From: Methyloprofundus sp.
GTDB taxonomy: Bacteria; Pseudomonadota; Gammaproteobacteria; Methylococcales; Methylomonadaceae
Assembly: GCA_028599115.1 (NCBI GenBank)
Contig: JAQRMR010000098.1
Coordinates: forward strand, 1 to 45,841
Reading direction: 5' to 3'
Length of the DNA: 45,841 nucleotides
Every line of letters starts with the position of its first letter. The stretch's first letter is position 1. Below the pieces are notes generated by a model. That model worked only from the letters and a program-made list of their open reading frames with translations. It did no database searches and was not told the origin of the DNA. Made by a program: the position numbers and the translations under genes. Shown here one piece after another: positions 1 through 45,841 of this stretch.

Positions 1-28
1 GGCCATTATACATCCACAAGGAATACCG

Positions 29-1234
29 TCAAGACTTTATTTTAACTTTTGCGAATTTTCGCTTCCCAACCTGATATATAGCCTCTGAACCTACCGATAC
101 AAGCAATTTATTGTCAGCAAGCTTCTCGCCATCAATTTTAACCGCCCCCTGTTTAATCATTCTATTAGAGTCAGAGGTACTCGATGTTAAACCGGCATCT
201 TTTAATAGTAGTGCTATTGCATAAGCTTCGCCCTCAGCAATTAACTCAAGCTCTTTAATGTCATCAGGAATTGCTCCACGCTTAAATTGCGCTTCAAAAT
301 CTGCCAGCGCTTTAATTGCTGCCGCTTCATCATGAAACCTGGCAATAATTTCTTGAGCTAGCTTAACTTTATAGTTACGAGGATTAGCACCATTATTACA
401 CTCTTGATGCCAAGCGCTAACCTCATCCATTGGCCTAAAGCTTAGTAATTCAAAGTAACGCCACATTAAATCATCAGAAATGGACATAATTTTACCGAAC
501 ATATCATTCGGCGCATCAGATATACCTATATAGTTATTTAAGGATTTTGACATTTTCTGCACGCCATCCAAGCCTTCCAATATAGGCATTGTCATAACCA
601 CTTGCGGTGTTTGGCCATAAACTTCTTGTAACTGCCTTCCCACTAATAAATTAAATTTTTGATCTGTTCCACCTAATTCCAAATCCGCTTTCATTGCAAC
701 GGAATCATACCCTTGTATCAATGGATAAAGAAACTCATGAATAGCAATGGACTGCCCTGCTTTATAGCGCTTACTAAAATCATCTCGCTCCAGCATTCTA
801 GCCACAGTATGTTTTGCTGTTAACTGCACAAAATCAGCGGGTGACATAGCATTCATCCACTCTGAGTTAAATACGATTTTAGTTTTTTCAGGGTCTAAAA
901 TTTTGAACACCTGTTCTTGATAGCTTTTTGCATTTTCTATCACCTGCTCTTTTGTTAGTGCTTTTCTTGTGACATTTTTACCCGTTGGATCACCAATCAT
1001 GCCAGTAAAGTCGCCAATTAAAAATAATATCTCATGCCCTAAATCTTGAAATTGCTTTAGCTTATTAATAAGCACTGTATGGCCTAAGTGCAAATCTGGT
1101 GCCGTTGGGTCAAAACCTGCTTTTATTCGTAGCGGCCTACCCTCAGCTAATTTTTTAACTAATTGCGCTTCTAATAAAATCTCTTCCGTTCCACGCTTTA
1201 ATAGCTCCAACACATCTTCTTGCAATTTATTCAC
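29..1234 (-). CDS. tyrS: Tyrosyl-tRNA synthetase
   Basis: Cytoplasmic class I aminoacyl-tRNA synthetase that charges tRNA-Tyr with tyrosine using ATP. The 401-residue protein shows the class I signature HLGH at residues 49-52 (a HIGH variant) preceded by FDPTAPD, and the second signature KMSKS at 227-231. The C-terminal ~65 residues ([15 protein letters not shown]...) look like the S4 RNA-binding domain that contacts the tRNA. The length fits the ~400-residue bacterial TyrRS subtype. It is transcribed divergently from the M23 peptidase gene, with a plausible sigma-70 promoter between them. I see no T-box leader, as expected for a gammaproteobacterium. Confidence 0.97.
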
Positions 1235-1262
1235 CTTTTATCATTTAACTAACAATATTATC

Positions 1263-1290
1263 TTTATATAATAAGGCATTCCTACGTCAA
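1263..1290 (-). promoter_or_regulatory. Candidate sigma-70 promoter for tyrS
   Basis: Read on the minus strand, TTGACG (1285-1290, five of six to the -35 consensus) is followed after 16 nt by TATAAA (1263-1268). Transcription would start near 1256, about 22 nt upstream of the tyrS ATG. This is a sequence match only. Confidence 0.5.
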
Positions 1291-1296
1291 ACATCT

Positions 1297-1302
1297 TATA
1301 AT
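1297..1302 (+). promoter_or_regulatory. Possible -10 element immediately upstream of the M23 peptidase
   Basis: A perfect TATAAT lies six bases before the ATG at 1309. If used, transcription would begin at or next to the start codon, giving a leaderless mRNA. No good -35 is seen at the right distance. A second TATAAT at 1267-1272, with TTTAAC at 1244-1249, is an alternative that would leave a ~30-nt leader. Which one is used cannot be decided from sequence. Confidence 0.3.
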
Positions 1303-1308
1303 TAAGAA

Positions 1309-2685
1309 ATGCACTATAAAAATAACTATTATCTCTCAAAACGTCGGAATAAAAAGAAAAAAAGCACAGCTTCGAAACTAATTTTAACGGCTCTCGCCTG
1401 TACTTTTTTTGCAATTAGCAGTTACGCCTTTTTCTCAACGACAACACCTTCTGTTGAAAATAACAACTTACCACTTTCTATTGCTGATATACCCAGCGCA
1501 CTAGATACACCGGAAAAGTCTGTAACAACAAATATACCCGTAGCAAAAATAAAGGCCCATAGCCTACAAAGCCTGTCCACAATCTGGCAAAAACATGAGA
1601 TTAAGTCCGGAGAAAGCCTTTCTCTTATTTTTTCTAAAAATGGCTTAAATCGTTCAGATTTACACAAAATCATTCACGCGAATGATATAGGCTCCCAATT
1701 TGCCGCCATTACCCCCGGAAAAACACTATTAATTGGCCAAAATATCTCAGGAAACCTCAGCCACCTTGTCTACCAAATTAATTTATCTAAAGAACTCAAA
1801 GCAACACGCCTAGATGATGGCAATTTTAAAGTTGAACTCATCATCAAAGAAATTGAAACTCACATTGCTAGCGCATCTGGCACCATTGAGTCTTCTTTAT
1901 TTTGGGCCGGTAAAGAAGCTGGCCTAAGCGATAAACTTGTCATGCAATTAGCCAATATTTTTGCATGGGATATCGATTTTGCACTTAACTTACGTGCTGG
2001 CGACCAATTTTCTTTACTTTACGAAAAGCATTTTATTGATGGGAAGTTTCTTAACACTGGAGAAATCTTAGCTGCTGAATTTATCAATGACGGCCATTCT
2101 ATTAAAGCCGTACGTTATCAAGACCCTGCGGGTAAAATAAGCTACTACACCCCTACTGGCGAAAGTATGCGCAAAGCCTTTTTACGTACACCTATCGATT
2201 TCGCACGAATTAGCTCCCACTTTAATTTAAGGCGCAAACACCCTGTATTAAATAAAATACGCGCCCACAAAGGCGTTGATTATGCAGCAAGAACAGGAAC
2301 CCCTATTAAATCGACTGGCGATGGAAAAATCATCTTTCGAGGCAAAAAAGGTGGTTATGGAAATGTTGTTATTATTAAGCATGGACAGCGCTATAGTACG
2401 CTTTACGCTCACTTATCTAAATTTAAGCGCGGACAGCGCACAGGCACCCGCTTAAATCAAGGCGATATTATTGGTTATGTTGGAAAGTCCGGGTTAGCGA
2501 CCGGCCCTCACTTGCATTATGAATTTCGCGTTAACGGTGTACACCGCAACCCTTTAACCGTAAAGCTCCCCAATGCCACACCAATAAAGAAAAAATATAT
2601 CGCTGATTTTATAGAAAAGGCTTCGTTATTATTTGTCCAGCTAGCTGAAATATCTCCCTCTCAACTGGCTACGACTCAACTCTAG
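1309..2685 (+). CDS. M23 family murein DD-endopeptidase (MepM-like)
   Basis: Periplasmic zinc metallopeptidase predicted to cleave peptide cross-links in peptidoglycan. The 458-residue protein begins with a basic stretch (KRRNKKKK, 11-18) and a membrane anchor at about 23-42. An OapA/LysM-like region follows at about 92-145 (KSGESLSLIFSKNGL), then a linker domain, and the M23 domain at about 300-420. Visible zinc and catalytic residues are H320 and D324 (HKGVD), H368 (YAHL), and H401 and H403 (GPHLHYEF). This order matches the MepM/YebA group (~440 residues). The gene stops 2 nt before anmK, so the two are almost certainly co-transcribed, coupling wall cleavage to wall recycling. No convincing Shine-Dalgarno sequence precedes the ATG. 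Confidence 0.93.
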   Translation: MHYKNNYYLSKRRNKKKKSTASKLILTALACTFFAISSYAFFSTTTPSVENNNLPLSIADIPSALDTPEKSVTTNIPVAKIKAHSLQSLSTIWQKHEIKSGESLSLIFSKNGLNRSDLHKIIHANDIGSQFAAITPGKTLLIGQNISGNLSHLVYQINLSKELKATRLDDGNFKVELIIKEIETHIASASGTIESSLFWAGKEAGLSDKLVMQLANIFAWDIDFALNLRAGDQFSLLYEKHFIDGKFLNTGEILAAEFINDGHSIKAVRYQDPAGKISYYTPTGESMRKAFLRTPIDFARISSHFNLRRKHPVLNKIRAHKGVDYAARTGTPIKSTGDGKIIFRGKKGGYGNVVIIKHGQRYSTLYAHLSKFKRGQRTGTRLNQGDIIGYVGKSGLATGPHLHYEFRVNGVHRNPLTVKLPNATPIKKKYIADFIEKASLLFVQLAEISPSQLATTQL

Positions 2686-2687
2686 TC

Positions 2688-3797
2688 ATGCAGCGCGATT
2701 ACTATATTGGCTTAATGTCAGGAACTAGCCTAGATGGTATTGATGCTGGCCTTTATGACTTCACCAAACAGAAAGCACAAGTTGTTGATTTTTATTACCA
2801 AGCTTACCCAGCTGAAATTAAAGAAAAAATACAGTCCATATCTAATGGTTCGCCACTCTCCCTTACACAATATGGAGAGCTAGATACTCAGCTAGGTGAG
2901 TTTTATGCCCAGGCTTGCCTTAGCCTACTCAAACAAAACAATACAGAAGCTACGACTATAAAAGCAATTGGCAGTCACGGGCAAACACTTTACCATTCGC
3001 CAAATACTGCGCTACCTTTTAGCTTACAAATTGGCGACCCCAATATAATTTGCCAAAGAACTGGAATTACCACTGTCGCTGACTTTCGCCGCAAAGATAT
3101 CGCTGCTGGCGGGCAAGGTGCGCCTCTCGTTCCTGCTTTTCATCGTGCTTTATTTTCTAATCCTGATAAAAATAATGTCATTGTTAATATCGGCGGTATT
3201 GCTAATATAACGATTCTACCTAAAGATGCATCTAAGCCAGTTGTTGGTTTTGATACGGGGCCCGGCAATACCTTGATGAATCATTGGATTAGCCAGCAGC
3301 AAAACAAAGCTTATGATCATAATGGTTCATGGGCCATAACAGGGAAAACACGACAGCGCCTACTCTCTCAGCTAAAGAGTGATGCTTATTTTTCTCAAAC
3401 AATACCAAAAAGTACCGGTACTGAATACTTTTCTGAGCAGTGGTTAAAGCAAAATTTATCCACCCAAACGCAGTATAAACCCGAAGATGTTCAGCGCACC
3501 TTATGTCAATTAACTGCGGAAAGTATTGCGGAAGCTATTTTATTAAATGCACCAGAAACCGATAATATCTTTATTTGCGGCGGCGGAATATACAATAAAA
3601 CGCTAATGAGCTGTTTAGGTGACAATTTAGAAAAACCACTGTTATCAACTGAAACTTTAGGTGTCCCACCTGACCAAGTTGAAGCAATGGCTTTTGCATG
3701 GCTAGCAAAACAAACCCTAGAAGGAATGGCAGGAAATTTACCGGAAGCAACAGGCGCTAGCTCTCCTGTTATTTTGGGTGCCATCTATCAAGCTTAG
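2688..3797 (+). CDS. anmK: Anhydro-N-acetylmuramic acid kinase
   Basis: Phosphorylates and opens the 1,6-anhydro ring of anhydroMurNAc to give MurNAc-6-phosphate, a step in recycling of peptidoglycan fragments in the cytoplasm. The 369-residue length is typical. The sugar-kinase fold signatures are all present: GLMSGTSLDGIDA at 8-20 (phosphate loop), GSHGQT, the family-specific stretch VADFRRKDIAAGGQGAPLVP, NIGGIANIT, GFDTGPGN and CGGGIYN. It follows the M23 peptidase by 2 nt and precedes the DUF3047 gene by 9 nt, so a three-gene operon is likely. Confidence 0.96.
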   Translation: MQRDYYIGLMSGTSLDGIDAGLYDFTKQKAQVVDFYYQAYPAEIKEKIQSISNGSPLSLTQYGELDTQLGEFYAQACLSLLKQNNTEATTIKAIGSHGQTLYHSPNTALPFSLQIGDPNIICQRTGITTVADFRRKDIAAGGQGAPLVPAFHRALFSNPDKNNVIVNIGGIANITILPKDASKPVVGFDTGPGNTLMNHWISQQQNKAYDHNGSWAITGKTRQRLLSQLKSDAYFSQTIPKSTGTEYFSEQWLKQNLSTQTQYKPEDVQRTLCQLTAESIAEAILLNAPETDNIFICGGGIYNKTLMSCLGDNLEKPLLSTETLGVPPDQVEAMAFAWLAKQTLEGMAGNLPEATGASSPVILGAIYQA

Positions 3798-3806
3798 GTA
3801 TTATTT

Positions 3807-4436
3807 ATGGTTTTAGGCATCGTAATAGCATTCTTTTTATCCTTCTCATCTTGGGCTTTTGCTACCCCAATTATTATTGATAATTTTACTCAAGATGACC
3901 TTTCACATTGGCAGAAAAAATCCTTTGTTGGTGAGACTGAATATAAGGTAACTGATTTAGGTTTACGCGCAACGAGCCACTCATCCGCCTCCAGCTTATA
4001 TAAAGAAATTCATATTGATTTAGAAAAAACACCCTACCTTAATTGGTCTTGGCGCATAGATAAAAAACTAAATATTGCTAATGAAGAAATCAAGCAAGGG
4101 GATGACTTTTCCGCAAGGGTTTATATCATCTTTAAAACCGGCTGGGGATTCTGGCAAACAAAATCCTTAACCTATGTTTGGGCAAGTCAAGCTGAAAAAT
4201 TTCAGGCCTGGAAAAGCCCTTATGCCGGCAAAAGTGTCATGGAAATAGCTTTACGCTCCAAAAATGACAAGCTCGCCTACTGGTACACTGAAAAACGCAA
4301 CATACTAGTGGATATCAACAAGCATTTTGGTAAAAAAATTCGTTATATTGATGCCGTTGCTATTATGACCGATACCGATAATACCGGCGGATCCGCCTTA
4401 AGTTATTATAAAAAAATCTATTTTAGTGAACACTAA
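3807..4436 (+). CDS. DUF3047 family secreted protein
   Basis: I recognise this as a DUF3047-type protein; its function is not established. It is 209 residues with an N-terminal signal peptide (about residues 1-20, ending SSWAFA). The mature part is rich in tryptophan and predicted beta strands (LNWSWRI, VWASQA, AYWYTEKRN) and ends with a DAVAIMTDTDNTGG motif that is characteristic of the family as I recall it. Location is probably periplasmic. It is the third gene downstream of the M23 peptidase and anmK. Its last 14 bases overlap tail to tail with the end of arsC on the opposite strand, leaving no room for a conventional terminator between the two operons. Confidence 0.8.
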   Translation: MVLGIVIAFFLSFSSWAFATPIIIDNFTQDDLSHWQKKSFVGETEYKVTDLGLRATSHSSASSLYKEIHIDLEKTPYLNWSWRIDKKLNIANEEIKQGDDFSARVYIIFKTGWGFWQTKSLTYVWASQAEKFQAWKSPYAGKSVMEIALRSKNDKLAYWYTEKRNILVDINKHFGKKIRYIDAVAIMTDTDNTGGSALSYYKKIYFSEH

Positions 4437-4824
4437 CGTCACTTTCTTGCAACAAAGCTGAAACTCTAGCCTTAATCATATCTCTCACCTCATTAAACCC
4501 TAAAGGCTCCATATTTTTAGGGTCAGGAATACTCCAGTCTAATCTTTGTCTTGCTCTAACATCAGGACATTCATCACCACAGCCCATCGTAATCGCATAA
4601 TCGTAATCAAGGTCAGGGATATCGTGTAATGATTTCGAGTAATGCGCACTCAAATCATACCCAACAGCTTGCATGGCTTTTATTGCTTTATCATTAATCT
4701 TGCCAGAAGCCCTTGATCCTGCACTGTACACTTCTAACTTATTTTCACCTTGAATATGTGCAAAGGCCTCTGCCATTTGACTCCGACATGAATTTTCTAC
4801 ACAAACAAATAAGATTTTTTTCAT
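4423..4824 (-). CDS. arsC: Arsenate reductase, low-molecular-weight phosphatase (thioredoxin-coupled) type
   Basis: Reduces arsenate to arsenite in the cytoplasm. From the start chosen here it is 133 residues. It shows the CX5R phosphatase loop at C8-R14 (CVENSCR) and the redox cysteines C82 and C86 in the CGDEC segment, the arrangement of the Staphylococcus pI258 ArsC class, with a DP motif near residue 100. A longer reading to 4857 is open but would overlap arsS. The start at 4824 leaves a 14-nt gap and has a good ribosome-binding site (GAAGAGGG) just upstream. It is last in the arsM-glycosyltransferase-arsS-arsC operon and could supply arsenite to ArsM. The gene end overlaps the DUF3047 gene by 14 bp. 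Confidence 0.93.
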   Translation of the reverse strand: MKKILFVCVENSCRSQMAEAFAHIQGENKLEVYSAGSRASGKINDKAIKAMQAVGYDLSAHYSKSLHDIPDLDYDYAITMGCGDECPDVRARQRLDWSIPDPKNMEPLGFNEVRDMIKARVSALLQESDVSVH

Positions 4825-4838
4825 TATGCCCTCTTCTT

Positions 4839-5789
4839 TTAAAATGCTCCAGTACAACTAGACCCTTGACCAGCAGTACAGCCATAACAATGATCAGCAA
4901 CTGAAATTGACTGTTTTTCAGGCATTGCCGCTAATAATTCACTTAAATGTGTTTTTTTACCGGCTAACGGCAGCTCTAACATTTGGTTAAAATCACAATC
5001 AAAAACATAGCCTTGCCAATCAACATTAATCAGCGTTTTACACATAACATTGTGTAAATTTTCTACTTGATAAGCTTGCTTTAGCTTATCAACATACTTA
5101 GCAAACTGCCCTTTTGAGTCTAAAACAGAACCAAAGCGCTGTATTGGCATATTAGTAATGGTAAATAATTGGTTAAACTGTATAGAAAATTGCTCGGCCA
5201 AAAACTGTCGATAAGCTTCCTGCAATTCTAACTGTGGCGCTGGTAAATTGAGGCCTTGTGGGTTAAAGACTAAATTCAATATTAAGCCGCTACCTTGAAT
5301 TCCATAACCTAATTGATTCAATCGTTTCAATGCTTTAATAGAGCTAACAAAAACACCTTTACCCCGCTGTGCATCAACATTATCTTCTAAATAACACGGT
5401 AACGATGCTATCACTTCCACTTGTTGCTGCGCTAAGAAATCCGCGACATCTTCATAGCCTGGCTCTTCTAAAATCGTTGGATTACAACGGTTCATCACGT
5501 GTAACCCCTGACCTTTAGCCGCTTTTACCAACCATTTAAAGTCAGGATTCATTTCTGGTGAACCACCTGTTAAATCCAGCGACTTAAGTTGATACTTGTC
5601 CGCGAACTGCAAAGCAAGCAGCATGGTTTCACGGCTCATTAATTCCGTTCGATTTGGTCCTGCATTAACGTGGCAATGTGTACAACTGAGATTACATAAA
5701 TAGCCTAAATTCATTTGCAAAGTATGTAATTGCCCTCGTTTAATTTTGGGGAAATCACTGTTTAATAATAAAGGTTTCACATCACGCAT
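4839..5789 (-). CDS. arsS: Arsenosugar biosynthesis radical SAM protein ArsS
   Basis: Radical SAM enzyme of the arsenosugar pathway. Members of this family are reported to transfer the 5'-deoxyadenosyl group onto a methylated arsenical, giving the precursor of oxo-arsenosugars. The 316-residue protein has the cluster motif C32-X3-C36-X2-C39 (CNLSCTHC), an SAM-binding GGSPEMNP stretch, and the cysteine-rich C-terminus CYGCTAGQGSSC diagnostic of the ArsS group (DUF3641 C-terminal region). Some homologues carry selenocysteine; here every candidate position is an ordinary cysteine codon and there is no in-frame TGA. It is flanked by a DUF2064 glycosyltransferase and arsC, as expected. Confidence 0.93.
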   Translation of the reverse strand: MRDVKPLLLNSDFPKIKRGQLHTLQMNLGYLCNLSCTHCHVNAGPNRTELMSRETMLLALQFADKYQLKSLDLTGGSPEMNPDFKWLVKAAKGQGLHVMNRCNPTILEEPGYEDVADFLAQQQVEVIASLPCYLEDNVDAQRGKGVFVSSIKALKRLNQLGYGIQGSGLILNLVFNPQGLNLPAPQLELQEAYRQFLAEQFSIQFNQLFTITNMPIQRFGSVLDSKGQFAKYVDKLKQAYQVENLHNVMCKTLINVDWQGYVFDCDFNQMLELPLAGKKTHLSELLAAMPEKQSISVADHCYGCTAGQGSSCTGAF

Positions 5790-5841
5790 AGTTTTCAGCT
5801 CGAATAAATCGCAGCTACCTTTTTAATTTAAAGAATCGTTA

Positions 5842-6501
5842 TTAAAAAATGTTCGTTAAAAATTTACTTAATTGCTGCTGTTCTTCTGTCGGCTGAGCTA
5901 AGCCTGCTAAACTAACTTGTAATGCATGCAAATCAGCTAATTCATCAACATCCCGACAAGTATCTAAAATTTTTACCGGTGCTAAGGCTTTAATCGCCTG
6001 CAAAAAACTGTCACCTGTATTGGCTTGGCTATAAAGTACATCCGTCCAAATATTTTCAGCAATAACAAAATTACTGCCAAAAAGCCAAAAGCCGCCATCT
6101 TCACTTGGTGCGAAGGCTGATCGTTTCTGACTTGCATCCTCCAAATACACACTCGCCTTAAATATCTCATCAACCGTCATTTGTGGGATATCCGCGCCAA
6201 CCAGCAAAACAAAATCATGCTTTTTTAATAAGCTCTGGTGAACCAAACGCATTCGTTCACCCAAGCCACCTTCGCCTTGCCAAATACACGTTAAATCTTG
6301 CCAGTCTGGATGATTGACTGCTGATTGTTCAGCAACTGCATAATAACAATCTAAATATGTTTGCTGAACAATACTTGAAACAGCAGAGCTTGCTGCCAAA
6401 TGAAAAGCTTCTGCATTGTCTGTTCCTATGGTTTTTGCTAAACGTGTTTTTAATGGCGACAAGCCCACCGTTTTAACAAAAATAGCAATAGCACCTGACA
6501 T
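5842..6501 (-). CDS. DUF2064 / TIGR04282-type arsenosugar glycosyltransferase
   Basis: A GT-A fold nucleotidyl/glycosyltransferase-like protein of 219 residues. It starts with IAIFVKTVGLSPLKTRLAKTIG, the usual N-terminal nucleotide-binding region of the DUF2064 family (positions 5-26), and has LLVGADIPQM near residue 102 as the likely metal/nucleotide-binding Asp motif, then SEDGGFWLFG. Proteins of this family located next to arsS are assigned to arsenosugar biosynthesis on context; the acceptor is not proven. It lies 6 nt downstream of arsM and 52 nt upstream of arsS. Confidence 0.87.
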   Translation of the reverse strand: MSGAIAIFVKTVGLSPLKTRLAKTIGTDNAEAFHLAASSAVSSIVQQTYLDCYYAVAEQSAVNHPDWQDLTCIWQGEGGLGERMRLVHQSLLKKHDFVLLVGADIPQMTVDEIFKASVYLEDASQKRSAFAPSEDGGFWLFGSNFVIAENIWTDVLYSQANTGDSFLQAIKALAPVKILDTCRDVDELADLHALQVSLAGLAQPTEEQQQLSKFLTNIF

Positions 6502-6507
6502 GCTTAG

Positions 6508-7554
6508 TTAACAGCAAGAAGCACTAACTTCAGCAGAGGCAGCCACCACACTCGGCTCACAATCAAATAAGCCAAAATGCGTCGTTTTATCACCTAATAA
6601 TTCAAAATGCGGCGCATAACGGCTAAGTGCCAACATATCAAATGAATTACCGCAAACACGTAATGGCTTGCCGGTTTCAAAATGGTGGTGGTCATCTAAA
6701 TCAAAAGCATGTAGGTGCTCTGCTATTGTTCCCTTATAAATAGCTAACTGCCCAAAATCTTCGCAGCGATCCTCTAAAGGCATTTTAAAAGCACGAATGG
6801 TAATAGATTTAAAAGCCACCATACCAATTTTAGCTTCTACTTCCGCATCCTCTAAAGCAACAGGGCTTTCTTTGACGATACGCACATCAGGGCAGCCCAA
6901 TTCTTGCATAAGACGACGGAAATCTTCCCAATATAAGGCACCGCCCAAACACTCCCCTAATAATATAGGATCTGTTTTTAGCGCTTCAGGAATTCGTCTA
7001 TCGGCATAAACATCAGAAAAATAAATTTCCCCTCCTGGTTTTAAAACACGTAATATTTCAGATAAAACCTGTTTTTTATTCGCCGATAAATTAATTACGC
7101 AATTAGAGACAACTAAATCAATGGAGTTATCAGCAATACCTGCTGTTGCTAAATCTTCGATTTTGCCTTTTTTGAAATCAACATTGGATTGTTTATAAGC
7201 ATACCGCTCAGCATGCCAGTCTCGATATTCATTAGCAATATCAAGTTGCTCATCAGTCATATCAACACCGATTACACGCCCTGATTCCCCAACCAAGCGA
7301 GATAAGAGGTAACAATCACGCCCCGTACCACAACCCAAATCTAAAACCGTACTACCTGCTAATGCTGGAGGCAAAGGAGTTCCACAGCCGTAATAACGCG
7401 CGACCACTTCAGGATGTAAGTCTTTTAATAAAGGACGAAGATAAACAGGAACAGAGTCTAAAGTACAACAAGCGCTGGTTTTTAAATCATCACTTGATTG
7501 CAGCACTTGGCCATAATAGTTTTGTACAGATTCGGTAATAGCAGTATCAGTCAT
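6508..7554 (-). CDS. arsM: Arsenite S-adenosylmethyltransferase
   Basis: Methylates trivalent arsenic using SAM. The 348-residue protein has the class I SAM-binding motif VLDLGCGTGRDCYLLS (70-85) with the acidic VIGVDMT strand after it. It also has the cysteines expected to bind As(III): C29/C30 (SACCTLD), C152 (SNCVINL) and C202 (GECLGGALYW). The C-terminus ends in CC, another ArsM trait. It is the first gene of the minus-strand arsenic operon, so its product probably feeds ArsS. The upstream 315-bp gap to the DUF454 gene carries a possible promoter and a palindrome. No arsR, arsB or acr3 is present in the window. Confidence 0.94.
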   Translation of the reverse strand: MTDTAITESVQNYYGQVLQSSDDLKTSACCTLDSVPVYLRPLLKDLHPEVVARYYGCGTPLPPALAGSTVLDLGCGTGRDCYLLSRLVGESGRVIGVDMTDEQLDIANEYRDWHAERYAYKQSNVDFKKGKIEDLATAGIADNSIDLVVSNCVINLSANKKQVLSEILRVLKPGGEIYFSDVYADRRIPEALKTDPILLGECLGGALYWEDFRRLMQELGCPDVRIVKESPVALEDAEVEAKIGMVAFKSITIRAFKMPLEDRCEDFGQLAIYKGTIAEHLHAFDLDDHHHFETGKPLRVCGNSFDMLALSRYAPHFELLGDKTTHFGLFDCEPSVVAASAEVSASCC

Positions 7555-7615
7555 ATAATTTCCAAAAAATAAAAAATGTACGCATTTCTAAGCTAAACGC
7601 GTATTCTTATCTAAA

Positions 7616-7644
7616 ATTATATGATGAGTCGTAAAGAATAAGAA
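7616..7644 (-). promoter_or_regulatory. Possible promoter of the ars operon
   Basis: On the minus strand a perfect TATAAT (7616-7621) lies 62 bases upstream of the arsM ATG, with a weak TTCTTA (7639-7644) 17 nt further up. Support is only a consensus match in an AT-rich region. Confidence 0.3.
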
Positions 7645-7668
7645 ATCCTTACAAAGAATTTTTTGCAA

Positions 7669-7688
7669 CTATACAAATTTTTGTACAG
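7669..7688. promoter_or_regulatory. Imperfect palindrome, possible operator between arsM and the DUF454 gene
   Basis: CTATACAAA (7669-7677) and TTTGTACAG (7680-7688) form a 9-bp inverted repeat with one mismatch and a 2-nt centre. It sits upstream of the possible arsM promoter, and a TATAAT at 7709-7714 follows on the plus strand. Size and symmetry suit a dimeric repressor such as an ArsR-type protein, but no regulator gene is nearby. Confidence 0.35.
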
Positions 7689-7869
7689 TCGCTATCTGGC
7701 TTAATTTCTATAATGGTAGATAATGATATTTAGCTCTGGCAGCGCAACTTTAAGAGTAATAGCCTTTGAACCCTTTGGTTACTCCTGTCATTTACTCTCT
7801 TTAATAAAGAGCCAAAGCCAAGTAATTATAATAACTTGCCTTACAAAGGCGCTTTTACCCCTATTTAAT

Positions 7870-8262
7870 ATGCGTCAACATATCAAGAAATATAGTTTAA
7901 TCACCCTGGGCCTAGTCTTTGTTATTCTAGGAGTAGTAGGTGCTGTGTTGCCTATTTTACCTACAACACCTTTTCTCATTTTAGCTCTGTCTTGCTTTGC
8001 TAAAAGTTCCCCTCGTTTTCACCAAGCACTGCTTAATAATCGTTTTGTTGGCACTCCATTAAAACAATGGGAAGAAAGTCGTAGCCTTACACGCCGCACT
8101 AAAGTAAAAGCCGCAGCGCTTATTATTTTAACCTTCAGCCTTTCTATTTTTATTCTACAAGGGAAACTCCCCGTACAGCTGGGACTTAGTAGTTTAGGGG
8201 GCGTTTTATTATTTTTTATCTGGCGGCTTAAAGAAACTGAGCAGGTAGAAGCAAAAATATAA
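7870..8262 (+). CDS. DUF454 (YbaN-like) inner-membrane protein
   Basis: A small inner-membrane protein of 130 residues. The frame is open further upstream (to 7723), but the extra residues do not resemble the family, whereas MRQHIKKYSLITLGLVF is a typical start. The first membrane segment has the family signature GVVGAVLPILPTTPFLILA (about 18-36), followed by CFAKSSPRFHQALL, and a C-terminal pair of helices (about 77-118). E. coli YbaN is about the same size; its function is not known. It is monocistronic, facing the frameshifted rhodanese gene tail to tail 45 nt away. Confidence 0.85.
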   Translation: MRQHIKKYSLITLGLVFVILGVVGAVLPILPTTPFLILALSCFAKSSPRFHQALLNNRFVGTPLKQWEESRSLTRRTKVKAAALIILTFSLSIFILQGKLPVQLGLSSLGGVLLFFIWRLKETEQVEAKI

Positions 8263-8307
8263 CCTTGCATACGGTTCTTTAAAAATCATATACCCATTAA
8301 TCTTGCG

Positions 8308-8678
8308 TTATTTTGCAATAGGTAGGCCCATATCATTCCATGCAGTCATGTGCCCACGTAAATACTGAAGGTCATTAAAACCATCCCAACTAAAAGCAAG
8401 TTTTGCAATACCTGCTCTCGGTCCATGTGCACAGTAAATAATAATGGAGCTATCTTTATCAACCGCCACTAATTTATCACTGGTAAACGCACTCCAAAAA
8501 GGAATATGTATTGCACCAGGTACGTGTCCAGCCTCGTACTCTGCTGTCGATCTCACATCGACAACAACACTAGCTCAATTGCAGCCAATAATACCTCCGG
8601 CTGCATCGATTGCCCCCCTCCAGTTGAACAGCCGAACAGTAATAAAGTCAATGCGCTTAATAAAAACACTCTTTTCAT
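8308..8678 (-). pseudogene. Rhodanese-domain lipoprotein interrupted by a frameshift
   Basis: The start at 8678 encodes a lipoprotein signal (MKRVFLLSALTLLLFGC, lipobox LFGC) and runs as ...PEVLLAAIE before the frame closes at 8553. The neighbouring frame, open from about 8574, carries the rest of a rhodanese domain: VVVDVRSTAEYEAGHVPGA, then IIYCAHGPRA with the expected catalytic cysteine, ending at 8308. Restoring one base near 8574 would join the halves into a protein of about 123 residues, normal for a periplasmic single-domain rhodanese. No slippery heptamer is visible, so this is a recent mutation or a sequence error rather than obvious programmed frameshifting. It begins 4 nt after the rhlE-like stop, so the two are probably co-transcribed. 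Confidence 0.75.
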
Positions 8679-8682
8679 ATGA

Positions 8683-9990
8683 TTACTTCTGACTTTGCCC
8701 ACGTCCAGAAGAGCGGCGGCGGCTATTATTTCTTGCGCCAGCTTTATTACCTGTAGCATTTGCACCTGAACGCTGTCCATCTCTATGACCATCTTTTGGC
8801 TTCTTAGGTTTTTTAGGCTTAATGGGCCGACGATCTAAGCGTGATTCAGGCAAGCTATGTGTTGGCTCAAAGCCATCAATAAATTCACGAGGAATAATTT
8901 GCTTAATTAATCGTTCAATCCCTGCTAGAGAATCAAACTCATCTGCACTAACTAGAGATAGTGCTTGCCCATCGGCACCTGCACGTCCTGTTCGCCCAAT
9001 ACGATGCACATAATCTTCAGCAACATTAGGTAAGTCAAAATTGACCACTTGAGGTAGCTGATCAATATCTAAGCCACGTGCAGCAATATCCGTTGCTACT
9101 AAAATACGAATTCTTCCTGTTTTAAATTCGGCCAATGCTTTAGTTCGCGCACCTTGGCTTTTATTTCCATGAATCGCCGCCGCATGAATACCTGCTTCTT
9201 CTAGGTGCCGAGTTAACTGATTAGCGCCACGTTTCGTTCGTGTAAAGACTAATACTTGCTGCCAATCATGTTCTTTAATTAATGCCGTGAGTAATGCGCC
9301 TTTCCGTTTTTTATCAACGGGGCAAAGCCATTGCTTAACTGTTTCCGCCGTCGTATTACGGGGACTGACCGAGATTTCTACAGGGTTATGTACAATCGTT
9401 TTAGCTAGTTTTCTAATGTCATCAGAAAATGTTGCAGAAAATAGTAGGTTTTGACGTTTTTTCGGTAGTTTCGCTAATATTTTACGAATATCATGAATAA
9501 ACCCCATATCTAACATACGGTCAGCTTCATCTAAAATCAAAACTTCCAGTTGAGAAAAGCGTACAGCATTTTGATTGGATAAGTCTAATAAGCGCCCTGG
9601 TGTTGCCACCAAAATATCCACGCCTTGTCGTAGGCGCATCATTTGTGGGTTAATTTTCACACCACCAAAGACAACCGTTGACCTTAATGGCAGGTGTTTA
9701 CCATAGTTCTTAATGCTTTCTTCAATTTGTGCTGCTAGCTCTCGTGTTGGCGTTAAAATTAAAGCACGTACTTGGTTTGAATTAACCGTTTGGCCATTAG
9801 ACAAATTTTCTAGCAAAGGCAGGGTGAATCCAGCTGTTTTCCCCGTCCCTGTTTGCGCTGCCGCCATGACATCTTTACCTTCAAGTACTGCAGGAATTGC
9901 TTGCAACTGAATCGGTGAAGGTGTGTCGTAGCCTTGTTCGGCAACGGCATCAAGAATAGGGGCTGAAAGGCCTAAATCGGCAAAACTCAT
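8683..9990 (-). CDS. rhlE: DEAD-box ATP-dependent RNA helicase, RhlE-like
   Basis: RNA-remodelling helicase of the cytoplasm. The 435 residues hold all DEAD-box motifs: Q motif ([14 protein letters not shown]), Walker A AQTGTGKT (44-51), [20 protein letters not shown] and [10 protein letters not shown]. After about residue 380 comes a low-complexity basic tail rich in K, R, G, S and N ([11 protein letters not shown]... RRRSSGRG), likely for RNA binding and typical of RhlE-group enzymes. A purine-rich ribosome-binding site (AGAGA) lies before the ATG. The downstream rhodanese gene starts 4 nt after the stop. RhlE is the closest type by motif spacing; other DEAD-box subgroups cannot be excluded. 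Confidence 0.93.
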
Positions 9991-10365
9991 AAATTATCTC
10001 TTTAAAGTTAATAAGGCTGTGTTGCTGAATCGTAACAACGCAGTTTATAAAACAATAGCATGTAAGCTACTCATGATAATCATAAGCACTTTGTAGAATA
10101 TGCATTGTATTAATTAAGATAAATTATACAGCAGTCAACTATCTATAACGTAAATAGACACGGAAATTTAACCACTATTGCAAGTTAATGACCACCTAAA
10201 GTAGTTAAATAACTTTTTTGTATAAGCTCATAAAAGAATTGACATATCAACATCAACATCGTTAAAGTAGGTATCAATTCCCTACTAAAAAAAGTAGTGC
10301 TTTTTATCACGTCAAGATGAAACAAGTATTTATCACTTATACATATTGCCCATTGCTAACGCTAA
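9991..10365. other. Long intergenic region between rhlE and the TolC-family gene
   Basis: About 375 bp without a recognisable gene. It contains an 8-bp hairpin (CTGTGTTG at 10017-10024 with CAACGCAG at 10036-10043, one G-U pair) and a TTGACA at 10239-10244 that could be the -35 of the downstream operon, although no good -10 follows at 17 nt (TTAAAG at 10262). An ATG at 10317 and a TTG at 10346 open short frames that run into the A8 tract discussed under the TolC-family gene. No tRNA or riboswitch fold was recognised. Confidence 0.5.
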
Positions 10366-10372
10366 CAACACC

Positions 10373-10380
10373 AAAAAAAA
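10373..10380 (+). repeat. A8 tract separating an out-of-frame start from the TolC-family signal peptide
   Basis: Eight consecutive A residues lie directly before the in-frame signal-peptide codons. Losing one A would fuse an ATG at 10317 to the reading frame; gaining one would fuse a TTG at 10346. This is a classic position for slippage, or for a sequencing error. Confidence 0.55.
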
Positions 10381-10434
10381 TTACTCATCTACAGTATTAG
10401 TCTTACATTTATCTCTGCTGCATCGGCACAAACA

Positions 10435-12213
10435 ATGCAAGAGGCAGTACAGCAAACAATTAATGAAAACCCAGAAATTCAGTCTGCTCGTTCAGAACGT
10501 TCTGCAGTTAGCTATGAAATTGACCAGGCCCGCGCAGAATATATGCCAAAGATTGATATACAAGCAGGCATTGGCTGGGATACTGAAATTAGAGATGACC
10601 GCAGGCATAGCGAAGAAGCATCTATAAGATTAACGCAAATGGTTTTTGATGGTTTAGCCACTCCAAGTGAAGTTGCACGCCAAACTGCACGCTCAGATTC
10701 ACGCTCTTATAGTGTCTACCGTCAAGCCGAAATTTCTGCTTTACAAGCAATTGAAGCCTATTTAGATATAATAAGAACTGAGAACTTACTTACTCTCGCT
10801 AAAGAAAATCTAGCGGTACACACTCGTGTTTATGATCAAATACAACTACGAGCTGCTCGCGGTATAGCTAAACGCGCAGAAGCTGATCAAGCTTATGGTC
10901 GACTGGCTTTAGCAGAAAAAAATATGCTATCTGAAATTGGTAATATGAGGGATGCAGAATCCTCTTTTCAGCGTATTGTTGGAACCTTGCCCCGCAATTT
11001 AGAAGCGCCTGATGCTCCATCAGAAGTGCTTCCTAAAAATATTGACGACGCTATTAGGCTTGCTATTAAACACCACCCGACACTTAAGTCAGCTAATGCA
11101 GACATTGCTTCAGCATTTTCTCAGCACGACACAGCAAAAGCAGCTTATATGCCAAGAGTTGATTTTGAAGCAGGAGCAATTCATGAAAGCGAAAGAGATG
11201 ACTCTTATGCAATGCTACGTCTTCGCTACAATCTCTTTAATGGCGGAAAAGACATTGCTCGCCGCAAAGAGACTTCTGAACAAGTTAACCAAGCCAAAGA
11301 AATTAGAGACAATACATTCCGACAGGTCACTGAAAGTATGCGCCTTTCTTGGACATCCTACCAAACGATTAAACGCCAATTAGTGTTCTTTAAAAAACAT
11401 AGGGATGCGAGTATTTTAAGTAATGCTGCCTACCAAAAACAATTTAATATTGGCCAGCGTACTTTGTTAGATTTACTAGATTCTGCCAATGAAATGTTTA
11501 GTACAAAAAGTGCTTATACAAATGCTAAGTACGATACGTTATACGCACAGTACAGAATTTTAGCCAGCAAAGGTGGCCTTACTCGCTACTTAGGTATCAC
11601 TTTACCCAAAGAAGCGATGACCTTGGCTGAAACAGAAAAATCAGAAGATAGCATAAAAAAACAAACGGGCGCCTTAACGCCTCTAATTCATGGAGTAGTA
11701 GAAGAAGGAGAAGAAAAACCTTATACCTCATTGTGCTATAAATTGAAATCTGATGATGACTTTAAAGATGTACAACGCCTTGCTCAAATGGAGTTTTATA
11801 AATTATCACTTGTTAATCAGCCCATTTCCTATGTTGATAGCTATTTATTACTTACCCCAGCACAAGAGTCAATGCATGAAGCCTTTAAATTAGAGCAAAA
11901 GCTTAAATCACAAGGCTATCTTGACTTATGGTTATTTAGGTCGGGGAATTTACGTAGTAGAATTTCATTAGGCCTATTTGGTATTGAAGAAAATGCTATT
12001 AAAGCACAAGTAGAAATCGGCAAAAAAACAAAGATAGCACTCAAAGTCACTCCACACTATCAGACAAAACAAAATTTAGTTGTACATATTCAATTAATTA
12101 ACTCTGAAATTAAAAAGTTTGAGGAAAAATTTGCAAAATATATCGATAAAAATAGCTCTTGTACTCCAGAAGTTATTAGCAATAATGGAGGCTATAATGC
12201 AATTCAATATTAA
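10435..12213 (+). CDS. TolC-family outer-membrane protein (AggA/LapE-like) with extra C-terminal domain
   Basis: Outer-membrane channel of the type I secretion/efflux class. Two OEP repeats are visible at about 1-190 and 195-385, each with the ENPE/HHPTLKSA-type helical start and YMPKIDIQAG / YMPRVDFEAG strands, and the GQRTLLDLLDS signature near 345. The family normally stops near residue 400; here about 190 more residues follow, including SLGLFGIEENAIKAQVEIG, which resembles a SPOR domain. A signal-peptide-like stretch (KKLLIYSISLTFISAASA) is encoded in frame just upstream of 10435, but that frame has no ATG, GTG or TTG after a stop at 10363; the coordinates therefore begin at the first in-frame ATG. 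That ATG has no ribosome-binding site and would remove the export signal. It overlaps the next gene by 17 bp. Confidence 0.82.
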   Translation: MQEAVQQTINENPEIQSARSERSAVSYEIDQARAEYMPKIDIQAGIGWDTEIRDDRRHSEEASIRLTQMVFDGLATPSEVARQTARSDSRSYSVYRQAEISALQAIEAYLDIIRTENLLTLAKENLAVHTRVYDQIQLRAARGIAKRAEADQAYGRLALAEKNMLSEIGNMRDAESSFQRIVGTLPRNLEAPDAPSEVLPKNIDDAIRLAIKHHPTLKSANADIASAFSQHDTAKAAYMPRVDFEAGAIHESERDDSYAMLRLRYNLFNGGKDIARRKETSEQVNQAKEIRDNTFRQVTESMRLSWTSYQTIKRQLVFFKKHRDASILSNAAYQKQFNIGQRTLLDLLDSANEMFSTKSAYTNAKYDTLYAQYRILASKGGLTRYLGITLPKEAMTLAETEKSEDSIKKQTGALTPLIHGVVEEGEEKPYTSLCYKLKSDDDFKDVQRLAQMEFYKLSLVNQPISYVDSYLLLTPAQESMHEAFKLEQKLKSQGYLDLWLFRSGNLRSRISLGLFGIEENAIKAQVEIGKKTKIALKVTPHYQTKQNLVVHIQLINSEIKKFEEKFAKYIDKNSSCTPEVISNNGGYNAIQY

Positions 12214-13399
12214 TAAACTGTTACTTTTATCAACAGTAACAATTCTTGTATCAAGCTGTGCCACAAAACATGCAACGTCTTACCCCCCTTTCACGCCTGA
12301 ACTAATTGGAAAAAACAGTGCAGGAATTAAATACACACAAAAAACACAGACATTATTTGCTCTAGTTGATACCTTCTCAACTATCAATGATATTTATGAT
12401 AGTGCTAATGTTTTTGAGTCTAAATTTACCGTACAAAAACAAGTACTCAACCAAATCAATAAAACAATCCCCGAAGGAATTACCCTGCATTCTGGCTTAC
12501 GCAGTTTTGGCTATGGAGAGTGTGTAGGTGATAGATACACAGGACTTTTACAGGATATCATTCCACATGAGCGATATACTTTTCAACATAGCATTGATAA
12601 AGCCAGCTGTGCTAGTGGGCGCTCTCTATTAGGTGCACCTCTAACAACTGCAATTGATACCGCGTCAACAGATTTAGATAAAGCCATAGGTAATATCGCT
12701 TTATTAATCGTTAGTGATGGCTATAACATGTCATTTCGAGCTAAACATGCAGCTGAAGATTTAAAAGAAAAATTTGCTAACCGTCTCTGTATTTATACAG
12801 TTTGGATAGGCAATGAAGATGAAATAGAGGGACAGAAGTTTTTAAAAGCATTATCTACTCTTTCAAAGTGCGGAGAAAGTGTTACTTACAATGATGTTGC
12901 AAGCAGTAAACTCATGGGGCGCTTTGTAGAAGATATTATTTACAAAAAGTCAGCACTAGAAAAAGTGCCATTAGCACTTCGCGATACCGATAAAGATAGT
13001 GTTTTTGATAATAATGACCTTTGCCCAGGTACTCCCGTTGGTGCCCCAGTGAATCAATATGGCTGCTGGACGATTAATGGCCTAGAGTTTGATTATGATA
13101 AGGCTAACATCAGAAAAGATTCTGAAAGTTTACTTGATGCTTCGGTGCAAATTTTAAAAGATAACCCTTACCTTAATATCCAAATTGAAGGACACACAGA
13201 CAACAGAGGCTCTGATAATTACAATCTTTTACTCTCTGATCGCAGGGCTGCTTCAGTAAAACAATATTTAATTCAAAATGGTATTAACCCAACACGCTTA
13301 AGCTCAATTGGTATGGGTGAATCCACACCTATAACCAGCAATACCACTGATGAAGGTCGCCAATTAAACCGGCGAGTAGTTTTCACCATTACAAAATAA
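12197..13399 (+). CDS. VWA-like / TSP3 / OmpA-domain lipoprotein
   Basis: Predicted outer-membrane lipoprotein of 400 residues that binds peptidoglycan. The start at 12197 gives a signal peptide ending in lipobox VSSC (about residue 20); the frame is open further upstream but that stretch lies inside the TolC-family gene. Residues about 50-255 resemble a von Willebrand factor A fold (LFALVDTFSTIND, then IALLIVSDGYNMSF). DTDKDSVFDNNDLCPGTP at about 270 is a thrombospondin type 3 calcium-binding repeat. The last ~110 residues form an OmpA C-like domain (FDYDKANI, IEGHTDNRGSDNYN, LSDRRAASVKQYL). It overlaps the TolC-family gene by 17 bp, so translation is probably coupled. OmpA-like proteins accompany the AggA channel in large-adhesin secretion loci, an analogy only here. 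Confidence 0.85.
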   Translation: MQFNINKLLLLSTVTILVSSCATKHATSYPPFTPELIGKNSAGIKYTQKTQTLFALVDTFSTINDIYDSANVFESKFTVQKQVLNQINKTIPEGITLHSGLRSFGYGECVGDRYTGLLQDIIPHERYTFQHSIDKASCASGRSLLGAPLTTAIDTASTDLDKAIGNIALLIVSDGYNMSFRAKHAAEDLKEKFANRLCIYTVWIGNEDEIEGQKFLKALSTLSKCGESVTYNDVASSKLMGRFVEDIIYKKSALEKVPLALRDTDKDSVFDNNDLCPGTPVGAPVNQYGCWTINGLEFDYDKANIRKDSESLLDASVQILKDNPYLNIQIEGHTDNRGSDNYNLLLSDRRAASVKQYLIQNGINPTRLSSIGMGESTPITSNTTDEGRQLNRRVVFTITK

Positions 13400-13408
13400 A
13401 TCCTAATT

Positions 13409-13441
13409 CTCTGCTAACAGTAAAATCCCCTGTTAGCAGAG
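13409..13441. terminator. Bidirectional hairpin between the OmpA lipoprotein gene and glmU
   Basis: A perfect 12-bp stem (CTCTGCTAACAG at 13409-13420, CTGTTAGCAGAG at 13430-13441) with a 9-nt loop lies in the 51-nt gap between the two convergent genes. A T-rich run follows on the plus side, not immediately. It probably ends transcription from both directions. Confidence 0.7.
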
Positions 13442-13450
13442 ATAACAGGA

Positions 13451-14818
13451 TTATTTATTTTTCACCGGTTTTTTCCAGTTTTTCAAGCTAATCTGCTTCG
13501 TTCTCGACAAGGTTAAACCACCTTCCGGCACATCCTTTGCTATTGTTGACCCTGCACCAATTGTTGCATTTTTTTTAACTGTAACAGGGGCAATTAATTG
13601 CGTATCTGAGCCAATAAAAGCGCCATCTTCAATAACCGTTCTAAATTTATTAACACCATCGTAATTACAAGTAATAGTCCCTGCCCCAATATTGACTCCA
13701 CTCCCGACAGTCGCATCACCAATGTAGCTAAGATGATTAACCTTACTACCCTGAGCAATCGTTGATTTTTTAATTTCTACGAAATTTCCTATATGCACAT
13801 TCTCTGCTAATTCAGCCTGTGGCCGTAACCGTGCAAAAGGCCCAACTCGACTCCCCTCGCCCACACAAGCATTATCAATAATACTATTTGCTAAAATTTG
13901 TACATTATCAGCAATAATAGAGTTATTAATGATGCTATTCGCACCAATAATTACATTATTTCCAATCTTGTTAATTCCTTCAAAAATCACGTTAATATCA
14001 ACTGAAATATCCTGTCCAATTGAGCTAAACTCACCTCGACAATCAACTCTAGCTGGGTCAAATAATGTAACACCTGCTTCCATTAATTTATCTGCTTGGA
14101 TCGTTTGATAAACTCTTTCCAAATAGCTGAGTTGCTTTCTATTATTTACTCCAAGTACTTCATCGGCACTTTCGGGCTGGTGCGTATTGACTCGTACTCC
14201 TTCTTTAACAGCCATTTCAATAATATCTGTTAAATAAAATTCCTGTTGTGCATTACTATTATCAAGCTGAGAAAGCCATTTTTTTAATTTTGCACCTTTC
14301 GTGGCTAAAATACCTGTATTACCCTCGGTAATGAGTTTTTCAGACTCATTAGCATCTTTTTGCTCCACAATTTTAAGCACTTCTTTGCTAGCGTTACGAA
14401 CAATTCGACCATAGCCCGTAGGATCAACTAGTTCAACCGTCAATAAAGCCATACTGTTATCAGTTACTTTCTCCAATAAACCTTCAATTGTTGCAGCCTT
14501 TAATAACGGTACATCACCATATAAGACTAAAACAATATCATCATTGTTTATTTCAGACTCAGCTTGCTGAACAGCATGCCCAGTACCCAATTGCTCTTTT
14601 TGCTGCACCCAATTAATCTCCAGCCCAGCTAAGCTTTCTTTAACGCGCTCACCACCATGCCCATAAATGACTGTTACTGCATTGTTTTTTATCTGTTTGC
14701 TTGTGTCATAGACATGCTCTAATAAGCTACGGCTTGCAATTTTATGCAATACTTTAGGTAGCGATGAGCGCATTCTAGTTCCTTGCCCTGCTGCAAGAAT
14801 GAGAGTTTTTATCGTCAT
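13451..14818 (-). CDS. glmU: Bifunctional N-acetylglucosamine-1-phosphate uridyltransferase / glucosamine-1-phosphate acetyltransferase
   Basis: Makes UDP-GlcNAc, the precursor of peptidoglycan and lipopolysaccharide, in the cytoplasm. The 455-residue length matches E. coli GlmU. The N-terminal uridyltransferase domain has LAAGQGTRMRSSLPKVLH (8-25) and the GTGHAVQQA substrate loop. From about residue 250 the protein is a left-handed beta helix of hexapeptide repeats (IIGANSIINNSIIADN) with acetyltransferase motifs HIGNFVEIKKS, NHLSYIGDA and GAGTITCNYDG. It lies downstream of atpC, as in many gammaproteobacteria, but a strong terminator separates them, so it may have its own promoter. Confidence 0.97.
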   Translation of the reverse strand: MTIKTLILAAGQGTRMRSSLPKVLHKIASRSLLEHVYDTSKQIKNNAVTVIYGHGGERVKESLAGLEINWVQQKEQLGTGHAVQQAESEINNDDIVLVLYGDVPLLKAATIEGLLEKVTDNSMALLTVELVDPTGYGRIVRNASKEVLKIVEQKDANESEKLITEGNTGILATKGAKLKKWLSQLDNSNAQQEFYLTDIIEMAVKEGVRVNTHQPESADEVLGVNNRKQLSYLERVYQTIQADKLMEAGVTLFDPARVDCRGEFSSIGQDISVDINVIFEGINKIGNNVIIGANSIINNSIIADNVQILANSIIDNACVGEGSRVGPFARLRPQAELAENVHIGNFVEIKKSTIAQGSKVNHLSYIGDATVGSGVNIGAGTITCNYDGVNKFRTVIEDGAFIGSDTQLIAPVTVKKNATIGAGSTIAKDVPEGGLTLSRTKQISLKNWKKPVKNK

Positions 14819-14842
14819 TATCTTTATCCTGTCTTATCACAT

Positions 14843-14880
14843 AAAAAAAAAGCCCGATAACAATGTTATCAGGCTTTTTT
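14843..14880 (-). terminator. Rho-independent terminator of the atp operon
   Basis: A 10-bp stem (14852-14861 with 14865-14874, one G-U pair, loop of 3) is flanked by an A run on one side and T runs on both when read on either strand. Read on the minus strand it follows the atpC stop by about 25 nt and ends in nine T residues. Confidence 0.85.
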
Positions 14881-14905
14881 ATTGCACAAACTAAAATTAG
14901 AAACT

Positions 14906-15328
14906 TTAGGATCCGCGTTTTCTAAGTCTATCTAGTGTTCTTAACTGCATCATAGCTTGCGCTAACTGCGCTTGCGCAGTTGCGTAATCAATTTTGCTAG
15001 CTTTGTCGTTTAGCGCTTCTTCAGCTTCTGCTTTAGCTTGTAAAGCAGCAGCTTCATCAATATCTTTTGCTCTCATTGCTGTATCAGCAAGTACAGTCAC
15101 TAAATGTGGCTGCACTTCTAATAACCCACCAGATACAAAATAAGCCTGAGTTTCAGTTTCGCTTACTTTAACGCGAACTTCACCAGGGTTTAATCTAGAT
15201 ATTAAAGGCGCATGACGAGGTGTAATACCTAGCTCACCAAGTTCAGCAGGAGCAAATACCATTTCCGCTAATCCGGAAAAAATCTCCTGTTCTGCACTTA
15301 CGATGTCTACTTGTACTGTCATGCTCAT
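14906..15328 (-). CDS. atpC: ATP synthase F1 subunit epsilon
   Basis: Central-stalk subunit that regulates and couples F1 rotation. At 140 residues it has the usual N-terminal beta sandwich (VDIVSAEQEIFSG, GELGITPRHAPL, YFVSGGLLEVQPHLVTVLADTA) and a C-terminal helical hairpin (EAAALQAKAEAEEAL... LRTLDRLRKR). It is the last gene of the atp operon, 24 nt after atpD, and is followed by a terminator. Confidence 0.97.
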   Translation of the reverse strand: MSMTVQVDIVSAEQEIFSGLAEMVFAPAELGELGITPRHAPLISRLNPGEVRVKVSETETQAYFVSGGLLEVQPHLVTVLADTAMRAKDIDEAAALQAKAEAEEALNDKASKIDYATAQAQLAQAMMQLRTLDRLRKRGS

Positions 15329-15352
15329 AATATTACCTATAAGTTAATTAAC

Positions 15353-16741
<1,389 letters not shown>

Positions 16742-16763
16742 TTAAATTCTTAACTTGCGAGCT

Positions 16764-17630
16764 TTAAACAGCTGCCGCACCGGCAACGATCTCTGAAATT
16801 TCCTGTGTAATGGCTGCTTGTCTTGCTTTATTATAAACAAGTTGCAGTTCATCAATAAGATTCCCAGCATTATCAGAAGCACTTTTCATTGCGACCATTC
16901 TAGCTGATTGCTCACAGGCATTATTTTCTACGACACCTTGATAAACGATTGATTCGATATAGCGTGTTAACAAGTTTTCAAGAACTTCTTTTGCATCAGG
17001 TTCATATAAATAATCCCAGTGCCCTTTTAATTCTTCGTCTTCAAGTCCATCTGCTATAACAGGAATTAATTTTTCAATGGTAGGTGCTTGTGTCATGGTA
17101 TTTACAAATTGATTGTACATTACATGTAACTCATCAATCGTACCTGCATGATGTGCATCTAGCATGATTTTGATAATTCCTACAACATCATCAAGATGTG
17201 GCGTATCACCTAACTTAGAAATCTGCCCTACTTTGTTTATTTTTAAACTTCCGAAAAAGCTTGCACCTTTACCACCGATAGTACAAATATCAACTTCGAT
17301 ATCATTATTGTCCCACTCAGTTAGTTGCTTAAGTGTTTTTCTGAATAAATTTGAATTCAGACCTCCACATAAACCTCTATCAGAGCTTATCGCAATAATA
17401 CCTACTCGTTTTACTTTACGCTCAACAAGAAAAGGATGTTTGTACTCAGGGTTCGCATGAGCCAAATGTTTAATAATTTGACTAATCTTTTTCGAGTAGG
17501 GACGTGTAGCATTCATTCTGTCTTTTGTTTTACGCATTTTACTCGCGGCAACCATTTCCATTGCTCGAGTGATCTTCTGAGTATTTTTAATACTCGAAAT
17601 CTGTGTGCGTATTTCTTTACCAACAGCCAT
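16764..17630 (-). CDS. atpG: ATP synthase F1 subunit gamma
   Basis: Rotor shaft of F1. 288 residues. The N-terminal helix [33 protein letters not shown], split across the first 35 residues, and the C-terminal helix ([17 protein letters not shown]... [16 protein letters not shown]) form the coiled-coil shaft. [11 protein letters not shown] near residue 79 is the family signature. It sits 12 nt after atpA. Confidence 0.98.
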
Positions 17631-17642
17631 TAGAAGCCCCTT

Positions 17643-19184
17643 TTACCAGCTACTTGTTTTAATGAAAGTTTCAATTGCAGACTGAATGCCTTGCTTAATT
17701 TCTTTACTATAATCACCAGTATCGTTGATTTTAGCTAGTAAATCAGCATGCTCAGACTTCATATAAGCTTGCAATGAAGCTTCAAAGTCAAGAACCTTAT
17801 TAATTTCTAAATCATCAAGAAAACCTTCGTTTGCAGCATGTAATGAAACACCCATTTCAGCCACTGACATAGGAGAATATTGATTCTGTTTCATCAGTTC
17901 TGTTACACGCTGTCCACGTTCAATTTGCTTACGTGTACTTTCATCTAAGTCAGATGCAAATTGTGCAAAAGCAGCTAATTCACGGTACTGAGCCAAATCA
18001 AGACGAATACCACCACCTAATTTTTTAATGATTTTAGTTTGAGCGGCACCACCAACACGTGATACAGATAAACCAGCATTAACAGCAGGACGAATACCAG
18101 AGTTGAATAAATCAGACTCTAAGAAAATTTGTCCATCTGTAATAGAAATTACGTTAGTTGGTACGAATGCAGATACATCGCCACCTTGTGTTTCAATAAT
18201 TGGTAATGCAGTTAGTGACCCTGTTTTCCCTTTTACTTTACCACCAGTTAACTTTTCTACTTCATCTGCATTAATGCGTGACGCTCTTTCTAATAAGCGT
18301 GAATGAATATAGAAAACATCCCCAGGGTATGCTTCACGACCTGGCGGGCGACGTAATAATAATGACATTTGACGGTAAGCCCAGGCTTGTTTTGTCAAAT
18401 CATCATAAATAATTAACGCATCTTCGCCTTTATCTCTAAAGTACTCACCCATTGCACAACCTGTATAAGGAGCAATGAATTGTAATGCAGCAGCCTCTGA
18501 TGCAGTTGCAGATACGATGATCGTATGTGCCATTGCATTATGCTCTTCTAATTTACGAACAACGTTCGCGATAGAAGATCTTTTTTGACCAATCGCTACA
18601 TAGATACATTTAACACCTGTATCTCTTTGGTTGATGATGGCATCAATTGCAATTGCAGTTTTACCTGTTTGGCGATCACCAATAATTAACTCACGCTGAC
18701 CACGACCGACAGGAACCATTGAATCAATTGATTTAAGACCTAATTGAATAGGCTCATCAACTGATTGTCTTGCAATTACACCTGGTGCAATTTTTTCTAC
18801 TGGTGATGTTTCTGATGTATCAATTTCACCTTTACCGTCAATTTGACTTCCTAAAGCATCAACAACACGCCCTAGTAAAGCTTCACCAACAGGTACTTCT
18901 AAAATTTTGCCTGTACACTTAACAGTGTCGCCTTCAGTGATATGTTGGTAAGCACCTAACATAACCACACCGACAGAATCTCTTTCTAAGTTTAAAGCCA
19001 TACCGTAAGAGCCTCCAGGGAATTCTAACATCTCCCCTTGCATGGCTTCTGATAAGCCATGAACTTTTACAATACCGTCAGTTACACTGACAACGGTACC
19101 TTCCGTATGTGCTTCGACATTGACGTCAAAATTTTCGATCCGTTTCTTAATCAGATCACTTATTTCAGATGGATTTAGTTGCAT
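17643..19184 (-). CDS. atpA: ATP synthase F1 subunit alpha
   Basis: Non-catalytic nucleotide-binding subunit of the F1 hexamer. 513 residues, the same as E. coli. Walker A GDRQTGKT at 169-176, [16 protein letters not shown] as Walker B region, and the conserved Arg-finger segment [10 protein letters not shown] (about 370). Followed by atpG after 12 nt. Confidence 0.99.
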
Positions 19185-19205
19185 ATTTTCTCTCAGTCTA
19201 AACTG

Positions 19206-19736
19206 TTAGATCCTTTTAGCTAGTTGTTGAAGTTGACCACTAATTGATCCGTCAATTACGCTATCGCCCGCTTTCACTAAAAAACCACCAATTAATGCAT
19301 TATCTACCGAAGTATTGATATTGACATTTTTATTTAGCTTTTGTTTTAGTGATGTCGAAAAACTTTGCTCTTCTGCCTTTGTTAAAGCATAAGCAGTGAT
19401 AACCTCAACATCGATATAGCCTTCGTCTTCAGCTTTATAATTCTCAAATAACTCTGCAATTTGTGGTGCGAATTCTAACCTGCCATTCTCAATTAATAAT
19501 TTAAGAAAATTCAGCGACTCTCCCTCTAGTTGATCCTGACAAATATCTTGCATTAACTGCGTCAATTTCTCATTATCTACTTTTGGATTACTCACAATTT
19601 CAGATAAGCTATCATCCTGCATAACTGCAGATAAGAAAGCGAGTTTTTCAGACCATTCCGAAGAATTTCCTGATTCTTTCGCTCTTTTAAAGACAGCTTC
19701 CGCATACGGTCTTGCTAAAGTTGCTAATTCACTCAT
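19206..19736 (-). CDS. atpH: ATP synthase F1 subunit delta
   Basis: Peripheral-stalk subunit joining the b dimer to the top of F1. 176 residues, starting LATLARPYAEAVFKRAKE, the usual family opening, and ending with GGFLVKAGDSVIDGSISGQLQQL, the conserved C-terminal motif. Its ATG overlaps the last base of atpF, suggesting translational coupling. Confidence 0.97.
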   Translation of the reverse strand: MSELATLARPYAEAVFKRAKESGNSSEWSEKLAFLSAVMQDDSLSEIVSNPKVDNEKLTQLMQDICQDQLEGESLNFLKLLIENGRLEFAPQIAELFENYKAEDEGYIDVEVITAYALTKAEEQSFSTSLKQKLNKNVNINTSVDNALIGGFLVKAGDSVIDGSISGQLQQLAKRI

Positions 19737-20215
19737 TATGCTTGACCTAATTGCTCAGATACTTTGCTGATAAGATTTTTGTGTTTAGCTTTATCAATCT
19801 CTTGCTGTAAAATTTGTCCTGCTGCTTTTAAAGCTAGTGCAGAGACTTCTTTACGCATTTTTTCTTGCGCATTTTGCATTTCTTGCTCAATTTGAGCCTG
19901 AGCCGCAACAAGTAATCTTTCGCCCTCTGTCTTAGCAGTGCCTTTTGATTCCTCGACGATCTCATTCGCACGTTTTTGTGCAAGATTTACAATATCAGCT
20001 GATTGTTGTTTCGCTTCTTTCAGAACATTAGCTGCATTTTTAGCCGCTAATTCCATCTCTTCCTGGCCCTTTTCAGCCGCTGCCAATCCTTCAGCAATTT
20101 TAGATTTACGTTCTTCAATAGCGCCAATTAGTGGCGGCCAAATATACTTCATGGTAAACCATACCAGAAGTGTAAATGTAATCATTTGACCGATTAGTGT
20201 AGCATTAATACTCAC
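19736..20215 (-). CDS. atpF: ATP synthase Fo subunit b
   Basis: Peripheral-stalk subunit anchored in the inner membrane. 159 residues: one N-terminal membrane helix ([20 protein letters not shown]) and a long charged coiled coil ([17 protein letters not shown] onward). Length is close to E. coli AtpF (156). Overlaps atpH by one base. Confidence 0.97.
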
Positions 20216-20260
20216 TAGCCTTCCTCATGTTGCTGTTAAAATAATTACGATTAGTGTGTC

Positions 20261-20569
<309 letters not shown>

Positions 20570-20586
20570 TTAAAGTTAAAAAAGAA

Positions 20587-21381
<795 letters not shown>

Positions 21382-21384
21382 TCA

Positions 21385-21768
21385 TTAATATTTGCGTATT
21401 AATAACGCAAACCAAAAAACTGTTAATGTAACTGCATAAGTAAGCAATACAGCTAACACATTTATTTCTGGGTCTTGAAAAATCAAGGCAAACATCAACA
21501 CAGTCATCAGAAACTTCCCCGATTCACCTGCGTAAAATGACCCAACTATTTTTTTAGCGCTTTTCCCTGCACTTTTTTTAATTTTATATGCAAAATATAG
21601 ATTTGGGATTACCACCGCCAAACCTCCATACAATGCTGATTTTGCACCCAGCAACCCTGAATAAATCAAAAAAGCTATCGAAAACAAGCTAACAATTGCT
21701 ATTTGTCCCGATATAACCTTCGTAACGACAGAGTAATTTTTATTTTTTCGCACAAAATTCCTAAACAA
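21385..21768 (-). CDS. atpI: ATP synthase assembly protein AtpI
   Basis: Small inner-membrane protein thought to help assemble the c ring. 127 residues with four hydrophobic helices (about 19-35, 43-60, 83-99 and 102-122), and the typical YGGLAVVIPNLYFAYK motif between helices 2 and 3. Sequence is divergent in this family; the position directly before atpB is the main support. It is separated from parB by 64 nt, where the atp promoter may lie. Confidence 0.92.
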   Translation of the reverse strand: MFRNFVRKNKNYSVVTKVISGQIAIVSLFSIAFLIYSGLLGAKSALYGGLAVVIPNLYFAYKIKKSAGKSAKKIVGSFYAGESGKFLMTVLMFALIFQDPEINVLAVLLTYAVTLTVFWFALLIRKY

Positions 21769-21832
21769 ATTAGTAGAGGAATTATATCTATCCCGCTACA
21801 TTTAAGCAAGGTACATTTATCAATGCTGCCGA

Positions 21833-22702
21833 TTACGACTTAATACCAAACTTTGCAACAATTCCTTCTAGCTCATCTAAATTACTGTAGTTAATCACCA
21901 CATTCCCTTGGCCATTTTTTTTATGCTTAATAATTGTTTTCGCCCCCAAAAACTCCGTCATCTCACTTTGCAGTCGTAAGGCATCGCGATCATAAACTTT
22001 CTCGCCAACCGACTTAGGACTCTTATCCGCACTTTCGCCCTGCAGTGATTTAACTAATTTCTCTGTTTCCCGCACCGACAAAGCATTCTTAACGACTTCA
22101 TCAGCAGCCATTCTTTGCTGCACTTTATCCAGCACCAACAATGCTCGAGCATGCCCCATATCGAGCAACCTTTTAACTAACAACTCTTTAACCTCTTCAC
22201 TCAAGTCATTAAGCCGAAGCAAATTTGTTACTGCCGTTCGAGACCGACCGACAGCCTCCGCAACTTGCTGATGCGTTAATTCAAATTCACTAATGAGCCT
22301 TTTTAGCGCTCCAGCCTCTTCCATAGGATTTAAATCTTCACGCTGGATATTTTCTATTAACGCAATAGCTATAGCTGCGCGATCATCTATTTCTTTCACG
22401 ATAACCGGCACATCAACCAAACCAACTAACTGCGCAGCTCGCCAGCGGCGCTCACCCGCAATTATTTCATAACGATTGTAACCTAACTCTCTTACTAGTA
22501 TTGGCTGCACAATACCCTGAGCTTTAATTGAATCAGCTAATTCTTGTAGCTTATCGGAGCCAATCTCTTTTCTTGGCTGATACTTTCCGGACTGTAAATA
22601 CTCAACCGGCAGAACGGCCACTCCTTTATTTTCTGGCTTTTTAGAGACAGAATCCCCCATTAACGCCCCTAAGCCTTTGCCTAACCCTCTTTTTTTCGTC
22701 AT
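21833..22702 (-). CDS. parB: Chromosome-partitioning protein ParB
   Basis: CTP-dependent DNA clamp that binds parS and spreads to segregate the origin region. 289 residues from the start at 22702 (MTKKRGLGKGLGALMG, the normal ParB opening); a longer frame to 22891 lies wholly within parA and is rejected. N-terminal ParB/Sulfiredoxin-fold domain with PRKEIGSDKLQELADSI and GERRWRAAQL (CTP-binding motif), then helix-turn-helix LTHQQVAEAVGRSRTAVTNLLRL, then a C-terminal dimerisation region. It starts 4 nt after the parA stop. No consensus parS was noticed in the window. Confidence 0.97.
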   Translation of the reverse strand: MTKKRGLGKGLGALMGDSVSKKPENKGVAVLPVEYLQSGKYQPRKEIGSDKLQELADSIKAQGIVQPILVRELGYNRYEIIAGERRWRAAQLVGLVDVPVIVKEIDDRAAIAIALIENIQREDLNPMEEAGALKRLISEFELTHQQVAEAVGRSRTAVTNLLRLNDLSEEVKELLVKRLLDMGHARALLVLDKVQQRMAADEVVKNALSVRETEKLVKSLQGESADKSPKSVGEKVYDRDALRLQSEMTEFLGAKTIIKHKKNGQGNVVINYSNLDELEGIVAKFGIKS

Positions 22703-22706
22703 AAAC

Positions 22707-23474
22707 TTAGTTTTTCTCTTTTCTAATGATTTCGCCTGCCAGCGCAACATACGCAACAGCTCCACGCGAGTTTTGATCATACTGCAATACCGGCACACCA
22801 TGACTCGGCGCTTCTGCCAGCCTGACATTCCTAGGGATACACGTCCTAAAAACTTTATCACTAAAATATTCAAGTAATTGCGTTGAGACATCTTTAGTTA
22901 ATCGGTTTCTGTTATCAAACATTGTCCGCAAAATGCCTTCTAAATGTAATTTCGAGTTTGCTGACTCTTGAATGTTACGCAAAGTTTCCATTAGCGCAGA
23001 CAATCCTTCCAGCGCATAATACTCACACTGCATCGGCACCAACACACTGTCTGCAGCAACCATTGCATTTAAGGTCAACATATTCAATGACGGCGGACAA
23101 TCAACCAGCACATAATCATAACTGCCTTTTATTTGCTGAAGTGCATCCGCTAAACGCCGCTCACGCTGCGCCATCTTCATTAACTGCACCTCTGCAACAG
23201 TCAAATCTGCATTTCCAGCAACAACATCAAATCTAACACCGGCCGCCGAAATGATAATCTCACTTATTGGAATATCTTCCAGCAACAAATCACAACTTGA
23301 ATATCGCACATCATTTTTATCGATACCACAGCCCATCGCTGCATTACCTTGCGGATCCAGATCAATCAATAAAACTTTCCGTTTTGCGGCGGCTAACGAG
23401 GCAGCTAGGTTTACGCTCGTCGTTGTTTTACCCACCCCACCCTTTTGATTGCTTATTGCGATTACTTTTGTCAT
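22707..23474 (-). CDS. parA: Chromosome-partitioning ATPase ParA
   Basis: Walker-type ATPase that binds DNA and pulls ParB-parS complexes apart. 255 residues from the start at 23474, which overlaps the rsmG stop as ATGA; a longer frame to 23498 is less likely. Deviant Walker A KGGVGKTT at 11-18, then DLDPQGNA and VDCPPSLN. It belongs to the short chromosomal ParA (Soj-like) class without an N-terminal HTH. Confidence 0.97.
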   Translation of the reverse strand: MTKVIAISNQKGGVGKTTTSVNLAASLAAAKRKVLLIDLDPQGNAAMGCGIDKNDVRYSSCDLLLEDIPISEIIISAAGVRFDVVAGNADLTVAEVQLMKMAQRERRLADALQQIKGSYDYVLVDCPPSLNMLTLNAMVAADSVLVPMQCEYYALEGLSALMETLRNIQESANSKLHLEGILRTMFDNRNRLTKDVSTQLLEYFSDKVFRTCIPRNVRLAEAPSHGVPVLQYDQNSRGAVAYVALAGEIIRKEKN

Positions 23475-24088
23475 GTTTTCTTTATCCGAACCACACACCG
23501 CTCCGCATCTATACCCGGAACCACTATTTTATCAAGCACATAAGGACAGCCCAACTCTTTTAGCTCATCCATTGGCGCTACACCCTTCATTGCAATCAAC
23601 ACCCCATCAGGGCGCAGTAAATATTCAGCCAACGCCATTATATCGCTTAAACTTGCAAACGCACGACTCAAAACCGCATCATATTCTTCAGCATACCCCA
23701 AATCCTCCACCCGACTATGCTTAACCTCTACATTAGCTAATTTCAACTCAACTATCGCCTGCTGCACAAAGCGCGTTTTTTTAGAGTTACTATCAACTAA
23801 AGTGAATGTCTGCTCGGTCAAAAAAATTGCCAACGGAATCCCTGGCAACCCCGCACCCGTTCCTATATCTGCTATTTTTTTTCCAGATACAAACGGCAAC
23901 AACGCCAAGCTATCTAAAATATGTAAGCGCAACATTTCCTCTCTATTGCGTATTGCTGTCAAATTATAGGTTTTATTCCATTTCTCTATCAATACCACAA
24001 AATTCAAAAGCTGATCAATTTGGTGCTCAGTTACCACTACACCTAATTCTTGCAGGCCTTCTTCTAAAATATTTCGACTGTTATCCAT
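23471..24088 (-). CDS. rsmG: 16S rRNA (guanine527-N7)-methyltransferase
   Basis: Methylates G527 of 16S rRNA with SAM. 205 residues. SAM-binding motif [15 protein letters not shown] at 73-87; the N-terminal helical part has the family's [11 protein letters not shown] signature (37-47). Overlaps mnmG by 8 bp and parA by 4 bp (ATGA), a compact order conserved in gammaproteobacteria. Confidence 0.97.
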
Positions 24089-25955
24089 TTTTTTTCTTCA
24101 TATAAATAAGCAAGATTGATATTGCAGCTGGCGTTATCCCAGGGATTCTTGCCGCTAACCCAAGCGTCTCAGGCTTCTGTTTAATTAACTTTTCCCGCAC
24201 CTCATTAGATAAACCTTTTATCAAAGCATAGTCCAATGACCCTGGAATCAGCAACCCATCATAACGCTTAGCCTTATCAATATCCTGCTGCTGCCTCTCT
24301 ATATACCCAGAATACTTTGCTTGTATTTCTACCTGCTCTAAAACCTGGCTATCTACTTCATCACTGACCGAAAGCTTTATTAATGTTTTAATATCAACTT
24401 CTGGGCGGCGCAGTAAATCCATTAAATTAACTTCCTTACTCAGAGTCTTTCCCCAAGCGCTCGCCACCTCAGCAGCAGCTTCCGAGCCTTTTCTTATCCA
24501 CTGCCCTTGCATCGATTTCTGCAAATCAGCAACCGCATCTCGTTTTTTATTAAAAGCATTCCAGCGCAAATCATCAACCAAATGCAATTCACGCCCTTTT
24601 TCTGTTAAACGCAAATCAGCATTATCTTCACGCAAAATTAGTCGGTACTCGGCACGACTGGTAAACATACGGTACGGCTCTTTAGTTCCATTGGCGATCA
24701 GATCATCAATCATCACACCAATATAAGCCTCATCTCTTGCAGGACACCAAGCCTCTTTCCCTTGCGCTTTTCGTGCAGCATTAAGTCCTGCAATCAAGCC
24801 TTGAGCCGCAGCCTCCTCATACCCCGTTGTTCCATTAATCTGTCCCGCAAAAAACAAGCCTGCCATATATTTTGTTTCTAATGATACTTTTAAATCTCTT
24901 GGATCAAAAAAATCATATTCAATCGCATATCCAGGCCTAATAATTTCCGCACTCTCAAACCCCACCATAGAACGCACAAAAGCATACTGAATGTCATACG
25001 GTAAACTTGTTGATATACCATTAGGGTAATATTCATTAGATTTCAACCCTTCTGGCTCAATGAAGATTTGGTGCGAGCTACGGTCAGCAAAACGCACGAC
25101 TTTATCTTCAATTGAAGGGCAATACCGCGGCCCAACCCCTTCTATTTCACCCGCGTACATAGGCGACCGATCCAGCCCCGCGCGAATAATCTCATGAGTC
25201 CGCTCATTTGTTCTCGTTATATAACAAGGTATTTGCTGGGGGTGCTGAGCCGAATTTCCCATAAATGAAAAAACCGGCACTGGTTTGTCGCCATGCTGCG
25301 TTTCTAGTACCGAAAAATCAATCGTGCGCCCATCAATCCTAGGCGGTGTTCCCGTTTTTAATCGATCAACTTTAAAAGGCAACTCACGTAAACGCTCAGC
25401 TAAGGCAATAGAAGCAGAGTCTCCTGCCCGCCCTCCAGTATAATTTTCTAAGCCGATATGAATCCGCCCACCTAAAAAAGTACCCGCCGTTAAAACTACC
25501 GTTTTGGCTTTAAATTGTAGCCCCATCTGAGTTTCAACACCCACAACAGCACCACCCTCAACCAACAAATCAGCAACCATTTGCTGAAAAAGCATTAAAT
25601 TCTCTTGATTTTCTAGAGCATATCGAACGAAGTCCTTATATAGCGATCTATCTGCCTGCCCCCGAGTCGCTCTTACTGCCGGTCCTTTGCTCGCATTTAA
25701 AATTCTAAAATGAATACCTGCGTGATCAATTGCTTGCGCCATAATCCCACCCAAGGCATCCACCTCCTTAACCAAATGACCTTTCCCTATTCCACCAATC
25801 GCAGGGTTACAGCTCATCTGACCGAGGGTATCTATACTTTGCGTAAGTAACAGCGTCTTCGCACCTGTACGCGCTGCCGCCAAAGCAGCTTCTGTACCAG
25901 CATGCCCCCCACCTACAACAATAACATCAAATTCTTTTGAAAATTTCACCGGCAT
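24081..25955 (-). CDS. mnmG: tRNA uridine 5-carboxymethylaminomethyl modification enzyme MnmG
   Basis: FAD-dependent partner of MnmE that installs the cmnm5 group on U34 of tRNAs. 624 residues, normal. FAD-binding [15 protein letters not shown] at 15-29, then [17 protein letters not shown] with the conserved cysteine region, [13 protein letters not shown], and the second signature [20 protein letters not shown]. The C-terminal helical domain interacts with MnmE and tRNA. First gene of the mnmG-rsmG-parA-parB cluster; no DnaA-box cluster was found next to it. Confidence 0.98.
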
Positions 25956-26021
25956 ATCTTAAAATTGAGTAATAATAACTTTCCATTAGGAGCTCTATCC
26001 AACAAAACCCAGAGGTTTATC

Positions 26022-26183
26022 ATGAAAAAACAGCCCAAAAAATCGAAAATGGTCTTAAATAGTGTCGCTAAGTACGCACACTACTTTAATAAATCTATAA
26101 CGTTCCGAGATAAAACAAAATATCAGCGCAACACAAAACATAAACATTCAAGCTATTCTTTATATACTGCGTGCAGTATATAA
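26022..26183 (+). CDS. Small basic protein, candidate ArfA-like ribosome-rescue factor
   Basis: 53 codons starting at an ATG preceded by AGAGG with good spacing. The product is very basic: an N-terminal KKQPKKSK, a middle NSVAKYAHYFNKSITFRDK and a KYQRNTKHKHS segment. As I recall, this layout (NxVAK.. FNK..TFRDK..K.KHK) resembles short gammaproteobacterial proteins annotated as alternative ribosome-rescue factor A or an uncharacterised DUF; the identity is not certain. Codons 43-53 and the stop lie inside a perfect 22-bp inverted repeat. E. coli arfA also carries a hairpin in its 3' coding part that gives non-stop mRNA, so the shorter product here would end near residue 42-45, retaining the basic KHKH segment. 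The frame is open upstream to 25965, but the extra residues lack support. Confidence 0.6.
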   Translation: MKKQPKKSKMVLNSVAKYAHYFNKSITFRDKTKYQRNTKHKHSSYSLYTACSI

Positions 26184-26194
26184 AGAATAGCTTG
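26149..26194. repeat. Perfect 22-bp inverted repeat straddling the stop of the small basic ORF
   Basis: Left arm 26149-26170 and right arm 26173-26194 are exact reverse complements with only GT between them. The core reads CTTTATATACTGC then GCAGTATATAAAG. In RNA it forms a long double-stranded hairpin suitable for RNase III. No T run follows, so it is not a normal intrinsic terminator. It lies 32 nt before the GAF/HD-GYP gene. Confidence 0.9.
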
Positions 26195-26226
26195 CCAATA
26201 AGCTAAATATTGTACAAGGTTTTATC

Positions 26227-27801
26227 ATGTCTAATCAGCGCATTATTAAACAACTCGATAAATTAATAGAAATCAGCATTGCTTTATCGGAAGAGAAACC
26301 ACAAAACGAACTATTAGAAATGATCTTGCATGGTGCAAAATCTATAACTAATGCCGACGGTGGTACGCTTTATCTAGTAGAAGATGGGCAAATAAAAATG
26401 AGTATTATTCATTCCTGCTCTCTTAATATTCATTTGGGTGGAACATCCGACACGCCCATTAACTTACCTCATATTCCAATTTATTTAGACGACGGCCAAC
26501 CCAACTACAAGAATGTCGTCAGCTACGCCTTTCATCACAACAAAGCCATCAACATTCCTGATGCATACAACAATACTCTCTTTGATTTTTCTGGTGCAAA
26601 AAAATTTGATAAGCTAAACAAATACCACTCAAAATCTTTTCTTGCCATCCCCTTAAAAAATCACGAAAACGATACCATTGGTATTTTGCAACTCATTAAT
26701 GCTATTCACCCTGAAACAAAAAACATCATTGAATTTGATTCTATCTCCATGCGCTTCACCGAAGCTCTAGCATCTCAAGCCGCCATTGTTATTACCAAAC
26801 AACGCCTTATTTTCGAACTTGAAGAGATGTTCGAATCGCTTATCGAATTAATCGCCACCGCAATTGATGATAAATCACCTTATACCGGTGGACACTGCCG
26901 GAGGGTCCCCGAGCTCACGTCACTTATTGCAGAAGCAGCACATGACTCTCAATCAAATTATTTAAAAGACTTCCAACTCTCAAATGCAGATCGCTACCAA
27001 TTAAAAGTGGCTGGTTGGTTACATGATTGCGGAAAACTAACCACACCCGAGTATGTGGTAGATAAAGCAACAAAACTAGAAACTATTTACGACCGAATTG
27101 AAACAATTGAAACACGCTTTGAAGTACTTAAACGTGATACTGAAATTAAATACCTAAAAGAACAAATTGATGCATTAAAACAAGGAAAAGTAGCCGACGC
27201 TGAAAGCTACCACTTAGCTCAAGAAAAACTAAATGACGACTTTAATTTCATCAAAAAAAGCAATACGGGTAGCGAATTTATGCCCCCTGAAGAGCAAGAG
27301 CGCATCAAAGAAATCGCGCAACAAACTTGGGTAAAATCAGGTAAGAAATTACCTTTTTTGTCTGCAGATGAAATTCTTAATTTAACTATCTCTCGCGGAA
27401 CATTAACCAACTCCGAAAGAGGCGTTATTCAGCAACATATTTCCACCACCATTGCCATGTTGGACAAAATCAACTTCCCAAAACATTTACAAAATGTGCC
27501 TGAATATGCTGGCGCTCATCATGAGCGTATGGATGGAAAAGGCTACCCCAACAAACTAACGCGCGAACAAATGTCAATCCCTGCACGAGCAATGGCAATT
27601 GCCGATGTTTTCGAAGCTCTAACCGCTGCAGATAGACCCTACAAAAAACCTAAAACACTATCTGAAGCTTTATTTATACTTGAGAAAATGAAACAAGATA
27701 ACCATATCGACCCAGATATTTACGATGCCTTTATCCAAGAAAAGGTGTATTTAAATTATGCAAAAAAATTCTTAGATGCCTCTCAAATTGACCTTAGCTA
27801 A
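26227..27801 (+). CDS. GAF and HD-GYP domain protein, putative cyclic-di-GMP phosphodiesterase
   Basis: Cytoplasmic 524-residue signalling protein. Residues about 15-190 form a GAF sensor domain (LLEMILHGAKSITNADGGTLYLVED, then SFLAIPLKNHENDTIGILQLIN). From about 205 comes an HD-GYP domain: H223 (GGHCRRV), H266-D267 (LHDCGK), H404, H431-H432 and GYP at 439-441 (GAHHERMDGKGYP), then D460. The metal ligands needed for c-di-GMP hydrolysis are all present. Unusually, about 110 charged residues (roughly 285-392, with a coiled-coil-like IETIETRFEVLKRD stretch) are inserted between the HD and GYP halves. It follows the palindrome and shares a GTTT(T)ATCATG start context with the small basic gene, so read-through co-transcription is possible. 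Confidence 0.9.
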   Translation: MSNQRIIKQLDKLIEISIALSEEKPQNELLEMILHGAKSITNADGGTLYLVEDGQIKMSIIHSCSLNIHLGGTSDTPINLPHIPIYLDDGQPNYKNVVSYAFHHNKAINIPDAYNNTLFDFSGAKKFDKLNKYHSKSFLAIPLKNHENDTIGILQLINAIHPETKNIIEFDSISMRFTEALASQAAIVITKQRLIFELEEMFESLIELIATAIDDKSPYTGGHCRRVPELTSLIAEAAHDSQSNYLKDFQLSNADRYQLKVAGWLHDCGKLTTPEYVVDKATKLETIYDRIETIETRFEVLKRDTEIKYLKEQIDALKQGKVADAESYHLAQEKLNDDFNFIKKSNTGSEFMPPEEQERIKEIAQQTWVKSGKKLPFLSADEILNLTISRGTLTNSERGVIQQHISTTIAMLDKINFPKHLQNVPEYAGAHHERMDGKGYPNKLTREQMSIPARAMAIADVFEALTAADRPYKKPKTLSEALFILEKMKQDNHIDPDIYDAFIQEKVYLNYAKKFLDASQIDLS

Positions 27802-27870
27802 AACGCATCACAATCTCTAGCCCCAATATAGTACCTAAATACAGCTTAACACTGAATTTTAGGCACAAAA

Positions 27871-27897
27871 AAGCCCAAGACTAGCTTGGGCTTTTTT
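27871..27897. terminator. Bidirectional terminator between the HD-GYP gene and the small lipoprotein gene
   Basis: AAGCCCAAG (27871-27879) and CTTGGGCTT (27885-27893) form a 9-bp stem with a 5-nt loop, flanked by A and T runs so it can act from either side. It lies between the convergent HD-GYP and lipoprotein genes. Confidence 0.85.
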
Positions 27898-27912
27898 GCG
27901 TCTGAATCTACT

Positions 27913-28026
27913 TTATAGAGAAACAGTAGAAGAAACTCTACCACTGCTGCCATCAGGGTTGTCCATACAGCCAGTTAAACCAAGTAGCATTGCAGATACA
28001 GCTAAGATTGATAATACTTTTTTCAT
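27913..28026 (-). CDS. 37-residue lipoprotein (entericidin-size)
   Basis: Short ORF with strong support: an ideal ribosome-binding site AGGAGA before the ATG, a full lipoprotein signal MKKVLSILAVSAMLLGLTGC (lipobox LTGC, cysteine at 20) and a mature part of only 18 residues, MDNPDGSSGRVSSTVSL after the cysteine. A promoter (TTGCAT, 17 nt, TATAAA) lies about 70 nt upstream and a terminator just downstream. The residue after the lipidated cysteine is methionine, not aspartate, so outer-membrane sorting is expected. Function unknown; similar tiny lipoproteins include entericidins, but no specific homology is claimed. Confidence 0.8.
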   Translation of the reverse strand: MKKVLSILAVSAMLLGLTGCMDNPDGSSGRVSSTVSL

Positions 28027-28088
28027 GAGATTCTCCTAAAGGATTTAATTATTATTATTTTTTCGTACTAATTCAAAAGCACGGGTAA

Positions 28089-28117
28089 TTTATATCATGC
28101 GATTAGTTTTGATGCAA
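28089..28117 (-). promoter_or_regulatory. Candidate promoter of the 37-residue lipoprotein gene
   Basis: On the minus strand TTGCAT (28112-28117) and TATAAA (28089-28094) are separated by 17 nt. Transcription would start near 28082, giving a leader of about 56 nt. Consensus match only. Confidence 0.45.
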
Positions 28118-28163
28118 TACTATTTAGTATTTACTCGACGTTTATTTTAATGAACTCTATTAA

Positions 28164-30062
28164 TTACAAGGATTTAAATTTAATTTTTACGCGCATATCC
28201 CGCCAAATTGCCGCCCCTATATTTTCCCATTCACCTGACAAATTATCCTTGCGTAAATCATTTTTCCACTCAACAGGTGAAACAATTTTTTTATGTTTAA
28301 TAATGAATCGCGCATCATTTAAGTCTAAGCCTACCTTTTTACCCCAAAAAGCAGTGACCTTCATAATAAATTTAGTTAAACGATCTGAGTTAATATTAGG
28401 TGTCACTGCAATATTTGCCCACATCGAATGCACTCGCCCCCAGTTAGGCGCAAGCATTCGACCCTGCTCATTCACGAAAGGCAACCACTGCTCTTTACCT
28501 TCAGCATCTATATAGGTAATAGCAATCAAATCTTCATAGCCTGCAAAATGATCATGCAAATAAAGCGCATGCGGAGTAATTCCCATAAAGGTAGTCGACA
28601 ACATTAAAATAGAGTTACTTACTCCTCGCAACTGATGAACCAGCGGGGATTCTATTTTTGAAAAATCATACAATCGATGAAAAGCCCCATAGTGCACACT
28701 GCTATTCAGCTGTAATAATACGATCACCACAAAAATTTTAGTCAATTTGATTCTGAAATGCTTAGGTTTAGCATCCGCATAGTTTTCAAATATCTTCGTA
28801 TATAAATCGATTGGGTAAGCGACCTTTTCAACGGCAGGCAAACACAGCTCATCACAACCTACCCGCTCTCGCTTATCGGCGATATTTCTATAAATCGCTT
28901 TGGCAATTTGATAAACACCAGGAAAGCGCATTAACCAGCCGAAAATAGCAAGGTACCTCATTTTTACTAAAATTTTACTATACGTATCAACCCCTGAAAA
29001 AACTTGAGCATTATGGTCGACCGCATACAAATCAAGTAACAGTAACTTTTGTTCATAAGCTGCTAATGCAGGCTCATTTTCACCATATTGCTGTAAGTTT
29101 TTAAAGCTCACTGCCTTCAATACATCAAAGTGATGAAGAATAGTCACTGTCCGATTACATAATGGGCAGTCACCATCATAATAAACGGTTAACTCAGGCT
29201 CAGGGCAAACTAAAAAATCCCCGACTTTTTGCCACCACGAAAAAGGCACCATCAAGACATATATTGATAACATCCCCAACCCAAATGGGTAGATATTAAA
29301 TGTCACCGTAATACCAAAATGTAAACCCGCGCCAACCAATAAAAACCAAGGACGAAAGTTTCGTCGATAAAACAAAAAGATAAAAGCAAACTGAAACACT
29401 AAAATAATATAACCAATGCTTTTTTGCACCCACTCCATATTTAATAGCCACGACATATCAAGCGCAGAAATATAATAAGGCATGGATGAGGGCAGCCAGC
29501 CTCCCAAACCATTCCTCCAGTGCTCAGCAAACATTTTATGTATCGCCGAATCAAGATACAGAAAACCCAAACAAATTAGCACGGGCGCCAACAAAACCAG
29601 CACACTAACATCCCTAGAAATTTTGGGTTTATTTTGATGCTTAAATTGCAGCTTATAAATCAAATTATCCAGCGATAACGACCGCCCTAAGGGCATAAAA
29701 ATCATAAACAAACCAACTCCGATCATGAATAGATCAAAGCCCCCATCAAAATCACGCTGCATCGGTGTAAAATTAACAAACACAATCCAAAATATATAAT
29801 TAACAATAATTGCTTGCTGGCTCTTATAACCCAACAACAAGCAAGTCGCCACGACACCCCATAGCACTAAGAATAAAGGAATCATAGGAAATTCCACATC
29901 TATGTAAGGAATTGGGTCAAAAATTAAATGATTAAAATAAAGTAAGAAGAAAATTTCTTGTAACGCAACCAACGCGTATAGAATTCGCAAAAAACCAACA
30001 ATAAAAGCCGGCGCCTTGCGCTGGTGATATTTTGCAAACAAGAGAGATAGTGAACTTAACAT
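28164..30062 (-). CDS. HTTM and DCC-family thiol-disulfide oxidoreductase fusion membrane protein
   Basis: A 632-residue membrane protein. Residues about 20-285 contain several hydrophobic helices of the HTTM class (related to vitamin K-dependent gamma-carboxylase membrane domains; FGWLxxHK-type core seen as FLYLDSAIHKMF, 167-178). Then a soluble DCC domain starts YYDGDCPLCNRTVTILHHFD with the CPLC redox pair at 299-302, running to about 410. The last 220 residues have one more membrane helix (about 428-445) and a soluble C-terminal domain. HTTM plus DCC fusions are known in bacteria; substrate unknown. It is a lone minus-strand gene with no partner in an operon. Confidence 0.85.
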   Translation of the reverse strand: MLSSLSLLFAKYHQRKAPAFIVGFLRILYALVALQEIFFLLYFNHLIFDPIPYIDVEFPMIPLFLVLWGVVATCLLLGYKSQQAIIVNYIFWIVFVNFTPMQRDFDGGFDLFMIGVGLFMIFMPLGRSLSLDNLIYKLQFKHQNKPKISRDVSVLVLLAPVLICLGFLYLDSAIHKMFAEHWRNGLGGWLPSSMPYYISALDMSWLLNMEWVQKSIGYIILVFQFAFIFLFYRRNFRPWFLLVGAGLHFGITVTFNIYPFGLGMLSIYVLMVPFSWWQKVGDFLVCPEPELTVYYDGDCPLCNRTVTILHHFDVLKAVSFKNLQQYGENEPALAAYEQKLLLLDLYAVDHNAQVFSGVDTYSKILVKMRYLAIFGWLMRFPGVYQIAKAIYRNIADKRERVGCDELCLPAVEKVAYPIDLYTKIFENYADAKPKHFRIKLTKIFVVIVLLQLNSSVHYGAFHRLYDFSKIESPLVHQLRGVSNSILMLSTTFMGITPHALYLHDHFAGYEDLIAITYIDAEGKEQWLPFVNEQGRMLAPNWGRVHSMWANIAVTPNINSDRLTKFIMKVTAFWGKKVGLDLNDARFIIKHKKIVSPVEWKNDLRKDNLSGEWENIGAAIWRDMRVKIKFKSL

Positions 30063-30199
30063 TTCAGGCTCGTAGTATGATTCAAAAATACTACAAATTA
30101 TAATGGAATACGCCCTTAGGCGATAATTTATATCCTTATCGCCAACAGATTTAGAACTAAACCTCGGTTGAAAACGATAAGAACTTATATTTCAGGCAT

Positions 30200-30236
30200 A
30201 AAAAAAGCCCGTTAGCTAAAAGCTACGAGCTTTTTT
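30200..30236 (-). terminator. Intrinsic terminator downstream of the 41-residue membrane protein gene
   Basis: An imperfect stem (GCCCGTTAGCT with AGCTACGAGC) has an A run before it and a T run after it, readable in both directions. A second hairpin (TAAAAGACT at 30242-30250, AGTCTTTTA at 30254-30262) directly follows the small gene's stop. Both lie on the 3' side of that gene. Confidence 0.7.
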
Positions 30237-30263
30237 ACAAATAAAAGACTAAAAGTCTTTTAC

Positions 30264-30389
30264 TTAGTCTTCCTCAGGCTCAGCGAAAACCCATTTTACG
30301 AAAAAGTAACCACCAGCAACTACTACTGCTGCAATAGCCATGCCTACTGGCTCTTTTAAATATTCTGTAACTTCTAAGATTGCACCCAT
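30264..30389 (-). CDS. 41-residue single-helix membrane protein
   Basis: Short ORF with AGGA ribosome-binding site eight bases before the ATG. The product has a short amphipathic N-terminus (MGAILEVTEYLKEPVG), one membrane helix (about 17-35, MAIAAVVVAGGYFFVKWVF) and an acidic tail AEPEED. Charge distribution suggests neither end is strongly basic. A promoter-like TTGGCA (30437-30442), 19 nt, TATAAT (30412-30417) lies upstream and a terminator follows, so it is a self-contained unit. I do not recognise the family. Size and form resemble small accessory subunits of membrane complexes; no such complex is adjacent. Confidence 0.7.
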   Translation of the reverse strand: MGAILEVTEYLKEPVGMAIAAVVVAGGYFFVKWVFAEPEED

Positions 30390-30411
30390 GAGTGTCCTAC
30401 CTTGTATAATT

Positions 30412-30442
30412 ATTATAGTTAACTATTAGCAACAAATGCCAA
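30412..30442 (-). promoter_or_regulatory. Candidate promoter of the 41-residue membrane protein gene
   Basis: TTGGCA at 30437-30442 (five of six to consensus), a 19-nt spacer and a perfect TATAAT at 30412-30417, read on the minus strand. The start codon is at 30389. Confidence 0.5.
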
Positions 30443-30750
30443 TTGATGAACGTAATATGATACTGGATGATTATTTTAAGTCAAGAACTAGTTAAAGGCT
30501 AAAGAACTGTTCTTAATTAATAATTTAATTAGCAAACTAGGATCTTCAATAAATTTAGCAAACCCATAAATTGCCATAAGGAAGCCTTGATGTTTATAAT
30601 AGAGGCTCCTTTTGGGTGCGTACACTGTAAAACATACGCTCTTATAAAGTATAAAGAATGATTGTGCTTGTATATCGCCAAATAAATATAAAAACAGCGA
30701 CTACGCTCAATGCATTCATATTCAAAAAATTAAAATATAAGGGGATTAAT
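30443..30750. other. Intergenic region with leader of the 143-residue membrane protein
   Basis: Roughly 310 bp between divergent small-membrane-protein genes. Besides the two promoters noted, the leader from about 30607 has a short GCGTA/TACGC inverted repeat (30618-30622, 30635-30639). No tRNA or known riboswitch was recognised. An in-frame ATG at 30658 exists upstream of the preferred start at 30751. Confidence 0.45.
30571..30600 (+). promoter_or_regulatory. Strong candidate sigma-70 promoter
   Basis: TTGCCA (30571-30576, five of six) and a perfect TATAAT (30595-30600) with an 18-nt spacer. It would give a leader of about 144 nt before the 143-residue membrane protein. Confidence 0.6.
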
Positions 30751-31182
30751 ATGGTTTTGGGCGGATTAATTGCAATTTTTATCGCAATATGGATTTTTAG
30801 AACTGCTGTTCAAGAAAAAACAGGAAATGCTCTACTTTGGGTAGCAGGCAGTTTTGTCTTATTTCTAGGTTTACAAGTAACAATGATCTACTTCAATGTC
30901 ATGATTATTGAAATGTTTGATGGCGATGTAAGCTCTACCTACGATAATGCGGGAGGCCTTAACGCTAGAGATAATAGCGACACAGCCGGTTTACAGTCAG
31001 GAACAGGTGGTACATTCATTGGAATTTTGTTTGAATTAATGCCTTTTATTGTTCCCTTCTTTGTTGTCGCAGTTGCCCGACAAATGCTTATGCTTAAGCA
31101 AGGGTTTAACCCCAAAGAACTACTTAGCGGAACTAAATCAGCATTAATGAGCATTAAAAGCAGTTTTAAAACATCTGACTAA
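30751..31182 (+). CDS. 143-residue membrane protein of unknown function
   Basis: The start at 30751 is chosen because AAGGGG lies at the right distance upstream and the residues before it (from 30658) look non-coding. Three hydrophobic segments are seen: about 2-17 (VLGGLIAIFIAIWIF), 28-52 (LLWVAGSFVLFLGL onward) and 87-108 (TFIGILFELMPFIVPFF). A polar loop rich in N, D, S and G (57-86) lies between the second and third. The C-terminus is basic and likely cytoplasmic. I do not recognise a family. The gene has its own promoter and terminator. Confidence 0.75.
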   Translation: MVLGGLIAIFIAIWIFRTAVQEKTGNALLWVAGSFVLFLGLQVTMIYFNVMIIEMFDGDVSSTYDNAGGLNARDNSDTAGLQSGTGGTFIGILFELMPFIVPFFVVAVARQMLMLKQGFNPKELLSGTKSALMSIKSSFKTSD

Positions 31183-31203
31183 AATAACCGCCTTGAAGAA
31201 TAA

Positions 31204-31230
31204 AAAACCCAGCTAGTTCTGGGTTTTTTT
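31204..31230. terminator. Intrinsic terminator after the 143-residue membrane protein gene
   Basis: AAAACCCAG (31204-31212) and CTGGGTTTT (31219-31227) form a 9-bp stem with a 6-nt loop, followed by further T residues. It can also serve the convergent DUF2970 gene. Confidence 0.85.
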
Positions 31231-31264
31231 TTGCATAAAATCAACATTTAACTAGTTTAGCGGT

Positions 31265-31450
31265 CTAAAGAATAAACGAAACAATAGTAACCAGTGTTAA
31301 AATAAACAACACAACAGCAATGATGCCAACAAAGATATAAGAAGATAAAGATCCTCCTTCAAAATCCCTTGCTTGATTTTCTTTCGTTTGCACTCCAATA
31401 GCCGCTGCTAAAACGCTTTGTATAACTTGTTTAAGTGCAGGCTTTGACAT
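31265..31450 (-). CDS. DUF2970 family small membrane protein
   Basis: 61 residues. The opening (LKQVIQSVLAAAIGVQTKENQARDF) is the characteristic DUF2970 pattern of Svl-A-GVQ followed by RDFE, and the C-terminal half is a single membrane helix (SYIFVGIIAVVLFILTLVTI). Function is unknown. Members occur widely in proteobacteria as stand-alone genes. It is transcribed divergently from metH and converges on the 143-residue protein gene. Confidence 0.82.
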   Translation of the reverse strand: MSKPALKQVIQSVLAAAIGVQTKENQARDFEGGSLSSYIFVGIIAVVLFILTLVTIVSFIL

Positions 31451-31544
31451 TTTTATACCTTAAATATTTAATAACGATTTTTAAGTACAACACCATTCAC
31501 ATTTTTTCGCAATTCCAATTGTGCGACGCTTGGTTATATATCCT

Positions 31545-34500
31545 ATGAATAAAAAAGACTTCCTTCTGCAGCAACTTTCTGACCGCATTTTATTTTTAGA
31601 TGGCGCAATGGGCACAATGATCCAAGGCTATCATTTAGAAGAGCAAGATTATCGCGGCGAACGCTTTAAAAATTGGGAGTCTGACTTAAAAGGCAACAAT
31701 GATCTCTTATCACTCACTCAGCCCGATATTATCAAAGCCATTCATAAAGCGTATTTGGACGTAGGCTGTGACATCATTGAAACCAACACATTTAATGCCA
31801 CTACCATTGCAATGGCTGATTACGACATGGAGTCGCTAGCTTATGAAATCAATTTTGAATCCGCAAAAATTGCCAAACAAGCCGCAGAAGAAGCAACACA
31901 ACAAACACCCAATAAACCCCGCTTTGTTGCGGGTACTTTAGGCCCCACAAACAGAACCGCCTCTATCTCACCCGATGTCAATGCGCCCGCCTTCCGTAAT
32001 ATTAGCTTTGACGCTTTAGTCACCGCTTATAGCGAAGCCGTAAAAGGCTTAGTTGAAGGTGGTACGGATATATTATTGATTGAAACTGTTTTCGATACCC
32101 TTAATGCGAAAGCCGCTATTTTTGCCATCGACCAATACTTTCAAGAAAATAATATTGAACTTCCGGTAATGATATCAGGCACGATTACAGATGCGTCTGG
32201 ACGTACATTATCAGGACAAACAGCACTGGCGTTTTGGAATTCATTAAGCCATATCAAACCCATTTCTATTGGCTTTAACTGTGCATTAGGCGCACAAGAA
32301 ATGCGCCAATATGTTGAAGAGTTATCCAATCACGTAGACACACATATTTCAGCTCACCCTAATGCAGGTTTACCCAATGAGTTTGGAGAGTACGATGAAA
32401 CACCTGAAGAGATGGGTGCTGAAATTGCCGACTGGGCAAAAAATGGCTATTTAAATATTATTGGCGGATGTTGTGGAACCTCCCCTGAATATATTAAAGC
32501 AATTATTGATGCTGTCAGCCCTTTCGCGCCTAGAAAAATTCCAGAAATTGCACCTAGCTGTCAGCTTGCAGGCTTAGAACCTTTTAGCATTACCCCTGAA
32601 TCTTTATTTGTTAATGTCGGTGAACGTACCAATGTGACTGGCTCTGCACGATTTAAACGCCTGATTGTAGAAGAAGAATACGATACTGCTTTAGATGTTG
32701 CCCGAGAACAAGTCGTCAATGGCGCACAAATTATCGACATCAATATGGATGAAGGTATGCTGGAATCAAAAGAAGCCATGGTGCATTTTTTGAACCTTAT
32801 TGCTTCTGAGCCAGACATCTCTAAAGTCCCTATTATGATTGACTCCTCAAAATGGGATATTATCGAAGCGGGCTTAAAATGCATCCAAGGAAAAGGCATC
32901 GTCAACTCCATTTCCATGAAAGAAGGCGAAGAAGCTTTTATTCATCATGCCCAGCTTGTACGTCGTTACGGTGCAGCTGTTATTGTTATGGCTTTTGATG
33001 AAGAAGGACAAGCAGATACCTTTGCGCGTAAAGTAGAAATCTGCCAGCGTGCTTATAAAATTTTAGTCGAACAAGTTAATTTTCCACCGCAAGATATTAT
33101 TTTCGACCCCAACATCTTTGCTGTTGCAACCGGTATTGAGGAACACAATAACTACGCCGTTGATTTCATTCAAGCCACTGCAGAAATCAAACGTATTTGC
33201 CCTCATGCCATGATTTCTGGCGGTGTCTCTAATGTGTCTTTTTCATTCAGAGGGAACAATCTCGTTCGTGAAGCAATTCACGCTGTATTTCTTTACCATG
33301 CTGTTCAAGCAGGCATGGATATGGGTATCGTCAATGCAGGACAACTTGCTATTTATGCGGATATTCCTGATGAATTACGCAATGCCGTTGAAGATGTCAT
33401 TTTAAATAAAAACAGCGAGGGAACCGATAAGCTACTAGAGGTTGCTGAAAAATATCGTGGCGATGCTGTCGTCAATAAAAAAGAAGACCTTGAATGGCGC
33501 AAACTACCTGTTAACAAACGCCTAGAACATGCCTTGGTCAAAGGTATTACTGATTTTATTGAAGAAGACTCAGAAGAGGCTCGTTTACAAGCTGAAAAAA
33601 CCTTGCACGTCATCGAAGGCCCACTCATGGACGGCATGAATGTCGTGGGCGACTTATTCGGTGCAGGAAAAATGTTTTTACCACAGGTTGTAAAATCAGC
33701 CCGTGTTATGAAAAAATCTGTCGCTTATTTAATGCCTTTTATGGAAGCCGAAAAAGATGGCACTATAGAAAGTAACGGTACTATTTTAATGGCTACCGTC
33801 AAAGGTGATGTCCATGATATTGGTAAAAATATCGTCGGCGTAGTTTTACAGTGTAATAACTACGAAATTATTGATATCGGTGTCATGGTACCCACCCCAC
33901 AAATTCTTCAAGTTGCCAAAGAAAAAAATGTGGATATTATCGGTCTAAGCGGACTGATTACACCATCATTAGAAGAAATGGTGCATGTTGCTAAAGAAAT
34001 GCAGCGCCAAAACTTTAGCATTCCATTAATGATTGGTGGCGCGACTACCTCACGCGCACATACGGCTGTTAAAATTGATGAAAATTACGATGGCGCAACA
34101 ATCTATGTACCCGATGCATCCCGTGCCGTTGGTGTCGCCACCCAGTTACTTAGTGCAGAAAGAAAACCAGCTTATCTCACCGAAATCAACGATGAGTATG
34201 AAGCCGTTCGTGAGCGCCATAAAGGCCGCAAAGCTAAAACAAAACAACATAGTTTAGAAGCCGCACGCGCCAATCGTTTTGTATCAAAAAATCACACACC
34301 ACTTCGCCCTAAAAAACTAGGCATTGAAGTTTTAGATCGCTTTCCATTAGAAACATTAGTTTGGTTTATCGACTGGACACCATTTTTCCAAACATGGGAA
34401 TTAGCGGGCAAATACCCCGCTATTTTAGATGATGAATTAGTCGGTAAACATGCGCGTGAATTATTTGAAGATGCCCAAGTTATGCTGAAAAAAATCATCT

Positions 34501-35210
34501 CTGAACAATGGCTAGAAGCGAAAGCCGTTATTGGCTTTTTCCCTGCGAATAGCCAAGAGGATGATATTGTTTTATATACCGATGAAACACGAACCGAACG
34601 TTTAGAAACGCTGCATCACTTACGCCAACAAAACATCAAAGCGCCTGGTCGACCTAATTACTGCCTTTCTGATTTTGTTGCACCGGTTGATAGCGATACA
34701 CAAGATTATATCGGTGGCTTTGCTGTAACGACAGGTATTGGTATAGAGAGAAAATTAGCTGAATTTGAAGCTGAGCATGATGATTACAATGCCATCATGC
34801 TTAAAGCCTTAGCTGATCGTCTAGCCGAAGCTTTTGCTGAGTATTTACACCAAGATGTACGAAAAAATCACTGGGGTTATGCTGGTGATGAGAACCTAGA
34901 TAATGAAGACTTAATCAAAGAAGGCTATGCTGGCATCCGCCCTGCACCAGGCTACCCTGCTTGCCCTGACCACACAGAAAAAGAAAAATTGTTTGAGCTA
35001 CTCAATGCCACCACACATACAACAATTGAGTTAACAGAAAGTTATGCGATGACACCCACTGCTGCTGTCAGTGGCTGGTACTTTGCTCACCCTGATGCGC
35101 AATATTTCAATGTGGGAAAAATTACCAGCGAACAAGTTGAGGATTACGCAAAACGTAAAGACTTAAGCCTCGAAGATGCGGAACGCTGGTTAGCGGCTCA
35201 TATACATTAA
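31545..35210 (+). CDS. metH: Cobalamin-dependent methionine synthase
   Basis: Transfers the methyl group of 5-methyltetrahydrofolate to homocysteine through cobalamin. The preferred start at 31545 gives 1221 residues (E. coli 1227); the frame is open from a GTG at 31521. Domains in order: homocysteine-binding (zinc cysteines C246, C309, C310, in GFNCALG and GGCCGTSP), pterin-binding (about 355-615), cobalamin cap (about 640-735), cobalamin-binding with axial ligand H757 (GDVHDIGKN), and the SAM-binding activation domain (about 900-1220; [12 protein letters not shown]). All key residues are present. The short upstream gap (94 bp to the DUF2970 gene) leaves no room for a cobalamin riboswitch, and none was seen. 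Confidence 0.98.
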
Positions 35211-35217
35211 ATGACAA

Positions 35218-35249
35218 TTACATTCGCTACAACCCTGTAGCGAATGTAA
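35218..35249. terminator. Hairpin between convergent metH and yfbR genes
   Basis: TTACATTCGCTAC (35218-35230) and GTAGCGAATGTAA (35237-35249) form a perfect 13-bp stem with a 6-nt loop. No T run follows in either direction, so it may act as a weak terminator or as an mRNA 3' end stabiliser. Confidence 0.6.
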
Positions 35250-35256
35250 CTGCAGG

Positions 35257-35862
35257 CTAAGATTTTATAGCTGACTCTTGCATCAATGCATCCAACGACA
35301 AGCCACAACTAGGTGCAAAAACCCGCATAAAATAAGCAACCTCCTCCTGCTCCATGGCCATTAAATCAGCGCTAATTCTTTTTGCAGCCGTTTCGAACTC
35401 TTGATTTCCTGCCTTCAACTCCGCTTGGCACTTTAAATACGCAGAAATTCTATCAGCTGCTTTAATAATTTGTTGATTTACCTTGGGTTGCAGATCTTCA
35501 TTGATTAAAGGCTGGTAATCTTGCTGCAACTCTTCCGGTAAAATATTTAATAATTCATCTCGTGTTTGTTGCTCAATCGTTTTATAGGCACGCTGAATCG
35601 CTGGGGAATGATATTTAATAGGTGTCGGTAAATCTCCTGTAATCACCTCTGTTACATCATGATACAAAGCCGCAACTGCAATCGCATTTGCATCCACAGA
35701 ACCATTAAAATTTCTATTTTTTATTACAGCTAAGGCATGTGCAATCGTAGCAACTTCCCAAGAGTGCTCCATCACATTTTCTTCATAAGCATTACGCTTT
35801 AAGCCCCAGCGCTTTATCCATCGTAACCGCGTTAAAAATGCATAAAAATTACTTTTTTTCAT
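35257..35862 (-). CDS. yfbR: 5'-deoxynucleotidase, YfbR-like HD-domain phosphohydrolase
   Basis: Dephosphorylates deoxyribonucleoside 5'-monophosphates in nucleotide pool balance. 201 residues, as in E. coli YfbR (199). HD-fold metal ligands visible: H33 (MEHSWEVA), H68-D69 (ALYHDVTEV) and D-containing TGDLPTPIKYH. A C-terminal helix ends the protein. It is transcribed alone, facing metH. Confidence 0.93.
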   Translation of the reverse strand: MKKSNFYAFLTRLRWIKRWGLKRNAYEENVMEHSWEVATIAHALAVIKNRNFNGSVDANAIAVAALYHDVTEVITGDLPTPIKYHSPAIQRAYKTIEQQTRDELLNILPEELQQDYQPLINEDLQPKVNQQIIKAADRISAYLKCQAELKAGNQEFETAAKRISADLMAMEQEEVAYFMRVFAPSCGLSLDALMQESAIKS

Positions 35863-36124
35863 TATTCCCCCCTATTCAACCCTTAATATTCATCTTATCA
35901 ATTTTAGTGCTTATATTTACTTTTCTGCATACTGCATCAAAAAATCATCAGTTTGTTGTAATTACGCAACAAATGCAGATTTTCTTAGCAATCAGTTCAC
36001 AAAAAACCACAATGATTTCACATAGAAAAAACATAACAACTTAAAAATCAATTACTTATGATTACTTAAGCCTTTTTACTTTAAATATAAACAGCTAAAC
36101 AGTTGAATTAATTTTACAGTTACC

Positions 36125-36130
36125 TATACT
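36125..36130 (+). promoter_or_regulatory. Possible -10 box adjacent to the TPR-like gene
   Basis: TATACT lies 6 bases before the ATG at 36137; TTGAAT (36104-36109) is 15 nt upstream. If used, the mRNA would be leaderless, in line with the absence of a Shine-Dalgarno sequence. Confidence 0.3.
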
Positions 36131-36136
36131 AAAAAC

Positions 36137-36769
36137 ATGAAAAATTTAATTTTTGTTGTTTTTTTGCTACTATTCACCCAAAGCGCAGTTGCTCGCTCTA
36201 TGTCTGAGCGCGTCTCAAAAATTGAAGCATCTTGGGTCAACACAACAGAAGAAAAACCCTCTGATGAGCGTAAAAACATTTTCTTATCCTTAGTTAATGA
36301 TATTAGTGATGTGGTCACAAGCTTTCCCGGACAAGCTGAGCCCCTTATTTTAAAATCAACGATTCTATTAACTATGGCTAAAGATGCTTCTATTTTTGTT
36401 GCTCTTGGCTTAGTCAATCAAGCAAAAGTTTTATTAGATAAAGCCATAGAAATTGACCCAGAAGCTCGTGAAGGCTCTGCATTAGTCACTATGGGTGTCA
36501 TCTACTATAAAACACCTGGCTGGCCTATTGCTTTTGGCGACGACAAAGAAGCTGAAGGCTATTTATTGCAAGCATTAGAAGTTAACCCTAACGGTGTCTC
36601 TAGTAATTATTACTATGCCGCTTTTTTATTAAACCAAGGTGATAAAACGCAAGCAGCAGGCTACTTAACTAAAGCTGTCAATGCAAAATTAGACCCTACT
36701 AGCATTTCTTTTAAAATAAAACAGCAACAACAAGAGCAAGCAAAATTAGCTTTAGCTAACTTATCATAA
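36137..36769 (+). CDS. Exported TPR-like protein
   Basis: 210 residues. Signal peptide MKNLIFVVFLLLFTQSAVA, so exported to the periplasm. The rest is alpha-helical with tetratricopeptide-like repeats: ALGLVNQAKVLLDKAIEID (about 95-113), and EAEGYLLQALEVNPNG followed by YYAAFLLNQGDKTQAAGYL. It resembles the TRAP-transporter-associated TatT-like or general TPR proteins; no transporter gene is nearby. Function unknown. A near-perfect 14-bp hairpin (36789-36802 with 36811-36824, one mismatch) follows the stop and may end transcription. Confidence 0.72.
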   Translation: MKNLIFVVFLLLFTQSAVARSMSERVSKIEASWVNTTEEKPSDERKNIFLSLVNDISDVVTSFPGQAEPLILKSTILLTMAKDASIFVALGLVNQAKVLLDKAIEIDPEAREGSALVTMGVIYYKTPGWPIAFGDDKEAEGYLLQALEVNPNGVSSNYYYAAFLLNQGDKTQAAGYLTKAVNAKLDPTSISFKIKQQQQEQAKLALANLS

Positions 36770-36788
36770 GCAACATAACTATTCCGTA

Positions 36789-36824
36789 GCGCATAAAATA
36801 AATTACCCATTTTATTTTACGCGC
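36789..36824. terminator. Possible hairpin terminator after the TPR-like gene
   Basis: GCGCATAAAATAAA and TTTATTTTACGCGC pair over 14 positions with one mismatch and an 8-nt loop. The stem is AT-rich and no T run follows, so termination strength is uncertain. Confidence 0.45.
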
Positions 36825-37011
36825 TCCATAGAAAACAACACCTCAGCCACATCACCCTTAGCTAATCTGTTATAATTTACAGCATTATTCAGTGGCTCTG
36901 TCTCAGATCTTTAGCTTATTACCTAGAAATATGGCTACAAGTCTGATGGATTAATCCCTTAATCGCCACACTATTTAAGCCACTCGCTACCACATAGCCC
37001 TTGGAGTTGTT

Positions 37012-38148
37012 TTGTTTTTTCTGTATTGGCCAATATTTTTAAAGCTCATCGCACGCATGTTTAGCCCGCGTTACTTTCACCCTAAATTCATATTTTTCGT
37101 TGGCTGCATTATTATTCCCTCTATTTTAGCCTTTCGCTTAATTGTTTCTTTTTTTCAGGCTTTAGACTATATTCTATTTCCAGGATTTTGGCGCAAAGAA
37201 GTCAAGCAACCCTTATTTATTTTAAGTAACCCCCGCAGCGGCTCTACTTTTCTACATAGAATGCTAGAAAAAGATGAGCAGTTTACTTATTTAAGTTTAT
37301 GGCAATCTTTATTTAACTCCATTACTTTATATAAATTTGTCATGCTGACAGCAAAGCTAGATCAACAAATTGGCAACCCCCTCTCTAAGCTTATAGAAAA
37401 AATTGATAATTATTTTTTTAAAGGCTGGGATGGGCTGCATAAAGCCGGGGTACGCTATTCCGAAGAAGATGAATTCCTTTTTGTTAGTAGCTTCTTAGCA
37501 CCCGGTTTAATTTTGTTTTTTCCTTATATACACGAAATACCCGAACTCTACACCATTGATAAGCTGCCCGCTAAAGCACGTAAGAAAATTGCTCGAAATT
37601 TTCGCTTATCCATTCAACGTCATGTTTACGCAACAGGTAACAAAACATTTCTTGCTAAAAATGCAGTTGCGGGTGGCCGCCTTGGTATTTACCACGATGC
37701 ATTTCCTGATATGCGCGCCATTTATATCCATAGCGAAATCCTTAAATCAGTCGCATCGTCTTTAAGCGTATTCTCTAAACCTTGGTCTTTTCACTCACCA
37801 CATGTTTACCAAAATAAATATGAAAGCTTTAGCGTAGTAGAAATGGTGCGCACCAATTACCAAGGCATTATTAACTACCAATCTCAATTTGATAAAAAAG
37901 ATATCTTTGATATTGAATATACGGATTTAGTCACTCAGCCTGAAATCACCGTAAGATCAATTTATCAACACTTTGGCATGCCAATCAGCACAGACTATGC
38001 AACACAATTAATCAAAGACTGCACCGCCGCTAAATCTTATAAAAGTAGCCACCATTATTCGCTTGAAGATTATGGCTTTAGCAGTGAGGAAATCACGCAA
38101 TACCTGCAAGGCAAACTAAACGCGAAAGATCTATTAGCGAGCACTTAA
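37012..38148 (+). CDS. Sulfotransferase-family protein with N-terminal membrane segment
   Basis: 378 residues from a TTG start preceded by GGAG at 5-nt spacing; an ATG start at 37057 is possible. A hydrophobic segment spans about 27-50. The PAPS-binding loop is NPRSGSTFLHRML (73-85), matching the 5'-phosphosulfate-binding motif of PF13469-type sulfotransferases. The 3' phosphate-binding region probably lies near IYIHSEILKSVASSLSVF (about 243-260), where IHR... is usual but histidine-serine-glutamate is seen. The gene ends 38 nt before an HpnN-like transporter, so a sulfated lipid or polyisoprenoid is a reasonable guess for the product; the acceptor is not known. Confidence 0.78.
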   Translation: MFFLYWPIFLKLIARMFSPRYFHPKFIFFVGCIIIPSILAFRLIVSFFQALDYILFPGFWRKEVKQPLFILSNPRSGSTFLHRMLEKDEQFTYLSLWQSLFNSITLYKFVMLTAKLDQQIGNPLSKLIEKIDNYFFKGWDGLHKAGVRYSEEDEFLFVSSFLAPGLILFFPYIHEIPELYTIDKLPAKARKKIARNFRLSIQRHVYATGNKTFLAKNAVAGGRLGIYHDAFPDMRAIYIHSEILKSVASSLSVFSKPWSFHSPHVYQNKYESFSVVEMVRTNYQGIINYQSQFDKKDIFDIEYTDLVTQPEITVRSIYQHFGMPISTDYATQLIKDCTAAKSYKSSHHYSLEDYGFSSEEITQYLQGKLNAKDLLAST

Positions 38149-38186
38149 AACCAGCTATTTGTAGCCCCTACCTTTAATAAAATACT

Positions 38187-40811
38187 ATGTCACAAAAATC
38201 TGCAGATTTATTAGAAAAAGCACTATCTTGGTGGAGCAAAAAAATACTTCGCTTTTCATGGCTAGTCATTACTCTGTTTATTGCCGTTAGTGCAGCAAGC
38301 GTACACTACACTATCAATAACTTAGGCATCAATACAGATACATCAACCTTACTATCTCAAGACCTGCCTTTTCAAAAAAATCGCATCCGCTGGGAAAAAG
38401 AGTTTCCTCAAGATGCTGATACTATTTTATTCGTTGTCGAGTCACCGACAGCCGAACAAACAAGCATAGCAGCGAATAGTTTACAAAATAGCTTAAACGC
38501 TAACCAACAGCTATTTGAATTTGTCTATATCCCTGATGATAATGATTTTTTAAAGCAACAAGGGCTGCTTTACCTAGAAATAGATGAACTCGATGATTTA
38601 GCAACAAAACTTGCTGATGCCCAACCTTTTATTGGCCATCTCTCACAAAATTATCACCTGCGTGGTTTGCTAGATATTTTAGGCACCGCCTTAGAAAACA
38701 CCGATAGCGGCTTACCTTTAGACCTTAATCCATTATTAACAGAAATAGATCAATCACTGCTTGCCGTACAATCTCAAGAAACACATTTTTTATCTTGGCA
38801 GAAACTACTTGACGTTAACCAATCAAGTGACAGAAATACTTTACGCAGTATTGTTAGCGCCAAACCTATTGCTAACTTCAAAAACCTACAGCCCGCCAAA
38901 GAGTCATTAGATTTTGCACGCGAAATTATTCAGCAGATTCAACTCAAAGATCCACAAATCAGCATTCGCATGACGGGAAAAATCGCACTCGCTGAAGATG
39001 AGATGCGTGTTTTAGCTGAAGACACGGTTTACTCTGGGTTATTTGCGCTCTCTTTGGTCATTATCGTGTTACTCCTTGCTTTACGCTCGATTAAAATCGT
39101 CCTTTGTACCTTGGCTGTGCTTATCGTTGGTTTAATTTTAACTGCAGGGTTTGCAACACTTGCTGTCGGGCACTTAAATGTTCTTTCCGTTGCTTTTGCC
39201 ATCCTTTACATTGGCCTAGGCGTCGATTTTGCTATCCATATTTGCCTTTGCTTCCGTGAGTGCTGGGAAGAAAGAATGACCAGCGAAGAAGCTATTCAAA
39301 AAAGTGTACGCATTTTAGGCGCATCATTGTTTTTATGTGCTCTCACCACCTCCATTGGATTTTTTGCTTTTATCCCAACCGATTACGAAGGTGTTTCTGA
39401 GCTAGGCTTAATTTCAGGTGGTGGTATGTTTGTTGGCTTGATTACCTCATTAACACTTTTGCCTGCTCTGCTTAAAGTATTTGCTATCAAACAAATCCGC
39501 CAAAAACAGGCAAATAACCTACCTTGTTATGTATGCACCTTCCCTTTTAAATATGCAAAACCCATTCGCTATACCTCAATTTTATTAGCGATTGCTGCGG
39601 CCTTTTCACTTAACTACGTCTATCTTGATTCTAACCCCGTTAATTTACGCGATCAAAACAGCCAATCAGTCCGTGCATTTAAAGACTTATTACAATCCAA
39701 ATATCGCTCCCCTTTTGTGCTTATAGGCTTAAGCGATTCACTAGACAGCGCAGATACTTTAGCTAATCAGGTTAAACAACTCCCTAGCGTTAATAAAGCG
39801 ATTACCTTAAATAGCTTTGTGGCCAAAGCCCAAGCAGATAAATTAGAAATCATTGAAGATTTAGACCTCGTCTTAGGCGCTGATTTAGACAGCTTTAACC
39901 GCCCTTTAGAGAAAGCAGATTCACGCCAAGGTCTATTGGATTTACAAGCTAAAATTAACACCGCTCTCAGACAACCCATTATCAATGCCTCACCTGAATT
40001 ATTACAAAAATTACAGCAAGATATTACTGACTTCATCGTTGCCGCCGATGCACAAGCTGAGCCTAAAACAAATTACCAACAACTAGAGACCAGCCTATTA
40101 CAGCTCTTTCCTTTCACTATGCAGCAGTTAAGCACGAGCTTACTCGCACATGAATATAGTTTAGAAGATATACCTAGCTATATTAAACAAAACTGGGTCA
40201 GTCAATCAGGTATTTATAAAGTCATTATTGACCCTAAAAAAGACCTAAATATCGCAGCAAACCTAACTGAATTTGCCACAGACGTGCAAACCATTGATAA
40301 CTCAGTAACCGGTTTACCCGTTTCAGATTTAGCTGCCGGCAAAGTCATCTCTAAAGTCTTTGTGCAAGCATTTTCCACCGCTTTTATTATTATCTTTATT
40401 GTTCTATTAGTCTTACTTAGAAGCCTAGGTAACTCTCTCTTAGTCATTTGGCCATTATTCTTAGCAGGATTATTAACCGCTGCGGCCAATGTGTTATTAA
40501 ATAACCCATTCAATTTTGCTAATATCATCGCTTTGCCTTTATTAATGGGTATGGGAGTTGATAGCGGAATCCATATTATGCACCGCCTTAATTCAGGATT
40601 ATCAGCTGACGAACACTTATTACAAACCAGCACAGCTCGTGGTGTGTTTTTTAGCTCATTAACCACCTTACTTAGCTTTACTAGCTTAGCTTTTACTAAC
40701 CACCAAGGTATCGCAAGTATGGGGCTATTATTAGCTATTGGTATTTCCTTTACCCTAATTTGTACCTTAATTGTCCTACCTGCTTTTAGTGCTAAGAAAA
40801 TAAATTTGTAA
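38187..40811 (+). CDS. hpnN: RND/MMPL-family transporter, HpnN-like
   Basis: 874-residue inner-membrane transporter with the RND layout: helix 1 at about 22-42, a large periplasmic domain (45-275), helices 2-6 (about 280-430), helix 7 (about 455-475), a second periplasmic domain (480-700) and helices 8-12 (about 715-865). The N-terminal pattern (NTDTSTLLSQDLP, QQGLLYL, AQPFIGHLSQ, LRGLLDIL) matches the hopanoid-biosynthesis-associated HpnN group, which moves hopanoids to the outer membrane. In each half the proton-relay region (GLGVDFAIH and GMGVDSGIHIMHR) is conserved. No other hpn gene lies here. It may share a transcript with the rsx operon, 22 nt downstream. Confidence 0.82.
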   Translation: MSQKSADLLEKALSWWSKKILRFSWLVITLFIAVSAASVHYTINNLGINTDTSTLLSQDLPFQKNRIRWEKEFPQDADTILFVVESPTAEQTSIAANSLQNSLNANQQLFEFVYIPDDNDFLKQQGLLYLEIDELDDLATKLADAQPFIGHLSQNYHLRGLLDILGTALENTDSGLPLDLNPLLTEIDQSLLAVQSQETHFLSWQKLLDVNQSSDRNTLRSIVSAKPIANFKNLQPAKESLDFAREIIQQIQLKDPQISIRMTGKIALAEDEMRVLAEDTVYSGLFALSLVIIVLLLALRSIKIVLCTLAVLIVGLILTAGFATLAVGHLNVLSVAFAILYIGLGVDFAIHICLCFRECWEERMTSEEAIQKSVRILGASLFLCALTTSIGFFAFIPTDYEGVSELGLISGGGMFVGLITSLTLLPALLKVFAIKQIRQKQANNLPCYVCTFPFKYAKPIRYTSILLAIAAAFSLNYVYLDSNPVNLRDQNSQSVRAFKDLLQSKYRSPFVLIGLSDSLDSADTLANQVKQLPSVNKAITLNSFVAKAQADKLEIIEDLDLVLGADLDSFNRPLEKADSRQGLLDLQAKINTALRQPIINASPELLQKLQQDITDFIVAADAQAEPKTNYQQLETSLLQLFPFTMQQLSTSLLAHEYSLEDIPSYIKQNWVSQSGIYKVIIDPKKDLNIAANLTEFATDVQTIDNSVTGLPVSDLAAGKVISKVFVQAFSTAFIIIFIVLLVLLRSLGNSLLVIWPLFLAGLLTAAANVLLNNPFNFANIIALPLLMGMGVDSGIHIMHRLNSGLSADEHLLQTSTARGVFFSSLTTLLSFTSLAFTNHQGIASMGLLLAIGISFTLICTLIVLPAFSAKKINL

Positions 40812-40833
40812 GTAGCGCTAAAAAACTCGCGTT

Positions 40834-41409
40834 ATGAAACATTACCTACTGTTATTGTTAAGCACGATTTTAGTCAATAATTTCGTGCTCACTAAATTCC
40901 TTGGCCTATGCCCTTTTCTAGGTGTATCAAAACGTCTAGAATCAGCAATTGGCATGGGTTTGGCAACCACATTTGTACTGACACTCGCCTCCGTCAGCAG
41001 TTACCTTTTGTACCACTACATCTTACTTCCCCTAGAGCTTACTTATTTACGCACCATTAGCTTTATTGTAGTAATTGCCGTTGTCGTGCAATTAACTGAA
41101 ATTATTTTACATAAGCTGAGTCCACGGTTTCATAAACTATTGGGCTTATATTTACCGCTGATCACTACAAACTGCGCCGTACTTGGTGTTGCGTTGCTAA
41201 ACATTCAAGAACAGCATAATTTACTAGAGTCCTTTGTCTTTGGTTTTGCGACTGCCATCGGCTTTAGCTTAGTCTTAGTTTTATTTGCTGCCTTACGCGA
41301 ACGTATTCATGCCAGCGATGTGCCCCAACCTTTTCAAGGTGCATCCATTAGCTTAATCACTGCAGGCTTAATGTCGATGGCCTTTATGGGGTTTATAGGT
41401 TTAGACTAA
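40834..41409 (+). CDS. rsxA: Rnf/Rsx electron-transport complex subunit A
   Basis: Integral-membrane subunit, 191 residues with six hydrophobic helices; starts [30 protein letters not shown] with the family's conserved CPF-type cysteine (LGLCPF, about 26), and TTNCAVLG near 112. With RsxE it forms the pseudo-symmetric core of the complex. Its last base is the first base of rsxB, indicating translational coupling. Confidence 0.96.
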
Positions 41410-41927
41410 TGTTAGTTCTTTGCTTAATCTTTGCTTTCTTAGGCCTATTACTAGGGTACGCTTACAAAAAATTAAAAGTCCAAAGCGATCCCTTAGTCGA
41501 GCAAATTAATGATTTGTTGCCACAAACACAGTGCGGCCAATGTAACTATATCGGCTGCAAACCCTATGCAGAAGCCATTGCCAATAATGAAGCAGAGATT
41601 AACCAATGCCCCCCTAATGGTGAAGCGGGTATTCTTGCTTTAGCTAATTTATTAGGTAAAGAAGTCAAACCCTTAAATCCTGAATTTGGTGAGCAAAAAG
41701 CACCTGCTGTGGCTTTTATTATCGAACAAGACTGTATCGGCTGCGTAAAATGTATTCCACCTTGCCCCGTTGATGCTATTTTAGGCGCGTCTAAACAAAT
41801 GCATACCGTTATTGCTGCAGAATGTACCGGCTGCGAGCTTTGCATTAGCCCCTGCCCAGTCGATTGTATTATCATGCGCCCACTAGAAAAATCAGCAAAC
41901 CATTGGCAATGGACGGATCATGTTTGA
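41409..41927 (+). CDS. rsxB: Rnf/Rsx complex subunit B, ferredoxin-like
   Basis: Electron-carrying subunit, 172 residues with an N-terminal membrane helix. Cysteines for three [4Fe-4S] clusters: the atypical first motif C42, C45, C50, C67 (CGQCNYIGC), then two ferredoxin motifs beginning C109 ([14 protein letters not shown]) and C139 ([14 protein letters not shown]). Overlaps rsxC by 8 bp. Confidence 0.97.
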
Positions 41928-43383
41928 TTTCTTATGGCGCAAAAAAACAGCGTCTTTTACTGGAGGAATCATTTTAGACGGCCATAAACACGTCAGTAAA
42001 ATCATCACGCCTCCAATAGCAAAAGAGCTTGTTTACCCTTTATTTTTAGCTTCCAATCGCTATGCAAAATCCTGTGTAAAAATAGGCGATTATGTAAAGA
42101 AAGGGCAAGTTATCGCAACGCCTGATAGCCCGTTATCAACCCCGATTCATGCCGCAAGCTCTGGCACCATCACAGCGATTGAAAAGCGCTTAATTGCCCA
42201 CCCTTCTGGCTTAGCTGAAAACTGTATTATTCTACAAACCGATGGTTTAGAAACAGTATTAGAGGCAGAGCCTTGTTTAGATTATCAACAACAAAATCGT
42301 GAATTTTTACGTGAAAAAATTCACCTCGCAGGCATTGTTGGTTTAGGCGGCGCTGCCTTTCCAACGGCCAAGAAGCTCAATAACTCACAGCCCATTCATA
42401 CTCTTATTATTAATGCAGCAGAATGTGAACCTTATATTAGCTGTGATGAAAGCTTAGCGATTCGCTCAGCAAAAAACATTATTCAAGGCACTTTGATCAT
42501 TCAGCATATTCTACAAACAGCACGCTGCATTATTGCCATTGAAGACTCGAAACCTGAAGCCTATGCTGCACTTTTATCTGCTATAAAAACAACAGATATC
42601 CAAATACAAAAAGTACCCAGCATTTACCCTGCTGGTGGAGAAAAGCAGCTAATTCAAGCCATCACCGGCCAGAAAATTCCCGCGCAAAAATTAATTTTTG
42701 AATCAGGTTTTATCTGCCAAAATATCGCCACCAGTTTTGCTATTTACCAAGCTATTATCTTAGGCATGCCCTTAACTGAGCGCGTTATTACTGTGACGGG
42801 CGCAGGCATAAAGCAAGCACAAAACTTACAAGCAAAAATTGGTACACCTATTAAAGACTTGGTACAAGCCTGCCAAGGTTACACCAACCACGCAGAGCAA
42901 CTCATTATGGGTGGCCCTATGATGGGCATTGCCCTGGCTTCCGATGACATCGCCATTATAAAAACCAGCAATTGCTTATTAATAGAACCACTCAAACAAG
43001 CCGATACCCAACCCTGTATTCGTTGCGGTGATTGCGCCGAAGTCTGTCCGTCTGAATTACTTCCACAGCAACTGTATTGGTATAGCCGCTCTCAAGAATG
43101 GGATAACTGCACAGACTATCAGCTCGCTGATTGCATTGAATGTGGTTGTTGTGATGTCGTCTGCCCCAGTAAAATACCGCTTGTGCAAGCCTTTCGTATC
43201 GCCAAAGCAGAAATCACACAAAAACACAGACAAACTGAACAAGCCGCACTCGCAAAAGAACGCTTTGAAAATCAGCAACACAGAAAATTAAGAATAGCAC
43301 AAGAAAAAGCCCAGCAACTAGCAAAGCGCAAAGCCGCTATTGAAAAAATGAAAGCGGCAGCGGCTCAAAGGAAACTCAACTAA
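41920..43383 (+). CDS. rsxC: Rnf/Rsx complex subunit C (short form)
   Basis: NADH- and FMN-binding peripheral subunit. 487 residues, much shorter than E. coli RsxC (740) because the long alanine-rich C-terminal repeats are absent. N-terminal GGIILDGHK, then the flavin/NADH-binding [12 protein letters not shown] (about 143-154) and [13 protein letters not shown]; two [4Fe-4S] motifs at C366, C369, C372, C376 and C405, C408, C411, C415. The last ~55 residues are a charged Q/K/E helix. Ends in a 1-base overlap with rsxD. Confidence 0.96.
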
Positions 43384-44372
43384 TGCAATTCCCCACCTCT
43401 TGCTCACCGTTTACCCCAAGCAATAACAGCGTTCAGCGTATTATGTTTCATGTTATCGCAGCACTACTCCCTGCTATCGCCGTACAATTCTGGTTTTTTG
43501 GCTTCAGTATTCTTATGCAGATATGCCTCGCTATCGGCACAGCACTCCTAACAGAAGCACTCTGTTTAACCGCTCGAAAAAGGGACATTGTCAGCGCGCT
43601 ATCTGATGGCAGCGCACTATTGACCGCGTTACTCATTGCTATCGCTATCCCTAGCATTGCACCTTGGTGGGTCGTTATCACAGGAACACTCTTTGCTATA
43701 TTAATTGCCAAACATATTTATGGCGGCTTGGGTTACAACCCCTTTAACCCTGCCATGGCTGCTTATGTTTTCTTACTTATCTCCTTTCCTCTACAAATGA
43801 CACAATGGCAAAGCCCTTTTGCATTTTTAGATTTCAGCAATGCGTTTCAGCTCATATTTTCTGAACAAATAGCATTTGATGGCACCACCAGCGCCACGGT
43901 TCTTGATCTGACAAAAACACAGTTACATCTTGGTCAAAACCTAGCAAACATTCAACAACAAGCTCTTTTTGGCTTTATCGCAGATAAAAATAGAGAACTA
44001 ATTAATCTCGCTTATTTGCTAGGCGGCTTATTTCTATTACATAAAAAAATTATTCACTGGGCGATTCCAACGGCTGTTATTTTAGGCTTACTCATTCCCG
44101 CAAGTATCGCTTATAGTATTGATAACAGCCTATACAGTAGTCCTACTTTTCATTTAATGGCAGGTGCAACACTTTGTTGTGCATTTTTTATTGCAACAGA
44201 CCCCGTAACAGCCAGTAGCAGTAAAAAGGGACGACTTATTTATGGGCTGCTAATCGGCAGTTTGATTTATTGTATTCGGACTTGGGGCGGCTATCCCGAT
44301 GCCGCCGCTTTTGCTGTTTTATTAGCCAACCTGAGCGCACCCAGTATTGATTATTATTTAAAAGGGAAATAG
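43383..44372 (+). CDS. rsxD: Rnf/Rsx complex subunit D
   Basis: Membrane subunit with covalently bound FMN. 329 residues with about eight to ten hydrophobic segments. The flavinylation site is T172 in FDGTTSATVLDLTK, matching the family's DGxTxATxLD pattern. GYNPFNPAMAAYVFLLISFP (about 118-137) is the other conserved block. One-base overlap with rsxC. Confidence 0.96.
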   Translation: MQFPTSCSPFTPSNNSVQRIMFHVIAALLPAIAVQFWFFGFSILMQICLAIGTALLTEALCLTARKRDIVSALSDGSALLTALLIAIAIPSIAPWWVVITGTLFAILIAKHIYGGLGYNPFNPAMAAYVFLLISFPLQMTQWQSPFAFLDFSNAFQLIFSEQIAFDGTTSATVLDLTKTQLHLGQNLANIQQQALFGFIADKNRELINLAYLLGGLFLLHKKIIHWAIPTAVILGLLIPASIAYSIDNSLYSSPTFHLMAGATLCCAFFIATDPVTASSSKKGRLIYGLLIGSLIYCIRTWGGYPDAAAFAVLLANLSAPSIDYYLKGK

Positions 44373-44414
44373 CCTCATTTTTTGACTTAATGTTATTAAA
44401 ATAAAGCCTAAACT

Positions 44415-45008
44415 ATGCCAACCTCTACGCCACTTTCCGCAGCCGTTCGCCTTGCCTGTTTCTCATTTATAATCATAGGGCTAGTCAGTTTTGTTTTTCA
44501 TCAAACAAAAAATAAAATCATTGATAATGAACGTGAAGCTTTATTACAAAGCCTACAGTCCGTTTTACCCAAAACTCTTTATGATAATATTCCCAGTGAA
44601 GACCTTATAACACTAAAAAACCATACGATTTATCGCGCTTATCAAAAAGACACGCCCGTCGCAGCAATTATTAAATCCACAACAACGCAGGGTTATAGCG
44701 GTAATATTCAATTACTAACCGCTTTAGATATAACCGGAACCATCCTAGACGTACGCATTTTAGATCATAAAGAAACACCAGGGCTAGGTGATAAAATAGA
44801 GCTTAAAAAGTCCAACTGGATATTGGGCTTTCAACATAAAACCTTAGCAGAGATGCAACAAGCCCAATGGGCCGTTAAGCGAGATCAAGGCAGCTTTGAT
44901 CAATTTACCGGTGCAACCATTACCCCTAGAGCCGTGGTGAATGAAGTCAAAAAAATAGGGTTATTTTTCCAACAATATAAACTGCAAATATTTCCGCAAT
45001 TAAAATGA
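44415..45008 (+). CDS. rsxG: Rnf/Rsx complex subunit G
   Basis: Subunit with a single N-terminal membrane helix (about 12-28) and a periplasmic FMN-binding domain. 197 residues. The FMN is attached to T168 in FTGATITPRAVV; conserved HKETPGLGDKIE precedes it. The stop overlaps rsxE by 4 bp; the rsxD-rsxG gap is 42 nt. Confidence 0.96.
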   Translation: MPTSTPLSAAVRLACFSFIIIGLVSFVFHQTKNKIIDNEREALLQSLQSVLPKTLYDNIPSEDLITLKNHTIYRAYQKDTPVAAIIKSTTTQGYSGNIQLLTALDITGTILDVRILDHKETPGLGDKIELKKSNWILGFQHKTLAEMQQAQWAVKRDQGSFDQFTGATITPRAVVNEVKKIGLFFQQYKLQIFPQLK

Positions 45009-45631
45009 CTTATCAACAAATACTAGAAAATGGCTTATGGAAAAATAACCAAGCCCTAGTCGCCCTTTTAGGCTTATGCCCCTTGCTGGCTGTTAGTAAT
45101 ACAGTGATTAACAGCCTTGCACTCGGTATTGCAACCACTCTCACTCTTATCTTATCTAATGGCTGCATTTCATTAGCGCGTAAAACCATTTTGCCAGAAA
45201 TACGCCTACCGTTATTTGTCTTGATTATTGCGGGTACCGTAACAATGATTGAGCTATTAATGCATGCTTATTTTTACCAACTCTATAAAACGCTCGGAAT
45301 TTTCATCCCACTGATTGTCACTAACTGCGCCATCATTGGTCGAGCTGAAGTGTTTGCCTCTAAAAACAAGTTTATCCCTAGCCTGCTGGATGGCTTAGCG
45401 ATGGGCCTAGGCTTTAGTTTTGTTTTAGTTATTCTCGGTGGGGTTAGAGAAATACTCAGCTCAGGCCGTTTATTCTCTCAAGCGGAACTACTTTTTGGTA
45501 ACTATGCCAAAAACTGGCAAACAATAATCGTAGATGATTATTCCGGCTTATTGCTCGCGGCACTACCTGCAGGGTCTTTTATTGCTTTGGGTTTATTGAT
45601 TGCATTGAAAAATAGCCTGTCGAACGCTTAG
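45005..45631 (+). CDS. rsxE: Rnf/Rsx complex subunit E
   Basis: Integral-membrane subunit, homologous to RsxA. 208 residues with six hydrophobic helices; LLGLCPLLAVSNTVINSLALG (residues about 21-41, conserved cysteine) and IVTNCAIIGRAEVFA (about 103-117) mark the RnfE family. It overlaps rsxG by 4 bp and ends the operon, giving the order A-B-C-D-G-E. A hairpin follows its stop. Confidence 0.96.
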   Translation: MTYQQILENGLWKNNQALVALLGLCPLLAVSNTVINSLALGIATTLTLILSNGCISLARKTILPEIRLPLFVLIIAGTVTMIELLMHAYFYQLYKTLGIFIPLIVTNCAIIGRAEVFASKNKFIPSLLDGLAMGLGFSFVLVILGGVREILSSGRLFSQAELLFGNYAKNWQTIIVDDYSGLLLAALPAGSFIALGLLIALKNSLSNA

Positions 45632-45671
45632 TTATTTAGGATTTGAAGCGCAGCTCCAGATCCTAAATAAC
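45631..45671. terminator. Hairpin after rsxE
   Basis: GTTATTTAGGAT (45631-45642) and ATCCTAAATAAC (45660-45671) are perfect 12-bp arms with a 17-nt loop, starting at the last base of the rsxE stop. No T run follows; probable transcript end or mRNA 3' protection. Confidence 0.55.
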
Positions 45672-45729
45672 AAGCAAATCAGATGCAATTTAAAGTGGCA
45701 GGGCTTTTAATAGTCAGCTGTTTTTTTGA

Positions 45730-45841
45730 TTAGGCAACATTTAACACATGCACACCTAATTCAGGTTTATGCTGTTCAATTTGCCAAAAGTCATATGTAA
45801 TCTGGTGCCCCATCCAACTTTCAGAACTAGCACCTAAAGCA
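45730..45841 (-). CDS. HigA-like antitoxin, C-terminal fragment (cut by the window edge)
   Basis: The minus-strand frame entering from the right edge encodes about 36 residues ending at 45730: ALGASSESWMGHQITYDFWQ, then IEQHKPELGVHVLNVA. The pattern (LG.S.ESW...Q..YD.W..) is the typical C-terminus of HigA-family (XRE helix-turn-helix) antitoxins. The HTH itself lies outside the window. A HigB-type toxin would be expected next to it beyond the edge. Confidence 0.7.
   Translation of the reverse strand, partial: ALGASSESWMGHQITYDFWQIEQHKPELGVHVLNVA

Follow-up and report, generated by a model that had tools for sequence, protein, structure and literature searches.

A hairpin-bearing gene of the DUF7230 family in methanotrophs as a probable ArfA-like ribosome-rescue factor

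Why a gene of 53 codons should end inside a perfect hairpin is the question raised by one locus in the window, the 45,841-nucleotide stretch of Methyloprofundus sp. DNA analyzed here (assembly GCA_028599115.1, contig JAQRMR010000098.1). The open reading frame (ORF) at this locus encodes MKKQPKKSKMVLNSVAKYAHYFNKSITFRDKTKYQRNTKHKHSSYSLYTACSI (translation of 26022-26183). A first-pass annotation made from the sequence alone had read it as a candidate ArfA-like ribosome-rescue gene. Its description of a 53-codon ORF with a good ribosome-binding site holds, with AGAGG 6 nt from the ATG, but the 26194 that it gave as end marks where the hairpin finishes; the ORF itself stops at 26183 (Table 1).

The locus and its family

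The annotation had also pointed to short basic DUF families as possible relatives, and the match recovered is of this kind: the window protein belongs to Pfam PF23876, DUF7230 (E 4.3e-14; 52.8 bits against a curated cut-off of 27). DUF7230 is a Pfam family of unknown function. No mention of it was found in the literature searched, the NCBIfam search of the window protein returned no meaningful match, and no DUF7230 matches occurred among the plasmids searched. Searched against the sequences of the PDB, the DUF7230 profile likewise returned nothing, while the ArfA profile recovers ArfA.

Homologues are present in 95 of 151 relatives. The named loci from a genome-wide scan fall in Methylococcales methanotrophs, including Methylomonas, Methylobacter, Methylovulum, Methylotuvimicrobium (the gene is carried by M. 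buryatense 5G, L130) and Crenothrix, and in a few SAR86-type genomes. The SAR86 members (L203, L205, L206, L080) end shortly past Y-x-R-K, with the terminus Y-D-R-K-N-I-N-K-D-E-D, and have neither the KH nor a hairpin. The gene stands divergently to mnmG in the window (24081-26183), and this conserved arrangement recurs at 41 of the 68 named loci. One nearly complete genome of the window's own genus (G010) gives no DUF7230 match; it has two full tmRNA matches, and a stop codon interrupts its best match to ArfB.

Table 1. Features of the DUF7230 locus, in window coordinates
Feature	Position	Strand	Basis or remark
ORF, proposed ArfA-like ribosome-rescue factor	26022-26183	+	53 codons, TGA at 26181-26183; PF23876 match
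Ribosome-binding site AGAGG	26011-26015	+	6 nt 5' of ATG; read from sequence
Conserved core N13-H40, N-x-V-A-K ... F-N-K-S ... F-R-D-K-x-K-Y-x-R-x-x-K-H	26058-26141	+	Alignments, per-residue conservation
Tail motif Y34-Q-R-N-T-K-H40, counterpart of ArfA YMRKGKH	26121-26141	+	Profile match to ArfA
Hairpin 5' arm, codons 43-50	26149-26170	+	Exact inverted repeat
Hairpin 3' arm, stop codon within	26173-26194	+	Exact inverted repeat
Predicted end of truncated functional product, codons 48-50	26163-26171	+	Inferred from conservation end and E. coli ArfA analogy
mnmG (gidA), divergent neighbour, context only	24081-25955	-	
GAF + HD-domain protein, next gene downstream, context only	26227-27801	+	

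The hairpin in the window and in orthologues

The hairpin derives from an inverted repeat of two 22-nt arms, 100% complementary and 2 nt apart (26149-26194). As first described, the last 11 codons and the stop lie inside this perfect repeat, the first arm starting at codon 43, and no T run follows on the + strand. As RNA, the repeat gives 21 base pairs capped by a CGUG loop, at -29.4 kcal/mol over a 91-nt stretch; the z of this stretch is -7.0, and none of 200 shuffles equals it. The hairpin exceeds chance expectation. An intrinsic-terminator U run after the G+C-rich stem was not found on the + strand, where the sequence past the stem reads CCAATAAG. At the ends of the 38 long genes of the window, the longest stems, of 11-18 bp, all begin past the stop; the DUF7230 gene alone has the 5' arm of a long stem in its coding sequence. 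No further copies of the hairpin arm with up to 3 mismatches occur in the window, and an Rfam search returned just weak miRNA-type chance matches to the bare hairpin.

To measure the hairpin in orthologues, the KH codon was taken as anchor at 72 loci and the next 100 nt were folded. Nearly all of these loci have a hairpin about 10 codons 3' of the Y-x-R-x-x-K-H motif, with a stem of 17-30 pairs and a loop mostly 29-33 nt past KH; the same codon position in orthologues, which the first-pass annotation had made a check on its reading, is thus the usual finding. The mean z over the 72 loci is -5.97, with 94% below -3, against control means of -0.4 (upstream), -0.6 (core) and -0.35 (downstream), with 0-4% below -3. 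When copies are thinned to less than 70% identity, 17 or more of the 22 pairs form about the best-placed centre in 56 of 59; for comparison, 16 pairs are reached by 1.8% of shuffles.

The annotation had named covariation as a further check, and the arms do show compensatory, two-sided changes. Between the window and L060, 17 pairs of the stem are unchanged and four are changed on both sides, with none changed on one side and none broken; between L060 and L061 there are four two-sided changes, one one-sided change and no broken pair. In the same-genus set, the cells number 205 for two-sided changes, 49 for one-sided changes and 88 for broken pairs; they count sequence pairs and not independent events. 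The sequence of the stem differs between species, and pairing at one position is kept.

The coding frame respects the same boundary. No stop falls before the hairpin centre in any of 115 distinct copies, and past the centre the stop positions are spread over 33 to 183 nt beyond KH. In the tail motif, Y, R and K are conserved in 100% and H in 98% of 58 copies; residue conservation drops beyond KH+7 and is near noise past the hairpin centre. This fading suggests that the conserved part of the protein stops at the closure of the hairpin and that the annotated tail can change freely. Several full-length ORFs have Ala-Ala at the stop, both in ArfA (L119, L124, L125, L126) and in DUF7230 (L050, L063, L064), and these share a similar tail, KHxGxE[PS][FY]...AA. 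Ends of this kind look like the ssrA degron and could make a read-through product unstable.

Two other origins of the hairpin may be weighed here. A routine terminator of transcription, or a hairpin for mRNA stability, might by coincidence lie across the 3' end of a small gene that has nothing to do with it; terminators at gene ends are common, and T runs do follow the stem in a few copies (at least 5 T in 8 at 5 of 72 loci). However, no U run follows the stem in the window copy or in most others, the frame is open up to the hairpin centre in all copies, and the other window genes place their long gene-end stems beyond the stop, so that we consider this reading highly improbable. A perfect 22-bp palindrome could also be a mobile REP-like repeat, or could have arisen by chance. 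But the hairpin sequence is unique in the window, and the conserved position and compensatory changes rule out a repeat or chance palindrome, to which we assign a negligible probability.

Hairpin-less orthologues, which the first-pass annotation had set against its own reading, are not the rule in Methylococcales, but they do exist: SAR86 and most phage members have none. Control through non-stop mRNA would therefore belong to the Methylococcales branch and some others, and not to the family as a whole.

Relationship to ArfA and other rescue factors

ArfA (PF03889; E. coli arfA/yhdL) and DUF7230 have in common a short basic protein with a Y-x-R-K-x-K-H-type tail (YQRNTKH in the window copy) and, in most copies, a long hairpin about 10-13 codons past KH with the frame open through it. 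When arfA of E. coli and related genes are measured in the same way, the loop in most of them lies within the ORF, about 30-45 nt past Y-x-R-K-x-K-H, and in a few it is closer. The two families also differ. The ArfA profile PF03889 gives no match to the window protein; a core of N-x-V-A-K...F-N-K replaces the N-terminal half of ArfA, the linker from the hydrophobic part to the tail is shorter, and none of the 28 aligned DUF7230 cores has KGKGS, whereas K-G-K-G is invariant in ArfA. F22 and F28 of the window copy are both conserved and are candidate counterparts of ArfA F25, which docks in an RF2 pocket; the alignment fits neither exclusively. The ends of ArfA are flexible off the ribosome. In ArfA and BrfA the Lys-His pair touches U534 of 16S rRNA (PMC6881298), and by analogy the DUF7230 tail motif is expected in the empty mRNA channel. 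The active truncated product of E. coli ArfA extends 8-10 residues past KH45, to a length of 53-55 aa (PMC3989591), and the mature end of the DUF7230 product is therefore predicted at residue ~48-50, 6-8 residues downstream of the end near residue 42 that was first proposed.

The direct profile match between the two families covers the tail only (~15 residues; score 21.0, probability 38-44%). None of 300 column permutations scored as well, the maximum being 18.0; a global alignment of the two is of poor quality. Four sequences on the fringe of DUF7230 (L083, L207, L208, L213) read NPVAK.VR[ST]P.FR.RVV.DKKK, and a bridge sequence from elsewhere in the phylum, L214, reads NPIAKSLRSPHLRLQVVKNKKTYSRKIKHKKGG. 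The bridge set matches ArfA with a probability of 88.7% (P 2.6e-6) and DUF7230 with 96.2% (P 2.4e-9), with 0 of 200 permutations as good in either case; for L214 by itself, the ArfA match has a probability of 90.5% (P 1.4e-6). In the genus of L214, a hairpin lies in the ORF past KH in three of four genomes and is terminator-like in two. Since the bridge sequences, though few in number, match both families, descent of DUF7230 from ArfA stock is favoured. The first-pass annotation had left the factor as "divergent or independently evolved"; the bridges speak for divergence, and an independent origin is the less favoured half of that statement.

Other known rescue factors resemble DUF7230 in part. 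BrfA of Bacillus subtilis shares with the proposal both non-stop expression and a Lys-His tail contact (PMC6881298) but, by description, has a terminator in place of a U-less hairpin, another N-terminal half, and a distribution confined to Bacillaceae. ArfT of Francisella tularensis is, like DUF7230, a small basic gammaproteobacterial protein (~40 residues), in its case a rescue factor; its tail, KKGGSTNKK, has no KH, however, and arfT has no in-gene hairpin or terminator (PMC6299226). BrfA and ArfT are regarded as independent inventions (PMC6881298, PMC6299226).

The genomic setting resembles that of ArfA in having tmRNA. The source genome holds a full tmRNA gene (204.6 bits) and a separate gene for ArfB, which has a GGQ catalytic domain of ~140 residues, unlike the window protein with its 53 residues and no GGQ. 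No ArfA above the PF03889 cut-off was found in the source genome or in 151 relatives. Of 41 relatives checked, 28 have tmRNA above the cut-off, and the remaining 13 give weak tmRNA matches alone, of a kind that tRNA genes also give; because 12 of these 13 assemblies are in at least 180 contigs, tmRNA is perhaps missing from the assembly and not from the organism. Among the 151 genomes, 27 carry DUF7230 and ArfB, 68 DUF7230 only, 28 ArfB only, and 28 neither. This negative association between DUF7230 and ArfB (Fisher P 0.009) is gone within families and therefore carries no weight as mutual exclusion. A mutual exclusion of DUF7230 and ArfA was likewise set aside: no genome of a class-wide sample carries both, but the carriers number 12 and 8, too few to be meaningful.

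Proposed function and phage relatives

These comparisons suggest that the product of the DUF7230 gene is probably an alternative ribosome-rescue factor, small and basic, that represents a divergent branch of the ArfA superfamily and is translated from non-stop mRNA to back up trans-translation. The ArfA-like reading of the first-pass annotation thus gains support from a conserved, co-varying hairpin at a fixed codon position and from the DUF7230 profile match. In the proposed mechanism, the hairpin that begins just past the KH tail motif would be cleaved, with loss of the stop codon, and the product would be translated from the resulting non-stop mRNA. The absence of a U run makes RNase III the likely cleaving enzyme. 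While trans-translation works, the product would be tagged by tmRNA and destroyed; when it fails, a truncated protein of ~48-50 residues would accumulate. Its Y-x-R-x-x-K-H tail would insert into the vacant mRNA channel of a stalled ribosome, and a release factor would be brought in by its N-terminal half.

It is also possible that DUF7230 is a rescue factor that reached the ArfA/BrfA solution, a KH tail with an in-gene hairpin, without shared descent. The restriction of the direct match with ArfA to ~15 tail residues, the poor global alignment, and the precedent of BrfA and ArfT as independent inventions (PMC6881298, PMC6299226) would all be consistent with such convergence; but bridges such as L214 match both families across most of their length, and we regard convergence as unlikely, if still a reading of some weight. 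A further alternative retains limitation through non-stop mRNA and trans-translation but assigns the protein a ribosome- or RNA-binding role other than rescue, in hibernation, inhibition or regulation. The expression logic and the tail motif alone are certainly shared with ArfA, and hairpin-less phage members could do something else. However, a KH tail, a bridge to ArfA and a tmRNA-gated layout are jointly known from rescue factors only (ArfA, BrfA), which makes a non-rescue role improbable.

A rescue role for DUF7230 would propose a specific function for a function-unknown family of methanotrophs and ~200 phage records. A 2021 review noted that more small rescue factors probably exist and that sequence similarity might miss them (PMC8012679); DUF7230 is a candidate to which the gene layout, with its hairpin past KH, has pointed.

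DUF7230 relatives are encoded on 49 viral contigs and in ~200 phage records, from jumbo phages to Pseudomonas, Vibrio and T4-like phages (L220-L283); the INPHARED carriers include phages of Pseudomonas, Vibrio, Aeromonas, Cronobacter and Salmonella, among others. The window protein matches PHROGs 6310, 1359 and 4586; PHROGs 1359, 6310, 5724 and 4586 are all annotated as of unknown function, and their representatives exceed the DUF7230 cut-off. Most of these phage members have no hairpin, but the exceptions are varied. PA5oct (L270) has a perfect intrinsic terminator, CAGGACTA-GGAA-TAGTCCTG-ATTTTTT, within the ORF directly past KH; Munch (L273), Hallingskeid (L280) and XbC2 (L281) have a 10-bp hairpin beginning directly past KH; and XacN1 (L220) has a 13-bp hairpin across the stop.

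DUF7230 may, then, be an extensive part of the ArfA superfamily that has escaped notice and is widespread in phages. Jumbo phages and other large ones would then supply a rescue factor themselves, in some cases without a hairpin and hence exempt from control by tmRNA, and in others with a hairpin or terminator directly past the KH tail; judging by these sequences, we hold this extension to be evenly balanced between right and wrong. A survey of jumbo phages names other rescue-type functions, but not ArfA (PMC7824862). If the phage members are active, ribosome rescue would be supplied during infection, perhaps countering host nucleases that cut mRNA or tRNA. One further phage member, that of Vibrio phage JSF12 (L277), is a longer, acidic-tailed DUF7230 ORF with an 18-bp stem in its last 58 nt, and it adjoins an exodeoxyribonuclease VIII gene.
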